Part shown: positions 1 through 51,066 of the stretch, piece after piece
Layout of the letters: the number at the start of each line of letters is the position of its first letter
How positions within the stretch are numbered: the first letter of the stretch is position 1
Assembly: GCA_039930045.1 (NCBI GenBank)
Contig: JBDSQB010000001.1
Coordinates: 1 to 51,066, forward strand
Source of the DNA: Chthoniobacterales bacterium
GTDB taxonomy: Bacteria; Verrucomicrobiota; Verrucomicrobiia; Chthoniobacterales; DASVRZ01
Direction of reading: 5' to 3'
DNA length: 51,066 nucleotides
Translations under genes and position numbers: made by a program
The notes under the pieces: model-generated
What the model was told of the DNA's origin: nothing
What the model saw: the letters and a program-made list of their open reading frames with translations, nothing else
Databases searched by the model: none

Positions 1-2
1 AG

Positions 3-239
3 GTTCGTGTTTATCAAAAGTCGTTGGAGGATGGCGCTTCGGCGCTCTGTTACCTTAACATGGGAGAGAAGGAATCGACCGTCGCGCTGGACGGATTGGC
101 TGGATATGGTTTGGGTGGAATCCAGCAGGTTCGCGATTTGTGGCAGCAAAAGGATCTAAAGAATGTAGAGGGATCGCTGCGCGCCACGGTGCGTCCGCAT
201 GGCGTGATGCTCTACAAGCTCACGCCACGAAGCAGATAA
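3..239 (+). CDS. GH27-like alpha-galactosidase, C-terminal fragment (5' end outside window)
   Basis: The open frame enters from the left edge and stops at TAA 237-239, so only the last 78 residues are visible. The pattern of an LEDG block, then VRDLWQQKDL, then RPHGVMLYKLTP resembles the C-terminal beta-sandwich of GH27 alpha-galactosidases, where a VRDLW..KDLG strand and a PPHGVVLLRLTP ending are typical. These enzymes release terminal alpha-galactose from glycans. The catalytic barrel is not in the window, so the call rests on this short domain. The neighbours are other glycan-degrading enzymes, which fits. An unrelated family sharing the same terminal sandwich remains possible. Confidence 0.6.
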   Translation, partial: VRVYQKSLEDGASALCYLNMGEKESTVALDGLAGYGLGGIQQVRDLWQQKDLKNVEGSLRATVRPHGVMLYKLTPRSR

Positions 240-321
240 TTATGCACAAGACGGAAGCCGACGGCCTGAAACCGCTTAAATATCCTTTCATCCAAATCAA
301 TCATCAATCCAATCCATAACC

Positions 322-2250
322 ATGAAAACAGCATCCATACTTCTCACCATGTTAACTGTCGCGGCGACGACGGGAATTTCAGCGGAACTGAACCCGTTGT
401 TTCAAAACAACGCCGTGCTGCAATGCGATACCCGCGTGCCGGTCTGGGGCACGGCGCGCGATGGCGAGAAAATCGCCGTGTCGTTTGGCGAACAGAAAGT
501 TTCGACAGTGGCGAAGAACGGCGCGTGGAAAATCTGGCTCAATCCGATGAAGCCGAATGCAAAGCCGCAGACGTTGACCGTTTCCGGCGACACGACAAGC
601 TCCGTCACCAACATCCTCGTCGGCGAAGTCTGGATTGCCAGCGGCCAGTCGAACATGGAGCGCGAGCTTGGCCCTCGCGCAGGACAACAGCCCATCACCG
701 ACTGGGAGCGGGAAGTCGCTGCGGCGAAGTATCCGGAAATCCGCCAGTTTTATGTGGCTCAGACAAAATCGCTCACGCCGCAGACGACGGTGAAGGGCGA
801 ATGGACTGTCTGCTCGCCGGAGACGGTCACGAAATTCAGCGCCGTCGGTTACTTTTTTGCGCGCGATCTTTTTCAGGCGCGGCACGTTCCGATAGGCATC
901 ATCCACAGTTCATGGGGCGGCACGCCGGCAGAGGCATGGACGAGCGAGGCTGCGTTGGGAAAACTGCCGGACTTTGCCGGACCACTCACAGAGCTCAAAA
1001 AATACACCGCCGATCCTGATTTGGCACAGCGCAACGCACAGGCCAAGCAGGAGGAGTGGTTCCAAAAAGTCGATCCCGGCTCGAAGACCGGCGCGGTGTG
1101 GAGCGCGGCGGATTTGGACACGAGCGATTGGAAGACGATGATCTTGCCGACTGTCTTCGAGAACGCGGGCTACCCGGGCTTCGACGGCATTTTTTGGTTT
1201 CGACGCGCGTTTGATTTGCCGGAGAACTGGAATGGTGTCGATGCGGAGTTGCATCTGGGCGGAGTGGACGACAACGACACGACTTGGGTGAATGGGGAAT
1301 TCGTGGGCGCGACGATCGGCTACGATAAGCAGCGTGCCTATCGAGTGCCGGGCAAGTTGCTGAAACGCGGCACCAATGTCATTGCCGTGCGTGTGATGGA
1401 CACGGGCGCGAATGGCGGCATTTATGGTGGGGGCGATGCAATGCGTCTGGATTTCAACGCCGGAGGGGAGACGGATTCCATTCCTCTTACTGGTTCCTGG
1501 TTGTGCAAACAAAGCGTCTCTAGGAAGGAAACAGGATTTCCTCCCGACGATTTCACTCAGAGCCCAAGCGCGCCGACGGTGCTTTACAACGCGATGATCG
1601 CGCCGCTGCTGCCGTATGCGATGCGCGGCGTCATCTGGTATCAGGGCGAGTCGAATGTCGAGCGAGAGCGGCAGTATCGAAGCCTGTTTCCCGCGATGAT
1701 CGCCGACTGGCGGCAGGCGTGGGGCGAGGGGGATTTTCCGTTCCTCTTTGTGCAAATTGCACCGTTCCGCGACATGAGGCCGGAAATCCGCGAGGCGCAA
1801 CTGCTCACGTTGCAGAGCACGAAAAACACCGCGATGGCCGTGACGATCGACTGCGGTGACGCCAACGACATCCATCCCGCGCACAAGCAGCCGGTCGGCG
1901 AGCGGTTGTCGCTGGCAGCGCGCGCGCTGGCCTACGGCGAGCACATCGAATACTCCGGGCCGATTTTCGACTCGATGAAAATCGTGGGTGCGAAGGCGGA
2001 GCTGCATTTCACGCACCTTGGCGGCGGACTCATCGCAAAGGAGGGCGAACTGAAGGGCTTCACGATTGCCGGCGCGGGCGAGGCTTTTCACCCCGCACAG
2101 GCGAAGATCGTTGGCGAGACCGTCGTGGTGAGCGCACCCGACGTGCCTCAACCTGTAGCCGTGCGCTACGGCTGGGCGAACGTGCCGGAGGGCAATCTCT
2201 TCAACCGCGACGGGCTGCCAGCGTCTCCGTTTCGCACGGATGTGGATTAG
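322..2250 (+). CDS. Sialate O-acetylesterase-type carbohydrate esterase (SGNH fold), secreted
   Basis: This is a 642-residue protein with a signal peptide (MKTASILLTMLTVAATTGISA). The esterase core shows the SASA/SGNH signatures: GQSNM with candidate nucleophile Ser110, an IIHSSWGGTPAEAW block, WYQGESN around residue 439, and a DIHP block with Asp516 and His518 as likely catalytic residues. Between about residues 255 and 375 there is an inserted jelly-roll like the galactose-binding domain of GH2 enzymes (FWFRRAF...VNGEFVG...GTNVIAVRV), as is common in this family. Such enzymes remove O-acetyl groups from sugars such as acetylated xylan or sialic acid. In this locus, with alpha-xylosidase and relic xylan enzymes, plant-polysaccharide deacetylation is the likelier role. 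It follows the GH27-like gene by 82 bases. Confidence 0.85.
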   Translation: MKTASILLTMLTVAATTGISAELNPLFQNNAVLQCDTRVPVWGTARDGEKIAVSFGEQKVSTVAKNGAWKIWLNPMKPNAKPQTLTVSGDTTSSVTNILVGEVWIASGQSNMERELGPRAGQQPITDWEREVAAAKYPEIRQFYVAQTKSLTPQTTVKGEWTVCSPETVTKFSAVGYFFARDLFQARHVPIGIIHSSWGGTPAEAWTSEAALGKLPDFAGPLTELKKYTADPDLAQRNAQAKQEEWFQKVDPGSKTGAVWSAADLDTSDWKTMILPTVFENAGYPGFDGIFWFRRAFDLPENWNGVDAELHLGGVDDNDTTWVNGEFVGATIGYDKQRAYRVPGKLLKRGTNVIAVRVMDTGANGGIYGGGDAMRLDFNAGGETDSIPLTGSWLCKQSVSRKETGFPPDDFTQSPSAPTVLYNAMIAPLLPYAMRGVIWYQGESNVERERQYRSLFPAMIADWRQAWGEGDFPFLFVQIAPFRDMRPEIREAQLLTLQSTKNTAMAVTIDCGDANDIHPAHKQPVGERLSLAARALAYGEHIEYSGPIFDSMKIVGAKAELHFTHLGGGLIAKEGELKGFTIAGAGEAFHPAQAKIVGETVVVSAPDVPQPVAVRYGWANVPEGNLFNRDGLPASPFRTDVD

Positions 2251-2287
2251 ATGTTAGTCGGGGAACTCCGCGCGGCAATATGATGTA

Positions 2288-2300
2288 AGTTACTGTAACT
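2288..2300. promoter_or_regulatory. Putative operator, perfect GTTAC-N-GTAAC palindrome
   Basis: AGTTACTGTAACT has two perfect 6-base arms around one central base. It lies about 100 bases before the first pseudopilin gene of the cassette. The same core recurs before several genes of this locus (12510, 12571, 16696, 18296, 18491). That it binds a regulator is inference. Confidence 0.55.
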
Positions 2301-2400
2301 TCCACAAAATCACAGGCTAGTGATGCATATACAAGGTATGGACATATTGTGACCTGTGAAACTGGTCCTCCCAACGCCTCCCACCCTCTTCATCCCGCGC

Positions 2401-3120
2401 ATGATCCCACATGCGGCCAAATCCAGCAACACCCGAGGCTTCACGCTGGTTGAGTTGCTGACAGTGATCGGGATCATCGTGTTGTTGATGGCGTTGGTGA
2501 TGCCAGCGATGAACGGCATCAAGGGAGGGACGGATTTGAAAAGCGCCACCACAGAAATCTCCGGCACGCTGGAGCAGGCGCGGGCTTATGCGATGGCCAA
2601 CAACACCTTTGTTTATGTCGGATTTCAGGAAGTGGATGTCAGCAAGGCCGACAGTGCCACCCCACAAACCTCTGGCACGGGCCGGTTGGCCGTGGCAGTC
2701 GTGGCATCCAAAGACGGCACCCGCTTCCCTACCTCCGCCCTCACCACCAATATCGTGGCCATCTCCAAGTTGCAGCGTTTTGAGAATCTGCACATGGGCC
2801 CCCCCGCGACCACCATCGCCCGGCCCACGCAAAACAACGTGTTGGTCTCCGATGGTTCGATTGACTTGGCTGCCGAGGCGTTTTCCTGGCCCTTGGGCGG
2901 GACGGCTAAATACAAATTCAAAAGGGTCATCGAATTTGATCCCCAGGGCGTGCCACGTCCTCCGCAAGGCTCTCCGAGCAAAGGTTGGACCGAGACCATA
3001 GTCTCCCGGCTGGAGATCGGGCTACGGCAATCCAAGGGGAATACCGACATTGCCAGCGCCACAGAATCCGCCATCCAGTTGGATGGAGTCACCGGGGCCA
3101 GCACCATTTACCGGCCATGA
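2401..3120 (+). CDS. Pseudopilin, Verru_Chthon cassette protein D-like
   Basis: The protein starts with a short basic leader, then RGFTLVELLTVIGIIVLLMA, a textbook type IV/type II pseudopilin signal with Gly(-1), Phe(+1) and Glu(+5), followed by one hydrophobic helix. About 190 residues of globular domain follow. I chose ATG 2401, giving a 13-residue leader; a GTG at 2356 in the same frame would give a 28-residue one. It is the first of four adjacent genes whose order and sizes match the 'Verru_Chthon cassette' described for Verrucomicrobium and Chthoniobacter (order D-B-C-A). Its stop overlaps the next start (ATGA). The cassette's function is unknown; a pilus- or secretion-like surface assembly is inferred from the pseudopilin ends. 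Confidence 0.8.
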   Translation: MIPHAAKSSNTRGFTLVELLTVIGIIVLLMALVMPAMNGIKGGTDLKSATTEISGTLEQARAYAMANNTFVYVGFQEVDVSKADSATPQTSGTGRLAVAVVASKDGTRFPTSALTTNIVAISKLQRFENLHMGPPATTIARPTQNNVLVSDGSIDLAAEAFSWPLGGTAKYKFKRVIEFDPQGVPRPPQGSPSKGWTETIVSRLEIGLRQSKGNTDIASATESAIQLDGVTGASTIYRP

Positions 3121-3635
3121 AATCCTTTTTCTCTCGGGTCTGCACCCAGCGGATCACGCGTCACGCCTTTACCTTGGTGGAAGTAACGCTGGCATTGGGA
3201 GTCGCGTCCTTTGCATTGGTGGCCATTTTCGGCCTGCTCCCGGTGGGCCTCACCAGTAATCAAAACAGCTACGAGCAAACGGCTGCCGCCTCGATTGCTG
3301 TCAGCATCAGCGCGGACTTGCGGACTGCCGCCACTACGGCCATCGCCTCACCTCTATTCGCTATTGACATGCCGACGGCAGGAACGGCCGTCAAAACCAC
3401 GATTTTTTTTAAGCAGGACGGCAGTCTTTCTGGGACAAAAAACGCGAATGCAGATCCCACGCAAAACCCCCGCTATCGCGCCACTATCGTTATCAAAACG
3501 GCTTCAACCACGGACAAATCGACTGCCGTCCGAATCCTTATCACCTGGCCGGCCCTGGCTGATAAAACGGCGGCGACCGATCCGGTGAATTTTAGCGGCT
3601 CTTTGGAAACCCTCACCATGCTCGACCGCAACTGA
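3117..3635 (+). CDS. Pseudopilin, Verru_Chthon cassette protein B-like
   Basis: A 172-residue protein whose ATG overlaps the stop of the preceding gene, indicating translational coupling. The leader ends RHA and the mature part begins FTLVEVTLALGVASFALVAI, with Glu(+5) conserved and Ala instead of Gly before the cleavage site. A GLLPVGL motif follows the helix, which I recall as typical of cassette B proteins and also of some minor pseudopilins. It presumably inserts in the inner membrane and is processed by a prepilin peptidase encoded elsewhere. Frames further upstream stay open to 2985, but the ATGA overlap and the pilin leader fix the start at 3117. Confidence 0.8.
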   Translation: MKSFFSRVCTQRITRHAFTLVEVTLALGVASFALVAIFGLLPVGLTSNQNSYEQTAAASIAVSISADLRTAATTAIASPLFAIDMPTAGTAVKTTIFFKQDGSLSGTKNANADPTQNPRYRATIVIKTASTTDKSTAVRILITWPALADKTAATDPVNFSGSLETLTMLDRN

Positions 3636-3653
3636 CCGCCGCCATCTCCCCCC

Positions 3654-4550
3654 ATGCGCCCTTCATCCTCCTCCCCCGCCTTCACCATCATCGAGTTGCT
3701 GGTCTCCATGACCGTGCTCACTCTGCTGATCGTGATGGTCTCGCAAATGGTCAGCAGCGCCACCGCCGTCACCACCAGCAGCCGCAAACACATCGACGCC
3801 GATGGACAGGCCCGGCTGATCTTTGATCGCCTGGGCGGAGACCTCGCCAAAATGGTCAAGCGCAGCGACGTCGATTACATCTTTTCCAAGCAGACAGGGA
3901 ACGATAAAATGTTCTTCTACAGCGAGTCCCCGGCCTTCTACAGTGGCGCCGCGGATGCCGCCAGTCCCTTGGCCTTGGTCGGCTGGAGGATCAACGCCAG
4001 CAGCCAGATGGAACGACTTGGCAAACAACTCAGTTGGGACGGCCCCGCCAGCGCCCTGCCCGGCGGCATGGTATTCCTGACCTACCCCGCCCCCACCACC
4101 GCTGTCCCCAGCCCAACGCCCTACCCCGCCAGCCAGCTTGACGCCGTCTGGGCGTCCACCGTGGGTGCCTCCCCCTCCTTCAGTGGCACCAGCGACGACT
4201 ATCACATGGTCTCCGATAGTGTCTGCCGCTTGGAATACTGCTTTCAAAATACCGACGGCACCTACACCAATGGACCCGCCACCACACGCAGCCTCTCGGG
4301 TTACTCCGCCATCGTTGTGGCCCTGGTCATCCTCGATCCCCAATCCCGTCAGATCGCCTCCCCGGCAACGGTCGGGGCCGCCTTCACTGATCCGACTGAT
4401 TTGGAAATCACCCCTGGAGGAACCACCCCGCCCAAACTCATGGCCACCTCCTGGGAAGACAAGCTCAAAGCGGGCATCCCCGGAATCCCCCAGGCTGCCT
4501 CCTCCCAAATCCGCATCTACCAGCGTTATTTTTATCTCAACGCCAAATAG
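3654..4550 (+). CDS. Pseudopilin, Verru_Chthon cassette protein C-like
   Basis: A 298-residue protein with a very short leader (MRPSSSSPA) followed by FTIIELLVSMTVLTLLIVMV, again a pseudopilin N-terminus with Glu at +5. The remainder is a Ser/Thr/Pro-rich globular region with no recognisable enzyme motif. It starts 18 bases after cassette B and ends 11 bases before the large cassette A gene. Long size and position resemble PulJ-like minor pseudopilins of type II secretion systems, but no other secretion gene is nearby. Third position bases are strongly C-rich, as in the neighbouring cassette genes. Confidence 0.8.
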   Translation: MRPSSSSPAFTIIELLVSMTVLTLLIVMVSQMVSSATAVTTSSRKHIDADGQARLIFDRLGGDLAKMVKRSDVDYIFSKQTGNDKMFFYSESPAFYSGAADAASPLALVGWRINASSQMERLGKQLSWDGPASALPGGMVFLTYPAPTTAVPSPTPYPASQLDAVWASTVGASPSFSGTSDDYHMVSDSVCRLEYCFQNTDGTYTNGPATTRSLSGYSAIVVALVILDPQSRQIASPATVGAAFTDPTDLEITPGGTTPPKLMATSWEDKLKAGIPGIPQAASSQIRIYQRYFYLNAK

Positions 4551-4561
4551 CGCTTCCCTCT

Positions 4562-7500
4562 ATGCAATCCCCCCAGCCTTCAGGTTTCAAAGCCTCCTCC
4601 GGCGCCGCCCTGATCATCGTCCTGACCTTTGTGGTTCTGCTGGCCGGCCTCATCGTCGCCTTCTTTTCCCGCTCCATTTTGGACCGGCAGATTTCCAACA
4701 GCAGCGCCACCCAGGCCAAGGTTGAACTCCTCGCCCAGGGAGCCGCCGCCCAGATCATTGCCGATTTGAAAACGGAAATCGCCGCCGGCTCCACCATCAC
4801 CACACCGGCCCCCGGCGTGAACATTTACAGCCCCAAAGCCAGCCTTTCCACCGTCCCTGCCCTCGTCGGCTCCACCGGCACGGGAGGCCTGGAAAACCTC
4901 GTCAAACGCAGCGCCTACAACCAGCCTTTTTATCCAACTACCGGCTACGATGCCAACGGCAGTAAACGCGCCGCCAACGTTTCTTCCACCCTCCCCTCCC
5001 AGAACGGACGCTTCATCTCCGCCGCCCGCTGGAACAAGCCCCTTCTGCTTCCCACCACCAGCGGCACCAACTTGGTTCCCAGCGCCGCCGGCTACACCGC
5101 GCCAGATTGGGTCCTGGTCGCCCGCGACGGCACCAACCCGACGACTTGGAACACCAACCTCATCGCCACCAGCGCCACCACCACCAGTGCCGTGGCGGGC
5201 CGCTACGCCTACCAAATTTACGACGAAGGTGCCCTCCTCGACGCCAATGTGGCTGGGTCCCCTGTCAACGACGGAACCGCCCAACCTGTGGGCACCATCG
5301 CGCCCTACAAAAGCGCCCTCGCCTACGCCGATCTCACTCAAATTCCCGGCCTCAGCACCCTTCCAGTGGCCGATCAGGCCAAAGTCATCAACGCCCTCGT
5401 CGGCTGGCGTAACTACGCCTCTGGTCAGGCAGCAGGAACCTTCCCCTCCTACACCTCATTCGGCACGGCCACCGCACCCTCCACCCTCACTCCTTTCGAC
5501 CTCTCGGTTTTGGGCAACACCAACGGCTTCCTCCAAGCCGCCAATACCTCCCTCACCAACGGCCAGTCCGACCGCCTCTTCACCAGCCGCCAGCAACTCA
5601 TCAAACTTCTCCTGGCCATCGGCAACACCGTCACCACTTTCACCCCGGCGTTGCAACTGCAGACCCTGCAATACCTCGGCACCTTCTCCCGCGACGTCAA
5701 TCAGCCGTCCTTTGTTCGCACGCAGTCCATGGATGCCTCGGGTCTCGGCTATGATTCGGGCGCGCCGAAGATCGCAGCGGTCGCATCGGGCGGGAACAAT
5801 GCCACCGGCCTGGACGCGGCGATTAACCCGAGCTTTCCGGCGGTGCGTGTGAAGGCGGCGTTTGCCCGCAACGATGGCAGCCAGGCCGTGGTGGGTGAGC
5901 CTCTTGTAAAGAAGCGCTTCGCACTGAACCGCCTGGCCTGGCTCACCTGCAAAGGCTCCAGCCAGCCGAGGGCGTCGAGCAGCGATGCGGATATTGTCGC
6001 TCTCAAGGCTACGGGAATCACCCAGGCGTGGCTGGAGCAGGGCACGGATGCCAATATCCTGAAATACTTTGGCCTGAAATGGAACGCAGGCCTCTGGGAA
6101 TATCAGCATGGAAGAGACACCGCCCGAGGCCCGATTAAAAAACTCACCTATCCCACCGATGGTGCCGGCAAGGACGTGGTAACTTCCAATCGCGAGCCGA
6201 ATTTCTTCGAGTTGCTGAAAGCCGCGATCAACGTGGGATCCATCGGCAAAACGCTCACGGCTCCCGGCGCGGGTGATGTGACGTTCCAATCGCAATACAA
6301 TACCGACGTCTCCGTGGATGCCAGCCTCATCCGTATGGGGGCGAATATCATGGATCAGTTTGACACGGATGGATATCCCACCCGCATCTCCTTTGACGAT
6401 GGGAGCGGCTCAAAGGAATACGTCGGCGTGGAGAACCTTCCTTACATTTACCGGGTGAGAAACGGGCTCATCAAGATCGCCGAGCCGAAGGTGTCAGATG
6501 GCGGCAGCCCATACCAGAACTGGTATTGGGATAGTAGAACCATCACGGATACAGGGGTCGGCGCACTTATGCAGTATGTGGATATCTGGAATCCGCACGA
6601 TTACAGCACGACAAACCTGTCCCAAACCATGGGGGCGGAAGGCCCGTCGGATCAAACGGGTCCGCAGTTCCGCATGGTGGCCACAAGTGCTGCGGCGGCT
6701 GGCGTGGCTGTCTGGGCCGTCCCCTACACAAGCTACAATGTCGCCTCCACAGAACAGGCCGCATCACCCGGCTATAATACGATGTATGGCTTTCCGTGGA
6801 GTAGCGAGCCAAGGAGTCTCACGGAGGCGAATACGGAAATGACGTTTCAGATCGGGCGCAATGCCACCGGTGCCGGCCTGTTTCGGGAGCCGACGATTCT
6901 CTTCCAGCCGGGCAAGCCCACGGGCAGCAATCTCACGGCAACAGCCATTAGCAACAAGGACAGCGGCCTCCTCGGAATAGTGGCCAACACGGCGGGCTTC
7001 TTTGCCAATGGCGGATTGAGGAGCGCCGTTGATACCACCGATGGAACCGGCTTGCCTGTCAAGGAAACCGGCTACATCGGCATCTACTTTGGATGCCATC
7101 CGCTCCAGTGGAAAATAAGCGGTTCCGTTACGAGATGTCCCGGACAGCAAAGCATCCTCATAGGCTCCTCCGGATACATGACTTACAAGTTGCAGTGCAA
7201 AGGGCCGGATGGGAGCTGGGTGACCTACGATCAAAAGTTGATGAACCCCGGCACTTGGGACACCTTGAATCAATCGCTGATGGGGACATCGGAAGCGTGC
7301 TTTCTTCTTCCCAAAGTGGGCGCTGGAAACTTTGCGATGAGCGTGGATCCACGCTCGGGCCGCTTTGGGATGATGCATGGCTGGGCGTCGGACGAGGCAT
7401 ATTTCATTCCGCCTTTTCACGCCGAATTCAACAATGGGACCTACCCCAATCGCAGTGGCTGGTTGAACAAGGCCGAGGGCATTGTCATCTCCAATCGCAA

Positions 7501-8650
7501 TGGTTATGCGGGCGGCGGTCCCGTGCCTGCAAATAAAGCAGGCTGGGCCCCCACTTCCGCGATGGGTTGGTTTCCAGGAAACTGGGATCCTGCCGGAGAC
7601 GGTTCTGAACCCATGTTTCGTCCAGGAATCTTTGCGCAAAACGATCCCTCTTATCTAACGGCAAGAAGCGTCTCAGATCAGACGGGCTATGGCAGCGACC
7701 CAACACCGCCGAGAGCCGGTGTCGGCACTTTGGCCACTTATTATTCCGATCCGGACGGAGTCGTGAGGCGCGCAAGCGCGGCCTATGTGAATGGCACCCA
7801 ATACGTTTCGACGGCCATCAACAAAGCGAGCCCCGCGCCGGGCCAGCCCATGGCCACCGCCAATGACGATGGAACGACACGCACCTCGCAAAGCGACAGC
7901 CGGCCGATCGTGCTGAACAGGCCCTTCCGCACGGTATCCGAACTTGGCTATGTTTTTTCCGGCACGCCGTGGAAGAACCTCAATTTCTTCACCCCGGAGA
8001 GCGGCGACACGGCGTTGCTTGATGTTTTTTCGATTCAGGACACGGGTAATACCGATGCGCTGGTCGCTGGTAAAGTGAACTTGAACACCCGGCAATGGCC
8101 AGTCCTGCAGGCGATCATCGCTGGAGCCTATAAAGATGAACGGACCATGACCACCATCGCAGGGGGTGCCGCAGCCGAAGCGGGCAACATTGCCGGAAAA
8201 CTTGTGGCGCGAACCACTGGCCTGACCACCAACGGACAAGCTCCTTCGCCTTCAACAGCCCAACCGCTGCAAAATCCCGGTGAACTGGTGGGTAAATGGA
8301 AAACTGGCAGTTCCAAGACTCTCCCGGCCACTGGCACGAAGACCGCTTACGACGCAAGCGTCGCCTACGATGGTTTTAGTGCGGATTTGTCGAGCGTCCT
8401 GACTACAGGCGCAGACACAACCGTTCAGCGCTATCGTGAAGCTGCCATGAGGGCACTTTCCAGCAGTGGCCAGACGCGGGTCTGGAACCTGATGATAGAC
8501 GTGGTGGCGCAAACGGGACGCTATCCGCAAAGTGCAACCGCATTGGACAAATTCGTCGTCGAGGGCGAGCAGCGCTACTGGGTCCATGTGGCCATCGACC
8601 GCTCCACGGGCCAAGTCATCGACAAACAAATCGAGGTTGTTAAGGAATAG
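4562..8650 (+). CDS. Verru_Chthon cassette protein A-like, very large pilus-associated protein
   Basis: A 1362-residue protein with an N-terminal segment (SGAALIIVLTFVVLLAGLIVAF, about residues 12-33) of the PilX/PulK kind: small residues followed by one membrane helix and no classical processed leader. The rest is a huge, mostly beta-like extracytoplasmic region with WNPH, GYIGIYFG and other aromatic-rich blocks, and near the end VAGKVNLNTRQWPVLQAI, reminiscent of the NLNTA motif of PulK-like minor pseudopilins. Size and last-in-cassette position fit Verru_Chthon cassette protein A. Base use changes near 5720 (about residue 390): before it third positions are almost uniformly C, after it they are mixed, suggesting a mosaic gene. 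Confidence 0.8.
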   Translation: MQSPQPSGFKASSGAALIIVLTFVVLLAGLIVAFFSRSILDRQISNSSATQAKVELLAQGAAAQIIADLKTEIAAGSTITTPAPGVNIYSPKASLSTVPALVGSTGTGGLENLVKRSAYNQPFYPTTGYDANGSKRAANVSSTLPSQNGRFISAARWNKPLLLPTTSGTNLVPSAAGYTAPDWVLVARDGTNPTTWNTNLIATSATTTSAVAGRYAYQIYDEGALLDANVAGSPVNDGTAQPVGTIAPYKSALAYADLTQIPGLSTLPVADQAKVINALVGWRNYASGQAAGTFPSYTSFGTATAPSTLTPFDLSVLGNTNGFLQAANTSLTNGQSDRLFTSRQQLIKLLLAIGNTVTTFTPALQLQTLQYLGTFSRDVNQPSFVRTQSMDASGLGYDSGAPKIAAVASGGNNATGLDAAINPSFPAVRVKAAFARNDGSQAVVGEPLVKKRFALNRLAWLTCKGSSQPRASSSDADIVALKATGITQAWLEQGTDANILKYFGLKWNAGLWEYQHGRDTARGPIKKLTYPTDGAGKDVVTSNREPNFFELLKAAINVGSIGKTLTAPGAGDVTFQSQYNTDVSVDASLIRMGANIMDQFDTDGYPTRISFDDGSGSKEYVGVENLPYIYRVRNGLIKIAEPKVSDGGSPYQNWYWDSRTITDTGVGALMQYVDIWNPHDYSTTNLSQTMGAEGPSDQTGPQFRMVATSAAAAGVAVWAVPYTSYNVASTEQAASPGYNTMYGFPWSSEPRSLTEANTEMTFQIGRNATGAGLFREPTILFQPGKPTGSNLTATAISNKDSGLLGIVANTAGFFANGGLRSAVDTTDGTGLPVKETGYIGIYFGCHPLQWKISGSVTRCPGQQSILIGSSGYMTYKLQCKGPDGSWVTYDQKLMNPGTWDTLNQSLMGTSEACFLLPKVGAGNFAMSVDPRSGRFGMMHGWASDEAYFIPPFHAEFNNGTYPNRSGWLNKAEGIVISNRNGYAGGGPVPANKAGWAPTSAMGWFPGNWDPAGDGSEPMFRPGIFAQNDPSYLTARSVSDQTGYGSDPTPPRAGVGTLATYYSDPDGVVRRASAAYVNGTQYVSTAINKASPAPGQPMATANDDGTTRTSQSDSRPIVLNRPFRTVSELGYVFSGTPWKNLNFFTPESGDTALLDVFSIQDTGNTDALVAGKVNLNTRQWPVLQAIIAGAYKDERTMTTIAGGAAAEAGNIAGKLVARTTGLTTNGQAPSPSTAQPLQNPGELVGKWKTGSSKTLPATGTKTAYDASVAYDGFSADLSSVLTTGADTTVQRYREAAMRALSSSGQTRVWNLMIDVVAQTGRYPQSATALDKFVVEGEQRYWVHVAIDRSTGQVIDKQIEVVKE

Positions 8651-8652
8651 AT

Positions 8653-9444
8653 ATGAGAGCCTTATATTATATTTTCAGCGCACTACTGACTTTGACAGCC
8701 GTGAGGTCAAATGGGCAAACTTCCAAGGCTGCTTCCCCGGTTTTGCCGGAAGGACCTCTTGTGGCAAAAAATGCTCCAGATTTCGCGGCGTGGACGGTTA
8801 CCACCACTCCCGTCTCGACATCGAACCAAAGCCAGCAGGGCAACCAGGCATCGGGGCAGGGGGACGAATCAAAGAATCAACCGCCGTCTCGTCGGGTGAT
8901 GCAGGTCGTGAAGACAGGGGATGTCCGCTTTGTGCGAATTGTGGAAGGCGGCAGCAAGAGCGAGAGGTGGTGCAAAGGCGCGTTCCAAGTCATCAAGCGA
9001 CCGGAGTGGCGGGAACTGCTTCTATCCACCGGAGAAAACCGTGCGGATCCCGCGTGGCTTGATTTCGGCGGCGGCGATTTCGCAGGGTTCGATTGGATTT
9101 CCGCCCAGAATTTTATCGGAATTCAAAAAGTGGGAGACCGCAATTGTCTGGTTTTCAAGGGCGAGATTCAACCCGGGAATTTCCAATCGAAGCGTGTCTT
9201 TTTCGGCCTTGATGGGAAGCAGGAAAATACAAAAATTCCGGAACCGGAGAAGGTTGCGGTCGTGGCATACACCGACTTCGAAACTCGTCTGCCCGTTGCA
9301 TTGATGATGGACAAGGATTCTACGATTTACCAGTTTGGCCCCCCACCCACCGCCATGCTCTCCATGCCGCCTGAGTTTCAGTCCGCCATGGACGGATACG
9401 CGAAGCAAATGCAACTCCTGCTCCGCAGGCCGTCGCGGCCATGA
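8653..9444 (+). CDS. Secreted protein of unknown function, cassette partner
   Basis: A 263-residue protein starting 2 bases after cassette A, behind an AAGGA-type ribosome site, so almost certainly co-transcribed with it. The N-terminus (MRALYYIFSALLTLTAVRSNGQ) is a signal peptide. A low-complexity Gln/Ser/Asn stretch at about residues 55-80 precedes a globular part with many aromatic residues and a conserved-looking WLDFGGGDFAGFDW block. I do not recognise the family. Its position suggests an exported accessory of the pseudopilin cassette, perhaps periplasmic or surface-exposed. Confidence 0.7.
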   Translation: MRALYYIFSALLTLTAVRSNGQTSKAASPVLPEGPLVAKNAPDFAAWTVTTTPVSTSNQSQQGNQASGQGDESKNQPPSRRVMQVVKTGDVRFVRIVEGGSKSERWCKGAFQVIKRPEWRELLLSTGENRADPAWLDFGGGDFAGFDWISAQNFIGIQKVGDRNCLVFKGEIQPGNFQSKRVFFGLDGKQENTKIPEPEKVAVVAYTDFETRLPVALMMDKDSTIYQFGPPPTAMLSMPPEFQSAMDGYAKQMQLLLRRPSRP

Positions 9445-9540
9445 GCGTTGGGCGTGCCCCCCAATCTAAACAACCCATTGGACAAAACTCAGCGTGACGC
9501 TTCAACAGACTGCCACAGGTGCGACTAATTTAATCCAATT

Positions 9541-11229
9541 ATGAATAAGAAAACCAATCAGGGCGGATTCTTTCGCAAGCTGTTTAACCTGCTTTTGTTC
9601 CTGGGCATTGCATTTGGCTATGTGATGTATCGCTACGACGAAAGTCCGAGACAGGCCTGGCGGCGCATCGAGAATTTCATCCAAACGAAGCCTGCGCCGA
9701 CCGCCACGCCGACTCCCACACCCGTTGCCACTCCAGAGCCTACCCCCGTCGCCACGCCTACCCCCGAGCCTGCCCCCGAGCCGACGCCCGAGCCTGTCGC
9801 CACTCCAGAGCCAACGCCCGTTCCGACCGCCACACCAAAGCCGGTTGATCCCGTAGCATGGCTGATCTCCCACAAGGCTTATTGGCCACGCGAGGTGGCG
9901 CTTTCGGAGACCTTGGACTTTCCCGCAGTGCAAGGCGGCAAGGTCGCTGGTTCCATAAAGGTGCCAGCATCCAGAAATGTATCGGTGATTGAAATCACGC
10001 CAGATGATGTTGTTGTCGCCTTTGCGGGAGGGCAGAGACGACTGCCGCACAAAGCCACCAATCTCTCCGCACTCGCAGTGGCCGCAATGGAGAAGGCCAA
10101 GGCGGAAACCTCCCAGACCGGCGTGTCGGCAGATCAGGCAGGCATTGTTCAAGAGCAAACTCCTCCCTCCATCCTGCCGGCAAAAATGAAAGGTCTTGAT
10201 GCCTGGACGGCGGTCGGTCAAATGACCCCCGGTATCAACATCGGCAACACCTTTGACAACGTCTCGCATTGGGAAACGGGCTGGGGCAGTCCGCTCATCA
10301 CGGAGGGATTCATCCAGAGCCTTGCGCGCACAGGCTTCAAGAGCGTCCGGTTGCCCGTTGCCTGGGATACTTTTGCCGATAAAGGCCGCATCACGACGCA
10401 ACAGTTCCAGCGGATTGATGAGCTAGTCAACTGGATCACCGAAGCCGGGATGTTTTGCGTGATCAACATCCACTGGGACGGGGGCTGGATCGACTCCGAC
10501 GTGAAGGAACGCTATCCCGACACCCACCATACCTTCAGTCCCGAGGCGGAAAAAAGGTTCCGATCTTATTGGGAACAGATTTCCCTCCATTACGCCGATA
10601 AGAAAGAGAAGCTCATCTTCGAGGCCCTCAACGAAGAAACCAACTTTGAAAACGAGGGGTCGGTGGAGAAGGCGTATGCCACGCTGACCCGCGTGAACCA
10701 ACTGTTCATCGACACGGTGCGCAAAACTGGCGGCAACAACGCGCAGCGTCTCCTGATCGTCCCCGGCTACTCGACGGATTTCGGTAAGACGTGCGAAAAA
10801 GAATACCGCCTGCCGAAGGATACAGTCCCCAGAAAGCTGTTCGTCTCGGTCCACTACTACACGCCTTGGACCTTTGTGGGGATGAACGAAGACGCGTCAT
10901 GGGGCAAGATGAAGCCCACCTGGGGCAGCGAAGAGGACATAAAGCAGTTGAACGACCTCTTTGACGGGATGAGCGACTTTTCCAAGCACAACGATATCCC
11001 GGTTTACGTCGGCGAATTCTCGATGTGCTCCAACAAGGAGAAAGCTTATAGCGTCCTCTGGACCAACTCGGTATTCCAAGCCGCGCTGAAAAGGAAAATG
11101 GTTCCCGTGCTCTGGGACATCGGCGGTGCAATATCCCGTCGCGAGCCATACGAACCGAGCGAGGAACTCTCCGATATGCTGCGGAACAAGGGGAATCCAT
11201 CCACAACCCCAGCCTCAACACCGCAATAA
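9541..11229 (+). CDS. GH5-family endoglucanase-like enzyme, membrane-anchored
   Basis: A 562-residue protein with a cytoplasmic start, one membrane helix (about residues 13-31), a Pro/Thr/Glu-rich linker (about 50-102) and a C-terminal GH5 (beta/alpha)8 barrel from about residue 220. Visible signatures are INIGNTFDN at the barrel start, FKSVRLPVAW, INIHWDGG, EALNEE with acid/base Glu365, SVHYYTPW, and YVGEFSM with nucleophile Glu492. GH5 enzymes cut beta-1,4-glucans, mannans or xyloglucan; the NLGNTFD-like start is frequent in beta-glucanase subfamilies. The anchor and linker suggest display at the inner membrane facing the periplasm. It may be the backbone-cutting enzyme of the locus; exact substrate cannot be read from sequence. 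Confidence 0.85.
   Translation: MNKKTNQGGFFRKLFNLLLFLGIAFGYVMYRYDESPRQAWRRIENFIQTKPAPTATPTPTPVATPEPTPVATPTPEPAPEPTPEPVATPEPTPVPTATPKPVDPVAWLISHKAYWPREVALSETLDFPAVQGGKVAGSIKVPASRNVSVIEITPDDVVVAFAGGQRRLPHKATNLSALAVAAMEKAKAETSQTGVSADQAGIVQEQTPPSILPAKMKGLDAWTAVGQMTPGINIGNTFDNVSHWETGWGSPLITEGFIQSLARTGFKSVRLPVAWDTFADKGRITTQQFQRIDELVNWITEAGMFCVINIHWDGGWIDSDVKERYPDTHHTFSPEAEKRFRSYWEQISLHYADKKEKLIFEALNEETNFENEGSVEKAYATLTRVNQLFIDTVRKTGGNNAQRLLIVPGYSTDFGKTCEKEYRLPKDTVPRKLFVSVHYYTPWTFVGMNEDASWGKMKPTWGSEEDIKQLNDLFDGMSDFSKHNDIPVYVGEFSMCSNKEKAYSVLWTNSVFQAALKRKMVPVLWDIGGAISRREPYEPSEELSDMLRNKGNPSTTPASTPQ
9690..9845 (+). repeat. Pro/Thr/Glu linker minisatellite in the GH5 gene
   Basis: Imperfect tandem units coding for PTPVATPEPTP-type peptides form an extended linker between the membrane anchor and catalytic domain. 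Such tracts easily change length by slippage. Confidence 0.8.
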
Positions 11230-11294
11230 CCGGTCGGTGCAAATCCTGCGAAAGCCGACCCCTCTTGCTCGCTCGTCGCACTCGGGCAAGTTGA

Positions 11295-11471
11295 AAATTG
11301 CTTTGTCTCTTCTGCGGCAACATGGATGGCCTCATCAACATCTCCCAAGGCGTCCATGCGTTTTTGAAACTGCATGACGTTCCTCCCCTGTGGAATGTTG
11401 ATGACCACGGCCATGACCGTGCGACATGGGGCAGTAACTTCTATGACTTCGCGTACAAAATGTTTCGCTGA
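11295..11471 (+). pseudogene. Relic 3' end of an esterase (CE1 / enterochelin-esterase-like)
   Basis: One frame from just after a TGA at 11292 to TGA 11469-11471 translates to a CGNMDGLINISQGVHAFL segment, then PPLWNVDDHGHD, then NFYDFAYKMFR. This is the pattern of the C-terminus of PF00756-type esterases (feruloyl or acetyl xylan esterases): a GxxD strand, a helix, then VPHVWHVDxxGH carrying the catalytic His, then a LYLFAQxLFR end. The rest of the gene is absent; the GH5 gene stops only 65 bases upstream. It is therefore a deletion remnant. The 215 bases after it, up to the next gene, hold nothing I recognise. Confidence 0.65.
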
Positions 11472-11686
11472 CCTCGTGCGGAGCCCTCGCGATATGCGTG
11501 TGCTTTCAAAATCCCTCGTAATCCTGATTTCCTAGGCGAAGACGCTGGATGCAACAGCCCGAAAATGACGCCAAACTAGCCGTCCCTGGCCGCCACCTTG
11601 TTGACGCCTGCCTGAGCGCTGTTTTTAAGCGAGCGTCATCGCAATCAGCAGACTCGTCGCTTGCAGGAAATGTCCGCTTGCACGCG

Positions 11687-12499
11687 TCATTGAACCCCAA
11701 CCAAACTGGGATCGAACCAAAATAGCTTCTTCGCATCGGTATCGTCGGTCACATCCTTCTTTGTGAGAGCCTCCACATGTCCATCTGCGAAGACCACATT
11801 GCATTTCCCTCCATTGCGAAACGCCATGCCGACATTGTTGGTCTGGGCACTATCCGCCGATTCATTCCAGTTTAGGCGATATTGCATGCTTCCTTTACAA
11901 TCGCAAGACTCGTAAAACATGATAAACCGCGATGGCTTAGCAACACTTTGCATCCGTATCTTGCCTGGTGTCCCCATGGCATCAGACCAATAAATGTTGT
12001 AAGCGCCCGGGTCACCGGCTTGGGTGTGACTCCAGGCTGTCATATTCATGGCGATGGTGCGACTGCGACCATCAGTGGGAGGACTGCTCACCTTTACGTT
12101 ACTCCCTGTCTTCAGGGCTTCGGGATATTCATTGCCCCAAGCAGGCCAATAGTAGTCCCCACCGTATCCAGCCCCCACTCCAAGATTTTTTATGAACGGG
12201 ATATACGCGAACCAAGGAGAACCGTAGGGATTACCATCTCCAAACGGGGCATTTCCGACGAAGAACCCGTCGTACTCGCTCGCGTAAAGAGCGTCGGCAG
12301 CTTGGATGTGACGCAGGTGCGCCACAGTCTTGGCCGAACCCGCGGCTTTGCGGGCCGAGTTGACCGCAGGCAACACGATGGCAGCCAAGATGGCAATAAT
12401 CGCGATGACAACAAGGAGCTCGATCAAGGTAAAGGCTCGGTGGCAAGACGGGCTCCGCAGAGCGATTCGGGAAAAGTGATGTCGGGACATGGTTGCCAT
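11687..12499 (-). CDS. Type II secretion-type pseudopilin with H-X9-DG-like C-terminus
   Basis: A 270-residue protein with a basic leader followed by AFTLIELLVVIAIIAILAAIVL, the pseudopilin motif shared by the large planctomycete/verrucomicrobial pseudopilin families. Near the C-terminus it has NVVFADGHVEAL, the H-X9-DG-type motif of those families. These are processed pilin-like proteins expanded to dozens per genome, with unknown but probably surface or substrate-binding roles. The ATG at 12490 (residue 4) is an alternative start. Two copies of the GTTAC palindrome lie 11 and 72 bases upstream. It is not adjacent to a secretion operon but stands directly downstream of the GH31-symporter pair on the same strand. 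Confidence 0.85.
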   Translation of the reverse strand: MATMSRHHFSRIALRSPSCHRAFTLIELLVVIAIIAILAAIVLPAVNSARKAAGSAKTVAHLRHIQAADALYASEYDGFFVGNAPFGDGNPYGSPWFAYIPFIKNLGVGAGYGGDYYWPAWGNEYPEALKTGSNVKVSSPPTDGRSRTIAMNMTAWSHTQAGDPGAYNIYWSDAMGTPGKIRMQSVAKPSRFIMFYESCDCKGSMQYRLNWNESADSAQTNNVGMAFRNGGKCNVVFADGHVEALTKKDVTDDTDAKKLFWFDPSLVGVQ

Positions 12500-12509
12500 A
12501 AATGGAGGG

Positions 12510-12520
12510 GTTACAGTACT
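12510..12520. promoter_or_regulatory. Putative operator, GTTACAGTACT
   Basis: An imperfect copy (left arm intact, right arm degenerate) of the GTTAC-N-GTAAC palindrome, only 11 bases before the pseudopilin start, where a bound protein would cover the ribosome-binding region or transcript start. Confidence 0.4.
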
Positions 12521-12570
12521 AAACTAAAAGTTCCCGGACATTCAGCAACTCACGGCAATGCGGAAGATTT

Positions 12571-12581
12571 GTTACAGTAAC
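12571..12581. promoter_or_regulatory. Putative operator, perfect GTTACAGTAAC palindrome
   Basis: Perfect 5-1-5 inverted repeat in the gap between the symporter gene and the pseudopilin gene, 72 bases before the latter. It has the same core as the site at 2288 before the pseudopilin cassette. Confidence 0.55.
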
Positions 12582-12668
12582 GAACATCGGGCCATTGGTG
12601 TGTCCGTTTTGCCCTTTTGTTCCGTGAATTAGATAACAAGCCGCGCTCAGTTGAAATAGACCATACGA

Positions 12669-14264
12669 TCAGACTGTGCCCCGGCGGTTCTCGAGTTGAC
12701 GGCGAATCTCGGCCATCTTTTCTTGGGTGAGCGGGAAACGCATCAGGGCAATGACCGACAAAACAAGGCCGACGACAGGGATGACGATGAACAGGAAGCG
12801 GATCATGAAGATCGTGAACGGGGTCTGGGTGACAAGGTTCGAGTCGAAGCCGACCCACTGGAGAATGAAAAACGAGATGCCGGCGCCGAGGGCCATGCCG
12901 ACTTTGTTGATCCAGGAGCCGCAGGCGGAGAACGACCCTTCGCGACGGCGGCCGCCTTCGAGTTCGTCGTAGTCCATGACGTCGGCCCCGATCGATCCCA
13001 TCAGCATCCAGAAGCCGACGCCGGTGAAGGCGATGGAGCCGGAGGCAAGGAGCTGCAGCCAGACGATGTGGGGAGTGTAAAGCCACCAGGTGCCGATGAA
13101 CACGGCGATGGCCATGCAGAACACCCACATCAAAGCGTGGATTTTTCCCAATCGGTGCGAAAGAAATGTGAAGAACGGAATGCCGAGGAAGCCCATCAGC
13201 ATGGCGGTGACGCCCATGAGCGAGTTGTAGAAGTTACCCTCGGAGGTGTTGCCGCGGCAGACGTAATAGATCGTCACGGCGAAGCCCAGCGTGCCCACCA
13301 TGCTCAGGCCCATGTTGTAGGCCATCTGCATGCCGAGCTGGATGCGAAACGGCCGGCACTGGAGGGTCTGCCAGAGCGTTTCCTTGATGGAAATCCGCTG
13401 CTGTCCCTTCGAGACGAGCTTCGTGTAATAGCGCTCGCGAACCAGGGCGGTGCAGGCGAGGCCGGCGATGATGATGAGCAGTCCGCACATCACGAGATAG
13501 ACCTGCGCGCCGAGCAGCATGTTGGGCTTCGCCCCGTCGGCGGCGGACTGCCATGCCTCCGTCGTGGTGAAAAGCAGCTTGATGCGCTCAAACACATTCG
13601 AGCTGTCCGCGCCCACCCACACGGCGCGCGAGAAGAAATTGCCGAAGAAAAACAATCCCAGCTCGGGGACTTTTTGCACCGCGCTTTTGAACGAAAACAC
13701 GCTGGTTCGTTCGTGATAGTCCGGCGTCATTTCGTTGCCGAGGCTCTGGTAGGGCATGTTGAAGCTGCTGACGATCGGCAGGTAGAGCGCCGACGAGAGG
13801 ATCATGAACCAGAAGCAAGTCGTGGGAGACCAGCTCGGGCTGACCGCGAGCAGGAACGGCAATGCGATGCCCGCCAACAGGCAGCCGATGAGCATGAAGG
13901 GCCGGCGGCGGCCCCAGCGGGAGCGGGTGTTGTCCGACAACCACCCGAAGAACGGGTCGGAGATCGCGTCGAACACGCGGTTCAGGATTACCGCCACGCC
14001 GATCTGCCACTGCGGGACGTGCAGGTAGAGTCCGAAAATCTGAAACGCGATGGTCGGGTAGAGCCAGTGCCCGAAGATGTCGGGGAACGTGCCGAGGCCG
14101 TAGCCGATCTTTTGCCGCATCGGCACGCGGTCGCTCGTCTTTTCGCCGCCCGCTGGCAGTTGCGGATGGGGGGGCTCGCCAACAACGCTGACGCCGGGGT
14201 TGGGGACGATCTCGAAATTTTCTTTGAGGTCGTCCCGATTGTCGCTGGGGGTGTTGTCAGGCAT
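12669..14264 (-). CDS. GPH-family sugar:cation symporter (YicJ/XylP/MelB-like)
   Basis: A 531-residue, 12-helix MFS-type protein. The start of the membrane domain (IGYGLGTFPDIFGHWLYPTI), the FDAISDPFFGWLSDNTRSRWGRRRPF block and the late MDYDELEGGRRREG block are diagnostic of the glycoside-pentoside-hexuronide family, in which the Asp residues of the second helix bind the coupling cation. It begins 10 bases after the GH31 stop, so the two form an operon equivalent to yicJI, where the symporter imports isoprimeverose-like disaccharides for the cytoplasmic alpha-xylosidase. The first 45 residues are a polar, Pro-rich extension not typical of the family. Confidence 0.88.
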   Translation of the reverse strand: MPDNTPSDNRDDLKENFEIVPNPGVSVVGEPPHPQLPAGGEKTSDRVPMRQKIGYGLGTFPDIFGHWLYPTIAFQIFGLYLHVPQWQIGVAVILNRVFDAISDPFFGWLSDNTRSRWGRRRPFMLIGCLLAGIALPFLLAVSPSWSPTTCFWFMILSSALYLPIVSSFNMPYQSLGNEMTPDYHERTSVFSFKSAVQKVPELGLFFFGNFFSRAVWVGADSSNVFERIKLLFTTTEAWQSAADGAKPNMLLGAQVYLVMCGLLIIIAGLACTALVRERYYTKLVSKGQQRISIKETLWQTLQCRPFRIQLGMQMAYNMGLSMVGTLGFAVTIYYVCRGNTSEGNFYNSLMGVTAMLMGFLGIPFFTFLSHRLGKIHALMWVFCMAIAVFIGTWWLYTPHIVWLQLLASGSIAFTGVGFWMLMGSIGADVMDYDELEGGRRREGSFSACGSWINKVGMALGAGISFFILQWVGFDSNLVTQTPFTIFMIRFLFIVIPVVGLVLSVIALMRFPLTQEKMAEIRRQLENRRGTV

Positions 14265-14274
14265 AAACGCGGGG

Positions 14275-16602
14275 TTAGAAATGGACGGTCATGGAGCGGG
14301 CATCCTTGTCCGGCACGATGAGCGTGCCGCCGGCGTCCGCTTGCAAGGCGCCGCCCTTGACAGATTTCACGCCGTCGATGCCGATGAGCTGCACGCTCCA
14401 GGGTCCGGTGTGCGGTCCCGTCAATTCCAGCGTGAGGCTTTCGTCCGTCCGCGTGGCGGTGAGGGAACGCGAGGTCGCGCCGTCGAGCGCCGGGATTTCG
14501 CAGGTGGCCGTCGCGCCTGCGGCAAGCTGGTAGATGCGGAAGGTGACGCCCTCGGCGAAGTCGTAGTCGGGCCGGTCTTCGCAGGCGCCGAGCGGCAGGA
14601 TCGTTCCCGGGCGCACGAACAGCGGCAGGCTGAAAAAGTCGTGCTGCGCGATGTGCCAGGAGCCGCCGGCCAGGGATTCGCCGGTGAGAAGGTGCGTCCA
14701 CGTTCCGGCCGGCAGGTAATAGCTCACGCGGCCATCTTCCGTCATCACGGGCGCGACGAGCAGGGCGTCGCCGAGCATGTATTGACGGTCGAGCGTATCG
14801 CTGGCGGGGTCGTCGGGAAACTCCAGCAACATCGCGCGGAGCGTCGGGCGGCCCTTTTTATGCGCTTCGACGGCCCGGGCGAAAAGGTAGGGCATGAGGC
14901 GGCACTTGAGCTTCGTGAAGGTGCGCAGGACATCGCAGGCCTCCTCGTCGTAGGCCCACGGGATGCGGTAGCTGGAGTTGCCGTGCAGTCGGCTGTGCGA
15001 GGAAAGCAGGCCAAAGGCGATCCACCGCTTATAGACCGCCGGGCTGCCGTTGCCCTCGAAGCCGCCGATATCGTGGCTCCAGAATCCGAAGCCGCAGAGG
15101 CTGAGGGAAAGCCCGCCGCGCAGGCTCTCGGCCATCGACTCGAAGCTCGACCAACAATCGCCGCCCCAGTGCAGAGGAAAGCGCTGCCCGGAGGCGTAGG
15201 CCGAGCGCGCGAACAGGACGGCCTCGCCCTTGCCCCGCGCCGCTTCGAGCGCGTTGAAGACGCATTCGTTGTAGATCACGCTGTAGTGATTGTGCATGCC
15301 CTTGGAGTCGGAGCCGTCGTGCCAGGCGACGTCGGTGGGAATGCGCTCGCCAAAGTCCGTCTTGAAACAGTCCACCCCCATGTCGAGCAGACGCCGCAGA
15401 TGGCTGGCATACCACTCGCACGCGGCGGGATTCGTGAAATCCACGATGCCCATGCCCGGCTGCCAGAGGTCGGTCTGCCAAACACCGCCGTCCGTTTTCT
15501 CGAGCAGAAAACCGCCCTGCTTGCCTTCCTCGAAGAGCGGCGACCGCTGCGCGATGTAGGGATTGATCCACACGCAAATTTTGAGCCCGCGTTCGTGCAG
15601 GCGCTGGAGCATGCCGGCCGGATCGGGAAACGTGCGCGGATCCCACTCGAAATCGCACCAGTTGAACTCCCTCATCCAGAAGCAGTCGAAATGGAAGACA
15701 TGCAACGGAAGGTCGCGTGTCTTCATTTCCTCAATGAAGCTCGTGCAGGTCTCCTCGTCGTAGCTCGTGACGAACGAGGTCGTCAGCCACAGACCGAACG
15801 ACCACGCCGGCGGCAGGGCGGGGCGGCCCGTCAACGCCGTCAATTTTTCGATCACGTCGTGCGGCGTCGGGCCGTCGATCACGAAATACTCCAGGCTCTC
15901 GCCCGCCACGCTGAACTGCGCGCGGTTGGTCTTTTCCGACGCGACCTCGAACGACACGGGGCCCGTCTCGTTCACCAGCACGCCATAGCCGCGATTCGTC
16001 AGGTAAAACGGCACCGCTTTGTAAGCCTGATCGCTGCTCGTTCCGCCGTCCTTGTTCCAGTTCTCCACGACCTGGCCATTTTTCACGAACGCCGTGAAGC
16101 GCTCGCCGAACCCGTAAACGCACTCGCCCACCGCGAGCGAAAGCTGCTCGAAAAGGAAGTTCCCGCGGTCCTGCCATTGCGCATACCCGAGGTTGCGCCA
16201 GGCGCTCTTCGTGAGCAGGCGGTCGCCGGACTCGAACCGCAGTTCCCACCCGCCGGTCTTCAATCCCACGCGGGCGGTCATGCTGCCCGAAGTGATCGAG
16301 GCCTCCGACTCGCCGATCGAAATTTCAACGGGCATCGCAGGCAGCGGCTGCAGCGGAATTTTCGGCCCGCGCTCGAGATCGCCGGAGTAATGCTCGATCC
16401 GCACCTTGATGATGCCTGGCAGCACCGCGCTCAAACGCAGCGTAAGCAGCGGTCCCTGCAAGGTCTGGCCGCGATGCCGGACGACCTGCGTCGTCGCATA
16501 AACGATCAAGTCGTCGCCGTCGCGGACCGCTTCATAAGCTTCCGCCGCGTAGTGGGCGGTGACACCGGGTTGATGGAGCCAAAGGCCGTCTGTAAATTTC
16601 AT
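14275..16602 (-). CDS. yicI: GH31 alpha-xylosidase (YicI-like)
   Basis: A 775-residue protein starting MKFTDGLWLHQPGV; I chose this ATG because it aligns with the E. coli YicI start (772 residues) and upstream codons look non-coding. The GH31 barrel is very similar to YicI as I remember it: GLWLTTSFVTSYDEET, FHFDCFWMREFNWCDFEWDP, KTDFGERIPTDV, HWGGDCW and GFGFWSHDIGGFE. The nucleophile Asp falls at residue 416 and the acid/base Asp at 482, the same numbers as in E. coli YicI. The enzyme removes alpha-xylose from the reducing-end-trimmed xyloglucan unit isoprimeverose. No signal peptide is present, so it acts in the cytoplasm, after uptake by the downstream symporter. Confidence 0.93.
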   Translation of the reverse strand: MKFTDGLWLHQPGVTAHYAAEAYEAVRDGDDLIVYATTQVVRHRGQTLQGPLLTLRLSAVLPGIIKVRIEHYSGDLERGPKIPLQPLPAMPVEISIGESEASITSGSMTARVGLKTGGWELRFESGDRLLTKSAWRNLGYAQWQDRGNFLFEQLSLAVGECVYGFGERFTAFVKNGQVVENWNKDGGTSSDQAYKAVPFYLTNRGYGVLVNETGPVSFEVASEKTNRAQFSVAGESLEYFVIDGPTPHDVIEKLTALTGRPALPPAWSFGLWLTTSFVTSYDEETCTSFIEEMKTRDLPLHVFHFDCFWMREFNWCDFEWDPRTFPDPAGMLQRLHERGLKICVWINPYIAQRSPLFEEGKQGGFLLEKTDGGVWQTDLWQPGMGIVDFTNPAACEWYASHLRRLLDMGVDCFKTDFGERIPTDVAWHDGSDSKGMHNHYSVIYNECVFNALEAARGKGEAVLFARSAYASGQRFPLHWGGDCWSSFESMAESLRGGLSLSLCGFGFWSHDIGGFEGNGSPAVYKRWIAFGLLSSHSRLHGNSSYRIPWAYDEEACDVLRTFTKLKCRLMPYLFARAVEAHKKGRPTLRAMLLEFPDDPASDTLDRQYMLGDALLVAPVMTEDGRVSYYLPAGTWTHLLTGESLAGGSWHIAQHDFFSLPLFVRPGTILPLGACEDRPDYDFAEGVTFRIYQLAAGATATCEIPALDGATSRSLTATRTDESLTLELTGPHTGPWSVQLIGIDGVKSVKGGALQADAGGTLIVPDKDARSMTVHF

Positions 16603-16695
16603 AAGTTGTCGAAATACCGGCCTCTTGCGAGCCGGGGATATTGAGGATGTGGGAAACTGGCGGGACTGCAATGCGCGAAGTCTGCACCCCAAAAC

Positions 16696-16706
16696 GTTAC
16701 AGTATC
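16696..16706. promoter_or_regulatory. Putative operator, GTTACAGTATC
   Basis: GTTAC-A-GTATC matches the palindrome with one mismatch in the right arm. It lies about 94 bases before the GH31 start and would control the alpha-xylosidase-symporter operon. Confidence 0.45.
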
Positions 16707-16784
16707 ATTTTCACCGTAGGAAGGGCATTTGTCGAAACGAGCGCAGGTCGGAATCCGTGCTGTGGGTAGTCATGAAATCCAGTC

Positions 16785-17300
16785 ACCCGGTTTCTACGAC
16801 GCACTGGTGCCTTGGGAAGCTGCGCTGCGGCTGAAGGCAAACGAGCGCAGGTCGGGCATGGCCGCACCGGGAGCGCCGTCAACGAATTTGAAATACACCG
16901 CGTGGCGGCCGCTGATGTTTGCAATCGGGATCGTGAAACTGCGCCAGGTTTCTCCCGCATCCTTCGGATGGTCGATCTGCGCCGTCGCCCACCGCTACGG
17001 CGCAAGGCGCGCCGACGACTTGGGCAAAGAGGTAGTATTTGTCGTTCACCTTCACGATGTCTGGCGCGTAGAATTCGTAGTCAGACCACGGAATGTGGTC
17101 TTTGTGTCCCCTCACTGTTCCGCGAGCTGAGGACGACGCCGTGATCCTTTCAGTTGTTGAGATCGTTGAGTGGAGCGGACCAGACCTTCAGAATATAGTC
17201 GCAGAACCGCTCGGAGCCGTGGAGGTAAACACGATCACCGCAAACCTTCGGCTCGCCGTCCGGATTTCTCAAAAAATACTCGTGAAGGTAGAGTCAGACA
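16785..17300 (-). pseudogene. Relic GH43 (beta-xylosidase/arabinofuranosidase-like) with CBM6-type end
   Basis: On the minus strand, three frames together encode pieces of one GH43 protein. From about 17300: LYLHEYFLRNPDGEPKV, then DRVYLHGSE, then KVWSAPLNDLNN, ended by a stop where family members have Trp. After a frameshift come HIPWSDYEFYAPDIVKV and NDKYYLFAQVVGAPCAVAV, the GH43 second blade. The frame then jumps to AQIDHPKDAGETWRSFTI and GRHAVYFKFVDGA, typical of a C-terminal CBM6. Most of the catalytic propeller between these parts is missing. The gene is dead: at least one stop, two frameshifts and a large deletion. It implies that arabinoxylan or similar was once a target of this locus. 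Confidence 0.7.
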
Positions 17301-17397
17301 TGGATTACGCGGCAGCGGACACTCCTCCCTTCTGAGTGGATGTCTGGCACTCCCGAAATCCCCAAAAAAAGCTCCGGGAATCTGTCGTCCTATAACG

Positions 17398-18189
17398 TCA
17401 TTCGCGCGCAGTGCGGGCCGCACGGGTGAAGGGCAGCCGCTTCCGCTGGTTGTAGCCGATCAACCCGACCAGACCCACCGCACCGAAGACCGTCGAAGGC
17501 TCGGGAACCGCAGTGACGAAACCAAGATCATCGTAACGTATGAAATTGTTTTGGGAGAGCTCAAATTTCACGATGGGATTGCTAATTGTGGTTTTGAATC
17601 CATGGAAATACACGTCGTCCGCGGTTGCTCCCGATGTGCTGACGGCGACGGTGGGAGCGTTCTGAAAGTAAACTGTCAGCACTGGAATGCGACTGGCGTC
17701 ATTTCGATCCAAGCTGAAGATTCCGAGTTCGATCAGCGGCGTGCTCGGCGTGAAGGTTCGGGTGGCACCGTTGCCGGCGAGACCCAATTCAAACGCCCCG
17801 GAAGTCGCTTCGCTGCCGATGTTCCCTTGGTTGATACCACCGGCGCCGGCACCTTCGGTATAAGTAAAAGTGTTTAGCAAAGTGCCACCATTATTCACCG
17901 TAACGGTCTCTCCGTTGTTGACGCTGAAGCCGCCAACATTGTCAAAATTCCACACGCCACCGGTATTGGCGGTGTATGCGGTTGCGATGTCTGACGCAAA
18001 AGTCGTGGCGTTGACAGTATTCCCGGTGGCTTCTTTAAGCGGCTTACCGTTCGTGTTCATGACTCCCACCGTGGTGGTGGAAAAGTTGGTTGCTGTTGCG
18101 GTGGTGATGGAAGCGGCGAGGAGGAGCGCGGCAGCGCATCCGGTGAGTGCAATTTTAGGATTCATAGAGAAACGAGGTGCCATTTTCAT
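17398..18189 (-). CDS. PEP-CTERM sorted secreted protein
   Basis: A 263-residue protein with a signal peptide (best start perhaps ATG at residue 9, MNPKIALTGC), an Asn/Thr/Gly-rich beta-type body and a C-terminal AVPEPSTVFGAVGLVGLIGY helix followed by Arg/Lys residues. That tripartite end is the PEP-CTERM signal recognised by exosortases, which anchor or release proteins at the cell surface, often together with exopolysaccharide. The last dozen residues after the basic cluster are an unusual extension. No exosortase lies in the window. A GTTAC-type site lies 107 bases upstream, which would place the gene in the same regulon as the glycosidases. Confidence 0.85.
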   Translation of the reverse strand: MKMAPRFSMNPKIALTGCAAALLLAASITTATATNFSTTTVGVMNTNGKPLKEATGNTVNATTFASDIATAYTANTGGVWNFDNVGGFSVNNGETVTVNNGGTLLNTFTYTEGAGAGGINQGNIGSEATSGAFELGLAGNGATRTFTPSTPLIELGIFSLDRNDASRIPVLTVYFQNAPTVAVSTSGATADDVYFHGFKTTISNPIVKFELSQNNFIRYDDLGFVTAVPEPSTVFGAVGLVGLIGYNQRKRLPFTRAARTARE

Positions 18190-18295
18190 AATGGTTTGAG
18201 GGGGTAATTTGGGGTGAGTTTGTGGATGTTTATTTCCGTGTGCTGTAATATCACCCGTCCAAGAATGTTTCTACGTTCGCGGCCGAAAATGTGAT

Positions 18296-18306
18296 GTTAC
18301 AGTATT
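18296..18306. promoter_or_regulatory. Putative operator, GTTACAGTATT
   Basis: Left arm and first three bases of the right arm match the palindrome found before the other locus genes. It is 107 bases before the PEP-CTERM gene start. Confidence 0.42.
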
Positions 18307-18490
18307 TTCCTTGGCTGTGTGCCCAAAATGAGAGAGCGCTGACATTCCTGCCCCTGGCGAAGCGGAGTTTGTCTGACACGAGGTTTCACTAAGCATTCGC
18401 GCCCTCTCCACAGCTGCGGACGCTTCAACGATGATTCTCTTGCAGTTAAATCGGGAAACGAGCCGTCTCGCCTCGTGCAGAGCAACGAAT

Positions 18491-18501
18491 GTTACAGAAT
18501 C
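18491..18501. promoter_or_regulatory. Putative operator, GTTACAGAATC
   Basis: A degenerate copy (GTTAC arm intact) 71 bases before the GH3 start, at the same kind of distance as the other copies. Confidence 0.35.
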
Positions 18502-18571
18502 ATAAGGCGCAAAACCGCCGTGTATTGGAAGTAAGGAAAAGAGGATTAGCTATAAAGACAATTTTGTCACG

Positions 18572-20776
18572 ATGACCTCTCACACTGCCTCTCCGTCGAG
18601 TTTTTCCACCAGCCATTCTGAATCCAGCCTTGAAGACCTAGTGGAAAACTTGCTCTCCCTTCTGACTCTGGAAGAGAAAATCGGTCTTGTGCATGGAAAC
18701 ACCAAGTTCAGCACATCGGGCGTGCCGAGATTAAATATCCCGGAGCGCTGGTTGACCGACGGTCCTCATGGCGTTCGCGAGGAGATTTCCCCTGATAGCT
18801 GGATGCCAGCCGGGCGCTGGGATGATTATGCGACCGCCCTGCCCATTTCTCTCGCGCTGGCTGCAACTTGGAACCCCGCTTTGGCCCTGACGGGCGGAGA
18901 GGTGCTCGGGGCCGAAGCCCGCGCCCGGAAGAAGGACATCCTGCTTGCACCCGGAGTGAACATCCAGCGCACACCGCTCTGTGGCCGCACGTTCGAGTAT
19001 TTTGGCGAAGATCCCTTCCTCACAACGAGAATGGCGGTGAATTATATTCGCGGCGTGCAATCCCAGGGAGTGGCTGCCTGCGTGAAACACCTGGCGGTGA
19101 ACAACCAGGAAGTCGAACGAATGACGATCGACGTTGAGGTTGACGAGCGGACTTTGCGCGAAATTTATCTGCCAGCTTTTCAAGCGGCGGTGCAGGAGGC
19201 CGGCGTCTGCGTGGTCATGGGCGCCTACAACAAACTGCGCGGCCAGTGGTGTTCCCACAACGACTATCTCCTCAATCACATTCTCAAGGAGGAATGGAAA
19301 TTCCAGGGGCTTGTCGTTTCCGACTGGAATGCCGTTCACGACACCACCGAGGCAGTTTTTAACGGATTGGATCTCGAAATGGGGACCGAACTCCCACCCG
19401 ATGAACATTTTCTGGCGGAGCCATTCCGCCAAGGCATCCTCGACGGAACCTACCCGCTCGAAGCTCTCGATGAGAAGGTGCGTCGCAATCTACGTGTGCT
19501 GATTGCCACTGGAGGCATGGAGAGCGAAGAGAACCGTCCCGTCGGCCGTCTGGGCACGCCAGAGCATCGCGCCGTCGCAGGCGAAATCGCCGGGGAGGCC
19601 ATCGTCCTGCTGAAGAATGAGGGAGCTCTCCTTCCCATAGTCCTCGACAAAGTGCGTTCCATCGCCGTGATCGGCGAGAACGCCAGACGCAAACACTCGA
19701 AGGGAGGCTTCGGAGCCGGGGTGAAAGTGATGCACGAGGTTAATGCTCTGGAAGGGATCATGCAGCGCTCCAGCCTCGTGACTGACGTCACTTATTCCAA
19801 AGGCTACAGTTCCGAGGAAACTACCGGAGACTTGATCGAGCGCGCCGTGGAAGCCGCCCGCCGGGCGGATATCGCCATCGTATTTGCGGGCTTGAGCCGT
19901 GCGCTGTATTCCGACGACGAAAGCACAGATCGCGCCAGCCTCGCCCTCCCATTCGGTCAGGACGAGTTGATCAGCCGTGTCGCCGCAGCCAACCCGCGCA
20001 CCATTGTCGTGATGGTCTCCGGTTCGCCTGTGGCGATGGATTCTTGGATCGGATCGGTGCCGGTGGTGCTACAGGCGTGGTATGGTGGCGTGGAGGCGGG
20101 AACCGTCATTGCCAGCGTGCTTTTCGGAGACACGACCCCGTCGGGGAAACTGCCCTGCACCTTTCCCCGCCATCTGGAGGACATTGCGGCTCATGCGTTT
20201 GGACCGACGGCCTATCCGGGCCTCGATGGGAAAGTCACTTACGAGGAGGGTCTCATGGTAGGCTACCGCCATTTCGACACCAAGGGCATCGAACCACTCT
20301 TTGCCTTCGGGCACGGCCTGTCATACACCGATTTCGCATACTCTGATCTGGAACTGGAAGCTGGCGACGATGGGGTGTTTCTCAATGCAAGCTTCGATCT
20401 CGCCAACATCGGCACCTGTCGCGGGGCGGAAGTGGCGCAGCTCTATATTCAGGACATCGAATCCTCTCTACCGCGTCCGGCCAAAGAGTTGAAAGGATTC
20501 ACCAAGATCACGCTCGAACCGGGCGAGCGGCGGCGCGTCACGATTCCTCTCGACCTGAGAGCCTTTATGTTTTTTCACCCCGAACAGGGTGGCTGGCTGG
20601 CGGAAAGCGGGGATTTCCGCATCCTGATAGGCAGTTCGTCCCGGGATCTCCGGCTTGAGACGGTGTATCATCTTAAGAATTCTCAGTTTGAGCCGTTGCA
20701 AGCCTCGCCAAGCGGGCGGGCGACGGGCGATTCAGTTTCGATGCCCGCCCTCCTGGCTTGTGAATCCGGGTCTTGA
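18572..20776 (+). CDS. GH3-family beta-glucosidase-like enzyme
   Basis: A 734-residue protein with the three-part layout of GH3 enzymes: N-terminal TIM barrel with LTLEEKIGLVHG, WLTDGPHGVR, VNIQRTPLCGRTFEYFGEDP, CVKHLAVNNQE and GLVVSDW (nucleophile Asp251); an alpha/beta sandwich from about residue 330; and a C-terminal fibronectin type III-like domain with AEVAQLYIQD and PAKELKGF. No signal peptide is visible, so it probably acts in the cytoplasm on imported disaccharides, for example glucose or xylose ends left by the alpha-xylosidase. GH3 also covers beta-xylosidases and the sequence alone does not decide the sugar. A degenerate GTTAC-type site lies upstream. Confidence 0.88.
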   Translation: MTSHTASPSSFSTSHSESSLEDLVENLLSLLTLEEKIGLVHGNTKFSTSGVPRLNIPERWLTDGPHGVREEISPDSWMPAGRWDDYATALPISLALAATWNPALALTGGEVLGAEARARKKDILLAPGVNIQRTPLCGRTFEYFGEDPFLTTRMAVNYIRGVQSQGVAACVKHLAVNNQEVERMTIDVEVDERTLREIYLPAFQAAVQEAGVCVVMGAYNKLRGQWCSHNDYLLNHILKEEWKFQGLVVSDWNAVHDTTEAVFNGLDLEMGTELPPDEHFLAEPFRQGILDGTYPLEALDEKVRRNLRVLIATGGMESEENRPVGRLGTPEHRAVAGEIAGEAIVLLKNEGALLPIVLDKVRSIAVIGENARRKHSKGGFGAGVKVMHEVNALEGIMQRSSLVTDVTYSKGYSSEETTGDLIERAVEAARRADIAIVFAGLSRALYSDDESTDRASLALPFGQDELISRVAAANPRTIVVMVSGSPVAMDSWIGSVPVVLQAWYGGVEAGTVIASVLFGDTTPSGKLPCTFPRHLEDIAAHAFGPTAYPGLDGKVTYEEGLMVGYRHFDTKGIEPLFAFGHGLSYTDFAYSDLELEAGDDGVFLNASFDLANIGTCRGAEVAQLYIQDIESSLPRPAKELKGFTKITLEPGERRRVTIPLDLRAFMFFHPEQGGWLAESGDFRILIGSSSRDLRLETVYHLKNSQFEPLQASPSGRATGDSVSMPALLACESGS

Positions 20777-20862
20777 ATTCACCAAGGCTACAAAACAGGA
20801 TGGGGATTCACCGCTGCCCCATCATTGCTGTCCGGGTTTGATCCGGGTAGTCTCAAGAATCC

Positions 20863-22608
20863 ATGAAAACCCAGATTACCGTGCGAACCATCGCGGAGAG
20901 CGCCGGAGTTTCGCCCATGACGGTGAGCCGTGCGCTCCGTGGGGAACCGAACGTTGATCCGGATACGGCGGTCCGAATTCGCGAAGTGGCCGATCGGCTC
21001 GGCTATCGCCGCAATCTTCTGGTTTCAACCGTCATGTCCACACTGCGTGGAACCAAACAGCCGATGTGCAGTCCTGTCATTGCATTTCTAACTGCGGAGA
21101 GCGCATCTTTTCGCCCCGAGCAACGGCTGGCGTCGCAGCTTTATCTCCAGGGGGCTCAGAATATAGCCTCTAAAAGCGGGTTCACGGTTGAAGAGTTCGT
21201 GATGGACACAGCCCGGTCGGATTCAAAAACCATATCCCGCATCCTCTATGCGCGAAACATTCGTGGTTTGCTGATCGGCCCGCTCTGTCGCAGTTGCGGC
21301 CATCTATCACTGGATTGGAAGGAATTCTCCAGCAGTGCCATTTCTATCAATCTGGTCAAACCAGACATGGACCGTTGTAGCGTCGATCCCGTGCAATCCG
21401 TCAACTTGGCGATCCGCAATCTTAAGCGGATGGGATATCGCCGTATCGGCTACGCGATCTCCCCGTTCCAAGTTGCGCTCAGCCATCACCGCAGTCGGGC
21501 GATGTATCTGGATTATCAGTGCGAACTCCCGCTAGAGCAGACAGTCGGTTTGATCACGGACTGGTCTTTGCAGGGGCTGTCCAATTGGTTCAAAATGGAA
21601 AAGCCAGACGCGATCATCGGGCATGGTGATGAGATTCTTTCCTGGCTAAACGCGCTTGGAATCAGCGTGCCTCTGGACGTTGGCTATGTGGATATCAATA
21701 TATTTGAGGGCAACCATGTCCCCATTGCCGGCGTGGTCTTTGATTACAAAAGCATCGGAGCGGCAGCGGCAAACATGGTCATCAGCAATCTTTTGCACAA
21801 TAACCACGGCCTGCCTCAACACCCGGTCCACAGCTATATTCAGGGCTATTGGCGGAACGGCTCCAGCGTGAGCATCCAGACTCAACCTCCCTCCCCAACG
21901 AAAGGCAAAAAGGGAGCGAAGTCCCCGAAGAAAGCGGTGCCAAAGATTGAGGAGGAGCCTTTTCATCCCCTGGCCCAGAAGGCCTTCATCCATCAGTGGC
22001 AACTCCTCAATCTGCGCAAGGCCGCGACGCATTCCTACCGGAGTCGTAGGGATATCTCCAAATGGGAGGAAGGTCTCGGCCTGCCTCTGGTCGCCGGTCG
22101 GCAACAGATCAATGCCGTGCCCTTCCAGTTGATTGATGAAAAGACCAACGCAGGCAAGGGCTTCGTGCTCCTGCAGAATCAAGCTCCTCTCACAATGCCT
22201 GTTGGCAACGCCTGCGAAGCCGTTTTCTTTTTGATCGCGGCGGGCTTTATTTCCTCTCATGGGGCCATCGCTGAGATGGTCTATAAGTGGGCGGATGGAG
22301 AGGAGGAATCCCAGCCCCTAGTCGCATACTTCACCCCTCCGCCCGATGCCAGCGTGCAAGATCGCTGGGTATCCGAATCCGGCGTGCAGGATTGGTGGCC
22401 CTCCTTTCCGCATTTCCATAATCAGGCCGCAAAGGCGTTCAGGCTGGGTGCAAACGATGAAGATCCCGTGGAATGGCGCTATCTCTACACATTGCAGTGG
22501 ATTAATCGCCGGCCCAAATACGACCTAAGCAGCATCACCATCCGGCATCTGCCCAACAACGACACCAAACTCGCCGTCTTCGCGGCGACTCTATTGCTCC
22601 CTAGATAA
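20863..22608 (+). CDS. LacI-family regulator fused to a glycosidase-type beta-sandwich domain
   Basis: A 581-residue protein, far longer than the usual 330-350. Residues 1-60 are a LacI HTH (TVRTIAESAGVSPMTVSRAL, RIREVADRLGYRRN). Residues 70-340 are a periplasmic-binding-protein-like effector domain. A Lys/Pro-rich linker (about 343-365) leads to a roughly 210-residue C-terminal domain with VPFQLID, a CEAVFFLIAAGF strand, YKWADGEE, VQDWW and LYTLQWINRRP. This pattern resembles the accessory beta-sandwich found in secreted glycosidases, where a FLHTA strand, a VHYADG strand, an RDWW block and a WxNPxP turn recur. The fusion suggests an extra sugar-sensing surface. It is the only regulator next to the locus and the best candidate to bind the GTTAC-N-GTAAC sites, which is inference. 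Confidence 0.8.
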   Translation: MKTQITVRTIAESAGVSPMTVSRALRGEPNVDPDTAVRIREVADRLGYRRNLLVSTVMSTLRGTKQPMCSPVIAFLTAESASFRPEQRLASQLYLQGAQNIASKSGFTVEEFVMDTARSDSKTISRILYARNIRGLLIGPLCRSCGHLSLDWKEFSSSAISINLVKPDMDRCSVDPVQSVNLAIRNLKRMGYRRIGYAISPFQVALSHHRSRAMYLDYQCELPLEQTVGLITDWSLQGLSNWFKMEKPDAIIGHGDEILSWLNALGISVPLDVGYVDINIFEGNHVPIAGVVFDYKSIGAAAANMVISNLLHNNHGLPQHPVHSYIQGYWRNGSSVSIQTQPPSPTKGKKGAKSPKKAVPKIEEEPFHPLAQKAFIHQWQLLNLRKAATHSYRSRRDISKWEEGLGLPLVAGRQQINAVPFQLIDEKTNAGKGFVLLQNQAPLTMPVGNACEAVFFLIAAGFISSHGAIAEMVYKWADGEEESQPLVAYFTPPPDASVQDRWVSESGVQDWWPSFPHFHNQAAKAFRLGANDEDPVEWRYLYTLQWINRRPKYDLSSITIRHLPNNDTKLAVFAATLLLPR

Positions 22609-22657
22609 ACGCGGTTATGCACATGTTGAAGAAACGCGCCTTCCATCAAAGCACGTA

Positions 22658-22678
22658 ATAACGCCATTTGCGCGTTAT
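22658..22678 (+). terminator. Possible weak terminator after the LacI-type gene
   Basis: ATAACGC and GCGTTAT form a 7-bp stem with a 7-base loop, followed by an AT-rich ATAATTTT stretch. The T-run is short, so the call is tentative. Confidence 0.3.
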
Positions 22679-22754
22679 ATAATTTTGACGACGGCCTCTT
22701 TGGCTGCGCGTCAAAACGGACATTCCGTCCAGCAACATTAACCAAGCAGGTATC

Positions 22755-22945
22755 ATGGCTAGACCCAACCCCTATAGTCCTGCGATCTCCTGTTTTCTCG
22801 TTTCCGTCCTCTATCACGAGGCGAAACGTAGAAAGATGCCGATGACCTGGCTCACCAACTTGCTGCGCGGCAACTGAAGAACTCGGAAAGCTGGCAAGAG
22901 ACCCAGAGTCTGCGGATCGCAAAGGAACCCGTCGCTAAGCACTAG
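22755..22945 (+). pseudogene. Small conserved-looking helical protein, frameshifted
   Basis: Frame one starts MARPNPYSPAISCFLVS, continues as a helical, basic segment to about residue 33, and would stop at 22877 after 40 residues. One frame back, the same DNA continues coherently as LAARQLKNSESWQ then ETQSLRIAKEPVAKH and stops at 22945, just before a strong terminator. Restoring one C near 22845 joins both parts into a protein of about 63 residues. I recall similar short proteins in Verrucomicrobia but cannot name a family. It is either a recent pseudogene, a base-call error, or a gene using a frameshift. Confidence 0.45.
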
Positions 22946-22968
22946 CGATTACTATATCAAGGCACGAC

Positions 22969-22993
22969 AGCCGACCACATGGTCGGCTTTTTT
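22969..22993 (+). terminator. Rho-independent terminator
   Basis: AGCCGACCA and TGGTCGGCT form a perfect 9-bp stem with a 2-base spacer (the real loop is somewhat larger) followed directly by six T. It ends the small frameshifted gene. Confidence 0.8.
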
Positions 22994-23033
22994 GTGCTCT
23001 CAACCAAACAACCAACACGAAAGGAATAAAATT

Positions 23034-23593
23034 ATGGCCATCATACTAGAAGCCAGTTACAGCAAAAAATTGGGACTACCCCATTTCAGTAGTCATTCAT
23101 ACGTCGTTAGCATTCGCACAGAATTAACCGACGTCGCCCAAGTCCCGGAAGAAAGCAGTCGTCTTTACCGGTTGCTACAGGACACCGTGGACCACGACAT
23201 CCAGCAAGTCGGATTCATCCCGATGCCACCCGCTACGGCATGTCTCATCCGGAAGGCAGCAACCGAGACCAGCGCCAAAATGGCAATGGCAATGGGCAGC
23301 GGAATGACAGTAACGGGCACCATAATGGCGACCCCGATGCACCACCCACTAACGGCACTGGGCGCAATGGCTACACGAATGGCCGAAGCCATCGGCCCGG
23401 CACTCCCGTTAGTGCCAAGCAGCTCGACTTAATCAACCGGATCATCCGGGAGAACAACGCGGACCGAACCGAGGTGGAAACCACCGCCGTGGAAATGTTC
23501 GGCGTTGGACTGAGAGAACTCAATTCGACGCAGGCCAGCAACCTGATCGATAAGCTGTTCGGGGGGAAGTCCCGGGGAAGGCAGGCGGCATGA
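23034..23593 (+). pseudogene. Hypothetical mobile-DNA-type protein, frameshifted
   Basis: ATG 23034 follows an AAAGGAA ribosome site and opens with MAIILEASYSKKLGLPHFSS. About 62 residues later, near 23219, the coherent coding moves one frame back: DATRYGMSHPEG, a long Asn/Gly/His-rich linker, then a helical end with LDLINRIIRENN, GLRELNSTQASNLIDKLFGG. Restoring a single C in the CCC run at 23219-23221 would give one protein of about 186 residues. The shape (N-terminal domain, Asn-rich linker, C-terminal helix pair) is common in verrucomicrobial accessory DNA, but I do not know its function. It sits among recombinase relics. Confidence 0.5.
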
Positions 23594-23660
23594 ATACGCT
23601 CGTCGCCCGACCCAAGCAGAGATATTTAGAATCATCTGACGAAGGCTGACCTTTGTGCTC

Positions 23661-23860
23661 TTACATCAACTCCGCCATTTTTTTTGAGTGACTGCGGTTC
23701 ACGTGACTATAAGTATCCAAAGATCAGCTTGCCGCCATCTTTGTGGCATTGCCATTCTGCGATCACTTTCATGTCCCACCCCGTTCTATGGCTCGCGTGA
23801 TGAACATGCGTCGAAGCGAGCGTGCTTAAGCCCTTGCACGTGCAAGGTGATTCGTCATTG
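23661..23860 (-). pseudogene. C-terminal relic of a tyrosine recombinase
   Basis: Minus-strand pieces read RSLRRMFITRAIERG, then after a stop and frameshift KVIAEWQ, CHKDGGKLIF, SHVNRSHSKKMAELM and a TAA at 23661. These match, block by block, the C-terminal catalytic part of the larger recombinase relic next door (RSFRRMFITRCIEKG, VDVKVIADW, GHSDGGRLILGTYSHVR). It is therefore the remnant of a second, related integrase. The upper boundary is approximate. Confidence 0.6.
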
Positions 23861-23900
23861 TGAGAAGCCTAAGTATCAGAGGGATCCGGCCTAAGGTTCC

Positions 23901-24996
23901 TTAATCCACCATTATCGCTGCCATCCTCTCAGCATGAGAATTTCGCACGTGGCTGTAAGTCCCAAGAATTAAGCGGCCACCGTCAGAATGGCCCTACCAA
24001 TCTGCAATCACTTTGACATCAACACCTTTTTCAATACAGCGGGTAATGAACATCCGGCGGAACGACCTCTGGGTGTGAGCCGGAAGTTTTAATCGGTTGC
24101 AGGCGGACTGTAGGGCTTTCTTTGCGTTTCTCCGAGTGCTGGCCTTTTGATTTCTGCTCTTGGCGAGATTGAGCGGAAAAGGGGATCAGTCTGCTCCAGA
24201 GCCTTCTCATACCGTTTCAATACCAAGGCTCGGGCCTGTGGAAAGATTGGAATAAAATACGGCTTACAGGTCTTCACGCGGAAGAATGTCAGTTGCTGTT
24301 TGGAAAGATTTACGTGCTGCTTTGCGATGCCGCTGGTCTCCGCTTGGCCTACGCCAAGGAGACCAAGAAACTCCAGAAAATCCGCACTCTCTTCAGCGTC
24401 AGCATTTCCTTTTTGGGAGCGCACATCAGCGATGATCACGCGAAACTCTTCATAACTGGGCGTGACACGGCGCGGCGTGACCACTTTTTTTACCTTTAGA
24501 GTTCGCGCCGGTGAATCTGCGAGAGCTTTGTCGGTCACGGCCACCTCGAAAAGCGCCTTCAACACCTGAATGTAGTGGTTGTAGGATGAATACTTGAAGC
24601 GGTGCGACTCCAGCCAACCTGAGAGATCAGATGGCTTGATCTTGGAAATTTCTACGCCGCTGCGCAGCGGAAAATCGTTCAGCAAGCGCCGGATGATGTG
24701 TTTTCAGCGCGACAGTGCTTGCCCCCCTGCCCTTGGATGGTTGTGAGATAGCGTTCTGCAAGAGAAGCAAGAGTTAATTTCCCCTGCGATGCATCCACAC
24801 GCCCCATCTCGCGCTGCCGGTCTCCCAGCAGCCGTTTAGCCATCGGCTTGTCCGTAGTTTGAAGGGAGAGGCGTTTCTGTTTGCCCTCATGCTTGAACAA
24901 GGCATAATATACTCCATTCGATGAGTACCGATACAGACATGGCACTTCCGTTTTCTGGAAGATTGGTTTCGAGCCTGAAACCAGGGTTTTCTTCAT
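23901..24996 (-). pseudogene. Degraded tyrosine recombinase/integrase
   Basis: The start (MKKTLVSGSKPIF, VYYALFKHEGKQKRLSLQTT) is an Arm/SAM-like integrase N-terminus. A frameshift near 24690 leads into SDLSGWLESHRFKYSSYNHY and LKALFEVAVTDKALADSPA, the core-binding domain, and on to a catalytic domain whose first Arg motif is altered (LLGVGQAETSGI). A further shift near 24110 leads to KLPAHTQRSFRRMFITR and GVDVKVIADW, then a stop where Trp/Gln is expected, then GHSDGGRLILGTYSHVR with the catalytic Tyr and a final TAA. Several disabling lesions make it non-functional. It marks an older insertion at this tRNA hotspot. Confidence 0.75.
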
Positions 24997-25071
24997 GCTC
25001 TGAGCCTACAGGTTACAAAGCTTTTTTGAGAGTGTTCGTATTCATCGCAAACTGTTGAATACTAAGGTATT

Positions 25072-25146
25072 GCGCGATTAGCTCAGTGGTAGAGCGCTTG
25101 CTTCACACGCAAGATGTCGCAGGTTCAAACCCTGCATCGCGCACCA
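25072..25146 (+). tRNA. tRNA-Val (anticodon CAC), CCA encoded
   Basis: The sequence folds as a complete cloverleaf: acceptor GCGCGAT with ATCGCGC, D-arm GCTC/GAGC, anticodon stem CTTGC/GCAAG with loop TTCACAC (anticodon CAC), T-arm GCAGG-TTCAAAC-CCTGC, discriminator A and CCA. Its 3' end (25119-25146) is repeated at 31858-31883, so it is the attachment site of the downstream element. Natural T-run termination signal is no longer next to it but beyond attR (CTTTTTTTG at 31884). Confidence 0.95.
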
Positions 25147-26415
25147 TTCCCCATCTGCGGGACTAACATGGACGGAGTGTGACAAATCGTAACTAAACTC
25201 CTGATTATCAGGCACTTCCGATTCAAGAAATTTTACTTCATTCGTGACAGCCTGTGACGACGTTTGACTCTCACGGACTATTTCAGGTGTGCTTTTAGGT
25301 GTGCTTTCCGAAACCTTTGTTTTTGGCATCAGCAGCGAAGGAAGGGCACGAATGGCGTCACCTGTCGGCAGCAATCCCGCATCGGTGTAAGTTTTGGCCG
25401 TCAGGTTGGGATCACTGTGCCGCATCAGTTCCATCGCGGTTCTCATCGTTTCGCCATTTAGGGCGAGGAACGTGCAGAACGTATTTCTTAAAGCATGAAG
25501 ATCGATCCTACGGCCCGAAGCATCTATGGGTTCGATTCCAGCAGCCTTCAAATCGTATTGCAGCACAGGCACTTTCGGGACTTTTGGAAATACGAGATCG
25601 GACGCCTTAAAGTCAGCAGGCCGATAGGCGCGTAATACGTTTGCCAGTTCTTCATCAATCGCCACGGCAGCGGCTCGATGGTTCTTGGTGGTCGATGCGC
25701 GGGCCGTTGCAAAACAATGTTCACCATCGAGCGCGATGTCTTGCCAGCGTAGTTGCTCCAATTCGCCGCGCCGAAAACCCGTCTCCAAAGCAAAATGATA
25801 AACGACGCCTCTTTCCTTGCTCACGGCAATCAGCCGCCGGGCATCTTCGACACCCAAAGCTCTGCGATAGAAAGATTTGTCTGCATCGTTCTTGATTAGC
25901 TCGACGGTAAACAAAGGATTCGAGGGAATTTGTCCCCGTTTTACCAAGGCATTAAAAAGGGCCGATATAGTGATTAGATATTCATTCAGCGTTTTCGCGG
26001 TCTTGGTTTGTTTTTGACGCCATTTACGAAAGGACTCCGCTGATACTTCCTTAACGGTCTTCCAACCGCATTCACGGCAAAGGAGATGCACTTGCGCCTC
26101 GAATCCGCGCACGTAACGCTCATCACGCCGAAGCTGACGAAGTTCTGCAACGTGGCTGGAAAGTAATTCTGAGATCGGGCGGTTCAATCCGTCTCGAATA
26201 GCCTTGGCGGGAATTAAGCCTTCACTTTCCATTTCCAGCTCTTTCACAATCCGAGCTAATTTTGCTTGTGCCACTTGGCGATCCGTCGTGAAGAGACAGA
26301 TGGTTTTTCTTTCTGAATTTTCAGCCAAGCAATAAGTGCCGAAGTAATTTTTAGAAATTATTTTCTTCCCATCGACGACCCTCTTGCGTTTATGGATATA
26401 ACTGGTGCGATTCAT
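25078..26415 (-). CDS. Tyrosine integrase whose 3' end is read through the att site
   Basis: A 445-residue integrase with an N-terminal arm-binding part, a SAM-like core-binding domain (about 85-190) and a catalytic domain showing ETGFRRGELEQLRW (first Arg), LHALRNTFC (His-x-x-Arg), LMRHSDPNL and KTYTDAG with nucleophile Tyr343. The last 23 residues from WCAMQGLNLR are simply the antisense of the tRNA, so the present C-terminus is an accident of integration. In the excised circle the frame would continue into sequence at 31857 and below. It follows an excisionase-like gene by 4 bases. A 22-bp sequence in its 3' part recurs in the orphan tail at 31800. Confidence 0.88.
   Translation of the reverse strand: MNRTSYIHKRKRVVDGKKIISKNYFGTYCLAENSERKTICLFTTDRQVAQAKLARIVKELEMESEGLIPAKAIRDGLNRPISELLSSHVAELRQLRRDERYVRGFEAQVHLLCRECGWKTVKEVSAESFRKWRQKQTKTAKTLNEYLITISALFNALVKRGQIPSNPLFTVELIKNDADKSFYRRALGVEDARRLIAVSKERGVVYHFALETGFRRGELEQLRWQDIALDGEHCFATARASTTKNHRAAAVAIDEELANVLRAYRPADFKASDLVFPKVPKVPVLQYDLKAAGIEPIDASGRRIDLHALRNTFCTFLALNGETMRTAMELMRHSDPNLTAKTYTDAGLLPTGDAIRALPSLLMPKTKVSESTPKSTPEIVRESQTSSQAVTNEVKFLESEVPDNQEFSYDLSHSVHVSPADGEWCAMQGLNLRHLACEASALPLS
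25119..25146. other. attL (tRNA-Val 3' end)
   Basis: GCAGGTTCAAAC, CC, TGCATCGCGCACCA. The same sequence less two C is present at the right end of the element. Confidence 0.85.
25283..25304 (-). repeat. 22-bp direct repeat, copy in integrase
   Basis: The two copies (here and 31800-31821) are identical over 22 bases and encode TPKSTPE here and TPKSTPD in the orphan tail, so both are in the same coding frame of the proposed full-length integrase. Confidence 0.8.
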
Positions 26416-26419
26416 GGCG

Positions 26420-26611
26420 TTAGTGGTTGGCGAGTTTGCGTTGCATGTAATTCAAAATGGCGGATTCAGGCAGCTTGGAAAGTTTCCCGATTTTGACAAT
26501 GGGCGGCAGTTCCCCTTTCTGACACATGCGGCGAATGGTCCGGGCGCACACATCCAGTTTTCCCGCCGCTTTTTTGAGGCTTATGAAATTATCATCTTTC
26601 TCGATCTTCAT
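26420..26611 (-). CDS. AlpA/excisionase-like helix-turn-helix protein
   Basis: A 63-residue protein: FISLKKAAGKLDVCARTIRRMCQ then GELPPIVKIGKL. This is the winged-HTH of the AlpA/MerR-like 'DNA-binding domain, excisionase' group (HTH_17), in which such small proteins regulate or direct excision of tRNA-borne elements. It ends 4 bases before the integrase and overlaps the preceding gene by 20 bases, so the three form one operon. No catalytic role is expected. Confidence 0.75.
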   Translation of the reverse strand: MKIEKDDNFISLKKAAGKLDVCARTIRRMCQKGELPPIVKIGKLSKLPESAILNYMQRKLANH

Positions 26612-27206
26612 CCTTTGCCCTTCTAGCTTTTGCTCTTTCTCTCAATTCCTCGGCACTCAAAGGTTTCTGGAAAGGCATTTTTGCTAATGAAATCAAGAAA
26701 TCCATCGGAGATTCTCCGTCCACTTCCAGAGAATCAAGCAAACCCATTCTTTCATTTTTGTTCTGCCATTGGAGAAATTCTCCATGCCAGTCCGGTTTTG
26801 ACCCCTCCAGATCTTCAATTGTGATTGCGCCTTGTTTTACAGCTCTCTCTTCCAATTCTTGCCTCCAAGCCTTTGCCTCACTTGCCGGAACATAACCATA
26901 AGGATTTTCTCTCAAAATCTTGTTTTTTCCGAAAAGGGTGGTCTTTCGATACGTGACGTGAAATAGAAAAATGGAAAGCTTTCCCTCTTTAATCCGCTTG
27001 TAAACGGCGGCTCTCGAAACCGGGCAATACATCCCGACTCCACCAGGGGAAACAGAGGGGCCAATGATTTCTGTAATTAACTCAAACCACGCCGCCGCTT
27101 CTTCCTGCGATCCATCACGACGATACATACGTGTGCCAGAATCGGGTTTTCCAACCAACGAATAAAGTTCGGTGGGAATCTCGACAAATGGAAAATCAGT
27201 TTGCAC
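26592..27206 (-). CDS. Hypothetical protein of the integrative element, HTH-like segment
   Basis: A 204-residue soluble protein. Around residues 60-85 it has CPVSRAAVYKRIKEGKLS followed by FLFHVTYRKTTLFG, which looks like an AlpA/MerR-type HTH with its wing; the C-terminal quarter is charged and helical. I do not recognise a family. First gene of the operon that continues into the excisionase-like protein and integrase (20-base overlap), so a role in control of excision or replication is plausible. Its start is 52 bases from the end of the cargo protease gene, leaving room for its own promoter. Confidence 0.6.
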   Translation of the reverse strand: MQTDFPFVEIPTELYSLVGKPDSGTRMYRRDGSQEEAAAWFELITEIIGPSVSPGGVGMYCPVSRAAVYKRIKEGKLSIFLFHVTYRKTTLFGKNKILRENPYGYVPASEAKAWRQELEERAVKQGAITIEDLEGSKPDWHGEFLQWQNKNERMGLLDSLEVDGESPMDFLISLAKMPFQKPLSAEELRERAKARRAKDEDRER

Positions 27207-27257
27207 AAAGCAAACTGCAATGATGTTTACATTTTGTCAACTCGCTATGAATCTTAT

Positions 27258-28055
27258 TCAACTCGGGATCAGTGATTCGAGAAATTCTGTGAGTTTCCAA
27301 ACCGGACAGAAATTGATTAGATGTTCCGTAGCAAGGTCACAATGATCGTTCCGACCGCGTAAAATGCCTGCGAGTTCGAATTTGTCGCTGAGGCCAGAAT
27401 AAATCCAGAGTCCAGAACCACTCATTCCGCGCAAATCGCGTGCGCCCCCAGAGGGTTGGAAGCCGACGAGTTGAGGGGCGACATTGGTATTCAGTTCTAA
27501 AAGATCCTTTTCGGCAAAATCGCTCACGATCTTTTCAGGGAGCACTTCCATAATTGGTCCGTGGGCAATATAGACTGGCGTGTTCATGTAAAGAACAAGA
27601 TCTGGATACTGAAAATATCTCTGAGCAAATCCCGGCGTTCCGTAAATGAAGGAAAGTAAGCCGAGATTCTTGCTTAAATTATCGAAGGTGAACGGACTCT
27701 GCGAAAGATCGTACGCACTTTTCGGAATGTCTTGGAGCTGTATTCCCTTCAACCGAAAGACAGCGACATCACAAGCAATGTCACTTCCGATAAATTCCAT
27801 TGGGGGAACTTCGTGTTTCATATCCTCCTCGATCATGTCCTTTTTGAGGCGCAGGGGACCGGTAAAATAGTCTCGGTCATTTTTAAGGACATGGTGGCAG
27901 GTAATGACGTATTCCAACCCTCGAAATAGAACATGCACACAGCCTGCGGCTCCGCATTTCCCTGTCCCTTTCTCGATGGAAAGGACGATATCAGTGTGAA
28001 TTCCGATTTGCGGCTCCCTCAGCGGGAGGAGATGGGCAACGTCTTCGTTTGTCAT
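27258..28055 (-). CDS. Trypsin-fold serine protease-like protein, cargo
   Basis: A 265-residue cytoplasmic-looking protein without signal peptide. The chymotrypsin-fold triad can be traced: YVITCHHVL (His55), IACDVAVFRL (Asp96) and RGMSGSGLW (Ser212, in the GxSGxG context), followed by ELAGILRG, the usual strand after the serine. Last gene of a three-gene minus-strand operon inside the element (24 bases after the preceding stop). Intracellular trypsin-like proteases occur as effectors in bacterial conflict systems, where they are activated by a partner; that role here is inference. Confidence 0.7.
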   Translation of the reverse strand: MTNEDVAHLLPLREPQIGIHTDIVLSIEKGTGKCGAAGCVHVLFRGLEYVITCHHVLKNDRDYFTGPLRLKKDMIEEDMKHEVPPMEFIGSDIACDVAVFRLKGIQLQDIPKSAYDLSQSPFTFDNLSKNLGLLSFIYGTPGFAQRYFQYPDLVLYMNTPVYIAHGPIMEVLPEKIVSDFAEKDLLELNTNVAPQLVGFQPSGGARDLRGMSGSGLWIYSGLSDKFELAGILRGRNDHCDLATEHLINFCPVWKLTEFLESLIPS

Positions 28056-28079
28056 TTTCGTAAACGGTATGTTTGTCGT

Positions 28080-28961
28080 TTATATGTCATCCGGCATGAG
28101 TGCCATATCTGCCAGATAAATTTCGTGGGCACGGAAGTCTCTAGGATTTAGGGCAGATTGAATTTTTAGTATATTCTTCTGTAACTGTTTTGGTGGAATC
28201 TGTGAATAGCTTTGCTGGATTTTAGCGGCGCTTTCGGCGATTGTTTCATTCATCAATTGAACCAAGAGGCCCCCTTGCTTAGAAGCATCCATGGTTCCAG
28301 TTTTTGGAACAATCGTCCCTGCCGCGCCGGGCAGCCCGAAGGTTTTTTCGAGATCAGAGCGTGAAAATAAAGTGATGATTGAGGGCAGTTTCACGTAGCT
28401 GATGGTCACCTCCTCGTTTGTGTGGGGACTATAAAAAGGAAAGGTTGTGCCGTGAACCGATTGGTGAAGGTAAGTATTACTTCCCGCCGGGAGGCCGCAA
28501 GCGGGGTCCCTAATCAAAGGAACAAATTCCATGTAAAAATGGCAACCCGTCGGTGGAATCAGTTCGGCCAAGCAGACCTGCCGTAATTCCTGGTGCATGA
28601 CTGTTGATTGCGCCAATCCTCTCTGTGGCTTCTTGTCCATCGCCTGCTGAAGGCACCGAAAATGAATAGAGGCTAGGAACAGGGAAATTGCTTCCGTGAC
28701 CTGATAAGTGCTCTGAGCTTTTTCAACCCACGGGCGAAAGAATTTTGCGCTGAAAGCCCCCTCCCATTTGCTGAAAAGCACCTCGCAACTCGTACAGAGG
28801 TAGTCGGACTTCCATCCGTCCTGATAGGGTTTACCGATGTCATCGGTGTTTCTCAATGTTCCGTGAGGTGTGCATGCCTTGAGCCAACGGAAGACAAATT
28901 TTGAGACAACGTGGCTGTTCTCAATTGGAGGATTCGACTGGCAGAGAATGCATGTTTTCAT
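28080..28961 (-). CDS. CxxC / HNH-like zinc protein of unknown function, cargo
   Basis: About 293 residues from ATG 28961 (a GTG at 28979 would add six). The N-terminus has CILCQ, then IENSHVVSKFVFRWL, then DYLCTSCEVLFSKWEGAF. The spacing CxxC...ENSH...CxxCE resembles the zinc-binding half of HNH/McrA-type nucleases, but I do not see the final catalytic His of a full HNH motif. The remaining 200 residues are mixed alpha/beta without recognisable motifs. Middle gene of the cargo operon. It may be a nuclease, an inactive nuclease fold or a zinc-dependent sensor; I cannot decide. Confidence 0.55.
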   Translation of the reverse strand: MKTCILCQSNPPIENSHVVSKFVFRWLKACTPHGTLRNTDDIGKPYQDGWKSDYLCTSCEVLFSKWEGAFSAKFFRPWVEKAQSTYQVTEAISLFLASIHFRCLQQAMDKKPQRGLAQSTVMHQELRQVCLAELIPPTGCHFYMEFVPLIRDPACGLPAGSNTYLHQSVHGTTFPFYSPHTNEEVTISYVKLPSIITLFSRSDLEKTFGLPGAAGTIVPKTGTMDASKQGGLLVQLMNETIAESAAKIQQSYSQIPPKQLQKNILKIQSALNPRDFRAHEIYLADMALMPDDI

Positions 28962-28985
28962 CAGATTTGTAAGGAACACAAGGCA

Positions 28986-29648
28986 CTAAAATTTAACTCG
29001 AAAAGCGCGCGCTGGAATGGGAAGTCCATCCATCGGTGGCTTGTTTGCGGCGATATTCGCTTCAATCTGCTTTTCGAACCTCGCGACGTAATACATAGGT
29101 GATAGAAACCCCTGTAATGCTGGGTCTTGAAAATAGTAAATCTGAGGATCAAATCCTGTAATGTTGCAAAACATATGGTGAAACGACTCAAATGTCTGAC
29201 CGGTGCTGCAATTTCCTTGGTCCATGTTTATTTCCGAGTTCCACCGACCCTGTCCGTCTTGATGCGACAAACAGTCCACGTAGAGGACCGCTGACGCATG
29301 AAGGAAATCCCAGATTAGCTCCTTACGAGCTTTCCCGTCGGCCTGTCGTTGATTGGTGCCGAGAAAACGAGGGTGCCCGCTGATTTCTCCTGCGTCATAA
29401 GCGAGATCGGCAGCTCCCCCGGTGACATGCATACTCTTGGCAAGTTCCTTGGCCTTCTTTTCGATGGCTTTCACGTCTCGTGTATAGAAACGGAATAAGG
29501 CACTTTTATTGCCTCCCGTCTCGTATCTGGTAAACCAGTATCGCTTGACCTTACCTGTGCTCAAGAGTGGAACAACGATCTGCCCGACAAAAGTCTCGAA
29601 CCAATTCGCGGCGTCAAACGGGGCGGCGTTCGGGAGTTGAAATTGCAT
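28986..29648 (-). CDS. Unknown protein, first gene of the cargo operon
   Basis: I place the start at ATG 29648 (MQFQLPNAAPFD, 220 residues); in-frame alternatives are ATG 29702 and TTG 29780, none with a strong ribosome site. The protein contains WFETFVGQIVVPLL, then KRYWFTRYETGGNKSALFRF, a Lys-rich helix and many aromatic residues near the C-terminus (FHHMFCNITGFDPQIYYF). The WFxRY...LRF pattern faintly recalls lantibiotic-dehydratase C-terminal domains, but the similarity is too weak to use. It stops 24 bases before the start of the CxxC protein, so the genes are probably co-transcribed. Confidence 0.5.
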   Translation of the reverse strand: MQFQLPNAAPFDAANWFETFVGQIVVPLLSTGKVKRYWFTRYETGGNKSALFRFYTRDVKAIEKKAKELAKSMHVTGGAADLAYDAGEISGHPRFLGTNQRQADGKARKELIWDFLHASAVLYVDCLSHQDGQGRWNSEINMDQGNCSTGQTFESFHHMFCNITGFDPQIYYFQDPALQGFLSPMYYVARFEKQIEANIAANKPPMDGLPIPARAFRVKF

Positions 29649-30047
29649 CGAGACCAACCGAAAAGGGAACAATATGTCTTGGATTATTTTCAGGAAGTGC
29701 ATCTTATTATGCCCTATCGTTGAAGGCTTTGCGTATGCGAGACAAATCTCGGAATGGTCGATGGCACGGGACTGTACCAAGCATAAAATGAGCTATTTTT
29801 GTTGAGAGGACTCTACCACTGCTTCTATTTTGTAAGCATCCCAAAAGTCACCTCCCGAGCAACCATACAAAAATTCTGCCCTTGCCTTGCACCGGCCATG
29901 CTTTTTGCTTTGCCGCCCTTCCGATAGAGTGTTCCGGCTGGTCAGCAGCCTCAGAGGATGAGGAGAGGCTGCTACGCGGCTTCAATGGTTTTTTACGATG
30001 CGCTCATTGCCTCGCTGGCTAGAGACAGAGTGAGAGCAAAAAATAAT
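29649..30047. other. Gap between cargo operon and replication operon
   Basis: About 400 bases (fewer if the cargo gene starts further upstream). It should hold the promoter of the cargo operon and the end of the replication transcript. I see no reading frame with coding character and no clear hairpin-T-run terminator. Confidence 0.5.
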
Positions 30048-30281
30048 TTAAGCCGCCATTGCTGGCTCGTGGCGTAAAATAAGAAATTGGCTTCGATTCA
30101 GTTCAGCAAAAGCAATCGTTCGGCCTTGCTTGTCGCAGAATTCCACCTCGAATACATCGGGGGCCAGTGTCTCGACAATCGTTCCCACCTGACCAGCCGC
30201 GAGCTTTTCCGCTGGAATGTCTTCCAGAAGAGCGACCACTTCGAGTAATGCAGCAGGTGTCGTTTGCACGGGTAATTTCAT
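30048..30281 (-). CDS. DUF4926-like small protein
   Basis: A 77-residue protein: short helix (LLEVVALLEDIPAEKL) then GQVGTIVETLAPDVFEVEF and a beta-rich end. This matches the small beta-barrel DUF4926 pattern, in which a GQVGTIVE strand is followed by VEFxDxxG. Its ATG overlaps the stop of the upstream gene (ATGA), so translation is coupled. The pairing with a DUF6883-like gene is one I recall from other genomes and is suggestive of a two-component module such as toxin and antitoxin, which is unproven. Confidence 0.65.
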   Translation of the reverse strand: MKLPVQTTPAALLEVVALLEDIPAEKLAAGQVGTIVETLAPDVFEVEFCDKQGRTIAFAELNRSQFLILRHEPAMAA

Positions 30282-30610
30282 AGCACGTAACAAGAGGTAA
30301 GACGAGGGAAATTTTCTCCACCACGGACCATCCAGTCCCTGCGAACCATCGCGGAAAGTGAACCTTTGCGAAGAAGAAAATCCACGGAATAGCGACGGCC
30401 ATACACGGAAACCCTGCCAGTTTTACATTCTGCTTGCAGGACAGCTGCGAGCAAATGATCTCGCAGCCATTCGGCATCGCTGGCGTCGATTTCCAGAGCA
30501 CTCCAGAATACGCGGGCTTTGTTTTTTCCCTCTTCGTGTGTCTCACTCAGGCTGTAATCCCGCAACTTGGCGAGGTCGACGAAGGCGTTTGATGCGTTGG
30601 GAAGTTTCAC
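30278..30610 (-). CDS. DUF6883-like small protein
   Basis: A 110-residue protein from GTG 30610: MKLPNASNAFVDLAKLRDYSL then SETHEEGKNKARVFW. The LRDYSLSxxHxxGxxKAxxF pattern is that of DUF6883-type proteins. It begins 3 bases after the Rep stop and overlaps the DUF4926-like gene by 4 bases, so the pair rides in the replication operon. Function unknown. If the pair is a toxin-antitoxin module, it could stabilise the element. Confidence 0.6.
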   Translation of the reverse strand: MKLPNASNAFVDLAKLRDYSLSETHEEGKNKARVFWSALEIDASDAEWLRDHLLAAVLQAECKTGRVSVYGRRYSVDFLLRKGSLSAMVRRDWMVRGGENFPRLTSCYVL

Positions 30611-30613
30611 AAA

Positions 30614-31255
30614 TTAGACAGGGCAGGGCACGGTTCCTTTTACCATCAACTCATCCCAAGAGCACATCCAAAATGGTTTGTCTCCCGGTCCCAAGCCATC
30701 GGTCCACCCTTCTTCCGCAGATCGTATTTCCTGCATGGAAACAATCCGTAGCCGGTCGAAGAATCCTTTGTTGCCTTTCCAGTGCAGCCAATCTTTGCAC
30801 GCCCGATAAATGGTGCAGAAACGGGATTCAAAAACCACATCTTTGACCCTTGTCCAATCCCAATCTCCGAAACCAGCCCAGAGCCGCCAGCGTTTTAGGC
30901 AGGGTGGACGTTCCTTGCTCAGATATTTTCCCAGATAGGCGGCACGCTCGACGGGCATTTGCATGACGTGGATTCTGCCCCATCCGGCTTGGGCAGCGAG
31001 AACTCTTGCGGCATTGACATCAATCCATTGGTTCGTGACCAGGTGAACATGCAGACCGTGTGACTTGTGCATCTCAAATACCCGTAGCCCGCAGAGTTTC
31101 GGCCAGCGCACTTTGAGAAGTGTCAGTAAGTGATTCCACCGTTTGCGGGTGTCTTTGATGTCCAACAATTCAGCAAAGGTGAAGGTCCACATAAAAAGTG
31201 TCTCCTTACCAAGGGTTTGAGTGGCGAAAAGGTAAGCGGCTTTACTCTTTGTCAT
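30614..31255 (-). CDS. HUH rolling-circle replication initiator-like protein
   Basis: A 213-residue protein with the layout of small phage/plasmid Rep proteins. LFMWTFTFAELL is a typical first strand; RVFEMHKSHGLHVHLVTN carries the metal-binding HUH motif (His69-Val-His71); AAYLGKYLSKE provides tyrosines Tyr107 and Tyr111 on the catalytic helix. Such enzymes nick one strand and stay covalently bound through Tyr to start rolling-circle replication. The start overlaps the upstream small gene by 14 bases. A perfect 22-bp hairpin lies about 40 bases upstream and could be the nicking origin. The gene implies that the element replicates after excision. Confidence 0.78.
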   Translation of the reverse strand: MTKSKAAYLFATQTLGKETLFMWTFTFAELLDIKDTRKRWNHLLTLLKVRWPKLCGLRVFEMHKSHGLHVHLVTNQWIDVNAARVLAAQAGWGRIHVMQMPVERAAYLGKYLSKERPPCLKRWRLWAGFGDWDWTRVKDVVFESRFCTIYRACKDWLHWKGNKGFFDRLRIVSMQEIRSAEEGWTDGLGPGDKPFWMCSWDELMVKGTVPCPV

Positions 31256-31682
31256 GGGTTCCTTGGAGTTGTTTGTTAATAGACAAGATTAAGGGGCCAT
31301 CCGTTGCCTCGCCTTGCGGCGAGGCAACGGATGGCCCCTCAATTTCGACTTCTTCCGGCTCTCTCAAGGAGAGTTTGCCAAAGACATTTCCGTTTTTTCT
31401 TTCCAGACTCTCCAACTCGAAAGCATAGACTTTGCCTTTTTCGACATGGGTGGGAACTTGAGATGGATCGACGGTAGGCGTTCGCACGCCTCTGGTAAGG
31501 CGAACGACTTCAAAACCAAAGGCACTCCTACGCTCGATGAAATAAGTGATGTAGAGGGATTTCGCTTTTAGACCGGATTTCTCATCGACATAGCCGGACT
31601 CTTTCACATCGGCAGCACGGACTTCACCCACCATCATCACAAGTCCCTTGGCAACATACCGGGCCAGTTCGTCCATTTTCAT
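31242..31682 (-). CDS. Small protein upstream of Rep, possibly ssDNA-binding-like
   Basis: A 146-residue protein with a beta-rich body (SLYITYFIERRSAFGFEVV; GKVYAFELESLERKNGNVFG) and an unstructured, acidic C-terminus, part of which is encoded by the 22-bp inverted repeat. Gene position before a HUH Rep and the beta-barrel-like pattern suggest a single-strand-binding or replication-accessory protein, as in filamentous phages, but I see no diagnostic motif. Its ATG overlaps the stop of the orphan integrase tail as ATGA (31679-31682), which matters for the circular form. It overlaps the Rep start by 14 bases. Confidence 0.55.
   Translation of the reverse strand: MKMDELARYVAKGLVMMVGEVRAADVKESGYVDEKSGLKAKSLYITYFIERRSAFGFEVVRLTRGVRTPTVDPSQVPTHVEKGKVYAFELESLERKNGNVFGKLSLREPEEVEIEGPSVASPQGEATDGPLILSINKQLQGTHDKE
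31292..31339. repeat. Perfect 22-bp inverted repeat with 4-base loop
   Basis: Arms 31292-31313 and 31318-31339 are exact reverse complements, with TTGC as loop. It lies inside the 3' end of the small gene and 37 bases before the Rep start. Extruded hairpins at this position are typical of rolling-circle double-strand origins; a mobile hairpin or attenuator is the alternative. There is no T-run after it on either strand, so it is not an ordinary terminator. Confidence 0.8.
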
Positions 31683-31857
31683 GGTGACTCCTCCTTTGGC
31701 CGAGCCGAACGAACAATTTCAAGAATGGCGGAACGGATGCCAATTGAAAGCAACGGCCACGATGAGAAAATTTCAGCTAAATTTGCCCGATCTAATGAAT
31801 CAGGTGTGCTTTTAGGTGTGCCGTCATTTGTAAGTCTTGATATTTCAACATTATCTA
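31679..31857 (-). other. Orphan C-terminal tail of the integrase (completed only in the excised circle)
   Basis: Reading from attR on the minus strand: LDNVEISRLTNDG, TPKSTPDSLDRANLAEIF, SSWPLLSIGIRSAILEIVR, ending at TGA 31679. It has no start of its own. The LAEI..WP.L...IR.AIL.IV pattern is one I recall as the C-terminal tail of many integrases. Placed after the att core without its 2-base deletion, it continues the integrase frame exactly. Its stop overlaps the ATG of the replication operon. Confidence 0.65.
31800..31821 (-). repeat. 22-bp direct repeat, copy in orphan integrase tail
   Basis: Identical to 25283-25304; see that entry. The two copies lie 6.5 kb apart inside the element. 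Confidence 0.8.
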
Positions 31858-31883
31858 GCAGGTTCAAACTGCATCGCGCACCA
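31858..31883. other. attR
   Basis: GCAGGTTCAAAC directly followed by TGCATCGCGCACCA: the tRNA-Val 3' end with two C missing from the T-stem. The following CTTTTTTTG is probably the original tRNA terminator T-run. Confidence 0.82.
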
Positions 31884-31941
31884 CTTTTTTTGTTCAGGTC
31901 TGATGAATGGCTCGGGAGGAAACCCAACGAACCCATCTCTC

Positions 31942-34005
31942 ATGCGAAATTATCGGCTCGTCTCTTTTCACTTACAGAGGGGTTCCATCGCAATCTGGCT
32001 GGTGCTTGGGATGCTATTCGGGTGTGGCTGGACGGCTGAATTACCGGCAAAAGAATTGCCGCCGCGTCAGGAAGTGACGGTTCTTTCTCCCGCTTACACG
32101 CGTAATCTGGAGGTCTCGGCCAGCACCCGCCGATTGCGCGTGGCGCAGGACACCGCCGGACTGGAAGCGCTGGCGGCTGAACTGCGGGTCAGTAAAGAAT
32201 CCCTCAAGTCGGGCACGTGGCTGCTGACCACTTTCTATGAGTGCGCGGTGGTTGTCCCGGAAGATGATCCTGCGGGAGACCAGACAGCGATGGCGTTTTA
32301 TGAAAAGTGGGCCGCAGATAGTCCGGAAAGTATCACCGCCCAGCTTTGTCTGGCTCAGGCTTATGTGGATTACGCCTGGATCGCGCGCGGCAGCGGCTGG
32401 GCCAGCACCGTGACGGCGGAAGGTCAGAGGTTGATGGACGAGCGTCTGGCCCTCGCCTGGAAAGTCTTGGAAAAAGCCAGGGGACTTCCAGAAAAATGTC
32501 CCCAATGGACGGTGGTGGCGCAATCTGTTGCGCTCGGCCAAGGCTGGAGTCACGAGCGTTATTTCGCGATGGTCGAGGAGGCAATCCGGCGCGAGCCGAC
32601 CTATGGACAAACCTATAACTCGGCTTGTTACTGGCTGCTTCCGCGCTGGTATGGCGAGAAAGGCGACTTCGAAAAATGGATCGCGAAACTAGCCGACGCT
32701 CACCCGGAAAAAGACAAGCACTACGCCCTTCTCGTCTGGCAGGCCGATGCCATGAACATGCCGGACGAAATGGTTTTTGCCAACGACCGGCTGGATTGGG
32801 AGCGAGCGAAACGCGGCTTTACGATCTGGACTCAGCAAGATCCCGAAAGCCTGCCATTGAGGAATGAATTCATCCACCTCGCCATGCTGGCAAATGACCG
32901 GGCAACGACCAGGGCGCAGTTCGATGTCATTGGCGGAAAATACTGGCCGTCGTTCTGGCACAAAAAACCGGCCTCCTTCGAGCAGGCACGCCAGTTTGCC
33001 TATGCGAATGGGGAAAATCCGCTGAGATCGCATTCGACTTCAACTCGGCGTCCGCTAGATCCACGCGTGGGCCAATGGATCACCATCGCCGCGCACTCGC
33101 TCGGCGGCTTTCTCGTGGGCACTTTTTGCCTGATTCTCGTCTGGCAACGTCGCCGCCCGCTGGAGGGCTTTCTCGTCCTCGCCATTTCCATCGTTCTGGC
33201 GGTGCTCTACGGAACCGCCGCCGCTGCCGTTCCATCGGCTGTTTTCGTTCTCTACCTCTGGTCGAAAGAACCGTCCGATCTGCCCGAAAAACCTCCGCAT
33301 CTCTGGGGCCGCACATTGCTCAGCGTGCTGCTGCTCATGGGCTTCAATGTGATCGTGCAAATCGTAGCCACCATTTTCGCACTGATGCCGGGCTTGGCGG
33401 CGAGTGATTTTCACACTGCATCCGCCCAAGGACTTGCCTCCCAGCTCATGGCGTCCGGCGAGGGATTTCTCATCATCGCCAATGCGCAGTGGCTGACTTT
33501 GCTGCTGCTCCTGGTCGTGTGCGGGAGACAGCCGCGCTCCGGCTGGCGGGATTATTTCGCCCTGCATCCCACGCCATTGGGACGCGCTGCGCTCTCCATT
33601 TTCATCAGCGGAATCGTCATTCTCGGCTCCGGATTTTTCATGGAACGAATGGACGATCCACGGACCAAAGAGTCGCTCCAGTTGATTGCGAACGGCATCC
33701 ATTCTCCTGTCGTTTTCTTCCTCACCATCGTCATTCTGGCACCGATTTTAGAGGAATTGGTCATGCGCGGCTATGCCTTCCGCGGCTGGTTGCCGAAGTT
33801 TGGCTTCGCCGGAACCGTGTTGGCGACTTCCACTATTTTCGCGCTAACCCACGTCCAATACGGCTGGACTGGGCTGGTCCACGTCTTCGTGCTCGGTTGG
33901 GCGCTGGGCTGGCTGCGCGGCAAAACAGGGAGCATCTATCCCTGCATCGCCCTGCATTTGGCCAACAATCTCCTCTACGTTCTCAGCTCGGGAGCAGCGA
34001 CCTGA
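31942..34005 (+). CDS. CPBP-family intramembrane protease with large N-terminal TPR-like domain
   Basis: 687 residues from ATG 31942. A hydrophobic N-terminal segment (IAIWLVLGMLFGCG) is followed by a soluble domain to about residue 365 containing WIARGSGWASTV and a series of helices (ALAWKVLEKA, YNSACYWLLPRWYG), resembling the TPR-like DUF4034. From about residue 370 there are at least eight membrane helices. The last ones carry the CPBP/Rce1 signature: EELVMRG (Glu604, Glu605, Arg609), FALTHVQYG and ALHLANN. CPBP glutamate proteases cleave membrane substrates. It begins just after attR, so the element sits between the tRNA and this gene's promoter region. It converges with the next gene, with 3 bases between. 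Confidence 0.82.
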   Translation: MRNYRLVSFHLQRGSIAIWLVLGMLFGCGWTAELPAKELPPRQEVTVLSPAYTRNLEVSASTRRLRVAQDTAGLEALAAELRVSKESLKSGTWLLTTFYECAVVVPEDDPAGDQTAMAFYEKWAADSPESITAQLCLAQAYVDYAWIARGSGWASTVTAEGQRLMDERLALAWKVLEKARGLPEKCPQWTVVAQSVALGQGWSHERYFAMVEEAIRREPTYGQTYNSACYWLLPRWYGEKGDFEKWIAKLADAHPEKDKHYALLVWQADAMNMPDEMVFANDRLDWERAKRGFTIWTQQDPESLPLRNEFIHLAMLANDRATTRAQFDVIGGKYWPSFWHKKPASFEQARQFAYANGENPLRSHSTSTRRPLDPRVGQWITIAAHSLGGFLVGTFCLILVWQRRRPLEGFLVLAISIVLAVLYGTAAAAVPSAVFVLYLWSKEPSDLPEKPPHLWGRTLLSVLLLMGFNVIVQIVATIFALMPGLAASDFHTASAQGLASQLMASGEGFLIIANAQWLTLLLLLVVCGRQPRSGWRDYFALHPTPLGRAALSIFISGIVILGSGFFMERMDDPRTKESLQLIANGIHSPVVFFLTIVILAPILEELVMRGYAFRGWLPKFGFAGTVLATSTIFALTHVQYGWTGLVHVFVLGWALGWLRGKTGSIYPCIALHLANNLLYVLSSGAAT

Positions 34006-34008
34006 GTT

Positions 34009-35238
34009 TTACGAATAAAGATATTCGTCGTAGCGATCTCGGTGGCGGATAGGACTGGAACTCGGGCCGTTTTGCGGATCCTGGACTTCGGGATATTCGA
34101 AAATATCACCCTCGTAGTTACGAATGACGATTCGTTCGTGATCGTGGTGCAGGACGTAGCCAGGGTTGATCGGGACTTTGCCGCCGCCGCCGGGGGCGTC
34201 GATGACAAATTGCGGCACAGCGTAGCCCGTGGTGTGTCCGCGCAGGCCTTCGATGATTTCGATGCCTTTCGCCACGGAAGTGCGTAGGTGCGAGGAGCCG
34301 TTGATGAGGTCGCACTGGTAGATGTAATACGGGCGAACGCGGCACATCAGGAGCTTGTGCACGAGCGCTTTCATAACGGGCAGCGTGTCGTTGACGCCTT
34401 TTAAGAGGACGCTCTGGTTGCCGAGCGGAATGCCGTGGTTGGCCATCATTTCGAGCGCCGCCTTCACTTCGGTGGTGAGTTCGCGCGGGTGATTGGTGTG
34501 GATGCTCACCCAGAGCGGGTGGTATTTTTGAAGCATCTGGCAGAGCTTCGGCGTGATGCGTTGCGGCAGGAAGATGGGGACGCGGCTGCCGATGCGGAGA
34601 AACTCGATGTGCTCGATCTTCCGCAGGCTGCTGAGGAGATATTCGAGTTTGTCGTCGGAAAAAAGCAGGGCGTCGCCACCGGAAAGGAGAACGTCGCGAA
34701 TCTCCGTATGCTTCTCCAAATATTGAAACGCCTGCTCGAAATCCGTGTGCAACTCCTGCTCGCCGACGCCGCTCACGACCCGGGCGCGGGTGCAATAGCG
34801 GCAATAGGCGGCGCAGCGGTCCGTGACCAAAAACAGCACGCGATCCGGGTAGCGATGCACCAGTCCCGGCACCGGCATGTGGCTGTCCTCGCCGCAGGGA
34901 TCGGCCATGTCGTAGGGAGACGTCCAACTTTCCTCGACTCGAGGAACGACCTGTCGGCGGATCGGGCAATCGGGATTTTCCCGCTCGATGAGGTTGAAAT
35001 AATGCGGTGTGACAGCGAGCGCGAGCTTGTTGCCGGAGAGCAGGACTCCGGCGCGTTCCTCTTGGGAAAGAACGAGATGTTTCTCGAGTTGCGTCAGGGT
35101 GGTGACGCGATTCTTCATCTGCCATTTCCAGTCGTTCCACTGCTCGGGCGTGACGTCGGGCCAGTAGCCGGGAGCATGGGAAAGGAATTTTTTCTCGGGC
35201 AGGACTTCCGCGACGGCAGGCGCTTGTTCTATGTTCAT
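34009..35238 (-). CDS. kamA: Lysine 2,3-aminomutase (radical SAM, PLP-dependent)
   Basis: A 409-residue protein, near the usual size. It shows the radical SAM cluster DRCAAYCRYCTRARV (Cys142, Cys146, Cys149), the GGDALLFSDDKLEYLL block, RIGSRVPIFLPQRI, and PGGGGKVPI with the PLP-binding lysine at about residue 354. The enzyme converts L-lysine to beta-lysine, used in osmolyte synthesis, lysine fermentation or, in the EpmB variant, modification of elongation factor P. EpmB proteins are shorter (about 340), so KamA is preferred. The N-terminal extension before the barrel (WKWQMKNRV) also fits KamA. Divergent from the HtrA-like gene. Confidence 0.9.
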   Translation of the reverse strand: MNIEQAPAVAEVLPEKKFLSHAPGYWPDVTPEQWNDWKWQMKNRVTTLTQLEKHLVLSQEERAGVLLSGNKLALAVTPHYFNLIERENPDCPIRRQVVPRVEESWTSPYDMADPCGEDSHMPVPGLVHRYPDRVLFLVTDRCAAYCRYCTRARVVSGVGEQELHTDFEQAFQYLEKHTEIRDVLLSGGDALLFSDDKLEYLLSSLRKIEHIEFLRIGSRVPIFLPQRITPKLCQMLQKYHPLWVSIHTNHPRELTTEVKAALEMMANHGIPLGNQSVLLKGVNDTLPVMKALVHKLLMCRVRPYYIYQCDLINGSSHLRTSVAKGIEIIEGLRGHTTGYAVPQFVIDAPGGGGKVPINPGYVLHHDHERIVIRNYEGDIFEYPEVQDPQNGPSSSPIRHRDRYDEYLYS

Positions 35239-35382
35239 CGAATTACGAGCAAAGTTAGGTGAGGAGAGTGGAATGTCAAACGACGTCGTGCGGAGTTATT
35301 CATCCCGTTAACGCGCAAAAGCGGCGGGCGGATTTGCTTTTTGAACGACTTTTGCGATTCTGCGGTCTGGGTTCTACTCAAC

Positions 35383-36873
35383 ATGGTTTCACGTTCATTT
35401 TGTCTCTCGTTCTGCGCGGTTTTCGCGACTTCCATCGCTATCACAGCTCCCCTCTCCGCCGCTGGTCCGGGCGATCTGGTGCGGCAGTTGAATGAGGCTT
35501 ACATCAACGTCTTCGACAAGGTCTCGCCCTCAGTCGTGGTCATCGAGATCGAGAAACCGGTCACCACTGGCAGCCAGTCGCCCGCCGATATTTTGGGAAT
35601 GAACCAGGCTCCGGATGCGGACGGCGATTCGGCTCCCGCTCAGCCGGAACTGAGCGAGGGCTCGGGCATGATCTGCCGACCAGACGGTTATATTTTTACG
35701 AACAGCCACGTGGTCGATGCGACTGCCAAGATGACGGTGAAATTAAAGGACGGCCGCTCGTTTCCCGCGAAGCTCGTCGGCAGCGATCCGATGTCCGAGG
35801 TCGCGGTGATCAAGATCGAAGCCAAGGATTTGCCGGTGGTGGAGTTTATCGACAGCGATGCTGTGCGCGTCGGCCAGATTGCCTGCGTGATCGGTGCGCC
35901 GTATAATTTCACCTACTCATTCACGACCGGCGTGATCAGCGGAAAAGGCCGCAACCAGAACCTGCTCGACTGGCGCTGGAGCGGGTTGTTTGAGGATTTT
36001 CTTCAGACCGACGCCTCGATTAATCCCGGAAACAGCGGCGGTCCCTTGCTCGACATCGACGGCAAAGTCATCGGAATGAACACCCTCATCCAAGGTATCA
36101 ATAAGGGACTCGGATTCGCCATTTCCTCGAATTTGCTGCGGCGCGTCGGCGACGAACTTATCGCCCACGGAAAAATCGCCCGTCCGTGGCTGGGACTCGG
36201 CATCCAGTCGGTGCAGGAAATTTCCAAGAGCTCAAAGAAATATCAGGCGCTGAAAGACGGCGTGATCGTGATGAGTCTTTCCAACGACGGCCCGGCGTTG
36301 CAAAGCGAGTTGCGCCCGCAGGACGTGATCCTGAAAGTGGACGACACGCCGGTGAAGGAAACGATCGATCTCCAGCGGGAAGTCCAGAAGAAAAAAGTCG
36401 GGCAGACGGTGAAGCTGGCCGTCTGGCGCGATGGCAAGGAACTCACCATCCCGGTGCGCACGGCGGAAATGCCGAGCAATCTCACCGCGAAAAACGAGCC
36501 CGACGAGGAAACGACGCCAGCCGATCCGGACATGGACGATTCCAAGCCCGAGATGGATTCGCCCGAGGCTCGCCATTCCGATGCAACTCCCGGCGTGGGC
36601 CTGGAGGTGCAGGTGCTCACTCCCGAGCTGGCCGAGGCGAGAAAACTCAAGGCCAAGGTGGGTCTGATTGTAACCGAAGTCGCCCCCGACAGCGAGGCGG
36701 CGGTGGCGGGTGTGCGGGTCGGTGACGTAATTACTGAGGTAAATTCGCAGATCGTCAGCGACGAGAAATCCTATGCCGCAGCCCTCAGCAAAGGCGACAA
36801 ATCGAAGGGCACTTTGCTCTTTGTGGAGCGCGATAAAAGCAGCGCTTTTCTGGTCCTAAAGCCGGCGGAATAA
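35383..36873 (+). CDS. HtrA/Deg-like periplasmic serine protease with two PDZ domains
   Basis: 496 residues from ATG 35383 with a signal peptide (SFCLSFCAVFATSIAITAPLSA). The protease domain has TNSHVV (His109), DPMSEVAVIKI (the usual Asp position is Glu139), and INPGNSGGPL (Ser218). Two PDZ domains follow, about residues 260-345 and 400-490, separated by an acidic Pro/Asp/Glu-rich linker. HtrA proteins degrade or hold misfolded envelope proteins. Aspartate to glutamate in the triad is unusual and may lower or change activity. The gene is divergent from kamA. Confidence 0.85.
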   Translation: MVSRSFCLSFCAVFATSIAITAPLSAAGPGDLVRQLNEAYINVFDKVSPSVVVIEIEKPVTTGSQSPADILGMNQAPDADGDSAPAQPELSEGSGMICRPDGYIFTNSHVVDATAKMTVKLKDGRSFPAKLVGSDPMSEVAVIKIEAKDLPVVEFIDSDAVRVGQIACVIGAPYNFTYSFTTGVISGKGRNQNLLDWRWSGLFEDFLQTDASINPGNSGGPLLDIDGKVIGMNTLIQGINKGLGFAISSNLLRRVGDELIAHGKIARPWLGLGIQSVQEISKSSKKYQALKDGVIVMSLSNDGPALQSELRPQDVILKVDDTPVKETIDLQREVQKKKVGQTVKLAVWRDGKELTIPVRTAEMPSNLTAKNEPDEETTPADPDMDDSKPEMDSPEARHSDATPGVGLEVQVLTPELAEARKLKAKVGLIVTEVAPDSEAAVAGVRVGDVITEVNSQIVSDEKSYAAALSKGDKSKGTLLFVERDKSSAFLVLKPAE

Positions 36874-36935
36874 AAAATTAAAAAGAAAATACATTTTTCT
36901 TACTTTACCACGCGAATAAGACTAAACGTCTCATT

Positions 36936-37577
36936 ATGAATCAAAAAATTATCCAACAAATCGGCCGCAGTCAGCGGATTAGCATTATTAATCTCCTCAA
37001 ACGCAGCGAGGGCATGGCGGTCGCGCGCATGTCTGAAAAACTCGGAATGAGTTACATGGGAGTCAAACAGCACTGTCTGTCGCTCCATCGCCAGGGTTAT
37101 CTAACCACCAAGCGCGCCCCACATTCGACCGGACGCATCGGACGACCGGAGCTGTTCTACATGCTCACGCCGAAATCGCTCGAGCTGTTTCCACAAGCCG
37201 CCAATCCATTTACGGTTGCTCTTCTGGAGGCGGCCACTTCACTCTATGGAGCCACGGCTGCGGAGAAATTACTCTTCAAGCTTTATCAGGCCGAAACCGC
37301 GCGCCACGAAGCGAAAATCAAGGGCGAGACTCCCGCTGAACGTGCCAAGTCGCTCGCCAAATTGCGCGATGCCGACGGTTACCTCAGCGAGCTTGTCACA
37401 GAAGGCGGCACAAAGAAAATCGTCGAGCACCATTCGCCGCTGATGGATCTCCTGGAAGTGTACCCCTCGATCGCCAACATGGAGGAAGAAATGTTCCGCA
37501 AATTGCTTCGCACCGATGTGAAGCGAACGGTGAAGAAGGAAGCTGGCCAGTTCATGGCCGAATATACCCTTCAATAA
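36936..37577 (+). CDS. Winged-helix transcriptional regulator (DeoR/ArsR/SufR-like)
   Basis: A 213-residue protein. The N-terminal 75 residues form a winged HTH: IISLL-type helix (SIINLLKRSEGMAVARMSEKLG), recognition helix MSYMGVKQHCLSLHRQGYL and a wing with TGRIGRPELFYMLT. The GRPxxxYxLT wing is shared with SufR-like and related bacterial regulators. The C-terminal half is helical and lacks the cysteine cluster of SufR, so an iron-sulfur sensor is unlikely. Role unknown. A 62-base gap separates it from the HtrA-like gene; a shared bidirectional terminator follows it. Confidence 0.75.
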   Translation: MNQKIIQQIGRSQRISIINLLKRSEGMAVARMSEKLGMSYMGVKQHCLSLHRQGYLTTKRAPHSTGRIGRPELFYMLTPKSLELFPQAANPFTVALLEAATSLYGATAAEKLLFKLYQAETARHEAKIKGETPAERAKSLAKLRDADGYLSELVTEGGTKKIVEHHSPLMDLLEVYPSIANMEEEMFRKLLRTDVKRTVKKEAGQFMAEYTLQ

Positions 37578-37597
37578 GCTCGGATAATTCCGTTAGG

Positions 37598-37647
37598 AGC
37601 TACAAAAAGGCGGACTTTTTAGGAGTCCGTCTTTTTTTGTTGTAGCT
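37598..37647. terminator. Bidirectional terminator between convergent genes
   Basis: AGGCGGACT pairs with AGTCCGTCT, flanked by A-rich and T-rich runs and an outer AGCTACA/TGTAGCT pair. It serves the regulator gene on the plus strand and the FecR-domain gene on the minus strand. Confidence 0.8.
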
Positions 37648-37660
37648 GATGGATCTTTGC

Positions 37661-40306
37661 CTAATCAAATGGCGGCGGGGTTGGTGCGGTTGTAGCGCCA
37701 CTACCGGTAAATGTGCCAGACGTGCTATTGTTGCCGCCCGAGCCAGTGTAATTCGCGTGATTGGTATAGACCGTGGCCGCCGGGCCATTAACTGTCACTT
37801 TGATCGTATTTTCGACGGTCACAGTGTTGGCTGAGATGATTTTCTGGCTGGCTCCATCCAAAGTGGTGTCGGCCACAAACCGAACCGTCCCATTGGTGTC
37901 ATTACCGTACAGTTTCAACGTGTTATCTGCGGAGATCGTGCCACCGCCGACGATCAATTCGCCGTTGTTACCCAAGGCTCCTATTTTGACAATATCGCCA
38001 CGAATCTCAGCATTGTTGACGGTGATTTTACGATTGTCGCCCGGAGCCCGAATATCGACCGTGCCTCGTGTGGCAATGATTTTTCCGCCATTGATCAAGA
38101 CGTTGGAATCGCCCGCTCGAATGATGATTTTTCCACCTGCATCGGTTGAGGCGGCGGCATTGAGCAGGGAAAGCAGTTCGCCGGAATTGTTGATGACCAC
38201 ACCGTCGCCGCCGCTGCGTTCACTAATCACGTTGATGGCACCGCCAGTTGCACTGACGCGGCCAGAAGTCGCGTCGTCCGCGGCCACTTTGACGGTCGAA
38301 TTGACGATGACCGAGGCTTGATTTGAGGTAAGATTAACCGTTCCTCCTTCACCACCGGAGATCTGCGGAGGCGTGCTGTTAGGATCGAATTTATTGATGC
38401 CCGTATCGGCCAGGATCGGGGCGTTTACGACGAGATCGCCTGTTTCCGTCGTGGCCGTAAAGGTGCCGCCGTTGGAGCCAGGGCCATAGGTGTTGGTGTT
38501 TTCGATACCTTCCAAACTCGGCGCGCGGTATTCGCCGGTGCTTTCACCGAAAGTCACTCCATTCGGGAAATTGGCGGTAAAGGAATCGATGAGATTCGAG
38601 TTCGGTGGCACAGAATTGTCTCCCGTGATGATGTGGTAACGATCAAAGGCCAAGGCGGTATCGACATCGCTGCTCTCGTAATCTTCCACCGCGATGGAGA
38701 AGGAACTCTCACCCGCGGCCAGAAATGGAGTGAGTTCCAGTTTCAAAGTCAGCCAATCAGTGCCGGTGAGATAGCCGCCGACGTTGGAGCGTGCAATCGC
38801 CGTCGGTAGCCCGCTCGAGTCGAGAAGCTGGTCGCGGGTGATCACGTAGGTGACTTTCATTCCATCGACGCCGGTGATGGTGAAGGTGACGTGATCGTTG
38901 GTGGTGGAATCACCGCCGAATTCGTTAGTGAGGACACGATAATCCATTTCGACGAAGGTTTTATCTTCCGGGTTAGTTGGCTGAGTCTGAGGGAAAGTCA
39001 CCGTCCCTCGGGTGCCAGTATATGCGGGAGCCGGCGAGCCGCTGGGAGCCGCCCCGCCATTCGAGATAACTCCGAAGTAATCGCCTTCGGTGGGAAAAAC
39101 ATCAGTGCCTTCGCCGGTATTGTCGAACAAGGCATTCACTTGGGTGGCATTACCGGGCAACGTGGGATCGTAGTTCGCCGGAGTTGTGTAGGTGATCGTA
39201 TTAGTCGCGCCCTCGAAGGTAAATGGACCGAGATCATTTTCGGGCGTCGGCCCCGGTGTTGGGCTGGGCGATTCTTGAGGAGTCGGGCTGGGTGTTTCCG
39301 TCGGCGTGGGACTTGGTGACTCCGTCGGTGTCGGGCTGGGTGTCTCTATTGGAGTAGGGCTGGGCGTGCGTCCGGGCGTGGGACTTTTGCCTGGCGTCGG
39401 CGTGGCCGTAGGAGTCGAATTGGGCGTGCCCGACGGAGAAGGTTGGCTGGGTTGATTTTTCGTTGTCAGGCTATCCCGGCGATGGTCGCGGGTGTCGTTA
39501 TTGGCCAAAAACACGGTCGTTCCCCTGCCATTGATGAAAAGATTGGTCTCGATGAGGTCGCCGTGAAGTTTGCGTTTTCTTTGCTCGAATACCTCATTGG
39601 CGATGAGAATCATGTTTAGCTTCCGCTTGTTCTGCAGCCAATACGCGCCGTCGATCAAGCGGGAGGTGGTAACGACTGTTTCGATGTCGAAATCCACGGC
39701 TTCCGGGATTTCGCTCGCATCGTCGGCCATGATGAGCATTTGCCCTGGCCCGAGCAGAATGGATTCGCCCAATTTCCCTTTGAGCCAGACTTTGAGATGG
39801 CCTTCCAAAACCAGGGCTTTGATGTAACCATGCGGTTTGCGATGGCGGCGCTTTTCCGCTTCCTTGAGTCGATCGGGCACGACGGGTGCCGGGGTGTGCT
39901 CAAAAAGAATGGTCGTCCCCGTAACGGCGGCGGTGACGGCAGCCGTCTTGATCGTGGCTCCACCGGCGTTTTTCGGCACTTGAAGCAAGATGGTTCCCTG
40001 ACTTAGGTCCATGTTTCGGCTGCCGTCCTCGAAATTAAAAATGGTATTCGCTCCGAGCCGAGTCAGTGTTTCATCCGCGAAGACCAGTTCCGCGCGAGAT
40101 TTTTGGCCGGTGCGAACACCGAGTTTCCCCTCGACCACATCATTGACGGATGCCGGACGTTCCCCAGAACCGGGGGCGATGATCCCTACTTGATTAATAA
40201 TCTGGGTGACTTCCGCTTTTTTCAACGGCTCTGCCTGAAGAGAACAGAGGGAAAATACCGAGGAACTAGCCAGGGCGATCAGAGTGAAGAAGCGCGTTGG
40301 TTTCAC
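37661..40306 (-). CDS. FecR-domain surface protein with Pro/Thr/Ser linker and beta-rich body
   Basis: An 881-residue protein with a signal peptide ([20 protein letters not shown]). Residues 30-165 form a FecR-type domain: [41 protein letters not shown] repeated PSPTPTE linker spans about residues 290-355. The rest, to the C-terminus, has strings of short beta-strand repeats ([40 protein letters not shown]), like the beta-helix of filamentous-haemagglutinin-type adhesins. FecR domains otherwise sense signals through an anti-sigma partner, but a cytoplasmic part is absent here, so it is probably a cell-envelope structural or adhesin protein. The outer-membrane barrel gene lies 15 bases upstream, forming an operon. 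Confidence 0.75.
39240..39430 (-). repeat. Minisatellite coding for PSPTPTE-type linker
   Basis: Tandem imperfect units of about 30 bases encode alternating ETPSPTP and ESPSPTP peptides within the FecR-domain gene. Variation in copy number between strains is to be expected. Confidence 0.8.
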
Positions 40307-40321
40307 AGAAGAAGTCCTTTC

Positions 40322-41269
40322 TTAAAATTTCCAGCAAACGAAAAATCCGGCCCCGGTATTCAAAGCGTTGTAGTCGAAACCCGTGCGGTCCGACTGATTG
40401 AATGACCCACTGATCGATGCACTCGCGCTCAACCATTTCGTGAAATTATAGCGCGCAGCCAGAAGGATCGTTTGGTTCACATCCTCGCGATCCACCTCGG
40501 TGTAATGGTAAAAACCGAGACGATAGGATAGATCAAGTTCGAAGCTGCGCGCCAGCCGCACATGATAGCCGACGAGCCCCGTAAATTCGTCGCGGGCCGC
40601 CTGTTCAGGATCGCTCCAGCCTGCTTCCGCGCCGCCGACCACGTAGAAATAATGCGCCCGGCTGAGAATGAAATTGCGCGATAAAGTGAGCGTGAGCGTC
40701 CGATCTGAGAAAATTTCATCCCCATATCCGTTTGCGGTGAGCCGATTGTAATTAAACTCCAGCCCGGCGTTGATGCCGTAGAAAAACCACAAATTGTAAG
40801 CCAGCCCAGCTCCGATATTCAGGCTCTCGAAGTCCAATTCGCTAAATTTGTCGTAGCGAAACACACTCTGAGAGATGTTGAAGTTGCCTAGCAGATAATT
40901 CCCGATACGCGGCGCGTAATTCACGCCGAGCGACGTTCTCCAAAACCAGTCGCCCTGCTCAAAACTATCGGACAACCCCACATTCGAGGTGTAAGTGGCA
41001 TCGGAACTGAGGTAGGCGGTGAGTGGTTGATAGACACTTTTCGTCTTCAAAATCAACTGTTGGCCCAGATCATTATCGCCGGGACTTTCCGACGCGAAAA
41101 TTGGCATCGGACTGTTGTTCGCCGTCTCATCCGGGGGCAGCGAAGACACGCCCGTTGTGCCATACTGGCGAAGCTGCTCGATTTGCGGAGCCAACACCTG
41201 CTGCGCCGATAAAGTGGAAGTCACTGCCAGAAATGCGGAAGTCAGGCAGAACGAGGGAAACCAGTTCAT
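40322..41269 (-). CDS. Outer-membrane beta-barrel protein
   Basis: 315 residues from ATG 41269 (a start at 41296 would add nine) with a signal peptide (NWFPSFCLTSAFLAVTSTLS). From residue 85 on, alternating aromatic/hydrophobic strands run to a C-terminal phenylalanine (AGFFVCWKF), the typical end of a BAM-inserted outer-membrane barrel. Many Tyr/Trp girdle residues are visible (WFWRTSLGVNY, LAYNLWFFYGINAG). It resembles the uncharacterised 'outer membrane beta-barrel' proteins paired with FecR-domain proteins. It may export or anchor the downstream adhesin-like protein; that is inference from the operon. Confidence 0.75.
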   Translation of the reverse strand: MNWFPSFCLTSAFLAVTSTLSAQQVLAPQIEQLRQYGTTGVSSLPPDETANNSPMPIFASESPGDNDLGQQLILKTKSVYQPLTAYLSSDATYTSNVGLSDSFEQGDWFWRTSLGVNYAPRIGNYLLGNFNISQSVFRYDKFSELDFESLNIGAGLAYNLWFFYGINAGLEFNYNRLTANGYGDEIFSDRTLTLTLSRNFILSRAHYFYVVGGAEAGWSDPEQAARDEFTGLVGYHVRLARSFELDLSYRLGFYHYTEVDREDVNQTILLAARYNFTKWLSASASISGSFNQSDRTGFDYNALNTGAGFFVCWKF

Positions 41270-41475
41270 TGCTTGTGACAATCGGAAAAAGGCCATTTAC
41301 AAGTCAAGTAGAATAAAATTTGACGTTATCTGTGCTCTCACTCCGCTAGATTCACTGAAACGAACAAAAGTTCTAAAAGCTCGCATTTCCGGGCTGTTTG
41401 TGACACCTTCGATACGACTCAGACTCCCCTAAAAAGCGTAGCGTTACGCGTTTCCCCATCTTCGACTTCGGACTT

Positions 41476-42348
41476 ATGAAATTATCGCGCACCCTCTTTT
41501 TTTCGTTCCTCGTGCTCACGCTCCCGCACGCCGGGGCCGTGGTGAATCTTTCCAACAGCACGTATAACACGAGCGAGCCGACTAATTCCGACATCCCAAA
41601 TTGGACCACCGGCTGGGGCGGCCCGGCGGGAACGACTGGCTGGGATTATGTGGGCATCGTCAACTCCGGCAGCGGCGGTGCGGCCAGCGGCACCTACTTG
41701 AAGAATCAATGGGTCATCACCGCCGCGCATGTTGTGACCGCGACCTCCTTCACGCTAGGCGGCACGCTTTACAACATCGAAGCGGGTTCCGTTCACACCT
41801 TCACCAACCCGGATACGAGTCAGGCAGATATTGTTCTGTTCCGGCTTACGCTGGCGCCCAATTTGCCGGATCTCGTGATCTCAAGTTCAGCGCCAGTGCC
41901 TTTTTCAAATATCAATGCTGGCAGCAAGGTGGTGATGATTGGCTTTGGAGATGGAGGTTCCAAAAGCACGGAGGCTTGGGGCTACAACACGGTCACAGCC
42001 AACAATGTGACAGTTTCGCTGGCCCCTTACACGACGACCGATTTTGAGACGGCGTATGGAACCACTTCATCCACCTTCAACGGTAGCGTGACCAATAACT
42101 ATACTCTGCGCGATGGCGATTCAGGAGGAGGCGATTTTATCTTCAACGGCTCCACATGGAACCTGGCGGGCATCAATGAAGCGGTGGACCTGAACAACAA
42201 CAACTCCTACATGGTGCAGCTCAGCAATTACAAATCCCAGATCGACGCGGTGACGGCGGTGCCGGAACCTTCCACGTATTGGCTGATCGGACTGGGAGCG
42301 CTTGTGTTGGTTGGGCCGTCACTCAAGCGCGGGAAGATCCGTCTCTAA
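41476..42348 (+). CDS. Secreted trypsin-like serine protease with PEP-CTERM sorting signal
   Basis: A 290-residue protein with a signal peptide, a chymotrypsin-fold domain and a PEP-CTERM end. The triad reads WVITAAHVV (His85), SQADIVLFRL (Asp118) and RDGDSGGGDF (Ser216). The C-terminus is VPEPSTYWLIGLGALVLVG followed by basic residues, the signal cut by exosortase. It should be exported and then anchored or released at the surface. The rise in Asn/Ser/Thr content is typical of exported PEP-CTERM proteins. It is monocistronic, ending at a strong terminator. Confidence 0.87.
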   Translation: MKLSRTLFFSFLVLTLPHAGAVVNLSNSTYNTSEPTNSDIPNWTTGWGGPAGTTGWDYVGIVNSGSGGAASGTYLKNQWVITAAHVVTATSFTLGGTLYNIEAGSVHTFTNPDTSQADIVLFRLTLAPNLPDLVISSSAPVPFSNINAGSKVVMIGFGDGGSKSTEAWGYNTVTANNVTVSLAPYTTTDFETAYGTTSSTFNGSVTNNYTLRDGDSGGGDFIFNGSTWNLAGINEAVDLNNNNSYMVQLSNYKSQIDAVTAVPEPSTYWLIGLGALVLVGPSLKRGKIRL

Positions 42349-42373
42349 CTCGGCTCTAAGAAGTTCCCCAAAC

Positions 42374-42408
42374 AAAAAAGGCAGACCCTCGCGAGTCTGC
42401 CTTTTTTT
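42374..42408. terminator. Bidirectional terminator
   Basis: AAGGCAGAC pairs with GTCTGCCTT, preceded by a run of A and followed by a run of T, between the convergent protease gene and ilvC. Confidence 0.85.
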
Positions 42409-42429
42409 GAGTGGAGTTGCAGTCGAACC

Positions 42430-43455
42430 TTAGTAAGACGCCTGGCTGCCCTTGATGTTTTTCTTGGCGATAAACGGCATGAGGCCACGGAGGCGTTCGC
42501 CAGTTTTCTCGATGCTGTGTTTCTCGCCAGCCTTCAGGAGCGCGTTGTAGTTTTTCAAGCCGCCCTTGTACTCGGCGACCCATTCCTTGGTGAATTTCCC
42601 GGTCTGAATCTCCTTGAGGATTTTCTTCATCTCCAGCTTGGTCTTGGCATTGATGACACGAGGGCCGCGAGTGATGTCGCCATATTTCGCGGTCTCGGAA
42701 ATGCTGAAGCGCATTCCAGAAATGCCCGACTCATAGATGAGGTCGCAGATGAGTTTGAGTTCATGCAGACATTCGAAATACGCCATCTCCGGCTGATAGC
42801 CCGCTTCGACGAGTGTCTCGTAACCGGCCTGAATCAACGCCGCAGCGCCGCCGCAAAGAACGGCTTGCTCGCCAAATAGATCGGTCTCAGTTTCTTCCTT
42901 GAAGGTCGTCTCGATGACGCCAGCGCGAGTCGAGCCGATGCCTTTGGCCCAGGCGAGCGCGGTTTTCTTGGCTTTCTTGGAGACGTTTTGCTGCACGGCG
43001 ATGAGCGCGGGCATGCCTTTGCCTTCGACATAGAGGCGGCGAACCATGTGGCCGGGGCCTTTTGGCGCGACCATGATGACGTCGATCTCAGGGTGCAGGT
43101 CGATGAGTTTGAAGTGAACCGACAGGCCGTGGCTGAAGACGAGCGTCTTGCCCTTGGTGAGGTTCGGATGCACGTCGTTGTTGTAAACGTCGGCCTGTTT
43201 CATGTCGGGCACAGCGATCATGATGACGTCCGCTTTTTTCACCGCGTCGGCGGCGTTGAGCACCTCGAAGCCTTTTTCCTTGGCGACGGCGGCCGATTTG
43301 GAACCGGGATAGAGGCCGATGACGACTTGGACGCCACTTTCCTTGAGGTTCAGTGCGTGGGCGTGGCCTTGGGAGCCGAAGCCGATGACGGCGCAAATTT
43401 TGTTGTTGAGGACGGCGAGATCGGCGTCTTTGTCGGTATATACTTTAGCGGGCAT
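42430..43455 (-). CDS. ilvC: Ketol-acid reductoisomerase (class I)
   Basis: A 341-residue protein of the short class I type. [17 protein letters not shown] is the NADPH-binding loop; [10 protein letters not shown] contains catalytic Lys132; SHGLSVHF has His109; and [18 protein letters not shown] gives the magnesium ligands Asp192 and Glu196. The cofactor specificity loop is LYPGSKS, with Tyr where Arg is more usual. The enzyme makes the second step of valine and isoleucine synthesis. It follows ilvN by 36 bases on the same strand, so both are co-transcribed. No catalytic subunit ilvB is in the window. Confidence 0.96.
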
Positions 43456-43491
43456 GGTGTTTGTTTTTAGAAATTTTTTGGGAGTTGGATT

Positions 43492-43965
43492 CTATTCGAC
43501 GCGAGCGAGCGCAACTTTGCCGGTGCGGGTGACGTCGCTGATGCCGAAACCTTCCATCAGCTTGAGAAACTTGTTGATTTTACTCTCGTTGCCGGTGATT
43601 TCGATAGCGAGTTTCTTGTGCTGCACGTCGATGATTTTCGCGCGGAAAATGTCGCAGATCTGAATGACCTCGGGCCGCGTCTTCGCATCGACTGCGACAC
43701 GCATCATCACGAGTTCGCGATCGACATATTCGTCGTCGTGAAAATCCTGAATCTCGATCACGTCGATCAGCTTGTTGAGTTGCTTGGTGACCTGCTCGAG
43801 AACGGTGTCATCGCCGCGCACCACGATGGTCATGCGCGAAGTGTTGTCGTTGCTGGGGCCGACGTTGAGCGAGTCGATATTGAATCCGCGACCGCTGAAC
43901 ATGCCGGCGACACGAGCGAGAACGCCGAACTTATTTTCGACGAGGACAGAAATGGTGTGGCGCAT
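43492..43965 (-). CDS. ilvN: Acetolactate synthase small (regulatory) subunit
   Basis: A 157-residue protein with the ACT domain at its start (ISVLVENKFGVLARVAGMFSGRGFNIDSL) and the C-terminal ALS small-subunit domain (YVDRELVMMRVAVDA, VIQICDIFRAKIIDV). It binds branched-chain amino acids and controls the catalytic subunit by feedback. Size matches IlvN/IlvH of many bacteria. Immediately upstream there is a divergent HAD gene rather than the usual ilvB, so the large subunit must be encoded elsewhere. Promoter must lie in the 107 bases before it. Confidence 0.94.
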   Translation of the reverse strand: MRHTISVLVENKFGVLARVAGMFSGRGFNIDSLNVGPSNDNTSRMTIVVRGDDTVLEQVTKQLNKLIDVIEIQDFHDDEYVDRELVMMRVAVDAKTRPEVIQICDIFRAKIIDVQHKKLAIEITGNESKINKFLKLMEGFGISDVTRTGKVALARVE

Positions 43966-44072
43966 AGGGGCCGCAGACTGTGGGGAGATTTGCCCGCCTC
44001 GTCAACGGAAAAAACCAGTGGAGTTCCATCTTAATCACTTTCAGAGCGGGGCAATCGCTGCTTCCTTGCGCG

Positions 44073-44657
44073 ATGCTCACATTGCCGCCCGGTCCGTTCG
44101 AGGCCTTCATTTTCGATGTCGATGGCACCATCGCCGACACCATGCCGCTCCATTTCGACGCCTGGACCCATGCCTTGGGAAAATGGTCGGCGTTTTTTCC
44201 CGAGGACGTTTTCTATTCCCTCGGCGGCACAAAAACCGACCGCGTGGCCGAAATCGTCCGGGAGCGGGCGAACGCGGATTTCGATGTCACTGAAATCGTC
44301 CTCACCAAGGAGAAATATTTCCTGCATCACCTCGGCGAGGCCGTCCCGATCCAGCCTGTGATCGACGTCATCGAGCAATGGCGGGGGAAAATTCCCATGG
44401 CCGTCGCCTCGGGTGGGTTCCGCCGAGTGATCGAGGAAATTCTCCGAGGGGTGAAACTCGAAGGCTGCTTCGATGCCATGGTCGCCGCCGAGGACGTGGT
44501 ACATGGCAAACCCGACCCGGAGCCGTTTCTGAAGGCCGCCGCGATGTTAGGCGTGGACCCGACGAAATGCCTCGTCTTTGAGGACAGCCCGACTGGCATC
44601 GCTGCCGCGCTAGCCGCCGGCATGGCCTGGGTCGAAGTCACGCGAGAGACGCGCTAG
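44073..44657 (+). CDS. HAD-superfamily phosphatase, beta-phosphoglucomutase-like
   Basis: 194 residues from ATG 44073. Motif I FIFDVDGTIADTMP gives nucleophile Asp15 and Asp17; the helical cap follows; motif II is VASGG, motif III the Lys in HGKPDPEPF, and motif IV VFEDSPTGIAAA. This is the subfamily IA pattern of YqaB-type fructose-1-phosphatase and beta-phosphoglucomutases. PLHFDAWTHALG in the cap region also fits YqaB. Substrate is probably a small sugar phosphate. It ends directly against the convergent HD gene. Confidence 0.85.
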   Translation: MLTLPPGPFEAFIFDVDGTIADTMPLHFDAWTHALGKWSAFFPEDVFYSLGGTKTDRVAEIVRERANADFDVTEIVLTKEKYFLHHLGEAVPIQPVIDVIEQWRGKIPMAVASGGFRRVIEEILRGVKLEGCFDAMVAAEDVVHGKPDPEPFLKAAAMLGVDPTKCLVFEDSPTGIAAALAAGMAWVEVTRETR

Positions 44658-45191
44658 CTATTCGCCGGTCTCGATTTCGCTGATCAACGTCTGCAAAAAA
44701 CGCGAGGCTTTTTTGCCCGCCTCCGTGCGCAGATTCGGCTCAAACTGGACCAGCAATTTCTTCGCCGTCTCCATCGTCTTCGGCATTTTCGGGCCACCGG
44801 CGCGATCTGTCACATTGTCGTAGCAATCGGCCAGCTTGATGATCTGCACCACCTCGGGAGCAGCGGCCAGACGCGCAAAATATTCCGTGTCGCGCACATT
44901 TTTTGGCAGCATTGCGTTCTTGGTTAGAGCCACCACATAATCGGCGACCAGCTTCCCAAAATTGTCCGCCAGTTCGTCGTAATCCGTGTCCGTGTCCTCC
45001 AGCGTGTCGTGCAGGAACGCCGCCGCCAGCGCCGTCGGGTCGTCGATTCCGTAAAGATCGCGCAAGACAAATGTAACTCGGGTCACGTGCGAAAAATATG
45101 GCGTCACTCCGTCGGCCCGCGTCTGGGAACGATGCTTTCGCGCCGCAAACGCCGCCGCCCGCAACACCGGATGAATCGAATGGCTCGGCAT
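44658..45191 (-). CDS. HD-domain hydrolase, RelA/SpoT hydrolase-domain-like
   Basis: 177 residues from ATG 45191; a start at 45215 would overlap the upstream gene by 20 bases. AAFAARKHRSQTRADGVTPYFSHVTRV and AAFLHDTLEDTDTDYDEL carry the metal-binding His35, His61 and Asp62, and IIKLADCYDN the later Asp. This is the pattern of stand-alone RelA/SpoT-type HD hydrolases, which remove pyrophosphate from (p)ppGpp or act on related nucleotides. No synthetase domain is present. It starts 4 bases after the pyrophosphorylase gene on the same strand, so they form an operon. Confidence 0.82.
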   Translation of the reverse strand: MPSHSIHPVLRAAAFAARKHRSQTRADGVTPYFSHVTRVTFVLRDLYGIDDPTALAAAFLHDTLEDTDTDYDELADNFGKLVADYVVALTKNAMLPKNVRDTEYFARLAAAPEVVQIIKLADCYDNVTDRAGGPKMPKTMETAKKLLVQFEPNLRTEAGKKASRFLQTLISEIETGE

Positions 45192-45195
45192 GATG

Positions 45196-46569
45196 TTAGA
45201 AACGAACGATTTCATTTTTCAAAACTCCCGCTGGAACCACTTTCGTCTCAGCCGAGTCATTTTCGATGCTCACATTTCCCGCGATTTTCACTGCGGAATC
45301 GAAGCGCACCGGACCCTTCACGACCAGCTTCTCACATTCCAGCAACGACGGCGCGCCATCGGGAATCGCCGCATCGAGTTGATCGACAAACTTGTAGTTT
45401 TTGTCGAGATCGACGAAGGGCGGCTGCCCATTTCTCGACTCCGCCAGTACTAGCCGTGAATCGTCCGTCACTTGATAGGCATCCGACCGCAATGCTAGTA
45501 AATCCGCCGTCGATTTCACCGGAGCGAAACGCTCGCGCGAAACCTCAATCGCACCCGTGTCGGCAAACGCCCCGATGGCCGCGCCCATCGCGGTTTCGAG
45601 CTGGTAAACTTTCGGCGAACCAGCATCGCGTGGATCGACTGTTTTCGTGTTGCGAATCATCGGCAGCGGCAGCACGCCGTTGTTGGCTAGCATGGTTTCC
45701 TTCAGTCGATCCAGGCGAATCCAAAGATTGTTAGTATTAAAGAAACGATGCTTCTCAATGTTCTGAAACTCGTCCATGTCCGCGTCGGGACATTGTGCGG
45801 ATTCGCGCAGGAGAAGTCTCCCAGTGCTAACATCTTTCGCGAGATGCCCGCCCTTGCGATCGGCGTTCGTGCGCTTCGTCACTTCCATTAAAAACGACAG
45901 GTCGCTCGCCGCAAAATATTCCAAAATCGCCGTGTCCAAAGTCGCGCCCAGGTTGTCGGCATTCGAGACAAATAAATATCTAACTCCGCCCTCTAACAAT
46001 CGGTCCAGCAGACCCGAACCTAACAACGACGGATAAATGTCGCCGTGACCCGGCGGACACCATTCCAGCGCCGGATTTGCCGGCCATTCGATGGGCGCGA
46101 GCGTCTCGACCTCCAGCTTCGGCACGCGGTTTTGCATCAACTCCAGATCGGTTCCTAACTCGGGATAAGCTTTCAGGAAATCCAGCGTGTCGGCGCTCGT
46201 GGAAAAGCTGTTCATCAATAAGAACCTAACTCGGCCCTGTTTTTGCAAATGCAGGATCTGCCGTGCGATTAGATCAAGAAAAGTCAGCCCGTCGCGAATC
46301 GGCAGCAGGGACTTCGCCTTTTCGAGTCCCATGCTAGTACCGAGGCCGCCGTTCAGCTTGATCACCACCGTTTTTTCCAGCAGCGCGGCAGCCGCCTCAG
46401 TCGTCTGCAACTCGCCTGCTTTCGGCAGTTCCGCGACTGGCGCGATCTCGCTCTCGGCGATCAATCCCGTCGCATTTGCCTGGAGTTGCGCGTAGCCCGC
46501 GAGGAAGGCGGAAATGGCTGATTCACTGAGGCCGGCAGACTGCATTTTTTCACGAATTCGTTGTTCCAT
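45196..46569 (-). CDS. UTP-glucose-1-phosphate uridylyltransferase family protein (UDPGP type)
   Basis: 457 residues from ATG 46569 (MEQRIREKMQSAG). KLNGGLGTSMGLEKAKSLLP, about residues 71-90, is the nucleotide-binding loop of the eukaryotic-type UDPGP family, with FLLMNSFSTS, EWCPPGHGDIYPSL, LFVSNADNLG and FNTNNLW following in order. A left-handed helix-like end closes the protein (VVKGPVRFDSAVKIAGNVSI). The family makes UDP-glucose or UDP-N-acetylhexosamine. The open frame runs on upstream antisense to recJ, but the conserved start and the AUG favour 46569. The gene is divergent from recJ. Confidence 0.88.
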   Translation of the reverse strand: MEQRIREKMQSAGLSESAISAFLAGYAQLQANATGLIAESEIAPVAELPKAGELQTTEAAAALLEKTVVIKLNGGLGTSMGLEKAKSLLPIRDGLTFLDLIARQILHLQKQGRVRFLLMNSFSTSADTLDFLKAYPELGTDLELMQNRVPKLEVETLAPIEWPANPALEWCPPGHGDIYPSLLGSGLLDRLLEGGVRYLFVSNADNLGATLDTAILEYFAASDLSFLMEVTKRTNADRKGGHLAKDVSTGRLLLRESAQCPDADMDEFQNIEKHRFFNTNNLWIRLDRLKETMLANNGVLPLPMIRNTKTVDPRDAGSPKVYQLETAMGAAIGAFADTGAIEVSRERFAPVKSTADLLALRSDAYQVTDDSRLVLAESRNGQPPFVDLDKNYKFVDQLDAAIPDGAPSLLECEKLVVKGPVRFDSAVKIAGNVSIENDSAETKVVPAGVLKNEIVRF

Positions 46570-46647
46570 GCGCGTATCGTAAGGTGAAACTCCGCCCGAC
46601 CGCAATTTTTCTTGGCGCGAGTCCGCCCTGACCCGAATCTGAATTTT

Positions 46648-48324
46648 GTGAATCCGATCTGGCACCCGTGCAACCCACCCGAGCTCGCCGCCGCGCGGAC
46701 GCTGGCGCAGGCACTCGGACTGCCCGCCGCGCTCGCGCCGCTCCTCTGCCGTCACGCCCTCTCGGATGCGAATCTGGCCTCGGCTTTCCTGCATCCGCGT
46801 CTGAAATCTTTGTCCGATCCGCTGCTTTTGCCCGACATGGAAAAGGCGGTGGCGCGCATTTTCCAAGCCATCGATGCCGGAGAAAAAATCGCGCTTTACG
46901 GCGACTACGATGTCGATGGTGTGACGTCGCTCACGATGCTCCGGCGGATGCTCGCCGAGTATGGAAACGCCGCCGCCTGCTTTCTGCCGCATCGCGTCGA
47001 TGAGGGCTACGGGCTCTCCGCCGATGGCATCACACGCTGCCTCGCCGAGCACGCGCCGGGGCTGCTCATCGCGGTCGATTGCGGCACGAGTTCGGCCCGG
47101 GAAATTTCTGATCTGACTTCCAATGGAATCGACGTCATCGTGCTCGATCACCACGAATGCGGCGGCGAATGGCCCGTCTGCGCGGCAGTGGTGAACCCGA
47201 AGCGGGGAAATGAATTTGGCTACCTTTGCAGCGGCGGGCTTGCCTTCAAGCTCTGCCACGCGCTCCTGAAAACGCGCCCTCTGCCGGACTTCGACTTGAA
47301 GTCGTTTCTCGATCTGGCCGCGCTCGCGACGGTCGCCGATCTCGTGCCGCTGATCGGCGAAAACCGGCTGCTCGTGCGTCACGGCCTCACGCGAATGCAA
47401 AACACGAGCTGGGCCGGACTGCGCGCTTTAATCGAAGTCTCCGGGGTGAGTTTTCCGCTGAATGCGTCCGACATTGGATTCCGACTCGGGCCTCGCCTGA
47501 ACGCGGCCGGTCGACTCGGTACCGCGCAGGCCGCACTGGATTTGCTTTCGACCGATGATCCCGCTGAAGCCCGAATGTTAGCCGCGGAATTGCACGCGCA
47601 GAACGCCGAGCGCCAAACCATCGAAAAACACACTCACCAGAGTGCGATGGAACTCGTCTCTGCGCCGGAAGCGCCCGCGATTGTCGTCGGTGCGCGCGGC
47701 TGGACGCCCGGAGTCGTCGGCATCGTGGCGGCGCGGCTGGCGCGACATTTTCACCGGCCCAGCGTCGTCATTGCCTTCGACGAAAACGGCGTCGGCAAAG
47801 GCAGCGGACGCAGCATCAGCGGAGTTTCATTGGTCTCTGCGCTAGAAAAATGTGCGCCGTGGCTGGAGAAATTTGGCGGCCACGAAATGGCGGCGGGATT
47901 GACGATTTTAGAATCGAATCTAACTCGATTCACCGCCGAGTTTGAGGCAGCGGTGGCGATGTTAGTCGATCCGGAAAACTTGCATCCGAAACTGCATCTC
48001 GACTGCGAGCTAACCCTGGCCGAAATCAACGACGCGCTGTGGGACGCGCAGAATCATTTCGAGCCCTTTGGCATGGCGAATCCGCGCCCGACGTATTGGG
48101 TGCGGAAAGTGAATCCTGCGCGTGAACCGGTCGTGATGAAGGAGAAGCACTTGCGGATGTTTTTGGCGGATCGCAGGACGCAAATGGCCGCGGTCTTTTT
48201 CGGCGGAGCCGCCGCACCGCTCCCGCCGCCGCCGTGGGATGTGGCGTTTCATTTGGAGACGAACACCTATCGCGGCGAGACTTCGCTGCAACTCCAGATC
48301 ACGCATCTGCGGACGTCATGTTAA
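46648..48324 (+). CDS. recJ: Single-stranded-DNA-specific exonuclease RecJ
   Basis: 558 residues from GTG 46648; a TTG at 46612 in the same frame is less likely. The DHH phosphoesterase motifs are GDYDVDGVTS (Asp86, Asp88, Asp90), VDCGTSS and LDHHEC (Asp167, His168, His169), followed by ARPRLNAAGR-like FRLGPRLNAAGRLG, the DHHA1 block SGRSISGVSL / GGHEMAAG, and the OB-like end FGMANPRPTYW. RecJ digests single strands 5' to 3' in recombination and mismatch repair. The stop overlaps the recG start by 7 bases, so the two repair genes are translationally coupled. Confidence 0.93.
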   Translation: MNPIWHPCNPPELAAARTLAQALGLPAALAPLLCRHALSDANLASAFLHPRLKSLSDPLLLPDMEKAVARIFQAIDAGEKIALYGDYDVDGVTSLTMLRRMLAEYGNAAACFLPHRVDEGYGLSADGITRCLAEHAPGLLIAVDCGTSSAREISDLTSNGIDVIVLDHHECGGEWPVCAAVVNPKRGNEFGYLCSGGLAFKLCHALLKTRPLPDFDLKSFLDLAALATVADLVPLIGENRLLVRHGLTRMQNTSWAGLRALIEVSGVSFPLNASDIGFRLGPRLNAAGRLGTAQAALDLLSTDDPAEARMLAAELHAQNAERQTIEKHTHQSAMELVSAPEAPAIVVGARGWTPGVVGIVAARLARHFHRPSVVIAFDENGVGKGSGRSISGVSLVSALEKCAPWLEKFGGHEMAAGLTILESNLTRFTAEFEAAVAMLVDPENLHPKLHLDCELTLAEINDALWDAQNHFEPFGMANPRPTYWVRKVNPAREPVVMKEKHLRMFLADRRTQMAAVFFGGAAAPLPPPPWDVAFHLETNTYRGETSLQLQITHLRTSC

Positions 48325-50942
48325 CATTTGAAACGCCGCTCGCCGAGGTCGTCCTTCCGCCGCAGTTGAAGCTCCTCGCCCGGCTGGGGCTACTAACTGT
48401 CGGCGACGTGCTTTCGCATTACCCGAAGCGTCATGAGGATCGCACCCGCTTCGACCAGTTTCCCAATCAGGAAATGGAGAAGCCGGTCTGCATTTGCGGA
48501 TTGGTTAGGAAGACGAATCTGCGGCGATTTGGCGGTTACAAAAAGATGTTCGACGCCGTGATCGAGGCGCCGGACGGAGCGATTCTGTCGAGTCCCATCA
48601 CGCTGCGCTGGTTTAACCTGCACTACGTCCAAAAGATGATCGCCGTGGGCCAGCGCGTGGTCGTTTTTGGCAGGCCGCGAGTTAGAGGGAAATCGCTCTG
48701 CATCGAACATCCGGAGTTTGAAATCATTGAGGATGATGCCGATGCGTCGCTCAATCTGGAGCGCATCGTGCCCATTTATCCGGCAACGGAAGGGATGACG
48801 CAGCGGGCGATTCGCAAGCTGGTCGATTCGCTTCTAACTCGACTGGAGCCGCTGCCCGACTGGCTGCCGGCGGGCCTGAGCGACACCGGACGCGACCGCG
48901 CGCTGCGCAACATCCATTTTCCACCCGATGCGGAGGCGCTGGAGGAGGCTCGGCGGCATCTCGTGCTGACGGAGTTTTTCGGGTTGCAGTTGCAGGTGGC
49001 GCGGCGGCGGTCGCAGACACATGCTTTGCCCGGCGAGGCGCATTGTGGCTCGGGGAAATTGCTCGCGCGCTTGCTCCAGGCGCTGCCGTTTCCGCTAACG
49101 GGTGCGCAGGAGCGGGTGATTGGCGAGATTCGCGCCGACCTGGCCGCGCCGCATCCGATGAACCGCTTGTTGCAAGGCGATGTCGGCTCGGGGAAAACGT
49201 TCGTCGCGCTGGCGGCGATCCTGCTCGCAGTCGAGGCGGGTTTTCAGACTGCGCTGATGGCTCCGACGCAGATTCTGGCGGAGCAGCATTATTTGAATTT
49301 CACAAGGTTGCTGGAGCCGCTGGGGGTTCACGTTGCCCTCCGCACCGGCAGCCGGAAAGAGGATAACGAGACACTCCCGCTGTTTGATGGAGCGCCATCC
49401 TCCGGGAGCGCACGCGTCTCGCGTGTTGATTTAGACGTCTCGTCTAAATCCGAGATTGGCTACCGATTTACCCGCCGACGCCTGCCTCATTACGAGCGTC
49501 CTTACGGCATTTACGCGGTCACCTTCGCCACCCATGAACGTGAGACGCTTTCTCCGGAGGAACGCAATCTGGTCTTCGACGCCGTCATCCATTTCCACAA
49601 CAAACGCTACGAACTTTTCGCCGCCTGTGTGATGCCGGATCATGTCCATTTACTGCTGGAGCCTTTCGTCAAAGACCGACTGGAAAATGGGAATCTCGTC
49701 TTCTATTCACTGGCCGAGATCACCCATTCCATCAAGTCATTCACTGCGCATCAGATGAACGCCATCACAGAACGGAAGGGGCCCGTCTGGCAGAAGGAAT
49801 CGTTTGACCGGCTGATGCGAACGGATCGCGAGGCCGAGGAGAAGTTTCATTACATTCTAAAAAATCCGGTTCGGGCTGGAGTCGTATCGCAGGAGGAGGA
49901 TTACCCGTGGCGCTGGACGCAGGAAGCCCTTTCGCGAGACGCAAAAGGGAACACGCGAGACGCGTGCGCTCCCGTGCCGCATCTGTTCATCGGGACGCAC
50001 GCCTTGCTCTACGATTCCGTGGAATTTTCGAATCTCGGCCTCGTGGTGATCGATGAGCAGCACAAATTCGGCGTGATGCAGCGGGCGAAACTCATCTCGC
50101 GTCGACCCACTCCCGATGTGCTTGTGATGACGGCGACGCCCATTCCGCGCACGCTGACGATGACAGCTTATGGCGATCTCGATGTTTCCATTTTGGATGA
50201 GTTACCACCGGGCCGGGGTCGCATTAAAACGGAACTCCGCGAGGAGGGCGCGCTGAAAGACCCGGCCAAGTTTAAGTCGTATCTGGCAGCGGGGAATCAG
50301 GCTTACGTGGTCTGTCCCCTGATCGACGAGGGCGAAAAAACCGACGCCAAGGCCGCGACCCAGGAATACGAAAAATGGTCCGCTTTTCTCGCGCCTCTGA
50401 AGTGTGAATTGCTCCATGGCCGCATTCCGCCGGAGGAAAAAGACGCGATCATGCGCCGGTTTCGGTCGAATGAAACTCAAGTCTTGGTCGCCACGACGGT
50501 AATCGAAGTTGGCATCGACGTGCCCAACGCGACGGTGATGATTATTGAGGATGCGGAGAAGTTCGGGCTGGCGCAATTGCATCAGTTGCGCGGGCGCATT
50601 GGGCGCGGGGCGAAAACGTCGTTTTGCATTTTGCTGACGCGCACGAAAGACCCGGCGGCTCTGGAGAAACTCCGCACGCTGGCGGCTACGACGGACGGGT
50701 TCGCCATCGCCGAGGCCGATCTGAATCTGCGCGGGCCGGGCGATATTCTGGGCACGGCCCAGAGTGGTTTGCCGCCGTTGAAGATCGGCAACATCCTCCA
50801 CGACCGCGACCTCATGCTCCTCGCTCGCCAGAAAGCAATGGAACTCGTCTCTGCCGATCCGGAGCTGGCCCGGCCCGAGAATATTCGCCTCCGCGCGTTG
50901 GTGATAAATCCCACGCAACAGACGTTCTCGCACGTGTCGTAA
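48318..50942 (+). CDS. recG: RecG DNA helicase carrying an in-frame RAYT transposase domain
   Basis: 874 residues against about 690 for RecG. The wedge/OB domain comes first (LTVGDVLSHYPKRHEDRT). Walker A is QGDVGSGKT (Lys293), motif Ia APTQILAEQH, motif II IDEQHKFG (Asp579), motif III MTATPIPRTL, and motifs V-VI ATTVIEVGIDVPNA and HQLRGRIGRG. Between residues about 359 and 553, in the loop after LPLFDGA and before HLFIGTHALL, a whole REP-associated tyrosine transposase is inserted without breaking the frame: MPDHVHLLLEP (His442, His444) and HYILKNPVRAGV (Tyr512). RecG remodels stalled forks. Whether this chimera still unwinds DNA is unclear. It overlaps recJ by 7 bases. Confidence 0.88.
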   Translation: MLTFETPLAEVVLPPQLKLLARLGLLTVGDVLSHYPKRHEDRTRFDQFPNQEMEKPVCICGLVRKTNLRRFGGYKKMFDAVIEAPDGAILSSPITLRWFNLHYVQKMIAVGQRVVVFGRPRVRGKSLCIEHPEFEIIEDDADASLNLERIVPIYPATEGMTQRAIRKLVDSLLTRLEPLPDWLPAGLSDTGRDRALRNIHFPPDAEALEEARRHLVLTEFFGLQLQVARRRSQTHALPGEAHCGSGKLLARLLQALPFPLTGAQERVIGEIRADLAAPHPMNRLLQGDVGSGKTFVALAAILLAVEAGFQTALMAPTQILAEQHYLNFTRLLEPLGVHVALRTGSRKEDNETLPLFDGAPSSGSARVSRVDLDVSSKSEIGYRFTRRRLPHYERPYGIYAVTFATHERETLSPEERNLVFDAVIHFHNKRYELFAACVMPDHVHLLLEPFVKDRLENGNLVFYSLAEITHSIKSFTAHQMNAITERKGPVWQKESFDRLMRTDREAEEKFHYILKNPVRAGVVSQEEDYPWRWTQEALSRDAKGNTRDACAPVPHLFIGTHALLYDSVEFSNLGLVVIDEQHKFGVMQRAKLISRRPTPDVLVMTATPIPRTLTMTAYGDLDVSILDELPPGRGRIKTELREEGALKDPAKFKSYLAAGNQAYVVCPLIDEGEKTDAKAATQEYEKWSAFLAPLKCELLHGRIPPEEKDAIMRRFRSNETQVLVATTVIEVGIDVPNATVMIIEDAEKFGLAQLHQLRGRIGRGAKTSFCILLTRTKDPAALEKLRTLAATTDGFAIAEADLNLRGPGDILGTAQSGLPPLKIGNILHDRDLMLLARQKAMELVSADPELARPENIRLRALVINPTQQTFSHVS
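49403..49427 (+). repeat. REP-type inverted repeat, left copy
   Basis: CGGGAGCGCACGCGTCTCGC followed by GTGTT; exact reverse complement of 49950-49974. Read in frame it encodes SGSARVSRV of the RecG chimera. Confidence 0.85.
49950..49974 (-). repeat. REP-type inverted repeat, right copy
   Basis: Exact reverse complement of the left copy. The 21 bases just before it (49929-49949) are themselves the reverse complement of 50989-51009 in the element downstream of recG. Confidence 0.85.
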
Positions 50943-50963
50943 GCGCGAGGGTCCGCCATTCCC

Positions 50964-51066
50964 CGGGAGCGCACGCGTCTCGCGTGTTCCCTTTTGCGTC
51001 TCGCGAAAGAGCTCGTCCCAGCCATCGGACGAGACGTCCGCTGGAACACGCGAGACGCGTGCGCTC
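50964..51066. repeat. BIME-like repeat downstream of recG, cut by window end
   Basis: It begins 21 bases after the recG stop with the same CGGGAGCGCACGCGTCTCGC sequence as the RAYT border, contains a GGACG...CGTCC hairpin region, and ends in the reverse complement of the border (51045-51066, truncated). It is a pair of REP palindromes in inverted orientation and the presumed substrate of the RAYT in recG. Confidence 0.82.

Follow-up and report, generated by a model that had tools for sequence, protein, structure and literature searches.

RAYTs, or TnpA-REP transposases, have been described as genes that stand alone, occur in single copy and are inherited vertically, and domestication is the standard picture of them (PMC8049555). 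A survey of the superfamily in 2018 threw out proteins that were longer than expected, taking them for fusions or errors of annotation (PMC6006769). Rickettsia palindromic elements (RPE) and intragenic REPs are known examples of palindromes that lie in frame within functional genes; such insertions also occur in DNA-repair genes and in the verrucomicrobium O. terrae (PMC3733652). Those insertions comprise roughly 20–80 residues of REP sequence and carry no transposase, whereas the locus described here has a complete transposase embedded in a host protein. Such embedding bears on the question of what lets RAYTs and REPIN populations last for very long times. Inteins offer a second comparison, as they too are inserted in frame at sites in conserved housekeeping genes, with sporadic presence and alternative alleles per site, and they have characteristic splice-junction residues. 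WHO/HO-type yeast elements, which turn over at a conserved host gene, provide an analogy to the RAYT turnover reported below; being eukaryotic and endonuclease-based, they are not homologous to the embedded RAYTs. They have been presented as an unorthodox homing element family (PMC7282813).

The window, meaning the whole 51,066-nucleotide stretch of DNA that was analysed, belongs to a Chthoniobacterales bacterium (Verrucomicrobiota) and carries a gene for the repair helicase RecG. In the open reading frame analysis, the recG frame runs from an ATG at 48318 to the stop at 50942 with no internal stop, and is made up as follows:

48318–50942, plus strand: recG with an in-frame RAYT insert, an 874-residue chimera and the sole recG of the genome.
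48318–49403, plus strand: N-terminal part of RecG, with the wedge domain, motif I (GDVGSGKT), motif Ia (APTQILAEQH) and a loop ending in LPLFDGAPSS.
49404–49973, plus strand: REP-to-REP unit, a putative mobile cassette of 570 nt or 190 codons, free of stops.
49404–49427, plus strand: 5′ REP, GGGAGCGCACGCGTCTCGCGTGTT, translated in frame as GSARVSRV and lying within the 40-nt inverted arm 49403–49442.
49464–49916, plus strand: RAYT catalytic domain, with HUH (DHVH), Tyr and Asn (FHYILKNP) and a fold matching 4er8.
49950–49973, minus strand: 3′ REP, an inverted copy of GGGAGCGCACGCGTCTCGCGTGTT, translated in frame as NTRDACAP and lying within the arm 49935–49974.
49974–50942, plus strand: C-terminal part of RecG, with motifs Ib (GTHALL), II (DEQH) and III (TATPIPRT), the helicase C domain and RecG domain 3.
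50965–51066, no strand: REPIN (inverted REP pair) of the same REP family as the recG insert, just 3′ of the recG stop, with the contig end inside it.

The first-pass annotation of this DNA had proposed that a complete RAYT sits in frame within RecG, and this is confirmed by the open frame together with a family model and motifs. The NCBIfam model REP_Tyr_transpos (NF047646) matches residues 391–531 of the chimera at 87.4 bits against a cut-off of 80, and the HUH motif DHVH is present along with the Tyr and conserved Asn of FHYILKNP, so that the transposase does appear intact, as had been claimed. The claim that the helicase motifs are intact on both sides with the frame preserved also holds, as every RecG motif of the chimera is in place and RecG equivalog models from NCBIfam match both flanks of the insert. 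A unit bounded by inverted repeats is indeed there, but it measures 570 nt instead of 572, and its exactly inverted ends are 24 nt long instead of 25 and sit in 40-nt arms of 85% complementarity. The proposed placement between motifs Ia and II is correct and can be narrowed to the interval between Ia and Ib. The REP 22-mer occurs three times in the window against none expected (100 shuffles), and the cognate REP hairpin of the window's RAYT is GGGAGCGCACGCGTCTCGCGTG. The hairpin of the REPIN at 50965–51066, which begins 22 bp past the recG stop and is cut by the contig end, has a predicted energy of −47.2 kcal/mol as DNA (z −9.2).

For the RAYT domain alone the predicted model reached a pLDDT of 88.5, and its top match among solved structures was 4er8, the E. 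coli TnpA-REP with bound REP hairpin (Z 14.7 over 133 residues, 2.8 Å). The AlphaFold model of the chimera had a mean pLDDT of 75.3 and kept the RecG fold (Z 34.8 over 606 residues against 1gm5), with low confidence at the REP-encoded stretches 350–395 and 536–552, which is consistent with these serving as linkers that carry the RAYT. The element thus shares with the described systems of RAYTs, REPs and REPINs (REPtrons) its HUH/Tyr family, its REP flanks, a single cognate REP family present as REPINs and a 4er8-like predicted fold. Unlike REPtron RAYTs, it lies inside housekeeping proteins as a domain that lacks a start and is replaced at fixed sites, and it has no ORF of its own with a start and a stop.

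The genome to which the window belongs (3.52 Mb in 23 contigs, 99.88% complete) contains no second recG, the only other strong match being Mfd. An intact copy elsewhere, which the first-pass annotation had named as grounds for dismissing the chimera, was therefore not found. The window's REP has 81 genomic copies at up to two mismatches, many of them as inverted pairs about 80 bp apart. There are three other RAYT matches in the genome, two of them full-length and the third a fragment. REPs of the window type were not found near the two full-length RAYTs, and the fragment has one weak match. Because the other full-length RAYTs lack such REPs nearby, the RAYT inside recG is likely the mobiliser of the genome's matching REP family, to judge from sequence. 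The same family reaches a second housekeeping gene, in that metH of this genome (L014; G000:C3, about 213138–216161) holds an in-frame REPIN, GSARVSRVLAGVSPGSSENVSGETPETARETRALP, in the linker where other genomes hold a full RAYT. This palindromic insert without a transposase is of the intragenic REP/RPE kind, which the recG insert is not.

The first-pass annotation had implied that the arrangement is rare, and had suggested comparing the RecG of relatives for strain specificity. Neither rarity nor strain specificity was found: the arrangement recurs across the class and is shared by many genomes. With the chimera as query, we recovered four further chimeras of RecG and RAYT, all intact, from two other families and with REPs that differ; other matches were RAYTs in frame within alaS, thrS and metH. 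The next query was a profile (A1) of the RAYT domain alone, without host sequence, so the resulting list of host genes is unbiased. The pooled set has 117 rows and 116 distinct members, the window's element having been entered twice (L002 and L007; recG accordingly has 42 rows). The distinct members fall in alaS (46), recG (41), metH (14), thrS (7), priA (1) and carB (1), with six standing alone; about 110 of the 116 are in frame within host genes, and the RecG loop is occupied by a RAYT in about 41 genomes. The main host products are RecG, alanyl-tRNA synthetase, threonyl-tRNA synthetase and methionine synthase. An even sample of the class gave 43 matches in 35 of 384 genomes. None of the 43 had a frame shorter than 698 aa, and one (in alaS) lies on a single-contig 4.7-Mb genome. 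Frames shorter than 698 aa were likewise absent among the eight matches from a sample of the phylum. The remaining NF047646 RAYTs of the same genomes, taken as a control, are mostly in frames of 148–435 aa. One carrier of the embedded type has been cultured, Ereboglobus sp. PH5-10, in which this RAYT is on the alaS contig. Because relatives show the same arrangement, both a strain-specific insertion and an assembly join are ruled out. HUH and Tyr are kept in 113 of the 117 pooled rows. Four embedded RAYTs (L133, L140, L112, L165) are short of one catalytic residue, the first His or the Tyr, and have an intact host frame.

Several observations bear on how the insert is expressed. In measurable chimera pairs, RAYT dN/dS is mostly 0.03–0.15, a range like that of the host flanks, and both the RecG flanks and the RAYT part are under purifying selection. 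Together with the RecG fold kept in the AlphaFold model, this supports the earlier suggestion that the RAYT is tolerated as a loop domain. A 5′ REP could be recognised in 81 elements. Six of these have an ATG in frame in the stretch from that REP to the RAYT motif, and in four the stretch has a start of any kind with an SD-like motif. With few exceptions, the 5′ REP lies in the frame that encodes Gly-Ser-(Ala/Thr), which avoids the TAG in GGGTAGC. Unit length is a multiple of three in 53 of 76 cases and leaves a remainder of one or two in some clades, so that in those cases a change in the flank had to make up for the shift; a cassette that is frame-neutral in every clade is thereby ruled out.

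Occupancy of these sites turns over. On a host tree of RecG without the insert, made by a quick method without bootstrap, the 11 rows with RAYT clade A need 11 changes (8 forced by starred branches), the 14 rows with clade B need 12, and the scattered empty sites need 9 (6 forced). Clades A and B have different REPs and are scattered among the closest RecG relatives. Replacement can be seen in individual pairs, with L101 and L113 at a distance of 0.05 in RecG against 1.37 in the RAYT, and L240 and L241 at 0.12 in AlaRS against 2.67. A clade-A element lies within the remnant of a clade-B REP in L099, and in L270 the RAYT has been lost in frame, leaving a REP footprint as a scar. Host and RAYT distances are nevertheless correlated overall (Mantel p 0.001 for recG and 0.004 for alaS), so the history combines replacement with vertical descent. 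The mark of a domesticated transposase would be that it is stably inherited in one and the same host context, which is not what is seen, although some vertical signal remains. In a comparison inside one genus, genomes with clade A in recG have 69, 112 and 79 type-A REPs, against 0–3 in four genomes whose recG is empty, scarred or holds clade B; a genome with clade B in recG has 52 type-B-like REPs, and the clade-A genomes also have 21–46 of these.

We consider the locus to be, quite probably, a stop-free RAYT/REP cassette, normally start-less, that is translated as a domain of essential proteins and persists by being embedded there. An autonomous REP-RAYT element, open from REP to REP in one frame and normally without a start or stop of its own, would have inserted itself in frame into a loop on the RecG surface, and would be made as an internal domain on REP-encoded linkers. 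Low dN/dS, the scarcity of internal starts and the lack of an intein domain or intron make a single long RecG-RAYT product the simplest reading of the sequence, and RecG activity is presumably retained in it, to judge from selection and the single gene copy. Its intact catalytic residues and the pairing of REP with RAYT suggest that the embedded transposase may still spread its cognate REP/REPIN family. The element would persist by sitting in conserved housekeeping genes, where deleting it out of frame would mean giving up the host gene, presumably to the element's advantage. Individual copies meanwhile come and go in these permissive loops or give way to others, as the turnover described above shows. 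Against the cassette reading we count that part of the history is vertical and that the units of some clades are not a multiple of 3 nt.

The strongest rival, though an unlikely one, is that cassettes insert anywhere and that selection leaves only the in-frame copies in permissive loops, with no advantage to the element. Random insertion with purifying filtering could produce an enrichment in the loops of conserved genes, and RAYT-less REPINs are also found in frame in metH, the window's genome included. The insertion point varies by several residues inside the RecG loop, and no exact sequence-specific target was found, the spacer before the REP being variable, which argues for a loop that is merely tolerated rather than a preferred target. 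However, random insertion predicts mostly intergenic copies, and stand-alone elements make up just 6 of about 116 distinct members, with 108 of the rest in four genes.

It is much less probable that the RAYT is a domesticated functional fusion, recruited to aid its host protein, for example as a single-stranded DNA endonuclease tethered to RecG. RecG does process DNA, and the conserved RAYT part is itself subject to purifying selection. However, sister recGs hold RAYTs of different clades or none, REP abundance tracks the RAYT clade, and the same family is found in AlaRS, ThrRS, MetH and CarB. Its presence in these hosts and in PriA also leaves a helicase-linked transposase acting at forks, as the first-pass annotation had envisaged, without support; the common factor is therefore the conserved housekeeping gene and not fork biology, and a fork-specific role was rejected.

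Equally improbable, in our estimate, is a splicing element, removed either as protein in the manner of an intein or as RNA in the manner of an intron or IStron to leave a plain RecG. The distribution is intein-like, with in-frame inserts at recurring sites of conserved genes and unrelated alleles that replace one another, and the long inverted arms could pair in the mRNA. Against this, no insert interrupts the reading frame, and intein splice-junction residues are missing from the REP ends. Pfam scans of four chimeras or inserts showed no intein or Hint domain at E 0.001–0.01, and no Rfam intron family matched 48200–51066 at E up to 0.1. The sole Rfam match in the region, Ysr141, scored 23 bits where the gathering score is 196 and was set aside as chance. 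An assembly artefact or pseudogene hardly needs considering: most of the genomes are metagenome assemblies and the window's contig ends in a REP, but the arrangement recurs in many independent assemblies, one of them single-contig, with low dN/dS and intact frames, and this recurrence refutes it.

Returning to the embedded cassette, there is perhaps an even chance that these elements form an intein-like mobile class that does not splice, i.e., a start-less, stop-free HUH cassette that is expressed only within essential proteins, re-invades the same loops and drives a REPIN population. Unlike inteins, they showed no Hint domain or splice junctions, carry an HUH transposase in place of a homing endonuclease and insert at a point that is not exact to the residue. 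Intragenic REPs were already known, and intragenic RAYTs are apparently unreported, as we found no earlier report of RAYTs embedded in host proteins in the largely open-access literature that was searched. A RAYT lineage is entrenched in alaS, recG, metH and thrS, where simple deletion would harm the host gene, and yet it turns over at fixed loops; this combination makes persistence by embedding testable. The essential enzymes of many bacteria hold a nuclease domain of about 190 residues that surveys tend to drop as fusions, and the embedded RAYTs mark natural sites that tolerate large domains.

Beyond this lineage, a second, more divergent type of RAYT was seen in frame in several genomes, in tsaC (L198, L199, L208), valS (L197, L207) and carB (L195), with host labels kept only where a family scan had checked them, as the initial labels were contaminated by RAYT residues. 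Two alaS genes (L194 and L247) each contain two separate in-frame RAYTs at two sites; a metH (L151) and a further alaS (L184) have a similar double appearance but are cut by contig ends. In L202 (G103:C330), a unit of the divergent type is duplicated in near-identical tandem within one open frame.
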